A DNA stretch of 64,000 nucleotides from Herbiconiux flava (lineage in GTDB: Bacteria; Actinomycetota; Actinomycetes; Actinomycetales; Microbacteriaceae). The stretch spans positions 2,976,001 to 3,040,000 of the forward strand of contig NZ_JACCBM010000001.1 in the NCBI RefSeq assembly GCF_013409865.1, written 5' to 3'. The notes under the pieces were generated by a model. That model searched no databases and was not told the DNA's origin. It saw only the letters and a list, made by a program, of their open reading frames with translations. Made by a program: the position numbers and the translations under genes. How positions within the stretch are numbered: the first letter of the stretch is position 1; each line of letters begins with the position of its first letter. Positions 1-64,000 of this stretch are shown here, piece by piece.

Positions 1-241
1 CGTAGTACTCGGGGGCGATGTCCTCGCCGCCGAGCAGCACCACGGCGTCGGCGCGGTCGGTGCGGGCGAGGGTGTCGACCACGGACGTGTCCTCGGCCGC
101 GACGACTTCGACCGTCCAGCCCGAGGCCTGCGACACGGCGACGGCCCGGCGCATCAGCATCGTCGAGTACGCGTGGTACTCCGGCGCGTGCGGCCGGTGA
201 GCCGTCACGGTGACGATGCTGAGGGTGCGGGCGGTGGTCAT
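1..241 (-). CDS. Class I glutamine amidotransferase-like / peptidase C26 protein, partial
   Basis: The gene starts at the ATG at 241 on the minus strand and runs off the left edge, so only about 80 N-terminal residues are visible. The fragment opens with a beta strand (LSIVTVTAHRPHAPEY) and reaches VVLLGGEDIAPEYY, the 'GG-D/E-D-hydrophobic-x-P-x-x-Y' signature of the gamma-glutamyl-GABA hydrolase (PuuD-like, peptidase C26) branch of the glutamine amidotransferases. The nucleophilic Cys and the His/Glu would lie outside the window, so activity cannot be judged. It is divergent from the TPM-domain gene, with about 210 bp between the starts. Family assignment is by motif only. Confidence 0.7.
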   Translation of the reverse strand, partial: MTTARTLSIVTVTAHRPHAPEYHAYSTMLMRRAVAVSQASGWTVEVVAAEDTSVVDTLARTDRADAVVLLGGEDIAPEYY

Positions 242-439
242 GGCTCAATCCTGTCGAGTGGCGGCGGCACGTGCATCCGCTCGTGTCATGCGGCGCAACA
301 CAGGGAGTTCGTCGCGGGCACCGCATACGACTGGGTGGGATCGGATGTCACTTGCCGCCGCGCTCCCACCCACCCGGGAGGCTCCCGGGAATCTCTCGGA
401 CAGCGCACGGATTCGTAGCGGGCCCGGCCCCCTCCCTCC

Positions 440-445
440 TAGACT
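440..445 (+). promoter_or_regulatory. -10 box TAGACT of the TPM-domain gene
   Basis: TAGACT ends 7 nt before the ATG at 453, so the transcript would begin at or next to the start codon. No convincing -35 or Shine-Dalgarno sequence is visible. This decides the start against the upstream in-frame start at 210. Confidence 0.55.
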
Positions 446-452
446 TCACGCA

Positions 453-2579
453 ATGAGACAGCCCCTCCCGGCCCGCGCCTCCGCGCGAGCGCCGCACCGC
501 CTCCTCGCCCGGATCGGCGCCTCCGCCGGCGCGATCGCCCTCACCGCGCTCGCCCTCGTCGTGGCTCCGGCCCAGCCCGCCCTGGCCGGCGACCCGGTGT
601 CGCTCGACGGCCGCTACGTGGTCGACGAGGCGGGCGTGCTCGACGGCTCCACCGCCGAGGTGCAGGACGCGATCGACACCCTCGCCACCGAGCAGGGCGT
701 CAACCTCTTCGTCATCTACACCGACAGCTTCGAGAACCCCGCCGACCGCCAGCAGTGGGCCAGCGAGACCGCCCAGCTGAACCAGCTCGGCACCAACGAC
801 GTGCTGCTCGCCGTCGCCGTCGACGACCGGCTCTACCAGCTCTCGGTCGACTCCGGCTTCCCGCTCGACGACCAGCAGCTGCAGAGCATCGAGACCGACG
901 ACATCGTGCCGCAGCTGCGTGAGGGCGACTGGGCCGGTGCCGCCGTGGCGGCCGCCCAGGGTCTCGACGGCGCGCTCGGCGGCAGCGGATCGGTCGACGG
1001 CACCGCCGACAGCGACGGGGCCGGCCTCCTCGGCGGGTTCATCTGGGTGGTCGCGATCCTCGTCGTCCTGCTCGTCGGCGCCGTGGTGATCGCGCTCGTG
1101 CTGCGCCGCCGCCGCACGCTCGACAAGGCCGTCACAGCCCAGGCGCAGGCCGCCGGGCCGAGCCAGAAGGAGCTCGACCAGAAGGTCGGCGCCCTGCTCG
1201 TCGAGCTCGACGACGCCGTCACCTCCAGCACCGAGGAGCTCGGCTTCGCCGTGGCGCAGTTCGGCGCCGAGGCCACCGCCCCCTTCCAGACCGCGCTCAC
1301 CGAGGTGAAGGCCGAGCTGTCCCGCGCCTTCACCATCAAGCAGAAGCTCGACGACGCCGAGCCCGACACCGCCGAGGAGCGGCGCGCCTTATCACTCGAG
1401 ATCATCGACATCTGCGAGAAGGCGGATGCGCGGCTCGACTCCGAGGCCGAGGCCTTCGACGCCCTGCGCGACGTCGAGCGCGACCCCGCACCCGCCCTCG
1501 CCGAGGCGCGGAGCGAGCTCACCGACTCCGAGACCGCCCCGGCCGAGGTGCGGGAGCGCCTCGCCGCCCTCGGCGCGAGCTACGACCCCGCCGCGCTCGG
1601 CACCGTCGAGGGCAGCGCCGAGCAGATCGAGAAGCTCCGGGCCTTCGCCACCACGCAGCTGACCGAGGCCGAACAGGCGATCGCGGCGGGGCGCACGGGC
1701 GAGGCTGCGGTGCAGATCCGAGCCGCGCGCCAGGCCTCGGCGCAGGTGCGCACGCTCGCCCTCGCCGTCCTCACGCTCGAGAAGAACCTCCGCGAGGCCT
1801 CCGCCGGGCTCGCCGCCGCGGTCGCCGATGCCGAGTCCGACCTCGCGGCCGCCGCGCAGCTCGAGGCGAGCCGCCCCGGCACCGGCATCGCCGGGCTCTC
1901 GGCCGCGGTGGGCGTCGAGCTCGAACGGGCGCGCACCACCGGCGCCCGCGATCCGCTGAACGCCCGGCAGTCCCTCGAGCGTGCCGACGCGCCGCTCGAT
2001 CAGGCGCTGGCCGCCGAACGCACCGAGCGCGAGCGTCAGGCGCGCATCCTGAGCCAGCGCGACCGGGCCATCAGCTCGGCCGAGAGCCAGGTGGCGTCGA
2101 CGGCGCAGTTCCTCGAGACGCGCCGCGGCGCGGTGGGGCCGGATGCCCGGACCCGCCTCTCGGAGGCCCAGCGCCACCTCGACCAGGCGCACGCCCTCGC
2201 CACGACCGACCCCGAGGGCTCGCTCCGCGAGGCGACCACCGCGGCCGAACTCGCGACCCGCGCGGCCGCGTCGGCCCAGCAGGACGTCTCGTGGGCGCAG
2301 TCCGACCAGAGCAGCTGGGGCGGCGGCGGCAGCTGGACGTCCAGCGGCAGCCGGCGCAGCGGCGGTGGCGACGACTTCGGCGGGGCCCTGCTCGGTGGCA
2401 TCATCGGCAGCATGCTCGGCGGGGGCGGCGGAGGCGGATCCTCGTACCGCGGCGGTTTCGGCGGCGGCTCGTCGCGGCGCGGTGGCTTCGGGGGTGGCGG
2501 CTTCGGTGGCGGCAGCCGGCGCTCGAGCGGCGGCAGCTTCGGCGGCGGAGGCCGGCGCGGCGGCGGCGGTCGCTTCTAG
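453..2579 (+). CDS. Secreted, membrane-anchored TPM-domain protein with coiled coil and Gly-rich tail
   Basis: A 708-aa protein. Residues 1-45 form a signal peptide with an Arg-rich n-region, an Ala/Leu core and QPALA|GD as probable cleavage site. A TPM domain (about 50-165; the family occurs in TLP18.3/Psb32/MOLO-1 proteins) carries the YVVDEAGVLDG opening. One membrane segment lies near 190-216, followed by RRRR. A long Ala/Glu/Arg-rich coiled coil runs from about 220 to 620, and the last 80 residues are almost pure Gly/Ser/Arg. The TPM domain would be outside the cell and the coiled coil and tail inside. pspA follows 45 bp downstream, which suggests a shared envelope-stress or membrane-maintenance role. 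The molecular function is unknown. Confidence 0.8.
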   Translation: MRQPLPARASARAPHRLLARIGASAGAIALTALALVVAPAQPALAGDPVSLDGRYVVDEAGVLDGSTAEVQDAIDTLATEQGVNLFVIYTDSFENPADRQQWASETAQLNQLGTNDVLLAVAVDDRLYQLSVDSGFPLDDQQLQSIETDDIVPQLREGDWAGAAVAAAQGLDGALGGSGSVDGTADSDGAGLLGGFIWVVAILVVLLVGAVVIALVLRRRRTLDKAVTAQAQAAGPSQKELDQKVGALLVELDDAVTSSTEELGFAVAQFGAEATAPFQTALTEVKAELSRAFTIKQKLDDAEPDTAEERRALSLEIIDICEKADARLDSEAEAFDALRDVERDPAPALAEARSELTDSETAPAEVRERLAALGASYDPAALGTVEGSAEQIEKLRAFATTQLTEAEQAIAAGRTGEAAVQIRAARQASAQVRTLALAVLTLEKNLREASAGLAAAVADAESDLAAAAQLEASRPGTGIAGLSAAVGVELERARTTGARDPLNARQSLERADAPLDQALAAERTERERQARILSQRDRAISSAESQVASTAQFLETRRGAVGPDARTRLSEAQRHLDQAHALATTDPEGSLREATTAAELATRAAASAQQDVSWAQSDQSSWGGGGSWTSSGSRRSGGGDDFGGALLGGIIGSMLGGGGGGGSSYRGGFGGGSSRRGGFGGGGFGGGSRRSSGGSFGGGGRRGGGGRF

Positions 2580-2624
2580 CTCGTGCAGTATCAGAATCCA
2601 TCGGCACCACCAGAAGGAGACAGG

Positions 2625-3371
2625 ATGTCCAAGCAGTCGATTTTCGGACGCATCGCGCAGCTCGCCAAGGCGAACATCAACGCGCTGATCGATCAGGCCG
2701 AAGACCCCCAGCTCATGCTCGACCAGCTCGTGCGCGACTACACCACGAACATCGCCGACGCCGAGAGCGCCATCGCCCAGACCATCGGCAACCTGCGCCT
2801 GCTCGAGGACGACCACCGCGAAGACGTGGCGGCCGCCTCCGACTGGGGCCGCAAGGCCCTCGCCGCGAGCCAGAAGGCCGACGAGTTCCGCAGCTCGGGC
2901 AACACCGTCGACGCCGACAAGTTCGACGCGCTCGCCAAGGTCGCCCTGACCCGCCAGCTGCAGTCCGAGAACGAGGCGAAGGACGCCGAGCCCTCGATCG
3001 CCAGCCAGACCGAGTCGGTCGAGAAGCTGAAGTCGGGCCTCACCGCGATGAAGGAGAAGCTCAACCAGCTGAAGTCCAAGCGCGACAACCTCGTCGCCCG
3101 GGCCAAGACCGCCGAGGCGCAGGGCCAGGTGCAGGCGGCGCTGAAGAACATCGACGTGCTCGACCCCACCAGCGACCTGGGCCGCTTCGAGGAGAAGATC
3201 CGTCGCGAAGAGGCCCGCGTGCGCGGCCAGGAGGAGCTGAACGCCTCCAGCGTCGACGCCCAGTTCGAGAGCCTCGACGACCTCGGCGAGCTGACCGAGG
3301 TCGAGGCGCGGCTCGCCGCGCTGAAGGCCGGCTCGGGCAGCGGGTCGCGCGCCGTCACGAGCGGCGAGTAG
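2625..3371 (+). CDS. PspA/IM30-family protein
   Basis: A 248-aa, almost entirely alpha-helical protein that begins MSKQSIFGRIAQLAKANINALIDQAEDP. This matches the amphipathic N-terminal helix and following coiled coil of PspA/IM30/Vipp1, which bind stressed membranes and form ESCRT-III-like assemblies (family knowledge). AAGGAGA at 2614-2620 precedes the ATG by 4 nt, so this start is preferred to the upstream in-frame GTG at 2583. It is co-directional with the TPM gene and probably in one operon with it. A Gly/Ser-rich C-terminus follows the last helix. Confidence 0.88.
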   Translation: MSKQSIFGRIAQLAKANINALIDQAEDPQLMLDQLVRDYTTNIADAESAIAQTIGNLRLLEDDHREDVAAASDWGRKALAASQKADEFRSSGNTVDADKFDALAKVALTRQLQSENEAKDAEPSIASQTESVEKLKSGLTAMKEKLNQLKSKRDNLVARAKTAEAQGQVQAALKNIDVLDPTSDLGRFEEKIRREEARVRGQEELNASSVDAQFESLDDLGELTEVEARLAALKAGSGSGSRAVTSGE

Positions 3372-3411
3372 GCACGGCGATCGCGGTGAGCACGCGGGCT
3401 GGGTGGCGGTC

Positions 3412-4275
3412 ATGAGCGCGACCTTCGTGGTCGTGCCGAGCTGGCAGGGCTCCGGCTCGAGCCGGGCCATGCGGCTGATCGACGGCGCGGAGGCGGTGCG
3501 CGGCGATCTGCCCGCCGCCGCCACCCGCGTCGTCGAGGTGCCGCAGGGCGCGGGCGAGTCGCTCGACACCGGCGTACAGCGCTTCTCGTCGATCGCCGCG
3601 ATCGCCCAGGCCACCGAGGCCGTGCTCGCCGATGCGCCTGGAACGCCGATCCTCGTCGGCGGCGACTGCGGCGTGGAGTTCGCCGGCATCCGTCACGCCG
3701 CGGCGGTCGCCGCCCGGAGGTCACCCGACGCCCGGCTCGCCGTGGTCTGGTTCGACGCGCACGCCGACCTCAACACCCCGCAGAGCTCGCCGTCGGGCGC
3801 GTTCCACGGCATGGTGCTGCGCGCGCTCCTCGGGGGCGGCCCGGCCGAGCTCTCCGACCCGTCCGGCACGGGCGCCGTCGCAGCGGTGCTCGAATCCGCG
3901 CAGGTAGTGCTCGCGGGGGCCCGCGCCCTCGACGACGCCGAGGCGGACTACGTGGCCGAGGCGGGCATCCGGATGCTCGGGCCCACCGAGCTCGCCGACC
4001 CCGCCGCGCTCGTCGAGACCCTCGTGGCCTCCGGTGCCACCGAGGTGTACCTGCACGTCGACCTCGATGTGATCGACCCGGGCGAGATCGGGGGCGTGCA
4101 GTTCCCGGAGCCGTTCGGACTGCCCGTCGCGGAGCTCGTGGCGGCCATCCGGGCGGTGCGCGAGCGGTTCCCGCTCACGGGCGCCGGGATCACCGAGTTC
4201 GCGCCCTCGACCCCGGAGGCGGCGGTCGACGACCTGCCGGCCATCCTCCGCATCGTCTCGGCGCTGGTGCGCTGA
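3412..4275 (+). CDS. Arginase/agmatinase-family (ureohydrolase) protein
   Basis: A 287-aa protein with the ureohydrolase metal-site motifs [11 protein letters not shown] (D-x-H-x-D) and HVDLDVIDP (D-x-D). The first metal ligand region reads GGDCGVEF rather than the usual GGDHS, so the His ligand to Mn is a Cys. Members hydrolyse guanidino compounds (arginine, agmatine, formiminoglutamate) in the cytosol. The substrate cannot be told from sequence and no urea-cycle or histidine-degradation gene is next to it. An in-frame GTG at 3403 is an alternative start. It lies 40 bp after pspA with no terminator visible. Confidence 0.8.
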
Positions 4276-4377
4276 GCCGCATCGGCGCAGGCACCATCCC
4301 GCCGCACCCTCCGCCCCCACCCTCCGCGCCATACCCGAACCACGAACCGCACGACCCGAGAAGCACCAGGAGCAGCT

Positions 4378-5823
4378 GTGACCCAGGAATACGACCTCAT
4401 CGTCATCGGAGCCGGCGCCGTCGGCGAGAACGTCGCCGACCGCGCCGCCCGGGGCGGCCTCTCGGTCGCCCTCGTCGAGGCCGAGCTGGTCGGCGGCGAG
4501 TGCTCCTACTGGGCCTGCATGCCGTCAAAGGCCCTGCTGCGCGCCGGCGAGGTCGTGCGCGCCGCCCGGGCCGTCGGCGGAGCGAAGGAGGCCGTGACCG
4601 GCGAGGTCGACGCCGCCGCCGTACTGGCCCGGCGCAACTCGTTCACGAGCGACTGGAACGACAGCGGTCAGGTCGACTGGGTGAAGGGCGCCGGCATCGA
4701 CCTGGTGCGCGGTCACGCCGTCTTCACCGGTGTCAAGACGCTCACCGTGACGGCCGGCGACGGCAGCACCACCGAGCTGCGCGCCCGTCATGCCGTGACG
4801 GTCTCGACCGGCTCGGTCGCGCTGCTGCCCGACATCCCCGGGCTCGCGGAGGCCGCGCCGTGGACGAGCCGCGAGGCCACCAGCGCCCAGACGATCCCGC
4901 CCCGCCTCGCGATCGTCGGCGGCGGCGTGGTCACGGTCGAGATGGCCACGGCCTACGCGACACTCGGCTCGACCGTCACCCTCGTCGCCCGCAGCGGCCT
5001 GCTGGCCAACCAGGAGCCCTTCGCGGGCGAGCTGGTGGCGGATGCGCTGAAGGAGCTCGGCGTCGACCTCCGTCTCGGCGACTCCCCCGAGCGCATCGAG
5101 CGCGACGAGGACGGCGTCGTCCGCACAACGCTCTCCGACGGCAGCACGATCGAGTCGGAGGAGATCCTGATCGCGACCGGGCGACTGCCCCGCACCGGTG
5201 ACCTCGGTCTCGAGACGATCGGGCTCACCCCCGACGAGTGGCTCGACGTCGACGACACGATGCTCGTGCTCGGCGCCGACGGCTCGCCCCTCGAGGGTGA
5301 GTGGCTCTACGCCACCGGCGACGTGAACCACCGGGCACTGCTGACCCACCAGGGCAAGTACCAGGCCCGCGCCGCCGGCGACGTGATCGTCGCGCGTGCG
5401 AAGGGCGAGACCGTCGACGACGCCCCCTGGGGCCGGCACGTCGCCACCGCCGACCACCGCGCGGTGCCGCAGGTGACCTTCACCGATCCGGCGGTCGCCT
5501 CGATCGGGCTCACCGCGAAGGCCGCCGAGGAGGCGGGCCTCGCCACGACCGTCGTCGACTACGAGATCGGCAGCGTCGCGGGCGCCGCGGTGCACACCGA
5601 CGGCTACAAGGGCACCGCGCGCATCGTCGTCGACGACGACCGCCAGGTGATCGTCGGCGCCACCTTCGTGGGCCCCGACGTGCAGGAGCTGCTGCACTCG
5701 GCGACCGTCGCGGTCGTCGGTGAGGTGCCGCTGAAGCGGCTCTGGCACGCGGTTCCCTCGTACCCGACGATCAGCGAGGTCTGGCTGCGTCTGCTCGAGG
5801 GCTACGGACGGAAGAGCGCATGA
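4378..5823 (+). CDS. NAD(P)/FAD-dependent disulfide reductase (class I flavoprotein)
   Basis: A 481-aa protein. [19 protein letters not shown] is the FAD dinucleotide fold. [12 protein letters not shown] gives the redox-active C-x4-C of the dihydrolipoamide dehydrogenase/glutathione reductase/MerA superfamily. A second nucleotide fold is at [19 protein letters not shown] and [21 protein letters not shown] is the C-terminal FAD contact. The C-terminal dimer domain reads VPSYPTISE where dihydrolipoamide dehydrogenases have HPTLSE, so the usual catalytic His is Tyr. That argues against a simple Lpd and the substrate is unknown. GTG start with AGGAGC 4 nt upstream. The next gene overlaps the stop by 4 bp. 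Confidence 0.82.
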
Positions 5824-6263
5824 CGACGCGCGAGAGCGCCCCGGGGCCCGCCACGCCCGCCCCCGGTGGGCCGCTCATGGAGCGCGTGCGGAGCATCCTG
5901 TACTACCCGCCGCTCGCCCGGGCCGGCTACCTCTACGCCACCGCGGTCGCCGCGACCTACGGCACCGTGCTCGGCACCGGGCGCGTGCGCCGGGTCGAGG
6001 ACGGCCTGATCGTCTGCACCGGGCTGCCGAAGTGGGCCTTCAAGCGCGGCGGAACCTGCGTCGGCGGCGTCTACCTCACCGACCGCAACGACGCCCCGCA
6101 CGTGCTGCGGCACGAGGCGGTGCACCGCCACCAGTGGAAGAAGTACGGTCTGATGTTCCCGCTGCTCTACGCGCTGGCCGGCAGCGACCCGCTGCACAAC
6201 CACTTCGAGATCGAAGCCGGCCTCGAAGACGGCAACTACCTGCCCCGCCCCAAGAAGGGCTGA
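5820..6263 (+). CDS. Small protein with HExxH motif, unknown function
   Basis: A 147-aa protein starting at an ATG that overlaps the reductase stop (ATGA), so translation is probably coupled. The first 25 residues are Pro/Ala-rich. A hydrophobic stretch follows (YLYATAVAATYGTVLG), then HEAVHRHQWKKYG, an HExxH-type zinc motif, followed 29 residues later by HNHFEIEAG, where a Glu could be the third ligand. This looks like a gluzincin-like metal site in a very small protein. One Cys is in DGLIVCTGLPKW and another in GGTCVGG. I do not recognise a named family. Peptidase activity is an inference from the motif alone. Confidence 0.75.
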   Translation: MTTRESAPGPATPAPGGPLMERVRSILYYPPLARAGYLYATAVAATYGTVLGTGRVRRVEDGLIVCTGLPKWAFKRGGTCVGGVYLTDRNDAPHVLRHEAVHRHQWKKYGLMFPLLYALAGSDPLHNHFEIEAGLEDGNYLPRPKKG

Positions 6264-6278
6264 GGAGAAGGGCTCAGC
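6253..6278. repeat. 13-bp tandem duplication over the stop codon of the HExxH gene
   Basis: AGAAGGGCTGAGG at 6253-6265 is followed directly by AGAAGGGCTCAGC at 6266-6278 (11 of 13 match). The first copy contains the TGA stop. The two copies can also form a 6-bp GCTGAG/CTCAGC hairpin, which may act as a weak terminator for the convergent pair. Confidence 0.6.
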
Positions 6279-6285
6279 AGAACGG

Positions 6286-6672
6286 CTAAACCGCGAGGTG
6301 CTCGGCCGGCACGGCCTGGCCGAGCCAGACGCAGATCTCGTCGCCGTCGAGCTCGAGTTCGCCCGTCGACATCTCGCCGATCCACGCGGTGACCGCGCGG
6401 CCGAGGGCCTGACCGGGAGCGCAGGCGAGACCCGTGCCCATGGCACCGCTGCGCACGTCGCGCGGCAGCCAGGTGACGGTGACGCGCTCGGGCGTCGCGA
6501 TCGGGTCGATCTCGGCGGCGGTGGGCACCTCCACGAAGACCTGCCCGCGGGCGCGGTGGCCGAGGGTGGCGACGAGGGCCCGGAGGGCGTCGAGGTCGGC
6601 CTCGGTTCCGGCGAGGAGCACGCGGCCGGAGGCACGGGAGACGAGGGTGGCGTCAGAGGCGATCGAGTACAT
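6286..6672 (-). CDS. SIP (siderophore-interacting protein C-terminal) domain protein
   Basis: A 128-aa protein that resembles only the C-terminal, NAD(P)H-binding half of siderophore-interacting ferric-siderophore reductases. It has GRVLLAGTEADLDALRAL, GQVFVEVPTAAEIDP and VTVTWLPRD in the order seen in that domain, ending in ICVWLGQA. The FAD-binding half is absent. A good match to a DtxR/IdeR iron box overlaps its promoter, so iron-repressed expression is likely and agrees with a role in ferric-siderophore handling. It is convergent with the HExxH gene and divergent from nothing: the amidase behind it is on the same strand. Confidence 0.75.
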   Translation of the reverse strand: MYSIASDATLVSRASGRVLLAGTEADLDALRALVATLGHRARGQVFVEVPTAAEIDPIATPERVTVTWLPRDVRSGAMGTGLACAPGQALGRAVTAWIGEMSTGELELDGDEICVWLGQAVPAEHLAV

Positions 6673-6681
6673 GTCCTGATG

Positions 6682-6687
6682 AGTATA
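6682..6687 (-). promoter_or_regulatory. -10 box TATACT of the SIP-domain gene
   Basis: On the minus strand TATACT ends 9 nt before the ATG at 6672. A TGGCAA at about 6711-6706 is a possible -35 with an 18-bp spacer. The iron box covers the -10 and spacer. Confidence 0.6.
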
Positions 6688-6703
6688 GGCATGCCTTACT
6701 TAG
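6685..6703. promoter_or_regulatory. Probable DtxR/IdeR iron box
   Basis: ATAGGCATGCCTTACTTAG matches 12 of 19 positions of the known box TTAGGTTAGCCTAACCTAA, including TAGG, GCCT and the AC/TA positions. It overlaps the -10 hexamer of the SIP-domain gene, the classic position for repression by Fe2+-bound DtxR/IdeR. Confidence 0.6.
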
Positions 6704-6754
6704 GATTGCCACACCTACGGCGATCCTTCAGGATGCGGGTGCCGGAGCACCCCG

Positions 6755-8185
6755 CTACCACTGGGGCGGATGGATCCGACCCCAGCGCAGCCGGCGCTCG
6801 AGCTGCGCTCCGAGGGCCAGCAGCGTCGCCTCTCCCCCGGGCCGGCCGATCAGCTGCGCCCCCATCGGGATGCCGCCCTCCGTGCGGTGCACGGGCAGTG
6901 TGATCGCCGGCAGCCCCGCCACGTTCACGTAGGAGGTGAAGGGCGCGTACTCGACCTGCTGCGCGAAGTTGCGCTCCCCCTCCTCCCGGTCGTACCAGCC
7001 GACCGGCCGGGGCGTGAGCGCGAGCGTCGGCGTGAGCACCGCGTCGAAGCGGTCGAACTGGCGCACGATCGAGCGCTCGAAGCGCGAAAGCGTGGCCAGG
7101 GCCGCCACGAGCTCCGACGCGGGCAGGGCGCGCCCGCGATGCATCAGCCAGCGCGTGAGCGGTTCGAGCAGGTGCTCCGTGCTGTCGTCGGCCGGCAGGG
7201 TCGAGGCCCCGGCCTGCCAGATCGTGCGGAACGCGGGCCCGTACTCCGGGGCCGGTTCGAGCGCGAACTCCTCGACGCCGTGGCCGAGCGAGGCCAGCGT
7301 GTCGCGGGCGACGGCGAGAGCATCCGTCGCCGCCGGATCGAGCCGGATCTCCTGCACGAGCTCCCAGGGGGTGCTCGTCGTCACGCCGATGCTGAAGCGG
7401 CCCTCGCCCCGCACGGCGGCGCCGAGGAACAGGCCGTCGTCGTAGGCCGGTGGGCGCAGCGTGTGGGTGTGGCGGATGCGGTCGCCGGTGCGGGCGATCA
7501 TGCCGTCCAGGAGCAGGGCGGCGTCGACCACGGTGCGGGCGATCGGACCGGCGACCGGCAGCCCGGCCAGCGAGTCCTGCCCCGAGCCCGCGGGCACGAG
7601 GCCGCGAGAGGGCTTCAGCCCGACCAGCCCGCAGGCCGCCGCCGGGATGCGGATCGAGCCGCCGCCGTCGGAGCCCGGCGCGAACGGCAGCAGGCCGGCC
7701 GCGACCGCGACGGCCGCTCCCCCGCTCGATCCGCCCGCGCCGAGCGCCAGGTCGTAGGGATCGCGGGCGGGCGGCGCCACGCTGCTCTCGGTGTAGCCCG
7801 TCAGCCCGAACTCGGGCGTCGCGGTCTTGCCGAGGCTCACCGTGCCGGCGGCGTCGAGCTGCAGGGCGAGCTCGTCCGATTCCTCGGGCACGAACTGCTC
7901 GAACAGGCGCGAGCCGAAGGTCGTGCGCACACCGGCGCGGCGCACCAGATCCTTGTCGGCCACGGCGAGCCCCCAGAGCAGCGCGGTGCGGTCGTCGGAG
8001 GAGTCGAGCATCCGGGCCCGCTCGCGCGCAGCCTCGACCGTGACGGTATGGAAGGCGCCGAGCGACGGGTTCAGGCGCTCGATGCGCTCGAGGTAGTGGT
8101 CGACGGCCTCGAGCACCCCGAGCTCGCGGCGCTGCAGCAGCCGGTACTGCTGCAGTGCGCCGAGCTCATGGATCTGCGTGGGCAA
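6755..8185 (-). CDS. Amidase (amidase-signature family)
   Basis: A 476-aa protein with the Ser-Ser-Lys catalytic triad of the amidase-signature family: Lys in LAVADKDLV, the Gly/Ser-rich stretch [16 protein letters not shown] and [19 protein letters not shown]. It hydrolyses an amide in the cytosol. The substrate is not predictable. It is not a GatA candidate because gatB/gatC are not adjacent. The start is TTG at 8185, supported by GGGGAAG a few nt upstream, and it lies only 8 bp after the GNAT gene stop, so the two form an operon. Confidence 0.85.
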
Positions 8186-8193
8186 GACTTCCC

Positions 8194-8784
8194 CTACTTC
8201 AGCGACTTCTGCAGCAGCACGGTGCCGAGCCAGTGCTCGAATTTGAAGCCGACCCGGCCGAGCCGCCCGACCTCCTTGAAGCCGAAGCGCTCGTGCAGCG
8301 CGATCGACGCCTCGGCGCCCTGGTCGGCGATGACCGCGAGCATCTCCTTGATGCCGGCCTTCTTCGAGCGGTCGATCAGCTCACCGAGCAGCACCTTCCC
8401 GAGGCCCTTACCGGTGGCGGCCGGCCCCAGGTAGATCGAGTCCTCGACCGTGCGGCGGTAGGCCGCCTTCTGCTTCCAGGCCGAGACGTAGGCGAAGCCG
8501 AGCAGGGTGCCGCTGGGTGAGACCGCCACGATGAAGGGGTAGTTCGCCTTCTGCGTCCAGGCGAACTTGTGCCGCCACTCCTTCAGGGTCATCGCGTCCT
8601 CGTCGAAGGTCACGACCGTGTTGGCGACGTAGTGGTTGTAGATCTCGCGGATGTACGGCAGATCGCCGGCCACCGCATCCCGCAGCTCGTACTCGAACGG
8701 CACCTCGAGCGGGGGCTTCTCGGTGGGGGCGGGGCGCAGCGCGCGGGGCAGCTGACGGCGCGGCTGGTACTCCTCTTCCAACAT
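8194..8784 (-). CDS. GNAT-family N-acetyltransferase, phosphinothricin acetyltransferase-like
   Basis: A 196-aa protein. After a Pro/Arg-rich 30-residue leader, YELRDAVAGDLPYIREIYNHYV opens a GNAT fold of the Pat type. The acetyl-CoA loop is YLGPAATGKGLGKVLLGELI, followed by ALHERFGFKEVGRLGRVGFKFEHW near the end. Pat-like enzymes acetylate the amino group of small molecules. The actual acceptor is unknown. A TAGGCT -10 lies 6 nt before the ATG. Confidence 0.83.
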   Translation of the reverse strand: MLEEEYQPRRQLPRALRPAPTEKPPLEVPFEYELRDAVAGDLPYIREIYNHYVANTVVTFDEDAMTLKEWRHKFAWTQKANYPFIVAVSPSGTLLGFAYVSAWKQKAAYRRTVEDSIYLGPAATGKGLGKVLLGELIDRSKKAGIKEMLAVIADQGAEASIALHERFGFKEVGRLGRVGFKFEHWLGTVLLQKSLK

Positions 8785-8790
8785 GCGTTC

Positions 8791-8796
8791 AGCCTA
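8791..8796 (-). promoter_or_regulatory. -10 box TAGGCT of the GNAT/amidase operon
   Basis: On the minus strand TAGGCT ends 6 nt before the ATG at 8784. This is the leaderless-type spacing seen across the window. Confidence 0.55.
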
Positions 8797-8819
8797 CCGA
8801 GCGCCGGATGCGGAGCGGG

Positions 8820-9518
8820 TCAGCGCACCGTCCAGTCGACGGGCACGGCGCCCTGCTGCTCGAGCAGCGCGTTCACCCGGCTGAACGGCTTCGAGCCGAA
8901 GAAGCCGCGCGAGGCCGACAGGGGGCTCGGATGCGCGGACGAGACCACGGGCACGCCCTCGAGCATCGGCTCCAGCCGCGCCGCGTCCTTGCCCCAGAGC
9001 ACGGCGACGAGCGGCGTGCCCCGCTCGGCCAGCACCCGGATGGCGTGCTCGGTCACCTCTTCCCACCCCTTGCCGCGGTGCGACGCGGGCTCCCCCGGCC
9101 GCACGGTCAGCACGCGGTTCAGCAGCATCACGCCGGCCTCGCCCCACGAGGAGAGGTCGCCGTGCTCGGCGGGCCGCAGCCCGAGGTCGTCGTCGAGCTC
9201 GCGGTAGATGTTCGCGAGGCTCCGGGGCACGGGGCGCACGTGGCGCTCGACGGCGAAGGAGAGCCCGATCGGATGCCCGGGCGTCGGGTACGGGTCCTGC
9301 CCCACGATGAGCACCCGCACCCCGGCGAGCGGCGCGCGGAAGGCCCGCAGCACGTCGTCGCCGGCCGGGAGGTAGGGCCGCCCGGCCGCCACCTCGGCGC
9401 GCAGGAAGTCGCCCATGGCGGCGATCCTCGGTGCGACGGGCGCGAGGGCCTCGGCCCAGCCCGCGTCGATCAACCCGTGCTCGGCCAGCTCGCCGAGTGA
9501 CTGCCCCGTGGCGCTCAC
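8820..9518 (-). CDS. ung: Uracil-DNA glycosylase (family 1)
   Basis: A 232-aa protein that excises uracil from [23 protein letters not shown] holds the catalytic Asp and the water-activating loop (actinobacterial enzymes have GQDPYP where others have GQDPYH). [17 protein letters not shown] is the His-containing DNA-intercalation loop. Length is normal for the family. The start is the GTG at 9518, whose GTGA overlaps the stop of the upstream S51 peptidase gene by 4 bp. Longer in-frame readings would lie inside that gene. It is the last gene of a three-gene operon. Confidence 0.93.
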
Positions 9519-10246
9519 GCCCGGTCGGCGCCGGCCGTCGAGACGCGCACGCTGCCCGAGTCGGGCGTGACCTTCCAGACGCTGCCACGGCCGACGACCC
9601 ACAGGGGGCCCTCGCCGATGACCAGTCCGGTGTGCTCGTCGATCGCCACGCCGCCGTCGACCAGGCCCGCCTCGGTCGCGGCGATCAGGCGCGAGACCGA
9701 GCCCCACTGGGCGGCGTGCACGTCGACCGCGAGATCGATCAGGCCGAGGCCCTCGGCGACGGTGAGCTGCTCGAGGTCTTCGGACGCCTCTTCGGCGCCG
9801 ATCTCGACCTCGTCGATCTTCCAGCCGCCCACGATCGCGCGCTCGGCGACAATCGCGGCACCGGCCGAGAAGCCGAGGTAGGGCACGCCGGAGGCGACGA
9901 GGCGCCGCAGCTCGAGGAAGGAGGGCTCGAGCGACTGGCGGTAGGCGGGGGTGAGGCCGCCCCAGACGACGATTCCGTCGACGTCGGCGAAGGCCGCCGG
10001 CGCGATCGGCGCGTTCTCAGGAGCCAGCACGGCCACCGGCTCGATCTTGCCGAGCAGCTCGAAGGCGGACACGAGCTCGGCGTACTTCTCGGGGGCGTCG
10101 CCGTCGCGCACCAGCACGATCGCGAGCCGGGCGCCCTCGAGCTTGCCGGCGGCCTCGGCGTGCGCCGCGAGCTCGTCGAAGAAGGGGCGGTAGACCGCGC
10201 CCTCGTCCTCGACCGGCCAGCCGCCGCCGATCAGGTGGATGCTCAC
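9515..10246 (-). CDS. Peptidase S51 / dipeptidase E-like (type 1 glutamine amidotransferase fold)
   Basis: A 243-aa protein. [12 protein letters not shown] provides the nucleophile elbow G-x-S-A-G of the S51 family (alpha-aspartyl dipeptidase, cyanophycinase). [14 protein letters not shown] precedes it, and [11 protein letters not shown] matches the conserved 'I-D-E-x-T' near the family C-terminus. No cyanophycin synthetase is nearby, so a dipeptidase or an unassigned hydrolase is more likely. It overlaps the phosphoribosyltransferase upstream and ung downstream by 4 bp each, which points to strict translational coupling. Confidence 0.78.
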
Positions 10247-10812
10247 GCCTCGAGCGACCGCTCGTCGCCCACCGGAGGGTGTGCCGACCAGGGGAACACG
10301 ATCCAGCGGTCGGTCGTCTTCCAGTGGAAGTCGGGGGCGATCACGGAGCGCGGCTTGATGTACAGGGTGGCCGACTTCACGGTGATGTCGACCTTCTCGA
10401 GCAGCTCCACCACGAGGGCCAGGGTGCGGCCCGAGTCGGCGACGTCGTCGACGAGCAGCACGTTCTTGCCGATCAGCGGCTCGTTGTCGAGCAGCGGCGG
10501 CAGGATGATCGGCTCGGGCAGCGTCTCCTCGACGTCGGAGTAGAACTCGACGTTCAGGCTGCCGCAGCTCTTCACGCCGAGCGCGTAGGCGAGGGCGCCG
10601 CCGGGGATCAGCCCGCCGCGGGCGATGGCGATCACGAAGTCGGGCTCGAAGCCGCTCTCGACGATGTCGCGGGCGAGCGAGCGGGATGCGTCACCGAACT
10701 CGAGCCAGCCGAGCACCTCGCGCTCGGAAGCGGCCGGGGCCTCCTCGGCGGCCGGGGCGGCCGGGACGGCCACCGATTCGTCGAGGGTCACGTCGTCTGA
10801 GGCCGAATTCAT
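10243..10812 (-). CDS. Phosphoribosyltransferase-family protein
   Basis: A 189-aa protein. VLLVDDVADSGRTL is the PRPP-binding loop of type I phosphoribosyltransferases and VIAIARGGLIPGGALAYALG is the N-terminal PPi loop. The layout resembles xanthine/hypoxanthine-guanine type salvage enzymes, although the base-specificity hood is not diagnostic. The first 30 residues are Ala/Glu/Pro-rich and not part of the fold. It is the first gene of the operon with the S51 peptidase and ung, preceded by TAGCGT. Confidence 0.82.
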   Translation of the reverse strand: MNSASDDVTLDESVAVPAAPAAEEAPAASEREVLGWLEFGDASRSLARDIVESGFEPDFVIAIARGGLIPGGALAYALGVKSCGSLNVEFYSDVEETLPEPIILPPLLDNEPLIGKNVLLVDDVADSGRTLALVVELLEKVDITVKSATLYIKPRSVIAPDFHWKTTDRWIVFPWSAHPPVGDERSLEA

Positions 10813-10819
10813 GGAGGCA

Positions 10820-10825
10820 ACGCTA
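10820..10825 (-). promoter_or_regulatory. -10 box TAGCGT of the phosphoribosyltransferase operon
   Basis: TAGCGT on the minus strand ends 7 nt before the ATG at 10812. The divergent MFS gene has its own -10 at 10859. Confidence 0.55.
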
Positions 10826-10858
10826 TCGGTAATCCGCCCACCGGGACGACCCGGCCGC

Positions 10859-10864
10859 TAGCAT
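10859..10864 (+). promoter_or_regulatory. -10 box TAGCAT of the MFS gene
   Basis: TAGCAT ends 6 nt before the ATG at 10871, leaderless-type spacing. Confidence 0.5.
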
Positions 10865-10870
10865 CCGTTC

Positions 10871-12364
10871 ATGACCAGCGCCGTCACTCCCGCCGCCCCC
10901 TCCGCCCGCGGCGTGCTGGGCGTCTCGGCCTCGCTGATCGGCTTCCTGTTCGCGGTCGAGCTGACCAGCGGCATCCTGCAGGGCTACTACGTGCCGCTGA
11001 TCTCAGACCTGGTGCAGCATCTCGGCATCCGCGACGCCGACTTCAACTGGTTCGAGGCGGCGCAGCTGCTGCTGTCGGCCCTCGTGGTGCCGGTGCTGGC
11101 GAAGCTCGGCGACATGACGGGCCACAAGCGGATGCTGCTGGTCGCGACCGTGGTGACGGCCGGCGCCAGCTGGTGGCTCGTCGTCGCGAACGACTTCACG
11201 AGCTTCCTCGTCGCCTGGGCGCTGCAGGGCTTCTACGTGGTGTGGCTGCCGCTCGAGGTGGCGCTGATCTTCGACCGCGGACGCCGCTCCGGCCGGGCGG
11301 CCTCGCAGACCCGCCGGGCCGCCGGCCTCCTCGTGGTCGCCCTCGAGACCGGTGCCATCGTCGGTGCGCTGGCGGGCGGCGTCGTGTTCACCGCCCTCGG
11401 AGGCGACGTCGGCCTGACCCTGACGATCCCGGCGATCGCGGTGACCCTGGTGTTCTTCGTCATCCTGTTCGGGGTGCCCGAGTCGACGCCGGAGCCCGGG
11501 AAGCGCACCCTCGACGTGGTGGGCTTCACCCTGCTCACGATCGGGCTGCTGCTGATCACGAGTGGACTGACCTTCCTCCGGGTGAACGGGCCGGGAACCT
11601 GGTGGGTGTGGGTGCTGATGCTCGTGGGGGTGCTGGCGTTCATCCCGTTCGGGCGCTGGGAGCTGCGGCAGAGGGATCCGGCGATCGACCTGCGGGTGCT
11701 CCGCCAGCCGTCGATGTGGCCCGTGCAGCTCACCGCCGGACTCGTGGGCATCAGCCTGCTGGGCGCCCAGGCGCCGCTCAGCACCTTCGCCGGCACCGAT
11801 CCGGCGAACGGCTACGGTCTGGGGCTCGCCGCGACGAGCCGCTCGATCCTGATCGGCGCCTACCTGCTCTCGATGATCGTCGGCGCGCTGCTGTTCCCGC
11901 TGGTGTCGAGGCGGTCGAGCCCCCGGGTCGCGCTGATCGCGGCGACGTTCCTGGTGGCCATCGCCTATGCCCTGTTCCTTCCGTTCCACCAGGAGACCTG
12001 GCAGGTGGTGACGAACATGGTGATCGCCGGGCTCGGCTCGGGCGCGCTCGTGGGGGCCCTGCCCGCCGCGGCCGCCGCCGCCGCACCCGCCGGGCAGACG
12101 GGGATCGCGGCCGGGCTGACGAACACGACCAAGACGATCGGCGGATCGTTCGCCTCGGCCGTGTTCGCGGTGGTGCTGTTCCACGGGGCGTCGACCGCGG
12201 TGGGGGCCACCGCGTCCAGCCTGTCGGGCTACCTCGTGGTCTGGGCGATCTGCGCCGGTGGGGCGCTGGCGGCCGCGGTGCTGCTGTTCTTCGTGCCGAA
12301 GCTCGCGTTCGCCGATCCGGCTCCGGATGCGCGGCCGGCGCCGTCCCCGGTCAGCTCTCCGTGA
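10871..12364 (+). CDS. MFS transporter, drug-resistance type
   Basis: A 497-aa polytopic membrane protein with about 12-14 hydrophobic segments. KLGDMTGHKRMLLVATVV after the second helix is MFS motif A, and LALQGFYVVWLPLEVALIF and FASAVFAVVLFHGAS fit later helices. The size and layout resemble the DHA2/14-TMS drug:H+ antiporters. The substrate is unknown and no adjacent regulator is seen. The C-terminus is Pro/Ala-rich. Its stop is 3 bp from the stop of the convergent SDR gene, within a tandem repeat. Confidence 0.85.
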   Translation: MTSAVTPAAPSARGVLGVSASLIGFLFAVELTSGILQGYYVPLISDLVQHLGIRDADFNWFEAAQLLLSALVVPVLAKLGDMTGHKRMLLVATVVTAGASWWLVVANDFTSFLVAWALQGFYVVWLPLEVALIFDRGRRSGRAASQTRRAAGLLVVALETGAIVGALAGGVVFTALGGDVGLTLTIPAIAVTLVFFVILFGVPESTPEPGKRTLDVVGFTLLTIGLLLITSGLTFLRVNGPGTWWVWVLMLVGVLAFIPFGRWELRQRDPAIDLRVLRQPSMWPVQLTAGLVGISLLGAQAPLSTFAGTDPANGYGLGLAATSRSILIGAYLLSMIVGALLFPLVSRRSSPRVALIAATFLVAIAYALFLPFHQETWQVVTNMVIAGLGSGALVGALPAAAAAAAPAGQTGIAAGLTNTTKTIGGSFASAVFAVVLFHGASTAVGATASSLSGYLVVWAICAGGALAAAVLLFFVPKLAFADPAPDARPAPSPVSSP

Positions 12365-12396
12365 GCCTCAGCTCTCCTTGACCTTCAGCTCGCCGC
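12351..12396. repeat. 17-bp tandem repeat across two convergent stop codons
   Basis: Units start at 12351 (TCAGCTCTCCGTGAGCC), 12368 (TCAGCTCTCCTTGACCT) and, degenerate, 12385 (TCAGCTCGCCGC). The first unit contains the TGA of the MFS gene. The second begins with the TCA that is the TGA stop of the SDR gene on the other strand. Confidence 0.65.
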
Positions 12397-13141
12397 GCGC
12401 GATCTTGTGCACCGCCGACTGGGCGACCGGCTTCACGATCACGAGGTCGAGGCTGACGTGCGCGGGCATCCCGAGCATCATCGCAATGGTCGCCGCCACG
12501 TCGTCCGCGCTCAGCGGGTCGGGAACGTTGTCGTAGACCGAGTCGGCCCGCTCCTGGTCGCCGCGGAAACGGTTCAGCGAGAACTCCTCGGTCTTCACCA
12601 TGCCGGGCGCGACCTCGAGCACGCGGATCGGCTCCCCGCTGAGCTCCAGCCGCAGCACGTCGACCATCGAGTGCACCGCGAACTTGGAGGCGTTGTACCC
12701 GCCACCGCCCTCGTAGGAGAAGTGGCCGGCGGTCGAGGAGACCATCAGGACGTCGGCGGAGCCGCCCGGCTCGACGGATGCCCGCAGGAGCGGCAGCAGA
12801 GCGGCCGTGACACGCTTGACCGCGAGCACGTTGATCTCGAACATCCATCGCCAGTCGTCGGCGTCGCTCTTCTCGACGCTGTCGAGGCCCATGGCGCCGC
12901 CGGCGTTGTTCACGAGCGCGTTCACGCCCCCGGTCGCGGCGAGGAAGTCCCGCAGGGCGTCGACGTCGGCGGCCCGCGTCAGGTCGGCGACGAACACCTC
13001 GCAGCCGGTCTCGACCGCCAGCTCCTCGAGCCGGTCGGCCCGGCGGGCCACGCCCACGACGCTCCAGCCGTCCCGACGCAGCCGGCGCACCGTCGCCGCC
13101 CCGATGCCCGAACTCGCCCCTGTCACTACCGCGCGCTTCAT
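12368..13141 (-). CDS. Short-chain dehydrogenase/reductase, classical type
   Basis: A 257-aa cytosolic NAD(P)H-dependent oxidoreductase. TGASSGIGAATVRRL is the cofactor loop and the Arg after the second strand (GVARRADRL) favours NADP(H). LVNNAGG, the catalytic Ser in VSSTAGHFS and Y-N-A-S-K complete the classical SDR set. Overall it resembles YdfG/serine-type 3-hydroxyacid dehydrogenases, but the substrate cannot be assigned. GGAGAGG about 8 nt upstream of the ATG is a plausible ribosome-binding site. Confidence 0.87.
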   Translation of the reverse strand: MKRAVVTGASSGIGAATVRRLRRDGWSVVGVARRADRLEELAVETGCEVFVADLTRAADVDALRDFLAATGGVNALVNNAGGAMGLDSVEKSDADDWRWMFEINVLAVKRVTAALLPLLRASVEPGGSADVLMVSSTAGHFSYEGGGGYNASKFAVHSMVDVLRLELSGEPIRVLEVAPGMVKTEEFSLNRFRGDQERADSVYDNVPDPLSADDVAATIAMMLGMPAHVSLDLVIVKPVAQSAVHKIARGELKVKES

Positions 13142-13193
13142 CAGCGAACCTCTCCGACCGGGACCGCCCCGGTCCCTTCCGTGCCTACAAAGG

Positions 13194-13199
13194 TAGTGT
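13194..13199 (+). promoter_or_regulatory. -10 box TAGTGT of the acyltransferase gene
   Basis: TAGTGT ends 7 nt before GTG 13207. It contains the alternative GTG at 13198, so that start is unlikely. Confidence 0.5.
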
Positions 13200-13206
13200 G
13201 AAGAGG

Positions 13207-14280
13207 GTGACTCTTCCTGCCACCCCTGCTGAGCGGGCCCCCTCCCGGCCCAAGCGCGAGCCGCTCTGGGACAACGCCCGCTTCGTCGCGATCCTGCTGG
13301 TGGTCACCGGTCACGCGATCCTCAAGCTGATCGCCGAGTCGGATACGGCCTACGGCGTCTACCTCTTCATCTACGCCTTCCACGTGCCCGTCTTCGTGGC
13401 CGTGGCCGGCTATTTCGCCAAGTCGGATGCTCCGGGCCCGAAGCAGCTGCGCCGCATCGTCACCGACCTCGTGCTGCCGTACCTGATCTTCGAGACCATC
13501 TGGTCGGTCGTCCACTCGATCATCTCCGGCTCGCTCTCGTTCGACTACGCCGTGCCCTCGTGGACGCTGTGGTTCCTGCTGGCACTGATCATCTGGCGCG
13601 TCTCGTTGCCCTATCTCGCGCTGCTGAAGCATCCGCTGCTGATCGCGATCGCCATCTCGGTGGCCTCGGGCTACCTGCCGGGCATCGGCGGCGTCTTCGC
13701 GCTCGATCGCACCCTCACGCTGCTGCCCTTCTTCGTGCTGGGCTGGCGGCTGCGGCAGCTGCCGCTGACCGCGATCTGGCTGCGGGCGTCCGTCGGCACC
13801 GTGCGGCTGGTGCGGGCGGGGGCGATCCTCGTCTTCGCCGTGCTGGCGCTGGTGATCGCACTGAACGTGCCGCTCCTCCGCGAGATCAAGCTGCGGCGCT
13901 TCCTGCTGTTCGAGGAGGCCTACCCCGCCTTCGGCTACGACGAGTGGTGGGCCGGGGCCGTGCGGCTCGGCGTGATCGCGCTGGCGGGCATCCTGGTCTT
14001 CGCCTTCCTCGTGCTGATGCCCCGCAGTGCCACCTGGTTCTCGCCGCTCGGCCAGGCGACCATGTACGTGTACCTGCTGCACTCGTTCGTGCTCTACCCC
14101 ATCCGCGAGTCGGGTGTGCTGAGCGGGCCGCAGAACGACCTGCTGCTGGTCGGGATGATCGTGTTCAGTGTGCTCCTCACCCTCCTGCTGGCCTCGAAGC
14201 CCGTGCGCCGGGTCACCCGGCCGCTCGTCGAGCCGCGGGCACGCTGGCTGTTCGTTACGCCCCGCGTCGCGCGCGATTGA
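13207..14280 (+). CDS. Membrane acyltransferase, acyltransferase-3 family
   Basis: A 357-aa protein with about ten hydrophobic segments. DNARFVAILLVVTGHAIL carries the first helix with the conserved His of the acyltransferase-3/OafA family, and FHVPVFVAVAGYFAK follows as in fucose-4-O-acetylase-like (COG3594) members. These enzymes move acyl groups from cytosolic acyl-CoA to sugars or polymers at the outer face. GTG 13207 is chosen over GTG 13198 because the -10 hexamer occupies 13194-13199. It is upstream of metY but separated by its own stop and the metY promoter, so there is no functional link. Confidence 0.82.
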   Translation: MTLPATPAERAPSRPKREPLWDNARFVAILLVVTGHAILKLIAESDTAYGVYLFIYAFHVPVFVAVAGYFAKSDAPGPKQLRRIVTDLVLPYLIFETIWSVVHSIISGSLSFDYAVPSWTLWFLLALIIWRVSLPYLALLKHPLLIAIAISVASGYLPGIGGVFALDRTLTLLPFFVLGWRLRQLPLTAIWLRASVGTVRLVRAGAILVFAVLALVIALNVPLLREIKLRRFLLFEEAYPAFGYDEWWAGAVRLGVIALAGILVFAFLVLMPRSATWFSPLGQATMYVYLLHSFVLYPIRESGVLSGPQNDLLLVGMIVFSVLLTLLLASKPVRRVTRPLVEPRARWLFVTPRVARD

Positions 14281-14299
14281 TCGCCGGTCGCGGCGGCCC

Positions 14300-14305
14300 T
14301 ACTCT
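14300..14305 (+). promoter_or_regulatory. -10 box TACTCT of metY
   Basis: TACTCT ends 7 nt before the metY ATG at 14313. No Shine-Dalgarno sequence lies between, which fits a leaderless mRNA. Confidence 0.55.
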
Positions 14306-14312
14306 CCAAGAC

Positions 14313-15638
14313 ATGAGCGATTCCGCAGCGAACTGGAAGTTCGAGACCAAGCAGATCCACACCGGCGCGCAGCCCGACCCGACGACGAACGCACGGGCGA
14401 CGCCGATCTACCAGACCACCTCGTACGTCTTCAACGATGCCGACCACGCGAAGAACCTGTTCGCCCTGGCCGAGTTCGGCAACATCTACACGCGCATCCA
14501 CAACCCCACGCAGGACGTGGTGGAGCAGCGGGTGGCGGCCCTCGAGGGAGGCACGGCAGCGCTGCTGGTGGCCTCGGGTCAAGCCGCCGAGACCTTCGCC
14601 GTGCTGAACATCGCGCAGGCGGGCGACCACATCGTCTCGTCGTCGTCGATCTACGGCGGCACCTACAACCTGTTCAAGTACACGCTTGCGAAGCTCGGTA
14701 TCGAGACCACCTTCGTCGAGGACCAGGACGACGCCGAGGAGTGGCGCCGCGCCGTGCGCCCGAACACGAAGCTGTTCTTCGCCGAGACCATCGGCAACCC
14801 GAAGATCAACATCCTCGACATCGAGCTCGTCTCGGGCGTCGCCCACGAGAGCGGCGTGCCGCTGATCGTCGACAACACGATCGCCACCCCGTACCTCATC
14901 CGCCCGTTCGAGCACGGTGCCGACATCGTCGTACACTCGGCCACGAAGTTCCTCGGCGGTCACGGCACCGTCATCGGCGGCATCATCGTCGACGGCGGCC
15001 GCTTCGAGTGGTCGAAGAACACCGAGAAGTTCCCGGGGCTCACCGAGCCCGACCCCTCGTACCACGGCGTCAGCTACACCGGCGCCCTGGGTGACCCGAT
15101 CGCGTACATCATCAAGGCGCGCGTGCAGCTCCTGCGCGACCTCGGCGCCTCGATCGCGCCGGCCAGCGCGTGGCAGCTGATCCAGGGCATCGAGACCCTG
15201 TCGCTGCGCATCGAGCGGCACGTGCAGAACGCCCAGGAGATCGCGGAGTGGCTCGACGCCCACCCCGACGTGGCCACCGTGTACTACGCCGGACTGCCGT
15301 CGAGCCCCTGGTACGCGGCGGCCAACAGGTACGCCCCGAAGGGCGTGGGCGCGGTGCTCAGCTTCGAGCTGAAGGGCGGCGTCGACGCCGGCGCCCGCTT
15401 CGTGGAGAGCCTGTCGCTGTTCAGCCACCTGGCGAACATCGGCGACGTGCGGTCGCTGGTCATCCACCCCGCCTCCACAACGCACTCGCAGCTGACGCCG
15501 GAGCAGCAGCTGACCGCGGGCGTGACCCCGGGCCTCGTGCGGCTGTCGGTCGGCCTGGAGAACATCGACGACCTGAAGACCGACCTCGAGTCGGGTCTCG
15601 AGGCCGCCCGCCAGGTGGTCGCGGCCAACGCCGTCTGA
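14313..15638 (+). CDS. metY: O-acetylhomoserine sulfhydrylase (aminocarboxypropyltransferase)
   Basis: A 441-aa PLP enzyme that makes homocysteine from O-acetylhomoserine and sulfide. FETKQIHTGAQPDPTTNARATPIYQTTSYVF is the family N-terminus. HSATKFLGGHGTVIGG holds the Lys that forms the Schiff base. ASGQAAETFAVLNIA and LGDPIAYIIKARVQLLRDLG are typical for MetY and distinguish it from cystathionine gamma-synthase. The next gene is metX, which supplies its substrate, so the pair is the direct-sulfhydrylation route to methionine. A strong hairpin separates the two. Confidence 0.94.
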   Translation: MSDSAANWKFETKQIHTGAQPDPTTNARATPIYQTTSYVFNDADHAKNLFALAEFGNIYTRIHNPTQDVVEQRVAALEGGTAALLVASGQAAETFAVLNIAQAGDHIVSSSSIYGGTYNLFKYTLAKLGIETTFVEDQDDAEEWRRAVRPNTKLFFAETIGNPKINILDIELVSGVAHESGVPLIVDNTIATPYLIRPFEHGADIVVHSATKFLGGHGTVIGGIIVDGGRFEWSKNTEKFPGLTEPDPSYHGVSYTGALGDPIAYIIKARVQLLRDLGASIAPASAWQLIQGIETLSLRIERHVQNAQEIAEWLDAHPDVATVYYAGLPSSPWYAAANRYAPKGVGAVLSFELKGGVDAGARFVESLSLFSHLANIGDVRSLVIHPASTTHSQLTPEQQLTAGVTPGLVRLSVGLENIDDLKTDLESGLEAARQVVAANAV

Positions 15639-15653
15639 TCGTCATCTCCCCGA

Positions 15654-15696
15654 GGGGGCCCGGCGCGCGTAACAATCGCGCAGCGGGCCCCCTTCT
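15654..15696 (+). terminator. GC-rich hairpin terminator after metY
   Basis: GGGGGCCCG (15654-15662) pairs perfectly with CGGGCCCCC (15684-15692). After a 2x2 mismatch an inner GCGCG/CGCGC stem closes a 7-nt loop. Only a short pyrimidine run (TTCTC) follows, so termination or attenuation before metX is likely but not certain. Confidence 0.65.
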
Positions 15697-15716
15697 CGTG
15701 CAGAATCGACAACGAC

Positions 15717-16922
15717 ATGGACTGGCAGACGAACGAGGACACGGTTCCGAGCGGCTTCGTCACCGACGCCCAGATCCGTTCGGTGCTCGGCAAGCCGCCC
15801 GCCTCCGGAGCCTGGCGGGTCGGTGATCCCGTGGGCCGGCGCTCGTTCGCGGCGATCGGCGACGTGGTCTTCGAGACCGGCGAGACCGTGCCGAACGTGC
15901 AGATCGCGTACCAGAGCTACGGCACCCTGTCCCCCGCGCGGGACAACGCGGTGCTCGTGCTGCACGCCCTCACGGGCGACAGCAACCTGAACCATCCGGC
16001 CGAGCCCGGGCATCCGACCGACGGCTGGTGGCCGGGGCTCGTGGGGCCGGGCCTGCCGATCGACACCGACCGCTGGTTCGTGGTCGCCCCCAACATGCTG
16101 GGCGGCTGCCAGGGCACCACCGGGCCCTCGTCGATGGCGCCCGACGGGGCGGAGTGGGGCGCCCGCTTCCCGTTCACCACCATCGTCGACCAGGTGCGGG
16201 CGCAGCACGCGCTCTCCGAGGTGCTCGGCATCGACCGCTGGGCGGCCGTCGTGGGCGGCTCGATGGGCGGCATGCAGGTGCTCGAGTGGGCGGTGCGCTA
16301 CCCCGAGGCGATGGAGCGGATCGCCGTGATCGCGGCGCCCGCCTTCAGCTCGGCCGACCAGATCGGGCTGAACTCGGTGCAGGTGCAGGCCATCCGCGCC
16401 GACCCGGCCTTCAACGGCGGCGACTACTACGACGCCGCCGACGGCGACGGGCCGCACCACGGGCTGGCGCTCGCCAGACGGATGGCGCTGCTGAACTACC
16501 GGAGCCCGAGCGAGCTGAACGACCGGTTCCGGCGCAGCTGGCAGAGCGGTCTCGACCCGCTGGGCGGCGGCGGCCGGTTCGCGGTCGAGTCCTACCTCGA
16601 CTTCCACGGCAACAAGTTCACCCGGCGGTTCGACGCCAACAGCTACATCACGCTGGTCGAGGCGATGAACTCGCACGACCTCGCACGCGGCCGGGCGGGT
16701 GTGCAGGCGGCCCTCGAGTCGGTGCGGGCGACGGCGCTCGTGGTCGGCATCGACAGCGACCGGCTGTTCCCCGTCGCCGATCAGGAGCTGATCGCCCGGC
16801 ACCTGCCGAACACGCTCGACGGCGACCGGCCCGTGGTGATCGAGTCGAAGTTCGGCCACGACGGGTTCCTGATCGAGTTCGACGTCGTCGGGCGGGAGAT
16901 CGCCAGGCTGCTGGCGACATGA
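15717..16922 (+). CDS. metX: Homoserine O-acetyltransferase
   Basis: A 401-aa alpha/beta-hydrolase-fold enzyme that acetylates homoserine with acetyl-CoA. VVGGSMGGMQVLEW is the nucleophile elbow (G-x-S-x-G). LLNYRSPSELNDRF and DSDRLFPVADQELIARHLPN supply the acyl-transfer Arg region and the Asp, and KFGHDGFLIE holds the His. Upstream, the CAGAAT at 15701 is a weak -10 with about 10 nt to the ATG. Its TGA stop lies in the first copy of a 34-bp direct repeat. Confidence 0.94.
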   Translation: MDWQTNEDTVPSGFVTDAQIRSVLGKPPASGAWRVGDPVGRRSFAAIGDVVFETGETVPNVQIAYQSYGTLSPARDNAVLVLHALTGDSNLNHPAEPGHPTDGWWPGLVGPGLPIDTDRWFVVAPNMLGGCQGTTGPSSMAPDGAEWGARFPFTTIVDQVRAQHALSEVLGIDRWAAVVGGSMGGMQVLEWAVRYPEAMERIAVIAAPAFSSADQIGLNSVQVQAIRADPAFNGGDYYDAADGDGPHHGLALARRMALLNYRSPSELNDRFRRSWQSGLDPLGGGGRFAVESYLDFHGNKFTRRFDANSYITLVEAMNSHDLARGRAGVQAALESVRATALVVGIDSDRLFPVADQELIARHLPNTLDGDRPVVIESKFGHDGFLIEFDVVGREIARLLAT

Positions 16923-16989
16923 GAAAACCGGGGGCCGCCTCGACGACCCCCTGAGCATGAGAAAACCGGGGGCCGCCTCGACGACCCCC
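16918..16989. repeat. 34-bp direct repeat at the metX stop
   Basis: Two identical 34-bp copies (16918-16951 and 16956-16989, offset 38 bp), each beginning CATGAGAAAACCGGGGG. The first contains the metX stop codon. The second forms the better terminator hairpin. Confidence 0.85.
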
Positions 16990-16992
16990 GGT
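16965..16992 (+). terminator. Terminator hairpin after metX
   Basis: ACCGGGGG (16965-16972) pairs with CCCCCGGT (16985-16992) around a 12-nt loop, followed by GCATTTCC. The first repeat copy can form only about 5 bp of this stem. Confidence 0.6.
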
Positions 16993-17072
16993 GCATTTCC
17001 CCCCGGAACTGCTTCCATGTTAGCGACAAGTGTCGAGTTGGTCGACGCCCCCGTTGTGGGGAGGCCCGCCTG

Positions 17073-17078
17073 TACTAT
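17073..17078 (+). promoter_or_regulatory. -10 box TACTAT of the kinase operon
   Basis: TACTAT ends 7 nt before GTG 17086, leaderless-type spacing. It argues for this start over the in-frame ATGs upstream at 16957 and 17017. Confidence 0.55.
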
Positions 17079-17085
17079 TCAGACT

Positions 17086-18249
17086 GTGCCCAGGACCGAC
17101 CGTGAACGGCGAAAGCTCCTCACCCGGTCGGCGCGCGATCTCGGCATCCTGTTCACCGGCGCCTCGCTCGGATCGGTGGTGCTGGCGAACCTCGGCCGGC
17201 TCGAGCAGATCGCCGTGCCGGTGGTGCTGTTCGCCCTCACCGGCCTCGGGTTCTACCTCGTCGGCAGCGCCCGTTCCCTGCTCTGGCCCGGCATCGTCTA
17301 CGCCCTCAGCCTCCTCACCCTCGCGAGCTTCGCCCTCTCCGACACCCTGATCCCCGACGTGGCCACGACGGGCGCCGTGACGTTCTTCGCGTCCACGGCG
17401 ATCCCCACGCTCATCCTCACCGTCGCGACAACGCGGCGCCTGCTCTGGATCGTCGTGCCGGCCTACCTCCCCGTGCTGGCGATCACCACCGTCATCACCT
17501 GGCCGACCGGGCGGGCGCCGTTCGTGATCGTGTCGATCGTCGCCGGCTGGGTGGCCCTGTTCATCACCGCGACCTGGCTGTCGGCGAGCCTGCGTCGGGC
17601 CTTCGGCGGCATGGCCCGCCTCGGCCGGGCCCACGCCGTGGAGCGCCAGGCGAGCGAGTTCGAGGCGCAGCGCCGGCGCAGCGCCCGCCTGCTGCACGAC
17701 ACCGTGCTCGCGACCCTGACGCTGCTCGCGCACTCGGGCATCGGCGTGAAGCCCGAGGCCCTGCGCAAGCAGGCCGGCGAGGACGCCCGGCTGCTGCGCC
17801 AGCTCCGTCTCGGCGGCACGCCGATGCCCCGCTCCTCGGGCGGCTACACGCTCGAGCACGTCGAGACGGGTGACCTCGGCCACACGCTCGAGTCGGTCAA
17901 GCAGCGCTTCGGGCGGATGGGTCTGCAGGTCGCCTGGCACGGCAGCGGCCAGATCCTGCTGCCGTCGCACGTGCTCGACGCCTTCCTGCTCTCGCTCTCC
18001 GAGTGCCTCGAGAACGTGCGCCGGCACGCCCAGGTGGGCTCCGCCGACGTCACCATCTCCGAGGACGACACCTCGGTGCGGGCCATGGTGACGGATGCGG
18101 GGGTCGGCTTCGACCTCGACACCGTCGACATCGAGCGGCTGGGCCTCGCCGAATCGGTGATGGCTCGGGTACGCGACGTGGGCGGCAAGGTGCGGCTGTT
18201 CTCCTCCCCCGGCGCCGGCACGACGGTCGTGCTGGAGGTGCCGAAGTGA
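17086..18249 (+). CDS. Sensor histidine kinase, NarL/LuxR-partner type
   Basis: A 387-aa membrane kinase. About five or six hydrophobic segments fill residues 15-165. ARLLHDTVLATLTLLA is the HisKA_3-like phospho-acceptor box (His followed by Asp). LSECLENVRRHAQ is the N box and VTDAGVGFDLDTVDIERLGLAESV the G box of the ATPase domain. No periplasmic sensor domain is visible, so the signal is probably sensed in the membrane. It overlaps the next gene by 4 bp (GTGA) and a LuxR-type regulator completes the operon. Confidence 0.85.
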   Translation: MPRTDRERRKLLTRSARDLGILFTGASLGSVVLANLGRLEQIAVPVVLFALTGLGFYLVGSARSLLWPGIVYALSLLTLASFALSDTLIPDVATTGAVTFFASTAIPTLILTVATTRRLLWIVVPAYLPVLAITTVITWPTGRAPFVIVSIVAGWVALFITATWLSASLRRAFGGMARLGRAHAVERQASEFEAQRRRSARLLHDTVLATLTLLAHSGIGVKPEALRKQAGEDARLLRQLRLGGTPMPRSSGGYTLEHVETGDLGHTLESVKQRFGRMGLQVAWHGSGQILLPSHVLDAFLLSLSECLENVRRHAQVGSADVTISEDDTSVRAMVTDAGVGFDLDTVDIERLGLAESVMARVRDVGGKVRLFSSPGAGTTVVLEVPK

Positions 18250-19559
18250 CGGAGCAGGATCGGCAGCAGCCGGCACAGCCGACCCCCGTCACCTTCACGC
18301 CCGGCGCCGGCACGCGCAGCCGCATGCGCAGTGCCGACCCCGACGGAGCGCTCACCCAGCTCGTGCGGGCGAGGCGGCTCGGCCCCGACGCGGTCGACGC
18401 CGTGCGACAGGGCATCGCCCGCGACTCCCGCCTGGGCATCGGCTACCTCGGCATCGGGGCCGTGATCATCGGCGCTCTGCTCGTGCTGCGCGGCCTGTTC
18501 TCGCTCGGCTGGACCTACGACCGCAACGAGCTCGTCGGGTTCAGCATCGCGGGGTGGCTGATCGTGATCGGCTCGTTCGCGGCGTCCGTGATGATCGCGC
18601 GGCGCACCCGGGGCAGCCTGCCGTCGGCGGCCTGGATCGGGCTGCTCGCGGCCGGTGCGGTCGCCCTCACCCTCGACCACGTGGCCGTCTGGAACTCCCC
18701 GGGCACGAACTACGTCTCGGTGCCGATCGGGGTCGGCGCGACCCTCCTCGCCTGCTCCACCTTCCGCCCGGTGAACCAGGTGCTGTTCGCCGCCGTCGGC
18801 CTCACGGTCGTCGAGCTCAGCAACATCGTGGTGGTCGCCCTGATCGACCCCGACGGCGTCGCGTACACCGGCCAGCAGGTGTCCCTCGCCGTCGCCCCGC
18901 TCTTCGCCGGCGTGATCGTGGTGCGCTCCTTCGGCCGCCTGGTGCAGCGCGAACTCGACCGCACCGTGGCCGAGAGCACGATCACCGCCCCCCGCTACGG
19001 ACTGGGGCTCCTCGCCTCGGCGGAGCTGGCCCGCCTCGACCTCGCCGCCGAGGAACTGCTGCAGGACGTCGCCAGCGGCCGCACCACCCTGCCGCTGGAC
19101 CGCTCGGAGGCGGCCACCGCATCCGGTCTCGCCACCGACCTGCGCCGGCTGCTCGTCGCCGGGCGGCGCGAGACCTGGCTGCACCACGCCGTCGCCGACT
19201 CCGAGTACCTCGCCTCCGCCGTGCGGCTGATCGACCCCGACGGCCTCGCCGGCTACCTCGAGGCCGGCCAGCGCGACGGACTGCTCTCGACGGTCTGGCT
19301 GATCGTCGACGAATCCGGCCGCTACACCCCCACCATCGATGTCGAGATCGGACGGCCCGGCTCCCTCAGCGGGCCCGACGCTCTGGATAGGATGGTGCTC
19401 CCGATAGTCATGTCGGTCGGCGGCATCCCCCGGCGCCGCATCGACCCGGCTGTCTGGTCGGCACTTTCCCGAGTCGGCCAGTACTCCGTCGACGGCCGCA
19501 CCGGCCGCCTCCGGGTCAGTGTCGACGCCCACGTTGTCGTGCCGGACGCCTCACGGTGA
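18246..19559 (+). CDS. Multi-pass membrane protein between kinase and regulator, unknown
   Basis: A 437-aa protein starting at a GTG that overlaps the kinase stop. The N-terminal 30 residues are Pro/Gln/Thr-rich. Six or so hydrophobic segments follow (about 60-225), then an alpha-helical soluble region of about 210 residues from ERTVAESTITAPRYGLGL-like sequence onward. The helical part has the length and spacing of a kinase DHp region but no phospho-acceptor His, and I find no N or G box. It may be a degenerate kinase or an accessory sensor that controls the true kinase. Its fixed place between kinase and regulator supports a shared job. Confidence 0.7.
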   Translation: MTEQDRQQPAQPTPVTFTPGAGTRSRMRSADPDGALTQLVRARRLGPDAVDAVRQGIARDSRLGIGYLGIGAVIIGALLVLRGLFSLGWTYDRNELVGFSIAGWLIVIGSFAASVMIARRTRGSLPSAAWIGLLAAGAVALTLDHVAVWNSPGTNYVSVPIGVGATLLACSTFRPVNQVLFAAVGLTVVELSNIVVVALIDPDGVAYTGQQVSLAVAPLFAGVIVVRSFGRLVQRELDRTVAESTITAPRYGLGLLASAELARLDLAAEELLQDVASGRTTLPLDRSEAATASGLATDLRRLLVAGRRETWLHHAVADSEYLASAVRLIDPDGLAGYLEAGQRDGLLSTVWLIVDESGRYTPTIDVEIGRPGSLSGPDALDRMVLPIVMSVGGIPRRRIDPAVWSALSRVGQYSVDGRTGRLRVSVDAHVVVPDASR

Positions 19560-19581
19560 GCCGGACAGAAGGAGACCTGTG

Positions 19582-20289
19582 GTGACGATCACACGCGAAC
19601 CGATCCGACTGGCCATCGTCGACGACCACCGGATGCTCCTCGGCGCCCTGACCGAGTGGATCCGCGGCGCCGCCGACGACATCTCCATGGTCGCGGCCGT
19701 GACCACCTGGCCCGACCTGCTCACCCACCCGGAGTTCCCGGTCGACGTCGTGCTGCTCGACCTCGACCTGAAGGACAACCTGCCGGTCTCGGTGAAGCTG
19801 CGGGCACTGAAGTCGGCCGGCGTGAAGACCGTGCTGATGAGCACCTACTCCGAGCCCGTCGTGGTGCGCGAGGCCATCGCGGCCGGCGCGCTCGGCTACC
19901 TGGTGAAGAGCGAGGAGGCCGACATGATCGTCGAGGCCATCCGCGCCGCCTCGGCCGGCGACAGCTTCATCTCCACCGAGCTCGACCTGGCCCTGGCGGC
20001 CGACGACCTCGACTCCTCGCCGCGCCTCTCGGCCCAGGAGCGCCGCGTGATGGCTCTGTACGGCGGCGGCGAACCCGTGAAGCAGGTCGCGAAGGCGCTC
20101 GACATCTCGGAGGAGACGGCGAAGTCGTACCTCAAGCGCATCCGCGAGAAGTACCGCCTCGTGGGCATCGACGTGGGCACCAAGGTGGCACTGCGGAAGC
20201 GCGCGATCCAGGACGGACTGCTGCCCCGCGACGAGTACCTCGGCAACCAGACGGCCGACGACTTCGAGGACGACGTGCTGCCGAGCTAG
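19582..20289 (+). CDS. Response regulator, receiver plus LuxR-type HTH
   Basis: A 235-aa DNA-binding regulator. LAIVDDHRML carries the acidic pair, VVLLDLDLKD the phospho-acceptor Asp, MSTYSEP the switch Ser/Thr region and YLVKSEEADM the conserved Lys. The C-terminal LSAQERRVMALYGGGEPVKQVAKAL / ISEETAKSYLKRIREKY is a LuxR/FixJ-like HTH. AAGGAGA at 19569-19575 favours GTG 19582 (6 nt spacing) over GTG 19579. It is the presumed partner of the kinase at 17086. The stop lies in a short tandem duplication. Confidence 0.87.
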   Translation: MTITREPIRLAIVDDHRMLLGALTEWIRGAADDISMVAAVTTWPDLLTHPEFPVDVVLLDLDLKDNLPVSVKLRALKSAGVKTVLMSTYSEPVVVREAIAAGALGYLVKSEEADMIVEAIRAASAGDSFISTELDLALAADDLDSSPRLSAQERRVMALYGGGEPVKQVAKALDISEETAKSYLKRIREKYRLVGIDVGTKVALRKRAIQDGLLPRDEYLGNQTADDFEDDVLPS

Positions 20290-20306
20290 GCGTGCTGCCG
20301 AGCTAG
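20274..20306. repeat. 16-bp tandem duplication over two convergent stop codons
   Basis: CGTGCTGCCGAGCTAG at 20274-20289 recurs exactly at 20291-20306. Copy one ends with the regulator stop TAG. Copy two contains the TAG stop of the minus-strand thiamine-binding gene. Confidence 0.8.
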
Positions 20307-20626
20307 CTGCGGCGCTCCAGCGCCGCTTCGAGGCGCTCGACCTTGCCGGTCAGCTCTCCCGAGTGCCCGGGCCGGATGTCGGCCTTCAGCACGAGCGAGA
20401 CCCGCGAGCCGTAGGCACCGACGGCCTCGGTCGCGCGCTTGACGACGTCGAACACCTCGTCCCACTCGCCCTCGATCGTCGTGAACATCGAGTCGGTCGA
20501 GTTCGGCAGTCCGGATGCCCGCACCACCTCGACCGCGGCGGCGACGGCGTCGTGCACGCTCGCCCCGTCGCCCTCACCCGCGGGGAAGGCCCCGCCCGAC
20601 GGTGCCACCGAAAACGCCACGAGCAT
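20303..20626 (-). CDS. Thiamine-binding protein, MTH1187/YkoF-like (COG0011)
   Basis: A 107-aa ferredoxin-like fold protein: MLVAFSVAPSG opens the first strand, VHDAVAAAVEVVRASGLPNSTDSMFTTIEGEWDEVFDVV and RVSLVLKADIRPG follow as in the MTH1187 family. Members bind thiamine or related pyrimidines and are associated with thiamine transport or salvage. No thi gene is adjacent. Its first 53 bp overlap the 3' end of the GT87 gene, so it is read from the same transcript. Confidence 0.8.
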   Translation of the reverse strand: MLVAFSVAPSGGAFPAGEGDGASVHDAVAAAVEVVRASGLPNSTDSMFTTIEGEWDEVFDVVKRATEAVGAYGSRVSLVLKADIRPGHSGELTGKVERLEAALERRS

Positions 20627-21890
20627 GCTGATCCGCCTTTCCCGATCCGCGTCTACTCTGCCACAGCATCGCCACCGCGATCACGAGCATCGTGATGCTC
20701 AGCAGGTTGCGCAGGGTGAGCACCGCGAGCATCACCGGGTCGAGCCCGAGGATCGCGTCGTAGGCGACCGGGTAGATCACCTGGGTCAGCCCGGCCATCA
20801 CGAACGCGAGCACGGCGGGCCAGAAGAACCGCCGTCCCTGGGTGACGACGCCCAGGATGATCGGGGCCGACAGCCACACCATGAACTGCGGCGAGCCCAC
20901 CTTGTTGAACACGATCAGCGCCATCACGAGTGCCAGGGCGAGGGGTGGCAGCACGTGCGTCGCGGGAGCGCCCTTCCGCACCACGTAGACGGCGAACAGC
21001 AGCACCGCGGCGACCGCGACCACGAGCAGCGGGGTCATCAGCATCGCGGCGACGTCGCTGCCCGGGCCGGTGACCTGGAAGGTCAGGATCTCCATGTCGT
21101 AGTAGACCTCGGAGCTGCCGCCCGCGTAGGCCGACCAGAGCCAGAACACCGAGGCCGGGGCCTCGACCTGCATCCCTCGGCCGGTCTGCTCGGAGACGAA
21201 GCTGAAGGCGTTCAGGCCGGCGCCGAGTGCGAGGGCGACGGCCAGCACCGCGACGAGGGTGACGGCCGCGGCGACGGCCGCGCGCATCCGTCGACGCAGT
21301 GTGATGACGACGGCGGCGATCATGGCCGCGGGCCAGACCTTCACCCAGGTGGCGATCGCGAGCAGCACGCCCGCGAGCACCGGACGGTTGCGGGCGACGA
21401 GCAGCCCGGCGATCACGATGTCGACGGTGACGATGTCGATGCGCCCGACGGCGACGGGCCCGAGCAGCAGCAGGAAGAGCAGCCACCACCACGCGGCGGC
21501 GAGGCGCAGCCGCTCCCCCGTCTCGAGGGGTCGCGCGGCCGCACCGTGGCCGGCCCGGCGGCGGGTGGTGAGGTAGGCGAAGATCGCCGCGTTCGCGATG
21601 CCCACCACGATCATCCAGCCGATGCCGTAGAGGCCGGGGCCGAGCGCCATCGCCGCGAGCATCGGCACGAAGGCGAGGATCGGGTAGACCCACGGGCCGT
21701 CGATGCCGAGCCGGTAGCCGTCGAGCGATTGCTCCACCCAGCCCTTGTAGACGCTGGTGACGTCGCCGAAGGGCTGGTTCGGGTGCGTGAGACCGTCGTA
21801 GCCGAGCCAGACGTGGAGGGCGAGGAAGGCCGCCCAGAGCACGAGGGGGTTGGCCGCGAGGCGGTGGAGGCGTGTCAGCACGAGGGTCAT
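20574..21890 (-). CDS. Glycosyltransferase family 87 (DUF2029), polyprenol-phosphate-mannose dependent type
   Basis: A 438-aa integral membrane protein with about ten to eleven hydrophobic segments. NQPFGDVTSVYKGWVEQSL puts the conserved acidic residue in the first extracytoplasmic loop as in GT-C enzymes, and WVYPILAFVPMLAAM follows. GT87 members in actinobacteria add mannose to lipoglycans outside the membrane. The exact acceptor here is unknown. The ATG at 21890 is chosen because longer readings run into the divergent intergenic region. No clear -10 is visible. Confidence 0.72.
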   Translation of the reverse strand: MTLVLTRLHRLAANPLVLWAAFLALHVWLGYDGLTHPNQPFGDVTSVYKGWVEQSLDGYRLGIDGPWVYPILAFVPMLAAMALGPGLYGIGWMIVVGIANAAIFAYLTTRRRAGHGAAARPLETGERLRLAAAWWWLLFLLLLGPVAVGRIDIVTVDIVIAGLLVARNRPVLAGVLLAIATWVKVWPAAMIAAVVITLRRRMRAAVAAAVTLVAVLAVALALGAGLNAFSFVSEQTGRGMQVEAPASVFWLWSAYAGGSSEVYYDMEILTFQVTGPGSDVAAMLMTPLLVVAVAAVLLFAVYVVRKGAPATHVLPPLALALVMALIVFNKVGSPQFMVWLSAPIILGVVTQGRRFFWPAVLAFVMAGLTQVIYPVAYDAILGLDPVMLAVLTLRNLLSITMLVIAVAMLWQSRRGSGKADQHARGVFGGTVGRGLPRG

Positions 21891-22038
21891 CCTAGGGTGT
21901 GCCCCGTGGGTGGCCCGTGTGCGTGGGCCGTGCGGCCGGGCCGGGAACCGCGGCCCAGGGCGCGCACCGGTCGTTCTCAGCCCGCAACCACCTTTCCTTG
22001 GTTCACTGGAGTCACTCCCACCGAACCGGAAGTCCTTC

Positions 22039-22728
22039 GTGAACAGATCCGCCAAGACCGCCGTCGCCCTGATGGCCTCGGTCGCCGCCATCGGCGCCGT
22101 CGCCCTGGTCGCCGTGCCGATCCTCGCGCGCAGCATGACGCTCGATCAGAGCGCCACGGTGCAGGCCGTCATGCCGACCGTCTTCGGCACCCCCGACGAC
22201 CAGCTCGACGGCGCCGACGAGTCGACGAGCTTCTCGATCGACCGCTCCTCCTCCATCGGCTACCGCATGGAGAGCGCCTCGGGAGACGACCTCGTCTCGG
22301 CCGAGACCGACGAGATCTCGGGCGTCATCGCCCGCACCGGCGACACCATCACCACGGCCGAGTTCATGGTCGACCTCGCCACGCTGGCGGGCGACGGCGG
22401 GCCGCGCAACGCGGTGCTGAGCGCCCTGCTCGCGGCCACCGGCGGCAACTCGACGGCCTCGTTCGTGCTCTCCGACCCGGTGGCCCTGCCCGAGGCGGGC
22501 GGCGACCCGGTCGAGACGACCATCACCGGCACGCTCACGGTGCGCGGCATCAGCCATGAGGTGCAGGCGCAGGCCGAGATCGGCTTCGACGGCGAGTCGG
22601 GAACGCTCACCGGCAGCATCCCGATCGCGCTCTCCGACTACGGCTTCTCGAGCACGGCCCTGGCCGTGGTGGGGGCCTCCGACACGGCGCACATCGACAT
22701 CGACCTGGTGGCGGCGCCCGCGTCCTGA
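22039..22728 (+). CDS. YceI-like domain protein with N-terminal membrane anchor
   Basis: A 229-aa protein. The first helix (TAVALMASVAAIGAVALVAVPILA) is an uncleaved or cleaved signal anchor. The rest is beta-rich and contains the YceI signature region GTLTVRGISHEVQAQAEI and IPIALSDYGFSST. YceI proteins are lipocalin-like barrels that bind polyprenoid or amphiphilic molecules outside the cytoplasm. GTG start at 22039. A weak CGGAAG is the only possible ribosome-binding site. Confidence 0.72.
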   Translation: MNRSAKTAVALMASVAAIGAVALVAVPILARSMTLDQSATVQAVMPTVFGTPDDQLDGADESTSFSIDRSSSIGYRMESASGDDLVSAETDEISGVIARTGDTITTAEFMVDLATLAGDGGPRNAVLSALLAATGGNSTASFVLSDPVALPEAGGDPVETTITGTLTVRGISHEVQAQAEIGFDGESGTLTGSIPIALSDYGFSSTALAVVGASDTAHIDIDLVAAPAS

Positions 22729-22756
22729 CGGGCTGGACCGGTTCTCGCTGCCGAGG

Positions 22757-23659
22757 TCAGTCGGCGACGCCGCTGACCAGGCGGGCGATCACGCGGGGCA
22801 CGGCCTCGGCGATGTCGAGGGCCGCGATGGGTCCGCGATCGGATGCGCGCTCCGCCGCCCAGGCGTGCACGAACGCTCCCGTGGCCGCCAGGGCGACCAG
22901 CAGCTCGGGGTCGGCGAGCACCTCGTCCGAGTGCGTCGCGACGAGGGATCCGACGATCCCCCCCAGCACGTCCCCGCTGCCCGCGGTGGCCGCCCAGCTC
23001 GACGGCGCCTGCACCCGCGCCCCGACCCGGGGGCTGGCGCCGGCCAGCGGCGCACAGACGTGTGTCGTGCGCCCCTTGAGCAGCACGACGTGCCCGGTGG
23101 CGTCGGCCGCGCGGGCGGCCCAGCGCTCCGGGTCGGCGCTGACGGTGGCGCGGTCGATCCGGGTGCCGATCCTCTTCAGCAGGGTGACCAGCTCGCCCGC
23201 GTGCGGGGTGAGCACGGCCGGCGCCCCGAGGCGGTCGACGAGGTCGAGGGCGCCGGCGTCGACGACGAGCGGCACTCCGTCGGCGATCGCGTGATCGAGG
23301 GCGGCGGTCGTCTCCTCGTCCCGCGTGTCGGAGCTCTGGCCCGAGCCGATCAGCCACGCCTGCACCCGGCCAGGGGCCGTCACGATCTCGGGCCGGCGCC
23401 GCAGCACGAGGTCGGCCGCGCGGGCCGCACCGAGGTAGCGCACCATGCCGACGCCGGTGCGCACCGCGGCGTCCACGCCGAGCACCGCGGCGCCCGGGAA
23501 CTCGTCGCTGCCGGTGACCACGCCGAGCACCCCGCGGCTGTACTTGTCGTCGTCGGGTCCGGGCACCGCGATGCTCCCGGAGGCGGCGAGCTCGGTCCAG
23601 TCGCGCCACTGGACGGGTGCGTCGGCGCGGGCGTCGGGAATAGCGGCGGGGTCGGACAT
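22757..23659 (-). CDS. nnrD: ADP-dependent NAD(P)H-hydrate dehydratase
   Basis: A 300-aa ribokinase-fold enzyme that repairs hydrated NAD(P)H (NADHX) using ADP. KYSRGVLGVVTGSDEFPGAAVLG opens the fold, PAVLTPHAGEL is the conserved substrate region and SSWAATAGSGDVLGGIVGSL is the nucleotide/anion hole with the catalytic Asp. The epimerase half (NnrE) is not fused here. The ATG at 23659 overlaps, on the other strand, the alternative ATG of the old yellow enzyme gene. Confidence 0.9.
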   Translation of the reverse strand: MSDPAAIPDARADAPVQWRDWTELAASGSIAVPGPDDDKYSRGVLGVVTGSDEFPGAAVLGVDAAVRTGVGMVRYLGAARAADLVLRRRPEIVTAPGRVQAWLIGSGQSSDTRDEETTAALDHAIADGVPLVVDAGALDLVDRLGAPAVLTPHAGELVTLLKRIGTRIDRATVSADPERWAARAADATGHVVLLKGRTTHVCAPLAGASPRVGARVQAPSSWAATAGSGDVLGGIVGSLVATHSDEVLADPELLVALAATGAFVHAWAAERASDRGPIAALDIAEAVPRVIARLVSGVAD

Positions 23660-23665
23660 GGTTCC

Positions 23666-23671
23666 ACGATA
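23666..23671 (-). promoter_or_regulatory. -10 box TATCGT of nnrD
   Basis: TATCGT on the minus strand ends 6 nt before the ATG at 23659. It sits immediately upstream of, and partly opposite, the divergent oxidoreductase start. Confidence 0.5.
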
Positions 23672-23672
23672 C

Positions 23673-24758
23673 GTGCCCCAGACCGCTCTGTTCCGTCCGT
23701 TCACCCTGCGCTCCGTCACCACCCGCAACCGGGTCTGGGTGGCGCCGATGTGCCAGTACTCGGTGGAGGCGCGCGACGGCGTGCCCACCGACTGGCACCT
23801 GATGCATCTCGGCCAGTTCGCGGCCGGCGGCGCGGGCCTCGTGATGACCGAGGCCACGGCGGTCGTGCCCGAGGGACGGATCAGCCCCCAGGACCTCGGC
23901 CTCTGGAACGACGGCCAGCGTGACGCCCTCGCGCGTATCGCCGCCTTCATCCGCGCCCAGGGGGCGGTTCCGGCCATCCAGCTCGCCCACGCCGGCCGAA
24001 AGGCCTCGACGTTCCGCCCGTGGGACGCCCGGCGCGGCACCGTGCCCGCCGAGGACGGCGGCTGGCCGACCGTCGCGCCGTCCGCGATCGCGTTCGGCGA
24101 CTACGCCGAGCCCCGCGCGCTCGACGCCGCCGAACTGCCCGCGCTCGTCGCCGCCTTCGGTGACGCGGCCCGCCGCGCCCGGGAGGCCGGCTTCGAGGTG
24201 TTCGAGGTGCACGCCGCCCACGGCTACCTGCTGCACCAGTTCCTCTCCCCTCTCTCGAACACGCGCACCGACGCCTACGGCGGCTCGTTGGAGAACCGGG
24301 CGCGCCTCGTGCTCGAGGTCGTCCGCGCCGTGCGGGCCGCGGTCGGCGACGAGCTGGTGGTGTTCGTTCGGTTGTCCGCGACGGACTGGGCCGAGGGCGG
24401 CTGGAACGAGGAGGAGACCACGATCGTCTCGGGGTGGGTGCGCGACGCCGGCGGAGACCTGGTCGACGTGTCCAGCGGCGGGAACGTGCGGCATCAGAGC
24501 ATCCCGGTCGGCCCGCTCTACCAGGTGCCGCTCGCCGAGACCGTCAAGGACGGCTCAGGGGTGCCCGTCTCGGCCGTCGGTCTCATCACGACGCCGCAGC
24601 AGGCCGAGGACGTGGTCGCGTCGGGGCGCGCCGACGCCGTGATGCTGGCGCGCGAGCTGCTGCGTGACCCGCACTTCGCCCTGCGCGCCGCCGAGGAGCT
24701 CGGCGAGGACATCGACTACTGGGCGCCGCAGTACGTGCGGGCCCGCCCGGCCCGCTAG
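23673..24758 (+). CDS. NADH:flavin oxidoreductase, old yellow enzyme of the YqjM type
   Basis: A 361-aa FMN-dependent ene-reductase. RVWVAPMCQYS holds the Cys that tunes FMN in YqjM-type enzymes, QLAHAGRKAS the His-Ala-Gly-Arg-Lys block, and EVHAAHGYLLHQFLSPLSNTRTDAYGGSLENR the signature loop. GRADAVMLARELLRDPHF binds the FMN phosphate. It reduces activated C=C bonds with NAD(P)H. GTG 23673 fits family N-termini. ATG 23658 is possible but would overlap the nnrD start codon on the other strand. Confidence 0.9.
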   Translation: MPQTALFRPFTLRSVTTRNRVWVAPMCQYSVEARDGVPTDWHLMHLGQFAAGGAGLVMTEATAVVPEGRISPQDLGLWNDGQRDALARIAAFIRAQGAVPAIQLAHAGRKASTFRPWDARRGTVPAEDGGWPTVAPSAIAFGDYAEPRALDAAELPALVAAFGDAARRAREAGFEVFEVHAAHGYLLHQFLSPLSNTRTDAYGGSLENRARLVLEVVRAVRAAVGDELVVFVRLSATDWAEGGWNEEETTIVSGWVRDAGGDLVDVSSGGNVRHQSIPVGPLYQVPLAETVKDGSGVPVSAVGLITTPQQAEDVVASGRADAVMLARELLRDPHFALRAAEELGEDIDYWAPQYVRARPAR

Positions 24759-24790
24759 CCGACCGACCCACAGCCACGGCAGGAGATCGG

Positions 24791-25831
24791 CTAACGCACC
24801 CGCCGAGTGGCGTCGTGCACCTCGCCGACGAGCTCCTCGATGATGTCCTCGAGGAACAGCACGCCCGTGGTCACGCCCGACTCGGTGAACGAGCGGGCGA
24901 GATGGGCACCTGATTTGCGCATGCTCGCCAGGGCGTCCTCCAGCTCGGTCTTCTCGAACAGGGAGGGCAGCTGGCGCACGCGCTTCGCGGGGATCGGGTC
25001 GTCGAACTCGTCGTCGTCGAGGTCGATCACGTCCTTGAGATGCACGTAGCCGGCGGGCATCCCCTCGTCGTCGAGCAGCACGTAGCGCGAGAAGCCGTAC
25101 TTTGCCACGGCCCGTTCGACGTCGGCGGGCGTCGCGTCGGGCGGCAGGCTGACGAGCGAGTCGAGGGGGACGGCCACGTCGGCGACCGTCTTGGCCGTGA
25201 ACTCGAACGCCGCGGTGAGCGTGCCCGCCGTGTCGGAGAGCACGCCCTCCTTCTGAGACTGCGCGACGATCGTCGACACCTCGTCGAGGGTGAAGGCGCT
25301 GGCGGCCTCGCTCTTCGGCTCGACCCGGAACAGCCGGAGCACTCCGTTGGCGGTGGCGTTCAGGGCGACGATGGCGAACTTCAGCACCCGGGCGATCGCG
25401 ACGAGCGGCGTCGCGAGGAGGAGCACCGCGCGGTCGGGCACCGAGAACGAGATGTTCTTCGGCACCATCTCCCCCAGCACGACGTGCAGGAACGACACGA
25501 GCACGAGCGTGATGACGAAGGCGACCGCGCCGCTGGCCTCCTCGGGCAGCCCCACCAGGTGCAGCGGGCCCTCGAGCAGGTGGTGGATGGCGGGCTCGGA
25601 GACGTTGAGGATGAGCAGCGAGCACACCGTGATGCCGAGCTGCGTGGTGGCGAGCATGAGCGTCGCGTGCTCCATGGCCCAGAGCGCCGTCTTCGCGCTC
25701 GCCTTGCCCTGCTCGGCCAGCGGCTCGATCTGCGAGCGGCGGGCGGAGATGACGGCGAACTCGGCCGCGACGAAGAAGGCGTTGCCGGCCAGCAGCACGA
25801 CGAGCCAGACGATCCCGAGCCAGTCAGCCAC
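24791..25831 (-). CDS. CNNM/CBS-domain membrane protein ('hemolysin family'), second copy
   Basis: A 346-aa protein with a CNNM (DUF21) transmembrane domain (residues 1-185, including LGEMVPKNISFSVP) and a CBS pair after it (FSRYVLLDDEGMPAGYVHLKDVIDLD ... GVLFLEDIIEELVGE). It lacks the C-terminal CorC_HlyC domain found in the neighbour. CNNM proteins are linked to Mg2+/Co2+ efflux. The 'hemolysin' name is historical. The GTG at 25831 overlaps the end of the upstream paralogue by 8 bp. Confidence 0.85.
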   Translation of the reverse strand: MADWLGIVWLVVLLAGNAFFVAAEFAVISARRSQIEPLAEQGKASAKTALWAMEHATLMLATTQLGITVCSLLILNVSEPAIHHLLEGPLHLVGLPEEASGAVAFVITLVLVSFLHVVLGEMVPKNISFSVPDRAVLLLATPLVAIARVLKFAIVALNATANGVLRLFRVEPKSEAASAFTLDEVSTIVAQSQKEGVLSDTAGTLTAAFEFTAKTVADVAVPLDSLVSLPPDATPADVERAVAKYGFSRYVLLDDEGMPAGYVHLKDVIDLDDDEFDDPIPAKRVRQLPSLFEKTELEDALASMRKSGAHLARSFTESGVTTGVLFLEDIIEELVGEVHDATRRVR

Positions 25832-27212
25832 GGGGCACCTCTGTCTTGGTGCTCGTGGCGCCACTCGTGCCCGCGGCGCCGTCGGACGTCTCCTGTTCAG
25901 GGGCCTCGGGGTCGACGGCGGGCGAGGGCACGAAGCGCAGCCGGTCGATGCGTCGGCCGTCGAGCCGTTCGACCCGCAGGGCGCCGTCGGGCAGGGCGAC
26001 CGTGTCGCCCACCACGGGCATCCGGCCGAGCACGCTCATCACGAAGCCGGCGACGGTCTCGTAGGGCCCGTCCTCGGGAACGTCGATGCCGGCCTGGTCG
26101 GCCAGCTCGTCGGGCCGGAGCATGCCGGGGAAGGTGGTGCCGGCCCGGGTGCGCACGACGCCGGCACGGGAGCGGTCGTGCTCGTCGACGAGCTCGCCCA
26201 CCAGCTCCTCCACGAGGTCCTCGAGCGTGACGACCCCGGCCGTGCCGCCGTACTCGTCGATCACGACGGCCATCTGGTAGCCCTGCCCGCGGAGCTCCCC
26301 GAGCAGCAGGTCGAGGGTCATCGTCTCGGGCACGCGCACCGTCTCGGTCATGATCGCCACGGCGGGCACGTCGCCGCGCCGGTCGCGGGGAATGGAGACC
26401 GCCTGCTTCACGTGCACCAGCCCGACGATGTCGTCGATGTCGTCGTCGACGACCGGGAAGCGCGAGTGGCCGGTGGTGCGGGCGAGCTCGAGCACGGCCC
26501 ACGCCGACTCGTCGCGCTTGACGCTCACGATGCGCGGCCGCGGGGTCATCACGTCGGAGGCGTCGTGCGAGGAGAAGAGGAGCGTGCGGTTCAGCAGCGT
26601 CGCCGTGTCGACGTCGAGGCTGCCCTGCACCGCAGAGCGGCGCACGAGCGAGGAGAGCTCCTCGGCGGTGCGCGCGCCCGACAGCTCCTCCTTCGGCTCG
26701 ATGCCGATCAGCCGCAGCAGAGCGTTCGCGCTGTTGTTCAGAAGTGCCACCGCCGGGCGGAACACCATCGTGAACGCGAGCTGGAACGGCACCACGATGC
26801 GCGCCGTCTTGAGCGGCAGCGCCAGCGCGAAGTTCTTCGGCACGAGCTCGCCGACGATCATCGAGAGCAGCGTGGCGAACAGGATGCCCACGGTGGCGCT
26901 GATGGCGGGCACGACGCCCTCGGGGATGCCGATCCCGGTGAGCGGGGCCTCGAGCAGGCTCGAGACGGCGGGCTCCATGGTGTAGCCCGTGAGCAGCGTG
27001 GTCAGGGTGATGCCGAGCTGGGCGCTGGAGAGGTGCGTCGAGGTGTGCCGGAGCGCGGTGATGGCCGGCTGGAGGCCCTTCTCACCGCGGGCGGAGCGCG
27101 CCTCGAGATCGGAGCGGTCGAGGTTGACGAGCGAGAACTCGCTGGCCACGAAGAACCCCGTGCCGACCGTGAGCAGCAGCCCGACACCGAGCAAGATCCA
27201 TTCGAGAGCCAT
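25824..27212 (-). CDS. CNNM/CBS/CorC_HlyC membrane protein ('hemolysin family'), first copy
   Basis: A 462-aa protein with a CNNM domain (about 1-190, containing [13 protein letters not shown]), two CBS domains ([14 protein letters not shown] ... [34 protein letters not shown]) and a CorC_HlyC domain with [19 protein letters not shown] at about 360-430. Likely Mg2+/Co2+ export. It is followed by a shorter paralogue in the same operon. GGGAGA is a ribosome-binding site 4 nt before the ATG and TAGAGT lies 10 nt upstream. Confidence 0.87.
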
Positions 27213-27351
27213 TGTCTCCCTGACTCTACAGCCGCCCGAACGGCACCGGGAAAGGTTTAGGGTTGAAGGTGCACGTGTCCGCGCGTGAACACGCAGCGAA
27301 GCAGACACCGGCACGTGCCATCACGAGGCAACGGGAAGTGGGCGATCGGCT

Positions 27352-30300
27352 TTGGCTAGCCAATTGACGGGTACGAATACAGACGAGGGCGCGTCGGGCG
27401 AGTTCGGCGCGAACGAATGGCTCGTCGACGAGCTGTACGAGCAGTACCTCGCCGACAAGGACTCGGTCGACAAGTCGTGGTGGCCGGTGCTCGAGAGCTA
27501 CCGCTCGCACCAGCAGGCGAAGTCGGGCGCAGCCGCACCGGCGGCGGGCCAGGGCAGCACGCCCGCCGCTGCGCCCACCGAGCAGGGCACCGCGCCCGCC
27601 GCCGACCAGGGCGCAGCCCCGGCCGAGACCGCCGCGCCCGTGCCGCAGACCGAGTCGGCCCAGGTCGCCGAGGCCTCCGGTGCCCGCGCCGCGACCCAGC
27701 CGGTCGCGAAGACCACCAGCATCGAGGCGAAGCCGCAGCCCATCCCGGCCGAGGCGCCCTCGACCCGCAAGAGCACCGCCGAGGAGGCCGCAGACCAGGC
27801 CGCCGCCGACGCCGAGAAGGACGTCGTCAGCCCGCTCCGCGGCATGGCCAAGTCCCTCGCCACGAACATGGATGCCAGCCTCACGGTGCCCACCGCCACG
27901 AGCGTCCGCTCGATCCCGGCCAAGCTGCTGATCGACAACCGCATCGTGATCAACAACCACCTGCGCCGCGCCCGCGGCGGCAAGGTCTCCTTCACCCACC
28001 TCATCGGCTGGGCGCTCGTGCAGGCGCTGAAGGAGTTCCCGAGCCAGAACGTCTACTACGACGAGGTCGACGGCAAGCCCTCGGTCGTCGCCCCCGCCCA
28101 CGTGGGCCTCGGCATCGCGATCGACATCCCCAAGCCCGACGGCACCCGCGCCCTCCTGGTGCCCGGTATCAAGCGCGCCGACACGATGTCGTTCAACGAG
28201 TTCCTCGCCGCCTACGAAGACCTCGTGCGCCGCGCCCGCGGCAACAAGCTCACCGCCACCGACTTCCAGGGCACCACGATCTCGCTCACGAACCCGGGCG
28301 GCATCGGCACGGTGCACTCGGTGCCGCGCCTCATGAAGGGCCAGGGTGCGATCATCGGCGCCGGCGCCCTCGAGTACCCGGCCGAGTTCCAGGGCGCCTC
28401 GCCCCGCGTGCTCTCCGACCTCGGCATCGGCAAGATCATCACGCTCACCAGCACCTACGACCACCGCGTCATCCAGGGTGCCGGCTCGGGCGAGTTCCTG
28501 AAGAAGGTGCACGAGCTCCTCCTCGGGGAGCGCGGCTTCTACGAGAACATCTTCGCCGAGCTGCGCATCCCCTACGAGCCCATCCACTGGGCCGCAGACA
28601 TCTCCGTCGACGAGGCCAGCGCCATCGACAAGACGGCCCGCGTGCAGGAGCTGATCAACGCCTACCGGGTGCGCGGCCACCTGATGGCCGACATCGACCC
28701 GCTGGAGTACCGACAGCGCACGCACCCCGACCTCGACATCGCGACCCACGGTCTGACCTTCTGGGATCTCGACCGCGAGTTCGTCACCGGCGAGTTCGGG
28801 CTGACCCGCCAGGCCTACCTGCGCGACATCCTCGGTGTGCTGCGCGACTCCTACTGCCGCAAGATCGGCATCGAGTACATGCACATCCAGGACCCGGCGC
28901 AGCGTCGGTGGATCCAGGAGAAGATCGAGCGCCCCTACGCCAAGCCCGGCCACGACGAGCAGATGCGCATCCTGGAGAAGCTGAACGAGGCCGAGGCCTT
29001 CGAGACGTTCCTGCAGACCAAGTACGTCGGACAGAAGCGCTTCTCGCTCGAGGGCGGCGAGTCGACCATCGCGCTGCTCGACGCGATCATCCAGGGCGCC
29101 GCCGAGGAGGGCCTCGACGAGGTCGCCATCGGCATGGCGCACCGTGGCCGCCTGAACGTGCTGACGAACATCGCCGGCAAGACCTACGGCCAGATCTTCC
29201 GCGAGTTCGAGGGCACTCAAGACCCGCGCACCGTGCAGGGCTCGGGCGACGTGAAGTACCACCTCGGCACCGAGGGCACGTTCACCGCCTCCGACGGCAA
29301 GGAGATCCCGGTCTACCTCGCCGCGAACCCCTCGCACCTCGAGGCCGCCGACGGTGTGCTCGAGGGCATCGTGCGCGCCAAGCAAGACCGGAAGCCGATC
29401 GGCACCTTCTCCACCCTGCCGATCCTGATCCACGGCGACGCGGCCCTCGCGGGCCAGGGCGTCGTGGTCGAGACGCTGCAGATGTCGCAGCTGCGGGGCT
29501 ACCGCACCGGCGGCACCATCCACGTCAACATCAACAACCAGGTCGGCTTCACCACCCCGCCCAGCGAGTCGCGCAGCTCGGTGTACTCCACCGACGTGGC
29601 GAAGACGATCCAGGCGCCGATCTTCCACGTGAACGGCGACGACCCCGAGTCGGTCGTGCGGGTGGCGCAGCTCGCGTTCGAGTACCGCCAGAAGTTCCAC
29701 CGCGACGTCTTCATCGACCTGATCTGCTACCGCCGCCGAGGGCACAACGAGGGCGACGACCCCTCGATGACCCAGCCGCTGATGTACAACCTGATCGAGG
29801 CGAAGCGCTCCGTGCGCAAGCTGTACACCGAGGCCCTCGTCGGCCGCGGCGACATCACCGAAGAGGAGTACGAGGCCGCGCACCGCGACTTCCAGGACCG
29901 CCTCGAGCGCGCCTTCGCCGAGACGCACGCGGCGCAGACCGCGTCGATCCCGGTGATCACGGCCGACACCCAGGCGGTGTCCGACCTCGAGCGCCCCGAG
30001 GCGCAGCGCGACGACAGCACCACGGCACCCTTCGAGACGGCCGTGTCGCTCGACGCCCTGCACTCCATCGGCGACGCCTTCGACAACAAGCCCGCGGGCT
30101 TCACGGTGCACCCGAAGCTGCAGCAGCTGCTCACCAAGCGCGTCGACATGAGCCGGAACGGCGGCATCGACTGGGCCTTCGGCGAGCTGCTCGCGCTGGG
30201 CTCCCTGCTGAACGAGGGCACCCCGGTGCGCCTCGCCGGTCAGGATGCGCGTCGCGGAACGTTCGTGCAGCGCCACGCCGTGCTGCACGACCGCGAGAAC

Positions 30301-31185
30301 GGCCAGGAGTGGCTGCCGCTCGCGAACCTCAGCGACAAGCAGGCCCGGTTCTGGATCTACGACTCGCTGCTGAGCGAGTACGCGGCCATGGGCTTCGAGT
30401 ACGGCTACTCGGTCGAGCGCCCCGACGCGCTCGTGCTCTGGGAGGCCCAGTTCGGCGACTTCGCCAACGGCGCCCAGATCATCATCGACGAGTTCATCTC
30501 CTCGGCCGAGCAGAAGTGGGGCCAGCGCTCGTCGCTCGTGCTCCTGCTGCCGCACGGCTACGAGGGCCAGGGCCCCGACCACTCCTCCGCCCGCATCGAG
30601 CGCTACCTGCAGATGTGCGCCGAGGACAACATGACGGTCGCCCGCCCCTCGACCCCCGCGTCGTACTTCCACCTCCTGCGCCGCCAGGCCTACGCCCGGC
30701 CCCGCAAGCCCCTGATCGTCTTCACCCCGAAGGCGATGCTGCGCCTGCGCGGTGCGACGAGCTCGGTCGAGGACTTGACGACGGGTCGCTTCCAGCCGGT
30801 AATCGACGACGGCCGCATCACCGACAAGGGCGCCGTCACCAAGGTGCTGCTGCACTCGGGCAAGATCCACTACGACCTCGCCAGCGAGCTGCAGAAGAAC
30901 CCGAACGAGGCCATCGCCCTGGTTCGGCTCGAGCAGTACTACCCGCTGCCGATCGAGGAGATCACGGCCACGCTCTCCGGCTACCCGAACGCCGAGCTGG
31001 TCTGGGTGCAGGACGAGCCCCAGAACCAGGGCGCCTGGCCGTTCATCCTGACCGAGCTGGCCCGTCACCTCGAGGGCCGCACCGTCTCGGTGGTGTCGCG
31101 CCCCGCCGCGGCCTCCCCCGCCGCCGGAAGCGCGAAGCGCCACGCCACCGAGCAGGCGGCGCTGATCGCCCGAGCGCTCAGCTAG
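27352..31185 (+). CDS. kgd: Multifunctional 2-oxoglutarate decarboxylase/dehydrogenase E1 with E2 succinyltransferase core
   Basis: A 1277-aa TCA-cycle enzyme. Residues about 1-45 are the E1 N-terminal segment ([14 protein letters not shown]). A Pro/Ala-rich linker spans about 60-150. The E2 acyltransferase core is about 160-380, ending in [14 protein letters not shown] with the active-site His. The E1 thiamine-diphosphate part covers the rest, with [27 protein letters not shown] and [14 protein letters not shown]. There is no lipoyl domain, as in other actinobacterial homologues, which use lipoyl groups of a partner E2. In the family, activity is controlled by the FHA protein GarA/OdhI, which is not in this window. 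The TTG start at 27352 is the only start that gives the full conserved N-terminus. A strong terminator follows. Confidence 0.94.
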
Positions 31186-31201
31186 GTCGAGCAACGAAGA
31201 A

Positions 31202-31236
31202 GGGCCCCGCCGGCAGCTGCCGAGCGGGGCCCTTTT
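31202..31236. terminator. Intrinsic terminator between kgd and rsrA
   Basis: GGGCCCCGC (31202-31210) pairs with GCGGGGCCC (31224-31232), the inner CGGCAGCTGCCG extends the stem, and TTTT follows. On the minus strand the stem is followed by TTCTTCGTT, so it may serve both convergent operons. Confidence 0.88.
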
Positions 31237-31255
31237 CGGTGAGCGGATGCGACGG

Positions 31256-31495
31256 CTAGTACGTCTGAACCTCGCGGAGGCGGGCCAGCAGCTGGTCGCG
31301 CAGCTCCTCGGGAGCGGTCTCCTTGCAGGCCCGCTGCACCGTCTGCGTCAGCACCACGCCGATGTGCAGCTCCGACTGGCAGCCCTCGCAGGTCGCGAGA
31401 TGGTCGCGGATGTCCTTCGCGTCGGTCGTGCAGATCTCGTTGCGCAGATACTCCTCGAGTTCGGCGCGGGCCTTGTCGCAGCCGCAGTCACTCAT
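31256..31495 (-). CDS. rsrA: Zinc-binding anti-sigma factor (mycothiol-system, RsrA type)
   Basis: A 79-aa ZAS-family anti-sigma factor. [11 protein letters not shown] gives the H-x3-C-x2-C motif and an upstream Cys lies in ICTTD. A Cys pair is also present at SDCGCDK. Reduced, it holds the cognate sigma factor. Disulfide formation releases it (established for RsrA). It overlaps the sigma gene stop by 4 bp (ATGA), which gives matched synthesis of the pair. Confidence 0.9.
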
Positions 31496-32094
31496 TTCTT
31501 GCTCCCTTTGGCAGTGGCGGTGGCGACCTCGAGGCCGCGCGACCGCGCGTAATCGGTCAGTAGTCCGCGAAGCAGCCGCCGGCCTCGGTGCAGGCGGCTC
31601 ATCACGGTTCCTACGGGGGTCTTCATGATGTCGGCGATCTCCTGGTAGGAGAACCCCTCGACGTCGGCCAGGTACACGGCCAGGCGGAAGTCCTCGGGGA
31701 TCGACTGCAGCGCCTCCTTGACGTCGCTGTCGGGCAGGTGGTCGATCGCCTCGGCCTCGGCGGAGCGACTCGACATGCTCGCGGTCACCGACTCCGCGGT
31801 GCCCAGCTGCCAGTCCTCCATCTCACTGGTGGAGCCCTGGTAGGGGTCGCGCTGCTTCTTGCGGTAGGTGTTGATGAAGGTGTTCGTCAGGATGCGGTAG
31901 AGCCACGCCTTGAGGTTCGTGCCCTGCTCGAACTGCCCGAACGCGGCGTAGGCCTTGACGAAGGTCTCCTGCACGAGGTCTTGGGCGTCGCTCGGGTTTC
32001 GCGTCATGCGCAGCGCAGCGCCGTAGAGCTGATCGAGGAACGGGATGGCCTGCTCTTCGAAAAGGGCGCGCGGATCAGGGGTGGTATCACTCAT
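31492..32094 (-). CDS. sigR: ECF sigma factor, SigR/SigH type (thiol-oxidative stress)
   Basis: A 200-aa group-4 sigma factor. Region 2 is [60 protein letters not shown] ([10 protein letters not shown] is the core-binding helix) and region 4 runs [29 protein letters not shown]. The adjacent RsrA identifies the subtype. The ATG at 32094 is preferred because TAGACT lies 8 nt upstream. An in-frame TTG at 32142 would add 16 residues, comparable in principle to the longer sigma-R' form known in Streptomyces. Confidence 0.9.
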
Positions 32095-32102
32095 CACCGG
32101 CC

Positions 32103-32108
32103 AGTCTA
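32103..32108 (-). promoter_or_regulatory. -10 box TAGACT of sigR-rsrA
   Basis: TAGACT on the minus strand ends 8 nt before the sigR ATG at 32094. I could not identify a confident sigma-R autoregulatory promoter (GGAAT/GTT) further upstream. Confidence 0.5.
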
Positions 32109-32193
32109 CGACCGGGCGGTCCAACACGGCGGTCGCGGTCAAATCGCTCCTCCAGAGGGCTCTGCTGCACCGGCAGCGGATGCTGCGGGCGAC

Positions 32194-32199
32194 TATTCT
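32194..32199 (+). promoter_or_regulatory. -10 box TATTCT of aroA-rsgA
   Basis: TATTCT ends 8 nt before the aroA ATG at 32208, divergent from the sigR promoter 85 bp away. Confidence 0.55.
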
Positions 32200-32207
32200 G
32201 ATAACCG

Positions 32208-33605
32208 ATGCCTGTCCAGAGATATTCCGCTCCGCAGTTCAACCCCTACGGCGACGACTCCCCGCAGGCGGTCGACGAGCACTGGCCCGCGCCGCGCGCG
32301 AGCGGCCCCGTCTCGGCCGTCCTCTTCCTCCCCGGCTCGAAGTCGCTGACCAACCGCGAGCTCGTGCTCTCGGCCCTGGCCGACGGCCCGTCGCGGCTGC
32401 GCGCCCCCCTGCACTCCCGTGACAGCTCCCTGATGACGGATGCGCTGCGAGCCCTCGGCACCACCATCGTCGAGACACCGGGCGACGGCGCCTTCGGCCC
32501 CGACCTCCTCGTCACCCCCGCCGCGGAGCTCGTCGGCAGCACCACGATCGACTGCGGACTCGCCGGAACCGTCATGCGCTTCCTGCCGCCGGTCGCCGCC
32601 CTGGCCCTCGGCCCCGTGACCTTCGACGGCGACGAGGGCGCCCGCCGTCGCCCGATGTCCACCACGATCAGCTCGCTCCGGGCCCTCGGCGCCGACATCG
32701 CCGACGACGGCCGCGCGGCCCTCCCCTTCACCCTGCACGGCTCCGGCCGCATCGAGGGCGGCCCGCTCACCATCGACGCGTCCGCCTCGAGCCAGTTCGT
32801 CAGCGGGCTGCTGCTGGCGGCCGCCCGCTTCGAGAACGGTCTCGAGCTGCAGCACGAGGGCTCCCGGCTGCCGAGCCAGCCGCACATCGACATGACGGTC
32901 GCGGCGCTGGTGCGCCGCGGCGTCGACGCCGAGTCGGAGGAGGGCGGTCGCTGGCGCGTCGCGCCCGGCCCCATCGCCGGCATCGAGATCGACATCGAGC
33001 CCGACCTGTCGAACGCCGCACCGTTCCTCGCAGCCGCGCTCGTCACGGGCGGCAGCGTCACGATCACCGGCTGGCCCGAGTCGACCACGCAGGTCGGGGC
33101 CGACCTGGAGCAGCTGCTGCCGCTGTTCGGCGCCACCGTCGTGCGGGACGGAGACCGGCTGACGGTCACCGGGGGCCCGAGCATCCGGGGCGTGTCGATC
33201 GACCTGTCGACCGGGGGCGAGCTGGCGCCACCGCTGGTCGCCCTCGCCGCGCTGGCCGACGAACCCAGCCGCATCACGGGGATCGGCCACATCCGGCACC
33301 ACGAGACCGACCGCCTCGCCGCGCTCGCCACCGAGATCAACAACCTCGGCGGCGACGTGAGAGAGCTGGAGGACGGCCTCGAGATCACGCCGAGGCCGCT
33401 GCACGGCGGCCTCTGGTCGAGCTACGAAGACCACCGCATGGCGACGGCCGGTGCCCTGATCGGCCTCGCCGTCGACGGAGTGCTCGTCGACGACATCGCG
33501 ACCACCGCCAAGACGCTGCCGCAGTTCCCCGAGCTCTGGGCGTCGATGCTGGCCGGTTCCGCACCCGACGGCACGGCGGCCGGCCTGCCCGGGGCGGCCC
33601 GATGA
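32208..33605 (+). CDS. aroA: 3-phosphoshikimate 1-carboxyvinyltransferase (EPSP synthase)
   Basis: A 465-aa enzyme of the shikimate pathway that joins phosphoenolpyruvate to shikimate-3-phosphate. [20 protein letters not shown] is the N-terminal signature, [18 protein letters not shown] and [10 protein letters not shown] line the phosphoenolpyruvate site, and [19 protein letters not shown] closes the C-terminal lobe. The family Lys-Ser-x-Thr-Asn is intact. rsgA follows with a 4-bp overlap, a pairing seen in related actinobacteria. Confidence 0.95.
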
Positions 33606-34645
33606 GCTGGTGGGACTCCGCCGACGACGATGACGACGAGGGCGACTTCGACGAGTCGACCGTGCGCATCCGCCCGAACCCGAAGGGCAACCGCCCGCGC
33701 ACGAAGCAGCGCCCCGACCACAAGGACGCGGTCACCGGCCGCGTCATGACCGTCGACCGCGGGCGCTTCGCCGTGCTGATCGGCGAGGACACCCCCGAGG
33801 AGCACGAGATCACCGCCTCGCGCGCCCGGGAGCTCGGCCGCACGCCGATCGTCACCGGAGACCGGGTCGACCTGGTCGGCGACGTCAGCGGCGAACCGGG
33901 CAGCCTGGCGCGCGTCGTGCGGGTGCAGGAGCGCTCGACGCTGCTCCGCCGCAGCGCCGACGACTCCGACGCGGTCGAGCGGGTGATCGTCGCGAACGCC
34001 GATCAGATGCTGATCGTCGTAGCCGCCGCGAACCCCGAACCTCGGGCACGACTGATCGACCGCTACCTGGTGGCGGCGTTCGATGCGGGCATCACCCCCA
34101 TCCTCTGCATCACCAAGACCGACCTCGCCGACCCGGGCGAGCTGCTGTCGGAGTTCGCCTGTCTCGACATCCGGGTGATCACGCTGTCGCGCGACGAGGT
34201 GCCGCTGGAGGAGCTGACCGACCTGCTGGTCGGCCACACCACGGTGACCGTGGGCCACTCCGGCGTCGGCAAGTCGACGCTGGTGAACGAGCTGGTGCCG
34301 GGGGCCGACCGTGCGACCGGAGTCGTCAACACCGTCACCGGCCGCGGCCGGCACACCTCCTCCTCGACGCTGTGCCTGCGGCTCCGGGCCGCCGACGGAC
34401 GCACGGGGTGGATCATCGACACGCCGGGCGTGCGCTCCTTCGGCCTCGGCCACGTCGACCCGGCGAACATCCTGCGGTCGTTCGCGCAGACCGCGCGGGT
34501 GCCCGAGGGCGAGCCGCCCGGGGGCATCCCGCTGACGGAGGCGCACGACTGGGAGATCGTCGACCGGGTCGCGGCCGGCGAGCTCGGCGAGAGCGGGCGG
34601 GCGCGGCTCGAGTCGCTGCAGAAGCTGCTGCAGACCACCGCCTGA
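33602..34645 (+). CDS. rsgA: Ribosome small-subunit-dependent GTPase A, without zinc knuckle
   Basis: A 347-aa circularly permuted GTPase that helps mature the 30S subunit. The order OB-fold (about 40-110), G4 (ITKTDLAD), G1 ([14 protein letters not shown]) and G3 ([10 protein letters not shown]) is diagnostic. An acidic N-terminus ([15 protein letters not shown]) precedes it. The C-terminal domain, normally a Cys3His zinc site, has no Cys: it reads [20 protein letters not shown]. Zinc binding has therefore been lost. It overlaps aroA by ATGA. Confidence 0.9.
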
Positions 34646-34713
34646 CCCGGGCTCGTGCATCTCCTGGGTCGCTGACGGAGCCGGCTCGCGAACCGCTCGA
34701 GCGTCGCTCCCGC

Positions 34714-34719
34714 TAGCCT
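34714..34719 (+). promoter_or_regulatory. -10 box TAGCCT of hisN
   Basis: TAGCCT ends 6 nt before the GTG at 34726. Confidence 0.5.
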
Positions 34720-34725
34720 GGTCGC

Positions 34726-35649
34726 GTGAGCTCCGCGACGTCCCGCCCCGAGTCCCTGACCGACCTCTCCGACGACCTGGCCCTCGCCCTGGCGCTGGCC
34801 GACGCCGCCGACACGCTGTCGCAGCAGCGCTTCCGCGCGCACGACCTGCACGTCACGACGAAGCCCGACCGCACGCCCGTGACGGATGCCGATCAGGCCG
34901 TCGAGCGGGCGATCCGCGACGGGCTCGCGAACGCGCGCCCGGGCGACGCCGTCCTCGGCGAGGAGTACGGGGAGACCGAGGGCGAGCCCGAGCCCGACGC
35001 GACCGCGGACGAGGGCGGCGCACCGGGAGCCCCCGACGCCGGAGCGGTGGGCCGGGCATCCCGAGCCCACCCCCACCGCCAATGGATCGTCGACCCGATC
35101 GACGGCACCGCGAACTTCCTGCGCGGGGTGCCCGTCTGGGCCACGCTGATCGCGCTCGCGATTGACGGCGTGCCCGTGGTGGGCGTGGTGTCGGCGCCCG
35201 CCCTCGGCCGCCGCTGGTGGGCCGCCACGGGGCTCGGCGCCTTCACGACCGACCGGTTGGATGCTCGGGGCGACGGGCCCCGGGCGATCCGCAGCTCGGG
35301 CATCTCCGCGCTCGAGGACGCGTCGCTCAGCTACAACAGCCTCAAGGGCTGGGACGAGGAGGGCCGGCTCGACGAGCTCGTCGCCCTCTCGCGGTCGGTC
35401 TGGCGCACCCGGGCCTACGGCGAGATGTGGTCGTACATGATGGTGGCCGAGGGTCAGCTCGAGCTGGCGGCGGAGTTCGACCTCAAGCCGTACGACATGG
35501 CGGCGCTCGCCCCGATCGTCGAGGAGGCGGGAGGGCGGTTCACCTCGGTGGACGGTGTGGACGGGCCGTGGAGCGGCAGCGCCCTCGCGAGCAACGGGCT
35601 GCTGCACGACGCCGCCCTGGCGCTGGTGGGGCGACCTCTCCCGGCGTGA
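34726..35649 (+). CDS. hisN: Inositol monophosphatase-family phosphatase, probable histidinol-phosphatase
   Basis: A 307-aa Mg2+-dependent phosphatase. TPVTDADQAVERAI, the metal-binding Glu pair in LGEEYG, and WIVDPIDGTANFLRGVP are the family motifs, and PYDMAALAPIVEEAGG closes the site. The N-terminus (LADAADTLSQQRFRAHDLHVTTKPDRTPV) resembles actinobacterial HisN, which makes histidinol. Substrate is inferred from that similarity only. A 40-residue Glu/Gly/Ala-rich insert follows GEEYG (about 85-120). The stop codon is inside the first unit of a four-copy repeat. Confidence 0.8.
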   Translation: MSSATSRPESLTDLSDDLALALALADAADTLSQQRFRAHDLHVTTKPDRTPVTDADQAVERAIRDGLANARPGDAVLGEEYGETEGEPEPDATADEGGAPGAPDAGAVGRASRAHPHRQWIVDPIDGTANFLRGVPVWATLIALAIDGVPVVGVVSAPALGRRWWAATGLGAFTTDRLDARGDGPRAIRSSGISALEDASLSYNSLKGWDEEGRLDELVALSRSVWRTRAYGEMWSYMMVAEGQLELAAEFDLKPYDMAALAPIVEEAGGRFTSVDGVDGPWSGSALASNGLLHDAALALVGRPLPA

Positions 35650-35725
35650 CCCTCGCGGAGCGGTCGTGACCCTCGCGGAGCGGGCGTGACCCTCGCGGAG
35701 CGGGCGTGACCCTCGCGGAGCGCGC
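35646..35725. repeat. Four tandem copies of a 20-bp unit at the hisN stop
   Basis: Units start at 35646, 35666, 35686 and 35706. The common core is GTGACCCTCGCGGAGCG and the last two to three bases vary (GTC, GGC, GGC, CGC). The first unit contains the TGA stop of hisN. No spacers separate the copies, so it is not a CRISPR array. Confidence 0.9.
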
Positions 35726-35842
35726 CCCCGAAATGGGCACACTCGGGCCATAATGGTGAGGCGGGGGCCTGCACAGCCGTTTCCCAGGTGCTGTTGCCGG
35801 GGGCGGTGCCCTCGGCGTTCCATCCCTACCTCGGAGGCCTCC

Positions 35843-36346
35843 ATGGCGATTTCCCCGTCCAGACTCTCGTTCGCTGCTGCCGCGCTGCTCGTCACCGGCC
35901 TGTCCCTCACGGGCTGCACCGCGCTGTTCCCGAGCTCGGCCCCGCCGGCCACCGACTCCTCCACGGGCGAGGAGATCGAGCAGACCGACACCGACGTCTT
36001 CGCCCTCAGCGTCGGCCAGTGCCTGAACGACACCGACGGCACCGAGGTCAGCGAGGTGCCCCTCGTCGACTGCGCCGACGAGCACGACTTCGAGGTCTAC
36101 TCCGACTTCGAGCTCACGGGCGACGAGTTCCCCGGCACCGACGAGATCAACACGCAGGCCGACGCGCAGTGCCTGAGCGATTTCGAGAGCTTCGTGGGCA
36201 TCTCCTACGACGACTCGACGCTCGGCTACACCTACTTCACCCCCACCGAGGGCTCGTGGACCGACGGCGACGACCGCCTGGTCTCGTGCCTCATCGGCGA
36301 CCCGAACGGCAAGGTCTCGGGCACGCTGAAGGGCGCGGCCAAGTAG
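35843..36346 (+). CDS. Lipoprotein with septum-formation-type domain
   Basis: A 167-aa exported protein. A signal peptide ends in the lipobox LSLTGC, so the mature protein is lipid-anchored outside the membrane. The rest matches the septum_form domain: VGQCLNDTDGTEVSEVPLVDCADEHDFEVYSDFEL, with several Cys that could form disulfides. The domain name comes from actinobacterial loci near cell-division genes. No molecular role is established. A CATAAT at 35749 is a possible -10, leaving an 80-nt leader. Confidence 0.75.
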   Translation: MAISPSRLSFAAAALLVTGLSLTGCTALFPSSAPPATDSSTGEEIEQTDTDVFALSVGQCLNDTDGTEVSEVPLVDCADEHDFEVYSDFELTGDEFPGTDEINTQADAQCLSDFESFVGISYDDSTLGYTYFTPTEGSWTDGDDRLVSCLIGDPNGKVSGTLKGAAK

Positions 36347-36377
36347 CCGCCGCCCCCAGCACGAGGATCAGCGGGGC

Positions 36378-37235
36378 ATGACGGCGCGGGCTCTCGTCGG
36401 CATCTCCGGCTGGCGCTACCCCCGCTGGCGCGGGGACTACTACCCGACGGGGCTCGCGCAGCGCCGTGAGCTGTCCTACGTCGCCGAGCGGATGGACAGC
36501 GTCGAGCTGAACGGCTCGTTCTACTCCCTCCAGCGACCCGGGAGCTACCGCCGCTGGCGGTCGGAGGCGCCGCCCGGGTTCGTCTTCGCCGTGAAGGGCG
36601 GCCGCTTCATCACGCACATGAAGCGGCTCGCCGGCGTCGAGACGGCGCTGGCGAACTTCTTCGCCTCGGGGGTGCTCGCGCTCGGGCCGCAGCTCGGGCC
36701 GGTGCTCTGGCAGCTGCCCGAGCGCCAGGAGTTCGACGAGGCGCTGCTCGAGCACTTCTTCGAGCAGCTGCCGCGCAGCACGAGCCAGGCGCTCGCCCTG
36801 GCGAAGAGGCACGACGAGCGGCTCGAGGGCCGGGCGCACCTCGAGATCGAGGGCGACACCCCGATCCGGCACAGCCTCGAGGTGCGGCACGCGTCGTTCC
36901 TCGGCGACCGGCCGGCCGCGCTGCTGCGGGCGCACGGCATCGGGCTGGTGATCGCCGACACGGCCGGACGGTGGGTGGAGCCGCAGGCGATCACCTCGAG
37001 CCTCGTCTACGTGCGGCTGCACGGCTCGCGCGAGCTGTACACGAGCGGCTACACCGACGAGGAGCTCGACGACTGGGCCCGGCGCATCGGCCGCTGGCTC
37101 GACGGCACCGGCACCCCCGACGGCGACCCCCGTGACGTGGTGGTGTACTTCGACAACGACGCCGCCGGCCATGCGCCCTTCGACGCCGAGCGCCTGCGGG
37201 AGCGGGTGCGGGGGCTGCCGGCCGGTCGGCCGTAG
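36378..37235 (+). CDS. DUF72 (YecE-like) protein
   Basis: A 285-aa TIM-barrel-type DUF72 protein: VGISGWRYPRWRGDYYP, SVELNGSFYSLQRPGSYRRW, FAVKGGRFITHMKRL and YVRLHGSRELYTSGYTDEEL are the family blocks. The biochemical role of the family is not established. The stop lies in the first copy of a 31-bp duplication whose second copy supplies the -10 box of the next gene. Confidence 0.85.
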   Translation: MTARALVGISGWRYPRWRGDYYPTGLAQRRELSYVAERMDSVELNGSFYSLQRPGSYRRWRSEAPPGFVFAVKGGRFITHMKRLAGVETALANFFASGVLALGPQLGPVLWQLPERQEFDEALLEHFFEQLPRSTSQALALAKRHDERLEGRAHLEIEGDTPIRHSLEVRHASFLGDRPAALLRAHGIGLVIADTAGRWVEPQAITSSLVYVRLHGSRELYTSGYTDEELDDWARRIGRWLDGTGTPDGDPRDVVVYFDNDAAGHAPFDAERLRERVRGLPAGRP

Positions 37236-37269
37236 GAGGTGCGGGCGCTGCCGGCCGGTCGGCCGTAGG
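37206..37269. repeat. 31-bp tandem duplication spanning the DUF72 stop and the next promoter
   Basis: Copies at 37206-37236 and 37239-37269 differ at one base and share GCTGCCGGCCGGTCGGCCG. Copy one contains the DUF72 stop TAG. In copy two the same TAGG begins TAGGCT, the -10 box of the phosphatase gene. Confidence 0.85.
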
Positions 37270-37271
37270 CT
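37266..37271 (+). promoter_or_regulatory. -10 box TAGGCT of the histidine phosphatase gene
   Basis: TAGGCT ends 7 nt before the ATG at 37279. Four of its six bases belong to the second copy of the 31-bp duplication. Confidence 0.5.
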
Positions 37272-37278
37272 GGTGGGG

Positions 37279-37938
37279 ATGCGACTCCTCCTGATCAGAC
37301 ACGGCCAGACCATCGACAACGTCAAGGGCGAGATCGGCACGGTCGTGCCCGGCCCCGGGCTCACCGAGCTCGGCCGGCAGCAGGCCGCCGCCGTGCCCGC
37401 CGCCCTCGTGTCCGAGTCGATCGACGCGATCGCGGTCTCGACCATGCGCCGCACCCAGGAGACCGCCGCCCCGCTCGCCGCGGCCCTCGGCCTCGACCCC
37501 GTGGTGCTCGAGGGCCTCCAGGAGATCTCCGCCGGCGACCTCGAGGGCCGGGGCGACCGCGAGTCCGTCACCACGTACATGCGCACGCTGCTGTCGTGGT
37601 GGACCGACATCGACGCGCGGATCCCCGGCGGCGAGAACGGCGCCGAGTTCGTCGAACGCTACTCAGCGGCGATCGCCGAGCTGTGGGCCGCGCATCCGGA
37701 GGGCACCGTCGCGGTGGTCAGCCACGGCGCGGCCATCCGCACCTGGGCGGCCTGGTTCTCGCAGAACATCGACGAGTCGACGACCCTCGCGCTCGAGCTG
37801 CACAACACCGCGGTGGTGGTGCTGGAGGGCTCCCCCGAGGGCGGCTGGGTGTGCGTCGAATGGGCGGGCGAACCGCTCGGCGGCGCGGCGCTCGACGACC
37901 CCACGGCCCCCGACCCCACGGGCGAAGCGAGTTTCTAG
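37279..37938 (+). CDS. Histidine phosphatase (phosphoglycerate-mutase-like) family protein
   Basis: A 219-aa protein. LLIRHGQTIDNVKG is the catalytic R-H-G motif, STMRRTQETAAPLA, LQEISAGDLEGRG and VVSHGAAIRTWAAW supply the second Arg and the second His. It hydrolyses a phosphomonoester through a phospho-His intermediate. The substrate is unknown. The true start is the ATG at 37279 because upstream in-frame codons lie within DUF72 and the duplication. Confidence 0.87.
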   Translation: MRLLLIRHGQTIDNVKGEIGTVVPGPGLTELGRQQAAAVPAALVSESIDAIAVSTMRRTQETAAPLAAALGLDPVVLEGLQEISAGDLEGRGDRESVTTYMRTLLSWWTDIDARIPGGENGAEFVERYSAAIAELWAAHPEGTVAVVSHGAAIRTWAAWFSQNIDESTTLALELHNTAVVVLEGSPEGGWVCVEWAGEPLGGAALDDPTAPDPTGEASF

Positions 37939-37987
37939 CTGAATCCACCCTCTGGCTGAATCCACGCACTGGCTGAATCCACGCACT
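37937..37987. repeat. Three 17-bp tandem units after the phosphatase stop
   Basis: AGCTGAATCCACCCTCT (37937-37953), GGCTGAATCCACGCACT (37954-37970) and the same again (37971-37987). The first unit overlaps the last two bases of the TAG stop. The array ends 36 bp before the 3' end of ssrA. Confidence 0.85.
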
Positions 37988-38000
37988 GGCGGATGAGGGG

Positions 38001-38020
38001 CAACAGCGTACGACAACGGC
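38001..38020. repeat. Left arm of a perfect inverted repeat flanking ssrA
   Basis: CAACAGCGTACGACAACGGC. Its exact reverse complement is at 38429-38448. The arm ends 2 bp from the encoded CCA end of the tmRNA. Confidence 0.9.
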
Positions 38021-38022
38021 GC

Positions 38023-38421
38023 TGGTGGAGATGGGGGGAATTGAACCCCCGTCCACTACTGTGATTCCGCGCCTTCTACGGGCGTAGCCTGTGCAGGCGT
38101 TCTGCTCGGCCCCGACCTTTGCCACAGGCATCCAGGTCGACGGGCCCAGTCACAGTGCAAGTCCCACGTGACCCTGAGACACAGTCACGCAGCAATCTCT
38201 CTAGATAATGCCGGAACCCGGGTAGAGAGCATTCCCGGACCGACAGTTGCTATTTAGCTAGGAAGGAAGACCTAGGCCGCGAGGGCGAAGGTGGCCTTCT
38301 TGGCCGCAACAGTGCTGTTTGAATTGGCACTTATGTTTTGCGGAGGGCGTTAACGAGATAACCCCGCATCCTCGGCCCGCTTCTCGCAGTTTCGCAGGCA
38401 GTGTCGAAACCGATCATCCCC
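38023..38421 (-). ncRNA. ssrA: tmRNA (SsrA), one-piece
   Basis: About 399 nt on the minus strand. The 5' end GGGGATGATCGGTTTCGACA and the 3' end ...CATCTCCACCA form a 7-bp acceptor stem (one G-U), and the T arm GGGGGTTCAATTCCCCC is intact, with CCA encoded. The tag reading frame runs from GCC at 38328 to TAG at 38272 and encodes ANSNSTVAAKKATFALAA, ending in the expected ALAA degradation signal. It rescues stalled ribosomes with SmpB, encoded 2 kb away. A perfect 20-bp inverted repeat flanks the gene and could extend the acceptor stem of the precursor. Confidence 0.96.
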
Positions 38422-38428
38422 GCGATGG

Positions 38429-38448
38429 GCCGTTGTCGTACGCTGTTG
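38429..38448. repeat. Right arm of a perfect inverted repeat flanking ssrA
   Basis: GCCGTTGTCGTACGCTGTTG, the exact reverse complement of 38001-38020. It lies 7 bp upstream of the tmRNA 5' end and downstream of the likely promoter, so it would be transcribed. Confidence 0.9.
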
Positions 38449-38489
38449 AGTTTCCAAATGCACCGGATGCTCATCCGCTGCAGCCCTCT

Positions 38490-38495
38490 AGTATA
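38490..38495 (-). promoter_or_regulatory. Probable -10 box TATACT of ssrA
   Basis: TATACT on the minus strand would start transcription near 38483, about 60 nt before the mature tmRNA 5' end. No good -35 is visible. The resulting leader would include the right arm of the inverted repeat. Confidence 0.45.
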
Positions 38496-38533
38496 CGTCA
38501 GCGGCGGCTCGGTGCGCCACCAGGGTCATGGGC

Positions 38534-38539
38534 TAGCGT
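38534..38539 (+). promoter_or_regulatory. -10 box TAGCGT of the SIMPL gene
   Basis: TAGCGT ends 6 nt before the ATG at 38546, divergent from the ssrA promoter. Confidence 0.5.
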
Positions 38540-38545
38540 GAAGGC

Positions 38546-39226
38546 ATGCCAGAGACCATCATCACCGTCGCCGGCACCGGCCGGCTGCGCCGCACCCCCG
38601 AACGCGCGAAGGTGCGCATCGGCATCGGCTTCGAGGGGTCCAAGCGCGACAGCGTGCTCGCCGCCACCCGCGCCGCCCACGAATCCGTGACGGGCTCACT
38701 CGTCACCCTGCTGCACCCCGACGGCGGCCCCGTCATCGACTGGGCCTCCGAGGACATCCGCGTCTGGGGCCAGCGCCCCTACAGCCCCGACGGCTCGCGC
38801 CTGCCGGTCGAGTTCCACAGCGCCGTGTTCGTCGACGCCGAGTTCGGCGACTTCGAGGCGCTCTCCGAGTGGATCGACGTGGTCTCGGCCGGCGACGGCA
38901 TCGCGGTCGACGGCATCGAGTGGCGCCTCGCCCCCGACACCGAGGCCGTGCTGCAGCGCGAGGTGCGCCAGGCGGCGATCCAGGATGCCCTGACCAAGGC
39001 CCGCGAGTACGCCGACGCCCTGGGGCTCGGCACGGTCACGGCGCTCTCGCTGAGCGACCCGGGGCTGCTCGACGACTCCGGATCGGGCTCGCCGGGCGGT
39101 CAGCCACGGATGCTCGCCATGGCCAAGTCCTCGGGCGGCGGCGGCATCGAGCTGCGGCCGAACGCGATCGTGATCGAAGCCTCGGTGCACGCGCGCTTCA
39201 GCGCCGCTCCCCCGGCCGCCCGATGA
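38546..39226 (+). CDS. SIMPL-domain (DUF541) protein
   Basis: A 226-aa protein of the SIMPL/DUF541 family: ITVAGTGRLRRTPERAKVRIGIGFEG opens the domain, and AAIQDALTKAREYADALGLGTVTALSLSDPG is the conserved helix-strand unit. No signal peptide is visible, unlike many homologues, so it is probably cytosolic here. The function of the family is poorly known. The next gene overlaps its stop by ATGA. Confidence 0.8.
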   Translation: MPETIITVAGTGRLRRTPERAKVRIGIGFEGSKRDSVLAATRAAHESVTGSLVTLLHPDGGPVIDWASEDIRVWGQRPYSPDGSRLPVEFHSAVFVDAEFGDFEALSEWIDVVSAGDGIAVDGIEWRLAPDTEAVLQREVRQAAIQDALTKAREYADALGLGTVTALSLSDPGLLDDSGSGSPGGQPRMLAMAKSSGGGGIELRPNAIVIEASVHARFSAAPPAAR

Positions 39227-40185
39227 GCGAGTCCACGGCCGGCTCTCGCGCCGGCGGGGCGCGCGACGAGCTGCGTGGCCGCCACGTCGTCGTCACCGGA
39301 GGCACGGGCGGGCTCGGCTACTGGGCGAGCGAGCAGCTGGCCGCCCGCGGCGCCTCCGTCGTGATCGCGGCCCGCTCCCCCGAGAAGGGCGCAGCCGCGC
39401 TGGCCTCACTCGCCCAGCACGTGCCCGGTGCCGACGCCCGCTTCGTGCGACTCGACCTCGCCGACCTCGCCTCGGTCGAGGCCGCCGCGATCGAACTGGC
39501 CGGACTGCCGCCGATCGACGCCCTGATCGCCAACGCCGGCGTGCTCTCGAGCGACGGCCGTCAGGTCACCGCCGACGGCTTCGAGTCGATGATCGGCACG
39601 AACCTCCTCGGCCACGCCGCCCTGATCGGGCGCCTGCTGCCCCGGATGCTCGAGCCGGGCCGTGCACCCGGGCGCGCTGGTCCCCGCATCGTGAGCCTCG
39701 GCTCGATCAGCCACGAGTTCTTCCGGATCGACCTCGACGATCTGCAGAGCGAACGCGGACGGTTCCGCGAGTTCCGCACCTACGGACGGTCGAAGCTCGC
39801 CGTAATGACGTTCGCGTTCGAGCTCGACCGGCGGCTGCGGGCGGCGGGGGCCGACGTGGCGAGCCTGGTCGCGCATCCGGGCTTCGCTGTCGACGAGCTC
39901 ACGCCCCCGCGCGACATCCTGCCGACCCCGAAGACGGCCGGCGCCCTCGTGCGCGCCGGCTACCGCCTCGGCGCCCAGGGCAAGGACGCGGGGGCTCTGC
40001 CGCTCGTGGTCGCCGCCGTCGATCCGCGCTCCGCGGGCGGGCAGTACTGGGGCCCAAGCGGCTGGCGCCAGCTGAAGGGCCGCCCCGCTATCGTGGCCGC
40101 GAAGCCCTACGCGCGGGATCGCGCCGTCGCCGAACGGTTGTGGGCCGCCATCGAGGAGCTCACGGGCATCCGCTACCCGGTCTGA
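39223..40185 (+). CDS. Short-chain dehydrogenase/reductase, retinol-dehydrogenase-like
   Basis: A 320-aa SDR. VVVTGGTGGLGYWASEQLAARG is the cofactor loop, IAARSPEKG suggests NADP(H), LIANAGVL, SLGSIS and Y-G-R-S-K give the catalytic set, and VAHPGF follows as in the WWOX/retinol-dehydrogenase-like group. The substrate is unknown. Start chosen at the ATG overlapping the SIMPL stop by 4 bp. Longer readings extend inside SIMPL. Confidence 0.85.
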   Translation: MSESTAGSRAGGARDELRGRHVVVTGGTGGLGYWASEQLAARGASVVIAARSPEKGAAALASLAQHVPGADARFVRLDLADLASVEAAAIELAGLPPIDALIANAGVLSSDGRQVTADGFESMIGTNLLGHAALIGRLLPRMLEPGRAPGRAGPRIVSLGSISHEFFRIDLDDLQSERGRFREFRTYGRSKLAVMTFAFELDRRLRAAGADVASLVAHPGFAVDELTPPRDILPTPKTAGALVRAGYRLGAQGKDAGALPLVVAAVDPRSAGGQYWGPSGWRQLKGRPAIVAAKPYARDRAVAERLWAAIEELTGIRYPV

Positions 40186-40202
40186 ATCAGGCAGGCCGCA
40201 GA

Positions 40203-40243
40203 GGCGACCGAGTGAGCAGGAACGGCGACCAGTGAGCAGGAGC
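40203..40243. repeat. Tandem duplication of about 21 bp between two convergent genes
   Basis: GGCGACCGAGTGAGCAGGAAC at 40203-40223 is followed by GGCGACCAGTGAGCAGGAGC at 40224-40243, differing by one deletion and one substitution. It lies 18 bp after the SDR stop and 22 bp before the smpB stop. Confidence 0.7.
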
Positions 40244-40265
40244 CGCCGACCCGGCCGGGGAGCCC

Positions 40266-40742
40266 TCAGTCGCCGAGGTTGCGGCGGCCGGCCATGGCGC
40301 GATCAGCCTCGCGCTTGTCCTGCCGCTCGCGCAGCGTCTGGCGCTTGTCGTACTCGCGCTTTCCCTTGGCGACCGCGATCTCGACCTTGGCCCGTCCGTC
40401 GAGGAAGTAGAGCCGCAGCGGCACCAGTGTGTAGCCGCCCTCTTTGGTCTTGTGCGAGATTTTGATGATCTGCTCCTTGTGCAGGAGCATCTTGCGCTTG
40501 CGCCGGGGCGGGTGATTGTTCCAGGTGCCCTCGTTGTACTCGGGGATGTGCACGGCGTCGAGCCAGGCCTCTCCCCCGTCGATGAAGGCGTAGCCGTCGA
40601 CGAGCGAGGCGCGGCCGGCGCGCAACGACTTGACCTCGGTGCCGGTGAGCACGAGGCCGGCCTCGTAGGTGTCTTCGATGGTGTAGTCGTGGCGCGCCTT
40701 GCGGTTGGTCGCGACGACCTTCTCTCCGCGTTCGCGGGGCAC
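40266..40742 (-). CDS. smpB: SsrA-binding protein
   Basis: A 158-aa RNA-binding protein that places tmRNA in the stalled ribosome. [56 protein letters not shown] and the basic tail [24 protein letters not shown] are the family blocks. The tail inserts into the mRNA channel. GTG start with AGGAGA about 6 nt upstream. It lies downstream of prfB-ftsE-ftsX on the same strand, the usual order prfB-ftsEX-smpB. Confidence 0.96.
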
Positions 40743-40852
40743 GGGCTTCTCCTGGGGTTCGATGACTGTGACGGCGTCGCCGGAGCGGTGACCGTGACGG
40801 GCCGCCGGATGCGGCAGCCCACCAGTCTATCCGGTCGGACGGTCGGGGGTGG

Positions 40853-41767
40853 TCAGACCTTCAGGTAGCGGGTGATCGCGAACTTCGCCGAGAAGGCCGC
40901 CAGCACGGCGCCCACCACCAGCAGGATCGGTGCCACCAGCAGGGCGTCTCCGATGCTCACGAACGAGGTGAACGGGAGCGCGGGCACGAGGAAGTCGCGC
41001 ACGAAGAACTGCACGATCGCCACGATCGCGCCGCCCGCGAGGATCGATCCGATCAACGCGGCGATCACCCCCTCGAGGATGAACGGCGTCTGGATGAACC
41101 TGTTCGAGGCACCCACGAGCCGCATGATGCCGATCTCGCGGCGTCTCGAGAACGCGGAGAGCCGGATCGTGGTGGCGATCAGCAGCACGGCAGCCACGAG
41201 CATCAGGGCAGCGATGCCGATCGCGGTGTAGCTCGCGGCGTTCAGGATCGAAAAGATCTGCTCGAGGTAGCTGCGCTGGTCGGTGACGCTGTCGACACCG
41301 GCGAGGCCCGAGAGGCTCTCGACCAGAACGTCGGACTGGGTCGGGTCGACGAGGTTCACCCAGTAGGTCTGGTTCAGCAGGTCGGGGGTGACGTACTCGG
41401 TGACCGGGTTGCCGGCGAACTGCTTCTGGAAGTTCTCGTAGGCCTGGTCGTGGTCCTCGAAGTAGAACCGGTCGATGAACGGCGCGAGGGTGGGCGACTC
41501 GAGCTGCCCCTGCACGGCCGCGATCTGGTCGGGCGTCGCCTCGCCTCCGGCGCAGTTGTCGCCGCCGGAGGTCGCGGTGCACATGTACACGGCGACCTGG
41601 GCCTTGTCGTACCAGAAGTTCTTCATCTGGCCGATCTGCATCTGCAGCAGGATGGCCGTTCCCACGAAGGTGAGGGAGATGAAGGTCACGAGCACGACGG
41701 AGACGACCATCGAGACGTTGCGGCGGAGGCCGGTGCCGACCTCGCCCAGGATGAGTGCGAATCTCAC
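40853..41767 (-). CDS. ftsX: Cell-division ABC transporter permease FtsX
   Basis: A 304-aa membrane protein with one N-terminal membrane segment, an extracytoplasmic domain (about 45-165, with [13 protein letters not shown]) and three C-terminal segments. [33 protein letters not shown] is the FtsX/MacB-type signature. It relays ATP hydrolysis by FtsE to peptidoglycan hydrolases outside. The ATG overlaps the ftsE stop by 4 bp. Confidence 0.93.
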
Positions 41768-42924
41768 GTCGTCGGCCCCACGTTCTGGTCGTTCGCCGGG
41801 TCGGCGGCGGCGCCGGGAGCCCGGAGGCCGAGCTTCTCGGCCAGGGTGAGCGACTCGGTGGCCGGGTCGCGGGGATCGTGCGGGGCGCCCTGCGGCGGCA
41901 TCGGCGGCGCTGCGGCTGCGGCTGCGGCGGCCCGGTTCTGCTGCACCTGCTGGAGGGCTGCCGCCTGCTGCGCGGCGGCCTGCTGCTGGGCGGTGGCGCG
42001 CTGCTGGCGGGCGGCCTGCTCCTGGGCATCCGTCGTCTGCTCGGGGGCAGGAGGCACCGTGACGCGCTCACGCTCGGGCTCGGCCGGGCGCACGAAGGGC
42101 GTCGCCGCGGTCGCGGGAGGCATGGGGGGAACCTGGCGCACGGGCGCCGTGTGCGGCTGGGCGGGACCGGTCGGCCGCACGAGACCCTCGGAGAGGGCGA
42201 TCTCGGCGGTGAGGCCCGAGTCCTGCAGAGCGATCTCGGCGGTCATGCCGTAGCCGCCCTGGTCTTCGTCACGCACGATCTGGCCGGTCACGAGCTCGAC
42301 GACGCGGCGCTTCATGTGGTCGACGATCGCGTTGTCGTGGGTGGCCATCACGACGGTGGTGCCCCCGGCGTTGATGCGCTCGAGCACGGTCATGATGCCG
42401 GCACTGGTGGAGGGGTCGAGGTTTCCGGTCGGCTCGTCGGCCAGCAGGATGGCGGGCTTGTTGACGACCGCGCGGGCGATGGCCACGCGCTGCTGCTCAC
42501 CGCCCGACAGCTCGTGCGGCAATCGGTTCGCCTTCTCGGCGAGACCGACCATCTGCAGCACGTCGGGCACGGCCTCCTGGATGAAGCCTCGGGACTTGCC
42601 GATGACCTGGAGGGTGAACGCGACGTTGTCGAAGACGTTCTTGCCGGGCAGCAGGCGGAAGTCCTGGAAGACGACACCGAGGTTGCGCCGGAAGTAGGGC
42701 ACCTTGCGGTTGGAGATCGCGTTCAGGTCCTGCCCGAGCACGTGGATGTTTCCGCCCGTGGGGCGGTCCTCCTTGAGCACGAGGCGGAGGAAGCTGGACT
42801 TGCCCGAACCGGAGGCGCCGACGAGGAACACGAACTCGCCCCGGAGGATTTCGAGGTCGATCGAGTCGAGTGCCGGCCGCTTGGTGCCCCGGTAGGTTTT
42901 GGATACGTGATCAAACCGAATCAT
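41764..42924 (-). CDS. ftsE: Cell-division ATPase FtsE with long C-terminal extension
   Basis: A 386-aa ATPase. [15 protein letters not shown] is Walker [36 protein letters not shown] the signature and Walker B, and [19 protein letters not shown] the switch His. The domain ends near residue 230. The remaining 150 residues are Pro/Ala/Gln-rich, including a long Ala/Gln run, and are absent from typical FtsE (about 220-230 aa). TAGAGT lies 9 nt before the ATG. Confidence 0.93.
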
Positions 42925-42933
42925 GACGTGATG

Positions 42934-42939
42934 ACTCTA
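42934..42939 (-). promoter_or_regulatory. -10 box TAGAGT of ftsE-ftsX
   Basis: TAGAGT on the minus strand ends 9 nt before the ATG at 42924. Confidence 0.45.
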
Positions 42940-43034
42940 AGCAGAGCCCCCGGCGATCCCAGCGCGCGACTCGCTGGACACGCCGATTCATAGGATCCAC
43001 ATGAAGCGGCCGAGGAGGCCGGCATCTCCGGTCG

Positions 43035-44141
43035 CTAGTCCTGCTTGCGCTTGCGCCAGCGGATGCCCGCGTTGATGAAGCCGTCGAGGTCGCCGTCGAA
43101 CACCGCGGAGGGGTTGTTGACCTCGTGGTCGGTGCGCAGGTCTTTAACCATCTGGTAAGGCGCCAGCACGTAGCTGCGCATCTGGTCGCCCCAGCTCGCG
43201 GTGATGGTGCCGGCGAGCTCCTTCTTCTGGGCCGCCTCCTGCTCGCGCTGGAGCAGCATCAGGCGCGACTGCAGCACCCGCATCGCCGCGGCGCGGTTCT
43301 GGATCTGGCTCTTCTCGTTCTGCATCGACACGACGGTGCCCGTCGGGAGGTGGGTGATGCGCACCGCCGAGTCGGTGGTGTTCACCGACTGGCCGCCGGG
43401 GCCGGAGGAGCGGAAGACGTCGACGCGGATGTCGTTCTCGGGGATCTCGATCACGGCGGCCTCTTCCAGCAGCGGGATGACCTCGACCGCGGCGAAGCTC
43501 GTCTGGCGCTTGCCGGCCGCGCCGAACGGGCTCATCCGCACGAGGCGGTGCGTGCCCGCCTCGACCGAGAGCGTGCCGAAGGCGTAGGGCGCGTCGATCT
43601 CGAAGGTGGCCGACTTGATGCCGGCCTCCTCGGCGTAGCTCGTCTCCATCACGGTGCTGGAGTAGCCGTGCTTCTCGGCCCAGCGCAGGTACATGCGCAT
43701 CAGCATCTCGGAGAAGTCGGACGCATCGACGCCACCGGCCCCCGCACGGATCGTGATGACCGCCGGCCGCGCGTCGAACTCGCCGTTCAGCAGCGTCTGC
43801 ACCTCGAGGTCGCCGAGCACCTTCTGCAGCGAGACGAGCTCGACGCGGGCCTCCTCGGCCGACTCCTCGTCGCCCGCCTCGTTGGCGAGCTCGATCAGCA
43901 CCTCGAGGTCGTCCAGCCGCGACTCGATCGACTCGATCTTCGCCAGCTCGCCCTGCCGGTGGCTGAGGGCGCTCGTGATCTTCTGCGCCTTCTCGGTGTC
44001 GTCCCACAGATCGGGCACACCGGCCTCCTCGCTGAGGCGGGCGATCTCGGCCCGGAGGCCGTCGACGTCGACCACCGTCCGGATGTCGGCGAAGGTGCTT
44101 CGCAGCTGGGCGATCTGGTCACTGAGGTCTAAGTCGAGCAT
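43035..44141 (-). CDS. prfB: Peptide chain release factor 2
   Basis: A 368-aa factor that reads UGA and [18 protein letters not shown] contains the SPF tripeptide that recognises the stop codon, and [14 protein letters not shown] the GGQ loop that triggers peptide release. The coding sequence is continuous from the ATG, so the programmed +1 frameshift that controls RF2 in many bacteria is absent here. Confidence 0.96.
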
Positions 44142-44150
44142 TATGCGAGA

Positions 44151-44156
44151 AGTCTA
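44151..44156 (-). promoter_or_regulatory. -10 box TAGACT of prfB
   Basis: TAGACT on the minus strand ends 9 nt before the ATG at 44141. The divergent MFS gene has TAAACT at 44183. Confidence 0.45.
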
Positions 44157-44182
44157 CCGGGCGGGCCAATCGTTAGCGGGGG

Positions 44183-44188
44183 TAAACT
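44183..44188 (+). promoter_or_regulatory. -10 box TAAACT of the MFS gene
   Basis: TAAACT ends 8 nt before ATG 44197 but only 5 nt before GTG 44194, which favours the ATG. Confidence 0.5.
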
Positions 44189-44196
44189 AATCGGTG

Positions 44197-45459
44197 ATGA
44201 GCGACGCACAGACCGACACCTTCCGGTTCCGCTCGATCGCGCTCCCGGCCCTCCTGCCCTCCCTGCTGTTCGCGATCGGCGAGGGCGCGGTGATCCCGAT
44301 CATCCCGGGCATCGCCCACTCCCTCGGCGCCGGGCTCGCGGGCGCCGGCCTGATCGCCGCGATGATCGTGGTGGGGCAGCTCGTCGGCGACATCCCGAGC
44401 GGCTGGCTGGTGTCGAGGATCGGCGAGCGACGCTCGATGATCGCGGCGGGCATCCTCTCCCTCTTCTCCGTCGTGCTGGCGATGCTCGCGCCGAACGCCG
44501 TGCTGTTCGGCGTCGGCATCTTCCTGCTCGGGCTCTCGGCCGCGGTGTTCGCGCTCGCCCGGCAGGCGTTCATGACGAGCTTCGTGCCGGTGCGCATCCG
44601 GGCCCGTGCCCTGTCGACGCTCGGTGGCGCATTCCGGGCGGGCTGGTTCGTCGGGCCGTTCCTCGGCAGCGCGGTGATCACCCTGACCGGCAGCGTCTGG
44701 ACCGCGTTCGGGGTGCACATCATCTGCCTCGTGGCCGTCGTGATCATCCTGCTCCGGATGCCCGACCCGACCGCCCGCCTCACGCAGCCCGATGCCGGAC
44801 GGACGCTCGTCGAGGCCGAGGCGAAGGGTCTGTTCCGCACCATCGCCGACAACCGCGGCGTGCTGCTGCGCGTCGGATCCGGAGCCGGCGTCGTGGGCGC
44901 CCTCCGCGCCAGCCGGATGGCCATCCTGCCGCTCTGGGCCGTGAGCATCGGCCTCTCGCCCTCGACCACCGCGCTCGTGATCGGCCTCGGCGGTGCCGCC
45001 GACTTCGCCCTGTTCTACACCAGCGGCTGGATCATGGACCGCTTCGGCCGGCTCTGGAGCGTCGTGCCCTCGATGGTCGGCATGGGCGCCGCGCTGATCA
45101 CGCTCTCGTTCACCCACGACCTCGGCGGCGCGGAGCAGTGGTTCGTCGTGATCGCGATCGTGATGGGAGTGGCGAACGGCGTGGGCAGCGGCATCATCAT
45201 GACGCTCAGCGCCGATCTCGCGCCGCGCGAGAACCCGGCGCCCTTCCTCGGCGCCTTCCGCTTCACCGCCGACGCGGGGGCGGCGCTCGCCCCGCTCGGC
45301 GTCTCGGCCGTGGTGGCGGTCGCGTCGCTGCCGCTGGCGACCGGACTGGTCGGCGTCGTCGGCATCGTCGGTGCGGGCATCCTGATCCGGGCCATCCCCC
45401 GCTACCTGCCGCGGCCGGGCCGCGCGGCGGCGCTCGAGACCGCCCCGCCGGCTCGCTGA
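44197..45459 (+). CDS. MFS transporter
   Basis: A 420-aa, 12-segment transporter. GQLVGDIPSGWLVSRIGERRSMIAAG is MFS motif A and SGWIMDRFGRLWSVVPSMVG its repeat in the second half, so both pseudo-symmetric halves are intact. The overall look is that of a small-molecule exporter. The substrate is unknown. ATG 44197 is chosen on promoter spacing. Confidence 0.85.
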   Translation: MSDAQTDTFRFRSIALPALLPSLLFAIGEGAVIPIIPGIAHSLGAGLAGAGLIAAMIVVGQLVGDIPSGWLVSRIGERRSMIAAGILSLFSVVLAMLAPNAVLFGVGIFLLGLSAAVFALARQAFMTSFVPVRIRARALSTLGGAFRAGWFVGPFLGSAVITLTGSVWTAFGVHIICLVAVVIILLRMPDPTARLTQPDAGRTLVEAEAKGLFRTIADNRGVLLRVGSGAGVVGALRASRMAILPLWAVSIGLSPSTTALVIGLGGAADFALFYTSGWIMDRFGRLWSVVPSMVGMGAALITLSFTHDLGGAEQWFVVIAIVMGVANGVGSGIIMTLSADLAPRENPAPFLGAFRFTADAGAALAPLGVSAVVAVASLPLATGLVGVVGIVGAGILIRAIPRYLPRPGRAAALETAPPAR

Positions 45460-45482
45460 CAAGCCGCCGACGACCCACCCCC

Positions 45483-45488
45483 TACACT
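45483..45488 (+). promoter_or_regulatory. Probable -10 box TACACT of tRNA-Leu
   Basis: TACACT lies 12 bp before the tRNA 5' end. The upstream CTGACA is 21 bp away, long for a -35. Confidence 0.4.
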
Positions 45489-45500
45489 GGATTTGCGTCT

Positions 45501-45582
45501 GCGGGAGTGGTGGAATTGGCAGACACGCAGGATTTAGGTTCCTGTGCTTTCGAGCGTGAGGGTTCAAGTCCCTTCTCCCGCA
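45501..45582 (+). tRNA. tRNA-Leu (anticodon UAG)
   Basis: GCGGGAG at 45501-45507 pairs with CTCCCGC at 45575-45581, followed by discriminator A. The anticodon arm CAGGA-TTTAGGT-TCCTG places TAG at the anticodon positions, reading CUA/CUG-type Leu codons. A long variable arm (TGCTTTCGAGCG) is typical of class II tRNAs. The T loop GGTTCAAGTCC is intact. CCA is not encoded. Confidence 0.95.
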
Positions 45583-45637
45583 CTCTCATCGATTTGCCGC
45601 CGGGCGGACGACCGCCCCGACGACTGGAGAACCGACC

Positions 45638-46402
45638 GTGATCGCCGCCGCACCTGCCGCCCTCATCCCCTGGCTCGATCCGAACACGCTTCTCAGCGGT
45701 GTCTTCGGCCCCGTGGCCCTGCTCGTCGTCTGCGCGATCGTGTTCGCCGAGACCGGCCTGCTGGTCGGCTTCCTGCTGCCGGGCGACACGCTGCTGTTCT
45801 TCACCGGCGTGCTCGCCGTCGGGGGCAAGTTCGGCATCGACATCTGGTGGGTCTGCCTCGCCATCTCGCTCGCGGCGTTCCTCGGCGGCGAGGTGGGGTA
45901 TCTGATCGGCCACAAGCTCGGCCCGCGGGTGTTCGAGCGCAAGGAGTCGGGGCTGTTCAGTGTGCGCAACGTCGAGCGCACCAACGCCTTCTTCGAGCGC
46001 TTCGGCGCACTCGCCGTGATCATGGCCCGCTTCGTGCCGATCGTCCGCACCTTCGCGCCGATCGCCGCAGGCGTCGGGCACATGAATTACAAGAGATACT
46101 CGCTCTACAACGCCATCGGCGCCCTGATCTGGGGCTCGGGCATCGTGCTGCTCGGCTTCGCCCTCGGCCAGATCGAGCCGGTGCGCGAGTTCACCGAGAA
46201 GTACCTCGACATCGTGCTGATCGCCGTGGTGGTGCTCACGGTCATCCCGACCGTGTTCCACTACATCCGCGAGTCCCGCAAGGCCAAGCGCGACGTGCTC
46301 GAGGCCGAGGCCGAAGAGGTCGAGATCACCGGTGCGGCCGAGCGGCTGACGCTCGAGCCGGAGGTGTTCGGCGGAGACGTCGACACGAAGCCCAAGGGCT
46401 AG
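45638..46402 (+). CDS. DedA-family (VTT-domain) membrane protein
   Basis: A 254-aa protein. LVVCAIVFAETGLLVGFLLPGDTLLFFTG and GGEVGYLIGHKLGPRVFERKESG start the DedA fold, and MARFVPIVRTFAPIAAGVGHMNYKRY carries the F-x-R-x3-P-x-x-R motif of DedA proteins. Some members flip undecaprenyl phosphate or phospholipids. GTG start after GAACCGACC. The last 40 residues are a charged cytosolic tail. Confidence 0.9.
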   Translation: MIAAAPAALIPWLDPNTLLSGVFGPVALLVVCAIVFAETGLLVGFLLPGDTLLFFTGVLAVGGKFGIDIWWVCLAISLAAFLGGEVGYLIGHKLGPRVFERKESGLFSVRNVERTNAFFERFGALAVIMARFVPIVRTFAPIAAGVGHMNYKRYSLYNAIGALIWGSGIVLLGFALGQIEPVREFTEKYLDIVLIAVVVLTVIPTVFHYIRESRKAKRDVLEAEAEEVEITGAAERLTLEPEVFGGDVDTKPKG

Positions 46403-46428
46403 CTGGACTGTCGGCCCGACCCCGCGCC

Positions 46429-47370
46429 CTAGCGGTGCGGGTTCTCCTCGTGCCGCGCGTGCTCGACCGGTTCCAGCTGGAACGTCGAGTGCTGGACGTC
46501 GAAGTGCCCCTCGAGGCACTCCCCCAGCGAGTCCAGCAGCAGCCCGGTCTCGCCGCGCTCGAACACGAGCGGCTCCACCACGACGTGGGCCGAGAACACG
46601 TAGCGGCCCGAGGTGATGGCCCAGACGTGCACGTCGTGCACCTCGACCACTCCGGGCTCCGCCATGATGTGCGAGCGGATGCCCGAAACGTCCATGCTCG
46701 GCGGTGTCGCCTGACTCAGCACCTGCACGACGTCGCGGAGGAGCGACACCGCGCGGGGGACGATCATCGCGGCGATCGCGAGTGACGCGATGGCGTCGGC
46801 CTTCTCGAAGCCGGTGGTCAGGATGACGACGGCCGCCACGATGACGGCGATCGAGCCGAGCAGGTCGCCGAGCACCTCGAGGTAGGCGCCGCGCATGTTG
46901 ATCGAGGATTTCGCGCCCCCGCGCAGCACCATCAGCGAGGCGAAGTTCGCCACGAGGCCCACGGCCGCGACGCCCAGCATGAGCGCGCCCTGCACCTCGG
47001 CGGCCTCGCTGGAGAGCAGCCGGCCGACGGCCTCGATCGTGACGAACACCGCGACGACGATGAGGATCAGGCTGTTGATCAGCGCCCCGAACACCTCGGC
47101 GCGCTGATAGCCGTAGCTGTGCCGCTCGTTCGGCGGCCGCGCCGCCACGACGGTGGCGATCAGCGCGACGATCAGCCCGATCAGGTCGGACAGCATGTGC
47201 CCGGCGTCGGCGAAGAGCGACAGCGATCCGGAGAGCACGGCACCGACGGCCTCGACCACGAGCACGGTAGAGACGATCGCGATGGCGACGGTCAGACGGC
47301 GGCGGTTCGCGCCGGCGCCGTGCGAATGACCGTGGGAGTGGCCCTCGGCAGTGCCCCGTGCATCCGTCAT
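46429..47370 (-). CDS. Cation diffusion facilitator (CDF) metal exporter
   Basis: A 313-aa protein. The N-terminus is His-rich (GHSHGHSHG), then six membrane segments. SLFADAGHMLSDLIGL and HSYGYQRAEVFGALINS provide the H-x3-D pairs of the transport site (Zn2+/Cd2+/Co2+ type). The C-terminal domain (HIMAEPGVVEVHDVHVWAIT) is the cytosolic metal-binding, dimerising part. ATG 47370 is preferred over the upstream in-frame start at 47403 because TACGGT is exactly 7 nt upstream. Confidence 0.9.
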   Translation of the reverse strand: MTDARGTAEGHSHGHSHGAGANRRRLTVAIAIVSTVLVVEAVGAVLSGSLSLFADAGHMLSDLIGLIVALIATVVAARPPNERHSYGYQRAEVFGALINSLILIVVAVFVTIEAVGRLLSSEAAEVQGALMLGVAAVGLVANFASLMVLRGGAKSSINMRGAYLEVLGDLLGSIAVIVAAVVILTTGFEKADAIASLAIAAMIVPRAVSLLRDVVQVLSQATPPSMDVSGIRSHIMAEPGVVEVHDVHVWAITSGRYVFSAHVVVEPLVFERGETGLLLDSLGECLEGHFDVQHSTFQLEPVEHARHEENPHR

Positions 47371-47377
47371 ACCGACC

Positions 47378-47383
47378 ACCGTA
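47378..47383 (-). promoter_or_regulatory. -10 box TACGGT of the CDF gene
   Basis: TACGGT on the minus strand ends 7 nt before the ATG at 47370. Confidence 0.5.
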
Positions 47384-47416
47384 ACCGCCCGTGGGTGCCT
47401 CACGGGCGCGTTTCGG

Positions 47417-48013
47417 CTAGTCGGGAATGACGTTCATTCTCAACACCGGGATGGCGGCCTCGAAGGCCCGCGCGCGGTGGCTGATCGCGTTCTTCTCGGC
47501 GGGGCTCAGCTCGGCGGCCGAGACCTCGAGACCCTCGGGCACGAACACCGGGTCGTAGCCGAAGCCGCCCGCACCCGCCGCCTCGCGCGCGAGCCGCCCG
47601 GGCCAGCGGCCCGAGACGACCTGCTCGAAGCCGGTCGCCGGCACGACGATCGCGATGTGGCAGGCGAAGCTCGCCGCGCGGTGCTCGTCGCGCACGTCGG
47701 AGAGCTGGTCGAGCAGCAGCTCGACGTTCGCGCGGTCGCCCTTGCCGTGGCCGGCCCAGCGCGCCGAGAAGATGCCGGGCGCGCCGCCCAGCACGTCGAC
47801 GCAGATGCCGGAGTCGTCGGCGAGGGCCGGCAGGCCGGAGTGCTCGGCCGCCGTGCGCGCCTTGATCAGAGCGTTCTCGGCGAAGCTCACACCGTCCTCG
47901 ACGGGCTCGGGGCCGTCGTAGGCGACGATCTCGAGCTCGGGAAGGGCCTGGCCGAGGATGTTCTGGAACTCCTCGACCTTGTGCGCGTTGTGGGTCGCGA
48001 GCACGACGCGCAT
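47417..48013 (-). CDS. rdgB: Non-canonical purine NTP pyrophosphatase (RdgB/HAM1)
   Basis: A 198-aa enzyme that hydrolyses ITP/XTP/dITP to keep them out of nucleic acids. VLATHNAHKVEEF is the substrate-binding start, FAENALIKARTAAEHSGLPALADDSGICVDVLGGAPGIFSARW the metal-binding block and GGFGYDPVFVPEG the base-recognition block. The ATG overlaps the rph stop (TGATG). Third gene of the murI-rph-rdgB operon. Confidence 0.94.
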   Translation of the reverse strand: MRVVLATHNAHKVEEFQNILGQALPELEIVAYDGPEPVEDGVSFAENALIKARTAAEHSGLPALADDSGICVDVLGGAPGIFSARWAGHGKGDRANVELLLDQLSDVRDEHRAASFACHIAIVVPATGFEQVVSGRWPGRLAREAAGAGGFGYDPVFVPEGLEVSAAELSPAEKNAISHRARAFEAAIPVLRMNVIPD

Positions 48014-48777
48014 CAGGCGGTCTCCCCGGCGTCGTCCGTCAGCACCGCGGTCTGCAGCGTCGCGAGCTCGGCGGTGCCGTGCAGGGCCAGGTCGAGCAGG
48101 GCGTTCAGCTCGGTGCGGTCGAAGGGTGCGCCCTCGGCGGTGCCCTGCACCTCGACGAAGAGGCCCCGGCCGGTGACGACGACGTTCATGTCGGTCTCGG
48201 CCCGCACGTCCTCGACGTAGGCGAGGTCGAGCATCGGCGTACCGTCGATGATGCCCACCGAGACGGCCGAGACCGAGTCGATCAGCGGCTGGGACTTCTG
48301 GCCGATGAACTTCTTCTGGCGGGCCCACTCGATGGCATCGACCATCGCGACGTAGGCGCCGGTGATCGCGGCGGTGCGGGTGCCGCCGTCGGCCTGCAGC
48401 ACGTCGCAGTCGATCACGATCGTGTTCTCGCCGAGTGCCTTCATGTCGACGACGGCGCGGAGCGAGCGGCCGATCAGGCGGGAGATCTCGTGGGTGCGGC
48501 CGCCGATGCGGCCCTTCACCGACTCGCGGTCGGTGCGCGAGTTCGTGGCGCGGGGCAGCATCGAGTACTCCGCCGTCACCCAGCCCTTGCCCGAGCCCGA
48601 CTTCCAGCGCGGCACGCCGTTGGTGAAGGATGCGGTGCAGAGCACTTTGGTCTTGCCGAACGACACCAGGGCCGAGCCCTCCGCCTGGTCGCTCCAACCG
48701 CGCTCGATCGTGACGCGACGCAGCTGGTCGGCCGTGCGGCCGTCTTTTCGGGGGCCGGTGGTCGGGGAATCGGTCAC
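48013..48777 (-). CDS. rph: Ribonuclease PH
   Basis: A 254-aa phosphorolytic 3'-5' exoribonuclease that trims tRNA precursors. [51 protein letters not shown] and [22 protein letters not shown] are the family blocks. The GTG at 48777 has AAGGAG upstream and overlaps the end of murI by 4 bp. Confidence 0.95.
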
Positions 48778-49610
48778 GGTGCTCTCCTTGCGGGATGGGG
48801 GATGGGGATGACGCCGGTCTCCACGAGCTCGACCCGCGAGACCTCGGGGCCGAGGAACATCTCGGCCAGGCGCAGGAACTCCTGCGCGCTCGTGCCGGTG
48901 GCCTCGTAGCGGTACTCGGGAGGTTCGGTGCTCGTGCGCTCCATTCCGGTGCGGACGAGGGTGCGGTAGACGTCGTTGGCGGTCTCGGTGTCGCTCGAGA
49001 CGAGCCGCACGCCCTCCCCCACGACGTAGGAGATGGCGCCCTTCAGGAACGGGTAGTGGGTGCAGCCGAGCACGAGGGTGTCGATGCCCTGCTCGACGAG
49101 CGGCGTCAGGTAGTGCTCGGCCAGGGCGACGAGCTCGCGGCTGGTGGTGTCGCCGGCCTCGACGTGCTCGACGAACTCAGGGCAGGCCTGGGTGAACAGC
49201 TCGAGGTGCGGGGCTGCCGCGAAGGCGTCGTTGTAGGCGCGGGAGGTGATCGTCGCCTCGGTGCCGATGACGCCGACGCGGTCGTTGCGGGTGACGGTGA
49301 CCGCCGTGCGGACGGCCGGCTGGATGACCTCGATCACCGGCACGTCGTAGCGCTCCCGGGCGTCGCGGAGCATGGCGGCGGACGCCGTGTTGCACGCGAT
49401 CACGAGCATCTTCACGTCCTGGGCGACGAGGTCGTCGAGCACGTCGAGCGCGTAGCGGCGCACGTCGGCGAGGGGCTTCGGCCCGTAGGGCGAGTGGGCG
49501 GTGTCGCCGACGTAGAGGATGGACTCGCGCGGGAGCTGGTCGCGCACCGAGCGGGCGACCGTCAGCCCGCCGACTCCGGAGTCGAAGATCCCGATCGGCG
49601 CGTCACTCAC
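48774..49610 (-). CDS. murI: Glutamate racemase
   Basis: A 278-aa racemase that makes D-glutamate for peptidoglycan. [17 protein letters not shown] and [13 protein letters not shown] are the N-terminal blocks. The two catalytic Cys lie in [10 protein letters not shown] and [11 protein letters not shown]. The GTG at 49610 is chosen because TAGGCT is 8 nt upstream and longer readings enter pncB on the other strand. Confidence 0.95.
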
Positions 49611-49618
49611 GGTAGACC

Positions 49619-49624
49619 AGCCTA
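49619..49624 (-). promoter_or_regulatory. -10 box TAGGCT of murI-rph-rdgB
   Basis: TAGGCT on the minus strand ends 8 nt before the GTG at 49610. The divergent pncB -10 begins only 14 bp away. Confidence 0.55.
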
Positions 49625-49637
49625 GCCCCGCCCGTTC

Positions 49638-49643
49638 TAAGCT
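49638..49643 (+). promoter_or_regulatory. -10 box TAAGCT of pncB
   Basis: TAAGCT ends 6 nt before the GTG at 49650. The murI promoter lies back to back with it. Confidence 0.55.
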
Positions 49644-49649
49644 CGAGCC

Positions 49650-51008
49650 GTGACCTCCTCCGCTGCCTCTCCCGCTGCTTCCCCTGCGGCCTCCCCCGCC
49701 GCCTCGACCGCGCTCCTGACCGACCGCTACGAGCTCACGATGGTCGACGCCGCGCTGCGGGCCGGCACCCACGACCGCCCGAGCGTGTTCGAGGCCTTCG
49801 GCCGCTCGCTCCCCCGGGGCCGGCGGTACGGGGTCGTCGCGGGCACCGGGCGGCTGCTCGAACTGATCGAGCGGTTCCGCTTCGGCGACGACGAGCTCGA
49901 CTGGCTGCGCGCGAACGAGGTCGTCAGCGCCCCGACGCTCGACTGGCTGGCCGACTACCGCTTCACCGGCACGATCACGGGCTACCGGGAGGGCGAGGTC
50001 TACTTCCCCGGCTCGCCGCTGCTCGTCGTGGAGTCGAGCTTCGCCGAGGGCGTCGTGCTCGAGACGCTGATCCTCAGCGTGCTGAACTACGACTCCTCGG
50101 TGGCGGGCGCCGCGGCGCGGATGGTGTCTGCCGCGCGGGGACGGCCACTCGCCGAGATGGGATCGCGCCGCACCGGGGAGCGCTCGGCCGTCGCCGCCGC
50201 GCGCGCCGCGTACATCGCCGGGTTCGGGGCCAGCTCGAACCTCGAGGCGGGGCGCAGCTGGGGGGTGCCGACGATGGGCACCGCCGCCCACGCGTTCACG
50301 ATGCTGCACGACTCCGAGGAGGAGGCGTTCCGGGCGCAGGTCGACGCGCTCGGACCCTCGACGACGCTGCTCGTCGACACCTACGACGTGCCGGCCGGCG
50401 TCGCCACCGCCGTGCGCGTCGCGGGGACCTCGCTCGGCGCCGTGCGGCTCGACTCGGGCGACCTGCTGACGCTGGTGCACGAGGTGCGCGAGCAGCTCGA
50501 CTCGCTCGGTGCCGCCTCGACGAAGATCACCGTCACGAACGACCTCGACGAGTACGCCATCGCGGCGCTGGCGGCCACGCCGGTCGACTCCTACGGGGTC
50601 GGCACCTCGCTGGTGACGGGCTCCGGCCATCCGGCGGCGGGGATGGTCTACAAGCTGGTGGCGCGGCAGGGGGCGGACGGGGCATGGGTGTCGGTCGCCA
50701 AGAAGTCGGCCGACAAGGCCACGCACGGGGGGCGTAAGCATCCGGTGAGGCTCCTCGGAGCATCCGGGACCGCGGTGTCGGAGACGATCTACGTGGGCGA
50801 CGCGGCACCGGCCTCGGCGCTCGGAGCGGGGCGGGCCCTGCACGTGACTCTCGTCGTGGACGGACTGGTGCAGGACGGGTTCACGGGTGCCGAGGGCGTG
50901 CGGGCCGCACGCTCGCACCACGCCTCGGCCGTCGCGGAGCTGCCGGGTGAGGCGTTCCGGCTGGCGGCCGGCGAGCCGGTCGTGCCGACCGTGTACGAGA
51001 CCGTCTGA
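49650..51008 (+). CDS. pncB: Nicotinate phosphoribosyltransferase
   Basis: A 452-aa enzyme of NAD salvage that makes nicotinate mononucleotide. [29 protein letters not shown] opens the family fold. [22 protein letters not shown] contains the His of the ATPase site, and [21 protein letters not shown] and [10 protein letters not shown] line the PRPP site. An Ala/Ser/Pro-rich N-terminal stretch of 20 residues precedes it. Confidence 0.93.
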
Positions 51009-51049
51009 GCAGCTGCTCCGGTACGGGCCGAGCACCCCGCGACGCGTTC

Positions 51050-51055
51050 TAGAAT
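51050..51055 (+). promoter_or_regulatory. -10 box TAGAAT of the DUF3039 gene
   Basis: TAGAAT ends 7 nt before the ATG at 51063. Confidence 0.55.
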
Positions 51056-51062
51056 CGTCTCC

Positions 51063-51356
51063 ATGTCCGATCCTCTCGCGCGCACCTCCGAACCCGGCGA
51101 CCTCCCCGACGGCGGTGGCGGAACCACGACGCTCGATCGCGAGCTCGAGGAGCTGCTCAACACCGAGAACATCGATCCGGGCGATCACGAGCGCTTCTCG
51201 CACTACGTCGAGAAGGACAAGATCCTCGAGTCGGCGATGACCGGCAAGCCCGTCAAGGCGCTCTGCGGCAAGAAGTGGACCCCGGGCCGCGACCCGGAGA
51301 AGTTCCCGATCTGCCCCACCTGCAAGGAGATCTACGAGCGCCTGCTCGACGAGTGA
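51063..51356 (+). CDS. DUF3039 protein
   Basis: A 97-aa protein with the DUF3039 core: [32 protein letters not shown] and then [20 protein letters not shown]. Three Cys (ALC, ICPTC) suggest a small zinc site. The family is found in actinobacteria and has no known function. The N-terminal 35 residues are acidic and poorly conserved in type. Confidence 0.85.
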
Positions 51357-51366
51357 TCGTCCGGCG

Positions 51367-52950
51367 CTAGTTGCGCTGGGCCGCGGCGAGGATCTCGGGG
51401 CCGCGACGGTCGAAGATGCGGGCGCCGGCGATGACGCCGACGACGAGCACCACGACGCCGACGCCGAGGCCGGTCCAGAGCGAGACCCAGAGGTACATCG
51501 GGTCGACGAACACGCCGAGCACGCCGTAGACGAGCGCCGGGGTCGACAGCGCGATGGTGCCGAAGAGCGAGAACAGCTGCGCCAGCACCGAGGTGGGCCC
51601 GGTGGACTGGGGCTGCGTGAAGGCGCTGTCGCCCGGGCGCGTGGCCGCGTAGGGGAAGCGGGCCGAGAAGATGCTGCCGAGACCGAGGCCGGTCAGCACG
51701 AGGCAGGTGCAGACGCCCAGCACGGCGGGCAGCGCATCCAGATCGTCGGCGAAGAGCACGCTGAGGAACGAGCCGATGCCGATCAGCGGAACGGCGATCA
51801 GCACGATCGGGATCATGCGGCCGATGCGGTCGGCGAGACCGACCTTGCCGGCCACCAGGTGCAGCCAGACGGCGGTGTTGTCGAAGGCCGTGTCGTTGTG
51901 CACGACCCAGCCGAGGAAGACGCACATCATCGGCAGGGGCAGCAGGGCCAGGTACTCGATCGGCACGCCGACGAACGCGAAGACGAGCACGGCGAGCACG
52001 GCGGGAGCCGGCACGATGACGAGCTGGGCGAAGTAGCGGGGGTCGCGGGCCCAGTAGGTGAGCACGCGGGCCGCGATGGCGCCCGTGGGGGTCGACGGGG
52101 TGCGACCGAACCAGCCGAGACCCGCCTCGTCACGGGTCTCGTCGTCGCGGGTGCCGGGTGAGACCAGCATCAGGCCGACGAGGCCGCGCCAGGCGAGCCA
52201 GAGCAGGCCCACGGTCGCGACCGCGATCAGGAGCTTCAGCACCGCGTAGACCCACTGGCCGTTCACGGCGTCGGCGGGGACGGCCCAGGCGGCGCCGAGC
52301 GGCGTCCAGCCGAGGGCACCCGCGAGGGCCGGCAGCACGCCGTCGCCGGCGGAGGCGTTGCCGCCCCAGCTGGTGATCATGAGCAGCAGGAGGCCGGGCA
52401 CGAGCACCACGACGGCGAGCACGCCGACCACGGCGCCCACCTCGCGGGCGCGCCGGCTGGTGAAGGCGAAGGAGCCGAGCGAGATCGAGATGCGGGCACC
52501 GAGCACGCAGGTGATCGCGCCGATCAGGCCCGAGACGATCGCGAGCAAGGTCGACCCGGGCGATTGCGACCACGTGATGGCGGTGGCGAGGCCGACGATC
52601 GTGACGACCAGGGCGGGGACGCCGAGGAAGGCGGCGACCAGCAGGCCGATCGCGAGGCGCCCGTCGGTGACGCCGAACAGGGCGAAGGAGCGCGGGTCGA
52701 GGCGGTCGGTCAGGCCGAACACCACGGGCACCAGCCAGAAGGCGGCGACCACGACGCTGCCCGAGATGACGACGATCGTGCGGGCGAGCTCGGGATCGGC
52801 GTCACGCAGGGTGACGAGGCCGGCCACCAGCGCGATCGTCATGACCGCCGCGTAGGCGAGGCCGATCAGCACCCCCACCAGCTGCGACGCCGGACGCCGC
52901 CCGGCGTTTCCGAGCAGTCGCAGTCTCAGTCGGAGGAACTCAGCAACCAT
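51367..52950 (-). CDS. ABC-type exporter permease, large
   Basis: A 527-aa membrane protein with about 12 or more hydrophobic segments and no recognisable enzymatic motif. It follows the ATPase gene at 52926 with a 25-bp overlap and shares its strand, so it is the likely membrane partner. A cytosolic loop with charged residues ([21 protein letters not shown]) lies mid-protein. The ATG at 52950 fits the membrane start ([20 protein letters not shown]). The cargo is unknown. Confidence 0.75.
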
Positions 52951-54182
52951 TCCATGCCTTCCGCGCTCTTGCGGCCGCCGGCCAGCTCGATGAAGCGCTC
53001 CTCGAGCGTGCCGCCCTCGCGCACCTCGTCGACCGTGCCCTTGGCGAGCACCCGGCCCTCGACGATGATCGCGACCCGGTCGCAGACGCGCTGGATCATG
53101 TCCATGCTGTGGCTGGAGAGCACGACCGTGCCGCCTCCGGCCACGTAGCGCTCCAGGATCTCGACGACGTTCGACGCCGACACCGGGTCGACCGACTCGA
53201 ACGGCTCGTCGAGCACCAGGATGCGCGGCGAGTGGATCATCGAGCTCGCCAGGGCGATCTTCTTGGTCATGCCCACCGAGTAGTCGGAGACCAGGCGGTT
53301 GATCGCGTCCTCGAGGCCGAAGGCCACCGTAAGGTCGTCGGCGCGCTGACGCACCGTCGCCGAGTCGAGTCCGCGGAGCGTGCCGGAGTAGTGCAGCAGC
53401 TGACGGCCGGTGAGGCGGTCGAACAGACGGAGGCGGTCGGGCAGCACGCCGATCAGCCGCTTCGCCGCGGCCGGGTCGCGCCAGACGTCGTGGCCGAAGA
53501 CCGTGATGGAGCCGCCACCCGGACGGAGGAGGCCCGTGGCCATCGAGAGCGTCGTGGTCTTGCCGGCGCCGTTCGGGCCGACGATGCCGTAGAAGGAGCC
53601 CTGGGGCACGTCGATGTCGATGCCCGCGACGGCCGTGGTGCTGCCGAACTTCTTCGTCAGGCCCGAGATGGAGAGGCTGATGCGGTTCGGGTCGAGGTCG
53701 CGCACGACGGATGCCGGAGCGGAGCGCTGGGCCGGGCGGCGCGCCGGGGTGCGGGGCTTCGAGGGGGTGCGGGGGGCGGCCGGGGTCGTGGCGCCGGAAG
53801 CGGGCTTGCGCTGCACCGGCTTGCGGGGGCTGGCGGGCTTCTTGGCCGGTGCCTTCGCGGCAGGCGCGGTGGTGGCGGCCTCGGGGGGCCGGGTCGCCTC
53901 GGGGGGCTGGGTCGCCTCGGGGGCGGCCTGAGCATCCGGAACCGTCGTCGGGTCGGCGGCCTTGGCGGTCGCCGCACGGGCTGCCGCGGTCTTCGCCGCG
54001 GTCGTCTTGGGCGCGGTGGTGCGCGCGGCAGTCGTCTTGGCGGCGGCGGGCGTGCGCTTCACCGGCTTGCGGGGCGCTGCGGAGCTCGTGGCGGCCGCCG
54101 AGGTGGCCGGTGCCTTTCGAGGTGCGCGCTGATCGCCCGAGCGCGCTCCTCCAGCATCTGGAGTGTCTGACTCTGAGCTCAC
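52926..54182 (-). CDS. ABC transporter ATPase with Ala/Pro/Lys-rich N-terminal extension
   Basis: A 418-aa ATPase. The ABC domain (about 170-400) has GPNGAGKTTTLSMATGLL (Walker A), SVGMTKKIALASSMIHSPRILVLDEPFESVD (signature and Walker B) and LSSHSMD (switch His). Residues 1-165 are low-complexity Ala/Pro/Thr/Lys with histone-H1-like KKPASPRKP and KTTAAKTAA stretches. The permease lies directly downstream. GTG start with TAGGTT 6 nt upstream. Confidence 0.87.
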   Translation of the reverse strand: MSSESDTPDAGGARSGDQRAPRKAPATSAAATSSAAPRKPVKRTPAAAKTTAARTTAPKTTAAKTAAARAATAKAADPTTVPDAQAAPEATQPPEATRPPEAATTAPAAKAPAKKPASPRKPVQRKPASGATTPAAPRTPSKPRTPARRPAQRSAPASVVRDLDPNRISLSISGLTKKFGSTTAVAGIDIDVPQGSFYGIVGPNGAGKTTTLSMATGLLRPGGGSITVFGHDVWRDPAAAKRLIGVLPDRLRLFDRLTGRQLLHYSGTLRGLDSATVRQRADDLTVAFGLEDAINRLVSDYSVGMTKKIALASSMIHSPRILVLDEPFESVDPVSASNVVEILERYVAGGGTVVLSSHSMDMIQRVCDRVAIIVEGRVLAKGTVDEVREGGTLEERFIELAGGRKSAEGMEWLLSSSD

Positions 54183-54188
54183 CGCACC

Positions 54189-54194
54189 AACCTA
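54189..54194 (-). promoter_or_regulatory. -10 box TAGGTT of the ABC exporter operon
   Basis: TAGGTT on the minus strand ends 6 nt before the GTG at 54182. Confidence 0.5.
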
Positions 54195-54309
54195 TCAATC
54201 CCGTCGAGACGCCGCACCGGCCCCAGGCGCACGTTCACGAAGCCCCCAGTCTGACACTCCCGGCCCCCGCCGACGCATCACGAAAGAGAAACGATACACG
54301 GGTTTCCCC

Positions 54310-54337
54310 TTGCCCGAAAAAGGGCTCATAGTACGCT
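54310..54337 (+). promoter_or_regulatory. Promoter with -35 TTGCCC and -10 TACGCT before the nucleotidyltransferase
   Basis: TTGCCC (54310-54315), a 16-bp spacer and TACGCT (54332-54337). The spacer includes the inverted repeat GCCCGAAAAAGGGC. Transcription would start near 54344 and give an 80-nt leader with a strong ribosome-binding site (AGGAG at 54417-54421), unlike the leaderless genes elsewhere. Confidence 0.5.
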
Positions 54338-54426
54338 GTCAGGAGGCATGAAGACGTGTCTGGATCATGACCATGAGGTTAACCAGGCCTGAGAACTGGC
54401 CGAACCCATCGACCAGAGGAGAAAAC

Positions 54427-55119
54427 ATGACAACGCAGGTCGTCATTCTCGCCGCCGGCATGGGCAGCCGCTTGGGCCGCTCACTTCCGAAGCCGCTCAC
54501 CGAGCTGAGCGACGGGCGCACCATCATGGGGCAGCAGTTCGACAACATCCGCCACACCTTCGGCAGCGCCGCCAAGGTCACCGTGGTCGTCGGCTACAAG
54601 CTCGAGCACATCATCGAGGCGTTCCCCGACGCGTCCTTCGTCTACAACGAGGAGTACGACCAGACGAACACCTCGAAGAGCCTGCTGCGCGCCCTCCAGG
54701 CGTCAACCTCGGGCGGGGTGCTGTGGATGAACGGTGACGTCGTCTTCTCTCCCAGCGTGCTCGACCGCACCGTGCCTCTGATCGCGCGCGACCAGTCCTT
54801 CGTCACGGTCAACACCGCCAAGGTGTCCGACGAGGAGGTCAAGTACACGACCACCGCCGAGGGCTACATCGACGAGCTGTCGAAGACCGTCGTCGGCGGG
54901 CTCGGCGAGGCCGTAGGCATCAACTACATCTCCTCCCGCGACAAGGCGGCGTTCATCCGCCACCTGCAGCGCGTCAACGATCAGGACTACTTCGAGCGCG
55001 GCCTCGAGCTCGCCATCGAGAAGGACGGCGTGCTCGTCGAGCCGATCGACATCAGCGACCTGTACGCGGTCGAGGTCGACTTCGCGGAAGACCTGGAGCG
55101 CGCGAACCTGTTCGTGTGA
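54427..55119 (+). CDS. Sugar/choline-phosphate nucleotidyltransferase (LicC-like)
   Basis: A 230-aa nucleotidyltransferase. VVILAAGMGSRLGRSLPKPL is the nucleotide-binding signature (G-x-G-S/T-R-L, Lys), GVLWMNGDVVF contains the metal-binding Asp and YAVEVDFAEDLERAN the second metal site. It activates a phosphorylated alcohol or sugar with NTP. The LicC-like spacing suggests phosphocholine or a similar group, but a sugar phosphate is possible. AGGAG 5 nt before the ATG decides this start over ATG 54367. Two exporter genes follow. Confidence 0.8.
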   Translation: MTTQVVILAAGMGSRLGRSLPKPLTELSDGRTIMGQQFDNIRHTFGSAAKVTVVVGYKLEHIIEAFPDASFVYNEEYDQTNTSKSLLRALQASTSGGVLWMNGDVVFSPSVLDRTVPLIARDQSFVTVNTAKVSDEEVKYTTTAEGYIDELSKTVVGGLGEAVGINYISSRDKAAFIRHLQRVNDQDYFERGLELAIEKDGVLVEPIDISDLYAVEVDFAEDLERANLFV

Positions 55120-55124
55120 CCTGT

Positions 55125-55151
55125 GATTCCGGCGTCCTCGCCGCCGGAATC
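55125..55151 (+). terminator. Hairpin after the nucleotidyltransferase gene
   Basis: GATTCCGGCG (55125-55134) pairs perfectly with CGCCGGAATC (55142-55151) around a 7-nt loop. No T run follows, so it could be a terminator, attenuator or mRNA end-protecting stem. Confidence 0.55.
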
Positions 55152-55180
55152 GCCTCGGCGAACCTGACTGGCGGTGCTGA

Positions 55181-55211
55181 TTGCCTTCACCCGGGGGCGG
55201 GGCGTTAGGCT
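55181..55211 (+). promoter_or_regulatory. Probable promoter of the Wzm/Wzt pair
   Basis: TTGCCT (55181-55186) and TAGGCT (55206-55211) are 19 bp apart. The GTG start is 30 bp further, with AAAGGG at about 55229-55233 as a weak ribosome-binding site. Confidence 0.4.
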
Positions 55212-55241
55212 GAGCCCTCAGGCGACGAAAGGGCACCATCC

Positions 55242-56045
55242 GTGAGCGCAGCGACACAGCTGCCGCCGGCGCGCAAGGGCGGCGGATGGTCGCGGTACCG
55301 TCACTCACTCTGGCTCCTGACCCGCCGCGACCTGCGGGTGCGCTATTCCACCTCGGCGCTCGGCTACGTCTGGTCGATCCTCGATCCGCTCGTCATGGCG
55401 GGCATCTACTGGTTCGTCTTCACCCAGGTGTTCCAGCGACCCGTCGGCGCCGAGCCGTACATCGTCTTCCTGCTCTCGGCGCTGCTGCCGTGGATGTGGT
55501 TCAACGGCTCGGTGTCCGACTCGACCCGTGCCTTCCTGCGGGAGGCGAAGCTCATCCGCTCGACGAAGATCCCGCGCACGATCTGGGTGAACCGCCTCGT
55601 GCTCTCCAAGGGCATCGAGTTCGTGGCGAGCATCCCGGTGCTGGCCTTCTTCGCGATCTTCTCGGGCGCGGCCGTCAACGTCGACCTCGTCTGGTTCCCG
55701 CTCGGCATCCTGCTGCAGGCCGTGCTGACCGTCGGAGTGACGCTCATCGTCGCGCCGCTCGTGGTGTTCTTCCGTGACCTCGAGCGGGCCGTGAAGCTCG
55801 CGCTGCGGTTCCTGTTCTACGCCTCGCCCATCATCTACGGCACCCACGACCTGCCCTCCGAGCTGCAGAGCTGGGCGGCCTTCAATCCATTGAGCGGCAT
55901 CTTCTCGCTCTACCGGGCCGGGTTCTTCCCCGATCAGCTGGACTGGTACCAGGTCGGCATCGGTGGCCTGATGTCGCTCGTGCTGCTGGCGATCGGCGTG
56001 CTCGTCTTCCAGCGCTCGGAGCGCTCGGTGCTGAAGGAGATCTGA
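55242..56045 (+). CDS. ABC-2 type polymer exporter permease (Wzm/TagG-like)
   Basis: A 267-aa membrane protein with six hydrophobic segments. LWLLTRRDLRVRYSTSALGYVWSILDPLVMAGIYWFVF is the amphipathic interface helix and first segment of the Wzm/TagG family, and RFLFYASPIIYGTHDLP and LSGIFSLYRAGFF are later blocks. It forms the membrane channel for export of a lipid-linked polysaccharide or teichoic acid. The ATPase gene follows with a 1-bp overlap. Confidence 0.87.
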   Translation: MSAATQLPPARKGGGWSRYRHSLWLLTRRDLRVRYSTSALGYVWSILDPLVMAGIYWFVFTQVFQRPVGAEPYIVFLLSALLPWMWFNGSVSDSTRAFLREAKLIRSTKIPRTIWVNRLVLSKGIEFVASIPVLAFFAIFSGAAVNVDLVWFPLGILLQAVLTVGVTLIVAPLVVFFRDLERAVKLALRFLFYASPIIYGTHDLPSELQSWAAFNPLSGIFSLYRAGFFPDQLDWYQVGIGGLMSLVLLAIGVLVFQRSERSVLKEI

Positions 56046-56809
56046 TGGCGTCGGGATCTGATCGGACGGTCGGCGCGGGTCACGACGTGATCGCGGTCGA
56101 GAAGGTGGGCATCCGCTTCAAACGCAACCGCCGCGCCCGCCGCAGCTTCAAGGACCTGTTCGCCGGCAGCACCCGCCGCTCGCGCCCCGACGAGTTCTGG
56201 GCGCTCCGCGACGTGAGCTTCACGGTCGAGCAGGGCGAGGCGATCGGGGTGATCGGCCGCAACGGCCAGGGCAAGTCGACGCTGCTCAAGCTCGTCGCCG
56301 AGGTCGTGCTGCCCGACGAGGGCCGCGTCGGTGTGTTCGAAGGCGTGGCGCCGCTGATCGAGATCACCGGCGGCTTCGTCGACGACCTCTCGGTGCGCGA
56401 CAACGTGTACCTGACCGCGGGCCTGCACGGCATGACGCGCAAGGAGGTCGACGCCCGCTTCGACTCGATCATCGAGTTCGCCGAGATCGGCGACTTCCTC
56501 GACACCCCGTACAAGCATCTGTCGAGCGGGATGCGCGTGCGCATCGCCTTCTCGGTCATCGCGCAGCTCGAGGAGCCGATCATCCTGGTCGACGAGGTGC
56601 TGGCCGTGGGCGACAAGGGCTTCCGGGAGAAATGCTACCGGCGGATCGAGGAGCTGCTAGCCGGTGGCCGCACGCTGTTCTTCGTGTCGCACAACGAGCG
56701 TGACCTGCGGCGCTTCTGCACCCGGGGGCTGTACCTCGACAAGGGGCGGCTGGTGTTCGACGGGCCGATCGACGAGGCGCTGGCGAGGTACGCGGCCGAC
56801 ACGGCCTGA
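56045..56809 (+). CDS. ABC polymer exporter ATPase (Wzt/TagH-like)
   Basis: A 254-aa ATPase. GRNGQGKSTLLKLVAEVV is Walker A. The signature reads HLSSGMRVRIAFSVIAQ, with LSSGM instead of LSGGQ as in Wzt/TagH proteins, followed by PIILVDEVLAVGD (Walker B) and FVSHNERDL (switch His). FALGDVSF-type and LIEITGGFVDDLSVRDNVYL blocks also match. There is no C-terminal carbohydrate-binding domain, so export is probably not gated by a sugar cap. No glycosyltransferase lies next to it. Confidence 0.87.
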   Translation: MASGSDRTVGAGHDVIAVEKVGIRFKRNRRARRSFKDLFAGSTRRSRPDEFWALRDVSFTVEQGEAIGVIGRNGQGKSTLLKLVAEVVLPDEGRVGVFEGVAPLIEITGGFVDDLSVRDNVYLTAGLHGMTRKEVDARFDSIIEFAEIGDFLDTPYKHLSSGMRVRIAFSVIAQLEEPIILVDEVLAVGDKGFREKCYRRIEELLAGGRTLFFVSHNERDLRRFCTRGLYLDKGRLVFDGPIDEALARYAADTA

Positions 56810-56918
56810 GGGGCGACTCCTCCCGCAATTGCCTGTGCACTTCCGCGTTCTCTCCACAAGCACGCCCCCACGGCCCCCGACCGCCCCCACCGTCAGTGGC
56901 ACCCGGTGGGGTGGAGCC

Positions 56919-57224
56919 ATGACCACCACACCCATCACCCGCCCCAGAACCGGCACCCTCGCCTACCAGGTCCCGCTCCGCCTCGACCGCCGCGGCGCCC
57001 CCGACCGCTACCTCCTCCGCAACGTCGGCGACGAGCCGCTCCGGGGGCTCTCGTTCAGCCTGCTCGGGGCCGGCCTCATGCGGGCCACCGCCCCGCTCCT
57101 GCTCGCGCCGGGCCAGGAGGTGCGGCTGGGCATCCGCGGCGCCACGCTGCCGCTCACGGCGGTGCTGGTCGTGCGGTGGTTCCGGCCGAACGGCGATGAG
57201 TACCTCTGGCGGGTGAGCTTCTGA
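56919..57224 (+). CDS. Unknown small protein, 101 aa
   Basis: The ATG at 56919 gives a 101-aa beta-rich protein (LAYQVPLRLDRRGAPDRYLLRNVGDEPL, VLVVRWFRPNGDEYLWRVSF) with no Cys and no recognised domain. Codon third positions are strongly G/C as in its neighbours, which supports coding. It is convergent with the XRE gene. GTGGAG upstream is a weak ribosome-binding site. I do not recognise the family. Confidence 0.55.
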   Translation: MTTTPITRPRTGTLAYQVPLRLDRRGAPDRYLLRNVGDEPLRGLSFSLLGAGLMRATAPLLLAPGQEVRLGIRGATLPLTAVLVVRWFRPNGDEYLWRVSF

Positions 57225-57260
57225 GCGGGCTCGCCCGCCGGGGGCGTGCTGCGTCTCCGG

Positions 57261-57563
57261 CTAGGAAGTGCCGCCGGTCTCGCGGGCGCGGATGAGGTCG
57301 GCGACGGTGACCTTGTGCGGCCGCTCGGGCAGCATGTCGGGCGTCATCCCGTCGATCAGCACGGCGGGGTTGAGGTTCAGGGCCCCGGCGATCCGCAGGA
57401 TGGTGTGCAGCGACGGGTTCGCCTGCCCGCGCTCGATCTTGCCCAGGTTCGTGAAGTGCAGCCCCGCGAGCTCGGCGAGTTCCATCTGGTTGATCGCGAA
57501 GCGCTGGCGCTCCTCCCGGATGCGGGTGCCCAGCAGCCGGGCCGCATCGGAGTTCGAAGTCAC
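57261..57563 (-). CDS. XRE-family HTH regulator, small
   Basis: A 100-aa DNA-binding protein. RIREERQRFAINQMELAELAGLHFTNLGKIERGQANPSLHTILRIAGAL is a complete cro/C1-type HTH. A short tail (MLPERPHKVTVADLIRARE) follows. GTG start. TAGGCA 6 nt upstream is one base off the usual -10. It lies downstream, on the same strand, of the ATP-grasp gene and could be co-transcribed with it or act separately. Confidence 0.82.
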   Translation of the reverse strand: MTSNSDAARLLGTRIREERQRFAINQMELAELAGLHFTNLGKIERGQANPSLHTILRIAGALNLNPAVLIDGMTPDMLPERPHKVTVADLIRARETGGTS

Positions 57564-57648
57564 ACCCCATGCCTACCTGCCCCATGCTCAGGCAACCAGA
57601 GCGAGCGAAGCACATGCGTTCCCGACCAACGCGTTCCGACCGCTCAGC

Positions 57649-60339
57649 TCACAGTCCCTCGCGTGCGAGGAGCGGCACCGCCACCCGCGTCAGCACGACC
57701 TCGAGCACGCCCCAGGCGAGGCGGCGGCGCCACGGCAGGTGCCGCACGAAGACGGCGGTGTACTCGAGTTCGGCCTCGCCTCCGCGGTAGCGCTTGAAGT
57801 CGGCGACCCCGCTCGAGGCGTGCAGCTCTGCGCCCTGGTCGTGGGCGCGGCGGGCGACGAGCCAGCTGAGCATCCGGTACAGCCCCGTCTCGGGCGGGAG
57901 AGCGGTGTCGTAGCCGAAGACGGGCGCGGCGAGGAAGCCGTGCGCGGTGCGCGTGCCCATCACGCCGTCGATGCGCCCGAAGGCGGTGCCGATCTCGGGG
58001 TCGGGGTGGTTCTCGGGGTCGGGGTGGTTCTCGGGGTCGGGGCCGCCCCGCTTCACCAGGAGTGTGAAGTCGAGGAAGCCGCTGCGCTGCGCCGCCGCGA
58101 CGAACTCGGGCGTGTAGGCGGGGTTCAGCGGCGAGTACTTGTCGAGGTAGAGCATCCGGTACAGCTCGACGATGCGCTCGCGGGTCGGCCGGTCGGACGC
58201 GCCGGTTCGGGGGTCGATAGGCGCCGGCACGGCCTCGTAGCCGGAGGCCTCGAACAGCTGCCGGTCGCGACGCACGTCGCGCAGCGCGAGCCACTCCCGC
58301 CCGCGCGTCGGAACGAAGAACACGCTGCGCGACGGCAGCAGGCGGTAGCCGCTCCGTCGCAGCACCTCGGGCAGCAGCATCCCGCGACCGTGCACGCTTC
58401 GGAACCCGATCGCGCGGTCCGGATGCTCGCGCCGCAGCCGCACGGTCACCTCCGTCACTTCCCGCTGCCCCAGATCGGGCAGCAGATTCGTCGACACGAG
58501 CCCGTTCCCGATCAGCACCACGTCGTCGGCCCGTCCCGCGTCGAGCACTGCGCCGAGGCCCCGCAGCAGCAGAGTCGCGGCGCGCCGCATCCCGGCGGAC
58601 CGCAGCTCGCCGAGCTCCTCGCGGGCGTAGTCGACGTAGTGGGTGAAGGGCGAGACGACGTAGCTCTCGGTCGGTGCATCGGCGGAGGTGATGGCGCCAC
58701 CGTGTCGACGTCCTCGGCGGTCGTCCTCGCGCGTGGCGTGCCTCGATCGCGAGCGGTGCGTGGACACCGTCAGCGGCAGCTCGTACCGCCCCACCCGCAC
58801 CGTCTCGAGTCCGGCGGTCGCGTTCGTCACCGCGGCGGTGACCCCGCCTTCGTCTGCGATCGCGGCCGCGAAGGCTCGTGCCCACCCGCGGCTCCCCTGC
58901 TCGTCGCCGGCACCGAGCAGTGACAGCGGCTCGGCCGGCGGGCCGCCCGACGACGGACCCGGGACGATGGGCTCGCCGTTCCACTCCAGGTCGTGGGTCG
59001 ATGCCGCCAGCAGATCGACGTGGGCGCGACGGCTCTCGCGCAGCTGCACCGCGAGCGACCGCGCCAGGGACGCGAGAGGGAGGCGATCCTCGGGCGGACG
59101 CAGAGCATCCGGGTATCGCAGTTGCTCGGCGTAGACCTTGAGCCGCTTCAGTCGATTGCTGCCGGCTTCAGCGGGGGCGCCAGTGAGTGGCGGGTACATC
59201 GCGTGGGGCAGGCCCAGGCGACTGGTGGCGCGGGAGGCTGCGATCGCCGGCAGGCGAGCATCCGGTGCCGACGCCGACGCCGGCGCAGACACAGACCCAG
59301 ACGCCGACGCGGACGAGGACGCGGACGTGGCTGTGACCGGCGATTGCGGGAAACCGAGCACGGACTGCGGGAGGAACGCGCGGGCGAGGTGGTCGGCGGG
59401 AGCGAAGAGGTGGATGCCGCTCGTCGCACGCGGGTTGCACTCGAGCACGACGACGGACGCGGCGGCGTGGCCGGGGCGGTGCATCAGGTCGAGGCCGAAC
59501 TGTCCGGTGAGGGTGAGGGCCTCCGCCAGGCGCTCGGAGATGCGGCGGGCCTCTCTCGCCGGTGCGGTCGACGGGTCGAGCTGCTCGAAGGCGACACCCG
59601 CGCCCGTGTCGCCGCCGCGGCCCGCCCGCCAGACCGGGCGGTAGGCCACGAATGCCGTGAGGCGACCCTCGAGCGCGACCGCGTAGGTGCAGAACTCGGT
59701 GCCGCTGACGTGCTCCTGCAGCACCCATCGCTCGTCGAGCGTGACGCGCGGGAGGGTCGGGAGGGGCTGGTGCGGCGCGATCATCTGCGTCCGGGTGCCG
59801 AAGCGCGAGAAGGCCGGTTTGAGTACCAGGCCTGCGGGACCCTCGGCGCCGTCACGACCCCGTGCGCGCTCGCGGGACCGGGCGCGGTGACGCCAGTCGA
59901 TCGCGGAATCGACGACCTCGGTCGCCGGGTGCGGTAACCCCAGCTCGGCCAGCAGGGCGGCGAAGTCCGCCTTGTCGTGCAGGCGGCGCAGCACGTCGAT
60001 CGGGGGCGCGAACAGCATCCGCCCGAGCGCGGACGCCGATCGCGTCGCAGCTCCTGACGTCTCCGCATCGACCGCTGCAGCGAGCCAGAACGTCTCCTCG
60101 CAGGTGGGGATGACCAGATCGACGACGTGGCGGCGGGCGATGCCCGCGACGGCCTCGGCGAACTCCACGGGCCGGAACCGCGGCGACGGAACGCGGTAGG
60201 CCGCCGAGACGGCCCTCGACGCCGAGCTGATCGAGGTCTGGCTGTCGGCGACGATCACCCTCACGCCCTCGTCGGCGAACCGCCGGGCGAGGTCGAGCGT
60301 GGCGGGGGCCCGCGCCCCCGTCAGCAGCACCGTCGTCAT
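57649..60339 (-). CDS. ATP-grasp ligase fused to a GNAT/FemAB-like acyltransferase domain
   Basis: An 896-aa protein. VLLTGARAPATLDLARRFADEGVRVIVAD is a pre-ATP-grasp Rossmann domain (about 1-110). The ATP-grasp domain (about 115-330) has LVLKPAFSRFGTRT (Lys and Gly-rich loop, near 170), WVLQEHVSGTEFC (adenine contact) and VVVLECNPRATSGIHLF (Mg2+-binding Glu/Asn, near 298), so ligase chemistry is intact. A Ser/Ala-rich linker of about 30 residues follows near 335-365. The C-terminal 340 residues look like a GNAT/FemAB-type fold with an 18-bp repeat-encoded PDPENH stretch near 766-781. It would join a carboxylate to an amine or thiol and transfer an acyl group. Product unknown. Coupled by ATGA to the SRPBCC gene. 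Confidence 0.75.
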   Translation of the reverse strand: MTTVLLTGARAPATLDLARRFADEGVRVIVADSQTSISSASRAVSAAYRVPSPRFRPVEFAEAVAGIARRHVVDLVIPTCEETFWLAAAVDAETSGAATRSASALGRMLFAPPIDVLRRLHDKADFAALLAELGLPHPATEVVDSAIDWRHRARSRERARGRDGAEGPAGLVLKPAFSRFGTRTQMIAPHQPLPTLPRVTLDERWVLQEHVSGTEFCTYAVALEGRLTAFVAYRPVWRAGRGGDTGAGVAFEQLDPSTAPAREARRISERLAEALTLTGQFGLDLMHRPGHAAASVVVLECNPRATSGIHLFAPADHLARAFLPQSVLGFPQSPVTATSASSSASASGSVSAPASASAPDARLPAIAASRATSRLGLPHAMYPPLTGAPAEAGSNRLKRLKVYAEQLRYPDALRPPEDRLPLASLARSLAVQLRESRRAHVDLLAASTHDLEWNGEPIVPGPSSGGPPAEPLSLLGAGDEQGSRGWARAFAAAIADEGGVTAAVTNATAGLETVRVGRYELPLTVSTHRSRSRHATREDDRRGRRHGGAITSADAPTESYVVSPFTHYVDYAREELGELRSAGMRRAATLLLRGLGAVLDAGRADDVVLIGNGLVSTNLLPDLGQREVTEVTVRLRREHPDRAIGFRSVHGRGMLLPEVLRRSGYRLLPSRSVFFVPTRGREWLALRDVRRDRQLFEASGYEAVPAPIDPRTGASDRPTRERIVELYRMLYLDKYSPLNPAYTPEFVAAAQRSGFLDFTLLVKRGGPDPENHPDPENHPDPEIGTAFGRIDGVMGTRTAHGFLAAPVFGYDTALPPETGLYRMLSWLVARRAHDQGAELHASSGVADFKRYRGGEAELEYTAVFVRHLPWRRRLAWGVLEVVLTRVAVPLLAREGL
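57993..58043. repeat. 18-bp coding tandem repeat in the ATP-grasp fusion gene
   Basis: TCTCGGGGTCGGGGTGGT at 57993-58010 and 58011-58028, then a partial third copy. On the minus strand it encodes PDPENH repeats between the last strands of the acyltransferase-like domain. Confidence 0.8.
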
Positions 60340-60908
60340 GGTGCCGGGCGCGGGCCGCCCGTGGGGTCAGCGCCGTCACCGCTCGGCGCGGCGGGGGGTT
60401 CGTAGCCGTCGGTGCCGTGGGCCGCCGCGACGCAGACCGCCATGCTGCGGCGCATGGAGGCGCGCCAGACGGGGCCGATGAGGTGGGCCACGGCGAAGCG
60501 GCGGCCGGGCAGGGGGCGGAAGCCGTAGGTCCAGCGGATGCGCGAGCGCTCTCCCGCAGGACCGGCCGGCTCGAAGCGCCAGCGCGCCTCGGCGTCGGAG
60601 ACGAGGTGCGCGAGGGTCTTCGTGTAGTCGGTTACGGTGTAGTCGAAGCGGCCCACCGCATCCGGAACCAGGGGCGGGTGGTGGACGTCGAGGTGCTCGC
60701 GGAAGCGGCTGCCGTCGGACAGGTGGACGGTGCGGGCGCGGCCCGGGGTGTCCCACGGGCCGGTCGCGTCGGTGACGCCCGTCACCCCGGGGAGCACGAG
60801 GAAGCGGTGGAAGAGGGTGCTGTCGTCGCGCGGAACGACCCGGGCGAAGGCGACCGCGGCGGGCACCGCCGTCTCGCCGACGGTCTCGAAGAGCACGAGC
60901 TGCTGCAT
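60336..60908 (-). CDS. SRPBCC (START/polyketide-cyclase-like) family protein
   Basis: A 190-aa protein of mixed alpha/beta layout that fits the SRPBCC helix-grip fold: a first strand (VLFETVGETAVPAAVAFARVVPR), RFREHLDVHHPPLVPDAVGRFDYTV, ARWRFEPAGPAGERSRIRWTYGFRPLP and a long C-terminal helix. It would bind a hydrophobic ligand. The last 20 residues are Pro/Gly-rich. It overlaps the ATP-grasp start by 4 bp, so the pair is translationally coupled. TACGGT lies 6 nt before its ATG. Confidence 0.7.
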   Translation of the reverse strand: MQQLVLFETVGETAVPAAVAFARVVPRDDSTLFHRFLVLPGVTGVTDATGPWDTPGRARTVHLSDGSRFREHLDVHHPPLVPDAVGRFDYTVTDYTKTLAHLVSDAEARWRFEPAGPAGERSRIRWTYGFRPLPGRRFAVAHLIGPVWRASMRRSMAVCVAAAHGTDGYEPPAAPSGDGADPTGGPRPAP

Positions 60909-60914
60909 GTGCTC

Positions 60915-60920
60915 ACCGTA
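60915..60920 (-). promoter_or_regulatory. -10 box TACGGT of the SRPBCC/ATP-grasp operon
   Basis: TACGGT on the minus strand ends 6 nt before the ATG at 60908. Confidence 0.5.
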
Positions 60921-60959
60921 GCGCGGGACGGCGGATGCTCCCCGGATGGCACGGGTGGC

Positions 60960-61024
60960 GGGACCGGTCGCTCCGCGGATGTCGTGGGTGGAGGGACCGG
61001 TCGCTCCGCGGATGTCGTGAGTGG
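60960..61024. repeat. 32-bp tandem duplication upstream of the 96-aa gene
   Basis: Copies at 60960-60991 and 60993-61024 differ at one base and share GGGACCGGTCGCTCCGCGGA. A degenerate third unit lies just upstream (60935-60958). It sits between two divergent promoters. Confidence 0.85.
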
Positions 61025-61044
61025 GCGAGACCCGAGCCCTCCCC

Positions 61045-61050
61045 TACGCT
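61045..61050 (+). promoter_or_regulatory. -10 box TACGCT of the 96-aa gene
   Basis: TACGCT ends 6 nt before the ATG at 61057. Confidence 0.5.
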
Positions 61051-61056
61051 GTGGGC

Positions 61057-61347
61057 ATGCCTTCGTACCGCGTGACCATGATCGTCGGATCGCTCGAGCT
61101 CGGCGTGCGCCCCGAGGAGGTGCTGCCGACGCTGACGCAGGCGATCGCCGACTTCACCACCGTCGAGGCGTCGGACGTGACCGTCGTGAAGGGCGCGCCA
61201 CGTGTCGTCGTGCGGTTCACCGCCGACACCGACGAGGCCGCTTACCTCATCGCCGAGCAGGGCGTCGACGGCTCCCGCGTGTCGGTCGAGCCGATCGCCT
61301 GGCAGCTGACGCGCCGGGTCGGCGGGACCTGGGAGCTCGTGCAGTAG
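61057..61347 (+). CDS. Unknown protein, 96 aa
   Basis: ATG 61057 is chosen from the -10 spacing. The product alternates strands and helices (YRVTMIVGSLELGV, EEVLPTLTQAIADFTTVEASDVTVV, RVVVRFTADTDEAAYLIAEQGV, VEPIAWQLTRRVGGTWELVQ), suggesting a small ferredoxin-like or ACT-like alpha/beta fold. No Cys, no signal peptide and no recognised family. Downstream, 61348-61473 holds nothing I can identify. Confidence 0.65.
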   Translation: MPSYRVTMIVGSLELGVRPEEVLPTLTQAIADFTTVEASDVTVVKGAPRVVVRFTADTDEAAYLIAEQGVDGSRVSVEPIAWQLTRRVGGTWELVQ

Positions 61348-61473
61348 TCGCGTCCCCGCTCGCTCGATCGCCGCACCGTCCCGTTCGTCGGTGACGGGCG
61401 GATGCTCGGCACCCGCGGAGGACCGCTCGTCCTCGGTGGTGGGCTGATGCTCGGCCGCGCCAGCGGCCCGGGT

Positions 61474-64000
61474 CTACGACGTCGGCGGGTGGGTGAGGCG
61501 GAGGAACGCCGAGAGGGTCGCCAGCTCGGACGGGTTCAGAGGCAGGTGGTCGGTGAGCGCCGGCGAGTAGACGAGGTGGGCCGCCCACTTGGCGCGGGAG
61601 ATCGCCACGTTGAGGCGGTTCTTCATGAGGAGGAAGGCGATCCCGCGGGGGACGTCGGCCGCCGAGGACGCGGCGAGGGAGACGATCGCCACCGGAGCCT
61701 CCTGGCCCTGGAACTTGTCGACCGTGCCGACCCGGACGCCCGGGAAGCCCGCCGCCGTGAGGTGCGCTCGGAGGCGCTCGACCTGGGCGTTGTAGGGCGC
61801 CACCACGATGATGTCCTCGGGCAGCAGCGGGCGGCCGGTGGCGTGGTCTGAGAGTGCAGGCTCGGCGGGGTCGTACCAGGGGCGGCCGACGGCGTCGCGG
61901 ACGAGGGCGACGACGCGGTCGGCCTCCTCGGGGGAATCCGTCGAGTTGCCGTGGTGGAGCACCGGGTGCAGGTGCAGGCCCGGGGCGACGCCGACGAGGG
62001 AGCGGGCCGTGGTCGCCGTGGGCTCCGCGTGCAGCTCGCCCTCGTAGGAGAGGGCGCTGACCGGAGCGCAGACCGCGGGGTGCATGCGCCAGCTGACCGC
62101 CAGGAAGTAGCCGAGCTCCGGCGGCAGCACGTCGTGGCCCTCGGTCAGCCAGCCGAGCGCCGAGGAGTCGACCGGCTCGGGGTGGGTGCCCTGGGTGACC
62201 TGCGGGAGCTGCTGCGGGTCGCCGAGGAGGAGCAGGTTTCGGGCCGCGACACTGACGGCGATGGTGTTCGCGAGCGAGTACTGGCCGGCCTCGTCGACCA
62301 CGAGGAGGTCGAGCTCCCGGCGGTCGATTCGGGTGGGATTGGTGAAGTCCCAGGCGGTGCCGCCGATGACCGCACCGGTGCCGTTCGCGGAGGCGGCGTC
62401 GAGGAAGCGGCGGTGGGCGTTCTTGGCCAGGGGGGTGAACCGGGCATCCGGATTCTCGCTGACCTTGCCGACGAGCGAGGGGTCGACGCCGGCGCCCACG
62501 ATGGCCGTGAGCATGTTCTCGACGACGGCGTGGGACTGGGCGACGACCCCGACGCGCCAGCCGTGGTCGCGCACGAGGTCGGCGACGACTCGGGCGCCGG
62601 TGTAGGTCTTGCCGGTTCCGGGTGGGCCCTGCACGGCGAGGTAGGAGTCGTCGAGGGCGAGGAGGGAGTCGAGGATGGCGTCGATGGCGCCTCGCGGATG
62701 CTCGGCCACCGGTTCGAGTGGGCGACCGTCATGGCGTCGGGGGGCCCGACGGCGGAGGATGTCGACGGCCGCGTCGTTCGGGAATGCCGGGAGGGAGTCG
62801 GCGAGGGTGCGGCCCCACTCGGCGATGGCGTCCTGCAGGGAGGCCGTCTTGGGCGGGGCGGCCGGGGCGACGGCGACCGGGAGGGCGTCGTAGGGGTCGG
62901 CGCCGACGGTGAGGGCCTCCTCGAAGACGTACTGGGTGACTCCGTTCGGGAGTTCGCGCACCTCTCGCAGAACGGTGCGGGCGTGGGCGACGCGGTCGGC
63001 GGGGCGGGTACGCGGGGCGGGCCACGGATGCGGGGGGTCGTACACGAAGAAGCGCCCGTTCGCGCCCGGCTCGAGCCGGCTGCCGGGAGCGAGCGTGCCG
63101 CGGAGGCGGAGTTCGCGGCGGTCGGCGCGCTGGCCGGCGTTGCGGTACCAGGGGCGGTCGACGACGGCGGTCTCGACGGCGAGCACGTCGCGGGTGTCGG
63201 CCCACTCGTCGAGGGGCTGCTCGAGGCGGTCGAAGTGCTCCCACCAGAAGGACTTGTCCTCGCGGCGGTGGTAGTCGATGGCGGCGGCCGCCACGGCGAC
63301 GGCCAGCTCGTCGGCGCTGCGGCCTGCGGCGGCCGGATGCGCGGGGTCGCGCTTCTCGGATGTCGGGGCCGTGGCGGCGAGGGCTGCGGCGTGGGCCATC
63401 AGGTCGCGGTGGAGGGGGCTCTCCTCGAACTCGAAGGACGCGGGGTCGTCGGGGTCGGGGACGCGGCCGGCGGACGCGGCCGGGTCGACGAGGGATGCCG
63501 CGTCGAGGAGGGTGGCGGGGTCGTGGGAGGCGGACTCGCCGAAGGCAGAGGCGCCGGAGGGGTAGGCGCCGGAGGGGTAGGCGCCGGAAGCGGCGGCGGC
63601 TGAGGCGGCGGCGAGGCGGGAGGGGGCGAGCGGGCCCGTGTCGAGGGCTGCGGCGCGGGCGAGGAGCCAGTCGCGGAGGCGGAGGGTCGAGAGGCAGTCG
63701 TACTCGTTGTAGTCGGCGATCTCGGCGAGCTGACGATCCGCCGCGAGAGCCGCGGCGGGGTCGGTGCGGCCCGCGTCGCGGAGCTCGGTGTAGTGCACGT
63801 AGGCCGTGATCGAGTCGGCGCCGTTGGTGACCTCGCTCTGGCGCAGCTGCTCCCCCATGTACAGCGGTTCGAGCTTCTTCAGGCTGTACGAGCGGGAACT
63901 CACGCGCACGCTCTTCTTCACGACCGGGTAGAGGTCGACCAGCACGTTGCCGCGGAGGAGCTCGTCGAGCTGCTCCTCCCCCACGCCGTGGCGGGCGCAG
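61474..64000 (-). CDS. TM0106-type RecB-like nuclease fused to UPF1-like SF1 helicase, partial
   Basis: The frame is open to the right edge, so the N-terminus is missing. The visible 842 residues include the end of a RecB-like nuclease domain (VLVDLYPVVKKSVRVSSRSYSLKKLEPLY, EIADYNEYDCLSTLRLRDWL) and an SF1 helicase: VQGPPGTGKTYTGARVV (Walker A), LLVVDEAGQYSLAN (DEAG box), LLLGDPQQLPQVTQG and a C-terminal VGTVDKFQGQEAPVAIVSL and NRLNVAISRA (motifs V and VI). An Ala/Ser/Gly/Pro-rich linker with a 15-bp repeat joins the two. The role is probably DNA or RNA processing and is unproven for the family. Confidence 0.85.
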   Translation of the reverse strand, partial: CARHGVGEEQLDELLRGNVLVDLYPVVKKSVRVSSRSYSLKKLEPLYMGEQLRQSEVTNGADSITAYVHYTELRDAGRTDPAAALAADRQLAEIADYNEYDCLSTLRLRDWLLARAAALDTGPLAPSRLAAASAAAASGAYPSGAYPSGASAFGESASHDPATLLDAASLVDPAASAGRVPDPDDPASFEFEESPLHRDLMAHAAALAATAPTSEKRDPAHPAAAGRSADELAVAVAAAAIDYHRREDKSFWWEHFDRLEQPLDEWADTRDVLAVETAVVDRPWYRNAGQRADRRELRLRGTLAPGSRLEPGANGRFFVYDPPHPWPAPRTRPADRVAHARTVLREVRELPNGVTQYVFEEALTVGADPYDALPVAVAPAAPPKTASLQDAIAEWGRTLADSLPAFPNDAAVDILRRRAPRRHDGRPLEPVAEHPRGAIDAILDSLLALDDSYLAVQGPPGTGKTYTGARVVADLVRDHGWRVGVVAQSHAVVENMLTAIVGAGVDPSLVGKVSENPDARFTPLAKNAHRRFLDAASANGTGAVIGGTAWDFTNPTRIDRRELDLLVVDEAGQYSLANTIAVSVAARNLLLLGDPQQLPQVTQGTHPEPVDSSALGWLTEGHDVLPPELGYFLAVSWRMHPAVCAPVSALSYEGELHAEPTATTARSLVGVAPGLHLHPVLHHGNSTDSPEEADRVVALVRDAVGRPWYDPAEPALSDHATGRPLLPEDIIVVAPYNAQVERLRAHLTAAGFPGVRVGTVDKFQGQEAPVAIVSLAASSAADVPRGIAFLLMKNRLNVAISRAKWAAHLVYSPALTDHLPLNPSELATLSAFLRLTHPPTS
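63551..63590. repeat. 15-bp coding tandem repeat in the nuclease/helicase linker
   Basis: GCGCCGGAGGGGTAG at 63551-63565 and 63566-63580, then a partial copy. On the minus strand it encodes repeated AYPSG. Confidence 0.8.

Follow-up and report, generated by a model that had tools for sequence, protein, structure and literature searches.

Layout of the ssrA locus

The tmRNA gene (ssrA) of Herbiconiux flava is bracketed by a perfect inverted repeat, which raises the question of whether the two arms are joined in the tmRNA precursor and, if so, what kind of structure they form. The window analyzed here is a stretch of 64,000 nucleotides (assembly GCF_013409865.1, contig NZ_JACCBM010000001.1, positions 2,976,001 to 3,040,000), and all coordinates given below are positions in this window. 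The features of the locus are listed in the direction of transcription, with the basis of each in brackets.

38490..38495, minus strand: putative −10 element TATACT, followed by AGAGGGCTGC, the putative start region (sequence; block conserved in the genus; presumed promoter)
38459..38482, minus strand: leader hairpin just upstream of the motif, in a boxB-like position (predicted in the precursor fold)
38441..38458, minus strand: rrn/tmRNA leader motif TTTGGAAACTCAACAGCG, boxA/boxC-like (genome pattern search)
38429..38448, minus strand: 5′ (leader) strand of the leader–trailer helix (sequence, repeat finder, covariation, fold, tree)
38422..38428, minus strand: 7-nt spacer CCATCGC up to the mature 5′ end (sequence, ARAGORN, Rfam RF00023)
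38422/38421, minus strand: expected RNase P site (presumed from the mature 5′ end)
38023..38421, minus strand: tmRNA (ssrA) with the 18-residue tag ANSNSTVAAKKATFALAA and an encoded CCA (ARAGORN and Rfam RF00023)
38021..38022, minus strand: 2-nt 3′ spacer (sequence)
38001..38020, minus strand: 3′ (trailer) strand of the leader–trailer helix (sequence, repeat finder, covariation, fold, tree)

A transcript of the locus would thus run from TATACT through AGAGGGCTGC, the hairpin, TTTGGAAACTCAACAGCG, the remainder of the 5′ arm (down to 38429), and the 7-nt spacer into the tmRNA with its encoded CCA, and from there through the 2-nt spacer into the 3′ arm. The arm at 38001-38020 reads CAACAGCGTACGACAACGGC and is the reverse complement of 38429-38448. 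Both the sequence itself and a repeat finder gave arms of 20 nt that are 100% complementary and have 408 nt between them, in line with the exact repeat first described. The positions assigned to its surroundings were also recovered: according to ARAGORN and Rfam RF00023, the encoded CCA and the 3′ arm are 2 nt apart and there are 7 nt between the 5′ arm and the start of the mature tmRNA, and TATACT is found in the sequence at 38495-38490. When the genome (3.85 Mb, 98.94% complete) was searched for the arm 20-mer with up to three mismatches, only two places were found, both at ssrA; the control pattern, read backwards, matched once.

Just past the 3′ arm, at 37935-37993, a unit of the CTGGCTGAATCCACGCA type occurs three times in direct orientation with a period of 17 bp; these repeats lie between ssrA and a convergent ORF that, from its translation, we take to be phosphoglycerate-mutase-like. 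The tag ANSNSTVAAKKATFALAA, encoded at 38272-38328 within ssrA, has 18 residues, and its length is constant across the 16 genus genomes. Eighteen residues were also counted in Subtercola lobariae (L034) and in G022, 17 in G036, 16 in Gryllotalpicola, and 12 in most other Microbacteriaceae loci examined.

Pairing of the arms and covariation across the genus

Pairing between flanks was evaluated by a fixed scoring of flank pairs against shuffled sequences. The helix between the tmRNA flanks scored 52, a value reached by none of 500 shuffles (mean 20.3, maximum 36), which bears out the original view that a 20-mer in this position is unlikely to arise by chance. In the same genome, the flanks of the SRP RNA and of the RNase P RNA remained at the shuffle level, with 240 or 360 of 500 shuffles as good for the former, depending on the strand tested, and 143 of 500 for the latter. 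Folding of the tmRNA precursor, suggested beforehand as a check, gave a minimum-energy structure that contains the whole 20-bp helix. In a long-window RNAduplex test, which GC-rich flanks confound, the H. flava locus was equaled by 1 of 107 foreign downstream flanks. Foreign-flank controls (32-34 per locus) also scored high when the flanks carried the same motif, and some of the helices counted as real were equaled by at least one of their 32-34 controls; for the H. flava locus, this was 1 of 34.

Sixty genomes, including that of H. flava, were searched, and tmRNA was found in all of them; G048, whose match lay at a contig end, was left out. Kinship among the genomes was taken from their labels, and the family name Microbacteriaceae from the named loci whose smpB was nearest. 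The tmRNA flanks of the 16 genus genomes among the 60 were extracted, and the arms were compared in 21 ungapped columns. The arms paired in all 16 genomes, which hold 14 distinct arm pairs. Cognate arms formed 19.2 pairs on average versus 17.4 for non-cognate arms, a comparison that favors the cognates somewhat because the register of the 3′ arm was set to maximize cognate pairing, and when the 3′ arms were permuted 10,000 times, the observed pairing total was never equaled.

No broken pair was found in columns 8-18 in the genus. Seven columns of this stretch (10, 11, 12, 13, 15, 16, and 17) were variable, and each of them had changed on both strands. On the tmRNA tree, each of 14 changes in the 5′ strand of these columns has its counterpart in the 3′ strand, and neither strand has an unmatched change; the event counts are approximate, being drawn from a tree of mature tmRNAs of ~400 nt, and the two-sided pattern is independent of the tree. 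Some broken cells occurred in columns 1-5, 7, and 19-21. In the outer columns 1-7, four changes were inferred for the 5′ strand versus 22 for the 3′ strand, which thus drifts opposite a nearly fixed partner; the latter is held constant by its second role as a sequence motif. The compensatory changes on which the original prediction relied are therefore present in the variable columns of the stretch 8-18, as 14 matched events and no one-sided event; change in one arm alone, which had been named as evidence against the helix, does take place in columns 1-7 and is absent from those seven columns. The compensatory changes in the 16 genomes, and the helices of other genera described below, are what was expected of precursor flanks that pair and enclose both cleavage sites. 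As judged from these alignments, the inverted repeat is a conserved leader–trailer RNA helix of the tmRNA precursor and is under selection.

A leader motif common to the tmRNA, 16S, and 23S precursors

The second half of the motif TTTGGAAACTCAACAGCG is the outer half of the 5′ arm. The element inside the 5′ helix strand, in the position of boxC, is CAACAGCG, which is also present in the pre-16S and pre-23S strands. The 18-nt pattern TTTGANAACTNMACAGYG, searched for with at most one mismatch, was found in both pre-23S leaders (no mismatch), in both pre-16S leaders (one mismatch), in the tmRNA leader (one mismatch), and nowhere else in the genome. Allowing two mismatches gave six places, of which the sixth (two mismatches) was taken as coding by appearance only, and the reversed pattern had no match in the genome. 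The shorter block GNAACTCAACAGCGTRC, with up to two mismatches, matched the tmRNA leader exactly, both 16S leaders with one mismatch, and a coding-looking place, also with one mismatch, and its reversed control matched twice within two mismatches; this block alone is thus less specific.

The 16S copies of the motif stop ~183 nt short of the gene. Each of the two operons has a pre-16S leader–trailer helix whose leader strand contains the motif; 27 of its 30 columns are paired (none of 60 shuffles was as good), and CAACAGCGTGCA pairs with TGCACGCTGTTG in the spacer. The pre-23S helix, again in both operons, has 34 of 37 columns paired (none of 100 shuffles was as good), with CGCCCGTACTTTGAGAACTACACAGTGGACGCGAGCA as its leader strand and the 3′ flank of 23S as the partner strand. 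Since the motif is located in the leader strands of the tmRNA, 16S, and 23S helices, three stable RNA precursors have a leader motif in common, at an equivalent place in the structure. Sequence comparison thus establishes the pairing of the arms and the motif held in common with the rRNA leaders, and the identity of the motif in the 5′ arm with that of the pre-16S and pre-23S leader strands is, as read from these matches, newly recognized.

The Gram-positive boxA is close to CTTTGAnAACT. The tmRNA leader of H. flava has TTTGG at the boxA core, the CUUUGA-type core is degenerate in some relatives, and AACTnMACA is better kept in the tmRNA motif than the upstream TTTGA. The boxA label is applied to the tmRNA motif as a hypothesis.

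Start region and leader hairpin

A TAnnnT-nGArGGCTG block upstream of the arm was present in 16 of 16 genus members, and its conservation would speak against a transcription start between the arm and the gene. A scan with the sigma-70 consensus gave no site at the ssrA promoter region. Between the start region and AACTC, a hairpin was predicted in the minimum-energy fold of all 16 genus leaders; these hairpins are individually weak (z −0.4 to −2.7), and those of L024 and L027 extend into the TTG/TTC block of the motif. The −10-like element of ssrA and the start codon of a divergent ORF (38546-39226) are ~50 bp apart; from its translation, this ORF is presumably of the DUF541/SIMPL-like family, and the two genes may use one short divergent promoter region (38490-38546).

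Distribution of the helix and of the motif

The helix exceeded all 100 shuffles in 16 of 16 genus genomes, in 13 of 21 Microbacteriaceae of other genera (8 fell short), in 35 of 50 named loci (15 fell short, some by 1 of 100 only), and in 1 of 21 genomes of the order from other families. As 20 of these last 21 fell short, tmRNA can in general be matured without the helix. Three loci (L008, L029, and L127) were narrowly short, with the helix on the motif; L126 (1.4 Mb genome) has a helix away from the motif; and no helix was found in the shuffle-scored flanks of L016 (2.8 Mb), L031 (0.9 Mb), L131 (1.4 Mb), and L133 (1.5 Mb). By score, the helix was weak or missing at L064 (Gryllotalpicola), L091 (Rhodoluna), L106, L107 and L108 (both Streptomyces), and some Microbacterium loci (L075, L078, and L079), where the 3′ end is misplaced by several nucleotides and pairing may be masked. 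Throughout, the ends given by ARAGORN were adjusted to GGGG and CCA and are possibly off by a few nucleotides. Thirty of 80 named loci, whose tmRNA was absent or beyond the fetched stretch, and L147 were set aside, as ARAGORN gave no tmRNA for them, and the flank-pairing survey was made without L172 and L176.

The helices of relatives are mostly 11 to ~23 bp long and reach up to 32 columns with mismatches; several Microbacterium helices have only 11-12 bp. Across the family, the 5′ spacer, measured between the arm and the mature 5′ end, ranges in length between 4 and >50 nt, and the 3′ spacer is mostly 0-6 nt. The ssrA leader of Subtercola lobariae (L034) has a 5′ spacer of ~54 nt.

The motif was scored by its matches among the 12 specified positions of TTGRNAACTNMACA, with a threshold of at least 9. 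Upstream of tmRNA, 20 of 21 genomes at the order level reached this threshold; among 23 Microbacteriaceae loci, which take in the genus members L009 and L011, 21 did so. The corresponding share of shuffles was 6.7-7.7%. Downstream flanks, used as a control, gave no match at this threshold in the order and Microbacteriaceae sets and 6 among all 134 loci. A class sample had the motif at the same threshold in 25 of 38 genes (shuffles 5.3%). This sample came from 60 genomes, of which 5 had no match at the threshold of the genome search and 4 of the remaining 55 had already been examined; 13 of the 51 genes, whose 5′ end was not located by the pattern, were left out. In 16 of the 21 order genomes, the best match lies upstream of the mature 5′ end at a distance of 0-2 nt. 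The exact pattern occurred in 64 of 296 class genomes and its reversed control in 0 of 296; in at least one of the 64 (G377), the pattern is not at a tmRNA, locus L176 being without one.

The motif is more widely spread than the helix and precedes tmRNA in many actinobacteria that have no helix. The simplest history would be that the leader motif beside the tmRNA is ancestral and that a stalk came in between the two afterward; such a stalk seems to be found mainly in Microbacteriaceae. Four loci from genomes of 0.9-1.5 Mb (L126, L131, L133, and L031) are without a motif-based helix, yet have the motif at 9-11 of 12 positions, no more than 19 nt from the 5′ end of the tmRNA.

Proposed maturation of the tmRNA precursor

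Transcription would start ~35 nt upstream of the 5′ arm, at the place indicated by the conserved −10-like block, and both arms would be transcribed. The leader would carry the small predicted hairpin and then the boxA/boxC-like motif, whose second half would be the first helix strand. Once it has emerged, the trailer would pair with the leader, a step backed by covariation, and the precursor would be closed. RNase III, whose gene is present in the genome, would most likely cut the helix, as happens in pre-rRNA; the short tails left over would be trimmed by RNase P at the 5′ end and by exonucleases at the 3′ end. The sequence-constrained motif is probably bound by a trans-acting factor, for which the Nus/antitermination complex would be the leading candidate, as in rrn leaders. 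Taken as a whole, we consider it probable that the locus encodes an rRNA-type leader and a leader–trailer processing stalk of pre-tmRNA that is probably cut by RNase III.

Helices of 11-12 bp are short for efficient RNase III cleavage, and the involvement of this enzyme is therefore less certain at the Microbacterium loci concerned. In Streptomyces venezuelae, ssrA was upregulated in an rnc mutant, yet it was not identified in RNase III induction experiments (PMC12096830). As the two Streptomyces loci of our survey are without the stalk, this result neither helps nor refutes the proposal.

A broader reading, which we put forward tentatively and hold to be possible but somewhat doubtful, would place actinobacterial tmRNA on the rRNA production line. 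A boxB-boxA-boxC-like signal would load the Nus complex, shield the untranslated transcript from Rho, and hold the leader strand until the trailer arrives; the helix of Microbacteriaceae would be cut by RNase III like those of pre-16S and pre-23S; and rescue capacity would be tied to ribosome synthesis.

Alternative explanations

GC-rich flanks make short matches frequent, and tmRNA genes are described in passages of PMC11915505 as common integration sites of genomic islands. A mobile-element trace, either terminal inverted repeats or an attachment site, was among the roles considered in the original prediction. Each arm is single-copy in the genome, however, the arms covary in 16 genomes at a conserved position, and the repeats are inverted, not direct; we consider this origin very improbable, and a terminal inverted repeat was rejected because it does not recur in the genome and covaries at a fixed position. 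A chance palindrome or an intrinsic terminator has, in our estimation, a negligible probability. The former was rejected because none of the 500 shuffles reached the helix score and pairing was found in 16 of 16 genus members, and the arms span the whole gene; the latter was rejected because 408 nt lie between the arms and no T-run follows the 3′ arm. No terminator-like site was found on the minus strand between 37850 and 38600.

Alternatively, the helix might be a stability clamp or end protector that guards the precursor, or some of the mature tmRNA, from exonucleases and misfolding. It would then be no substrate of RNase III, and RNase P would generate the ends together with another 3′ endonuclease. 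The helices of only 11-12 bp in several Microbacterium loci are consistent with this, as is the range of the 5′ spacer, so that the geometry relative to RNase P is not fixed. We nevertheless regard a clamp as unlikely, given that the same motif and architecture occur in the pre-16S and pre-23S helices and that, in passages of PMC3848588, such flanks are cut in P. acnes, likely by RNase III. The motif, for its part, could be a promoter or start-site element or an RNase P determinant, and its likeness to rrn leaders could come from common promoter-proximal constraints. In many other actinobacteria it does abut the mature 5′ end, at the RNase P site, and several such motifs closely follow a −10-like hexamer. 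However, it is conserved in the stalk-bearing Microbacteriaceae though it lies ~20-70 nt from the RNase P site there, and its displacement from the gene by the stalk argues that it does not serve RNase P. It also stands ~183 nt before 16S in the H. flava genome, and the 16S 5′ end is not made by RNase P. The chances of this explanation are, in our view, low. An rRNA-type processing stalk is the reading that we retain, and it can be compared with several known systems.

Comparison with known systems

In Bacillus subtilis, the flanks of a small stable RNA, the scRNA, pair in a long helix that is cut by RNase III. The tmRNA locus is similar in the paired flanks of a small stable RNA and differs in the RNA and in the phylum concerned; we know of no motif common to the B. 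subtilis scRNA and rrn. The maturation of tmRNA elsewhere involves RNase P, RNase E, and 3′ exonucleases, according to titles in the reference list of PMC5522395. As in the processing that those titles describe, tRNA-like ends would be made here from a longer precursor, whereas neither a leader–trailer helix nor a boxA-like leader is named in these titles and the accompanying passages. Among the literature matches listed, no boxA-like leader or leader–trailer helix was described on a tmRNA; papers naming both "tmRNA" and "boxA" could mention one.

BoxA has also been found outside rRNA, in the 5′ UTR of E. coli suhB, in passages of a study that did not consider non-coding RNAs (PMC5725501), and in the leaders of CRISPR arrays, an untranslated RNA, according to citing text in PMC7862264. 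The tmRNA locus resembles these cases in that a transcript other than rRNA carries a boxA-like element in its leader, and it departs from them in its leader–trailer helix, a structure not described in those passages. The actinobacterial tmRNA motif also departs from the gamma-proteobacterial boxA consensus GYTCTTTAANA.

The closest parallel is offered by rRNA operons, from which boxA/boxC leader–trailer helices are known. Passages of PMC10250234 place boxC in the 5′ strand of the E. coli helix, with boxA before it. Among actinobacteria, staggered cuts, likely made by RNase III, are described in the complementary 16S and 23S flanks of P. acnes (in passages of PMC3848588), a putative boxA in mycobacterial rrn leaders (in passages of PMC10218544), and boxA, B, and C in the leader and spacer of M. 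tuberculosis (in passages of PMC5676007). As in the rRNA helices of E. coli and actinobacteria, complementary arms surround a stable RNA in H. flava and a conserved element lies in the 5′ strand; the tmRNA leader likewise has a hairpin and a boxA-like block just upstream, and it has the same core motif as the rrn leaders of its own genome. Unlike the rRNA helices, that of tmRNA encloses a single RNA of 399 nt, next to tRNA-type ends that RNase P would make, and it has 20 bp as compared with 27 (16S) and 34 (23S) paired columns; the roles of RNase III and of Nus factors at tmRNA are those that we infer. The arrangement is that of an rRNA-type leader–trailer helix on a tmRNA, a kind known from rRNA operons. 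The shared leader motif and helix suggest that the ribosome-rescue RNA is matured much like ribosomal RNA; if this is true, the RNA that rescues stalled ribosomes would have transcription and maturation signals in common with the ribosome itself.
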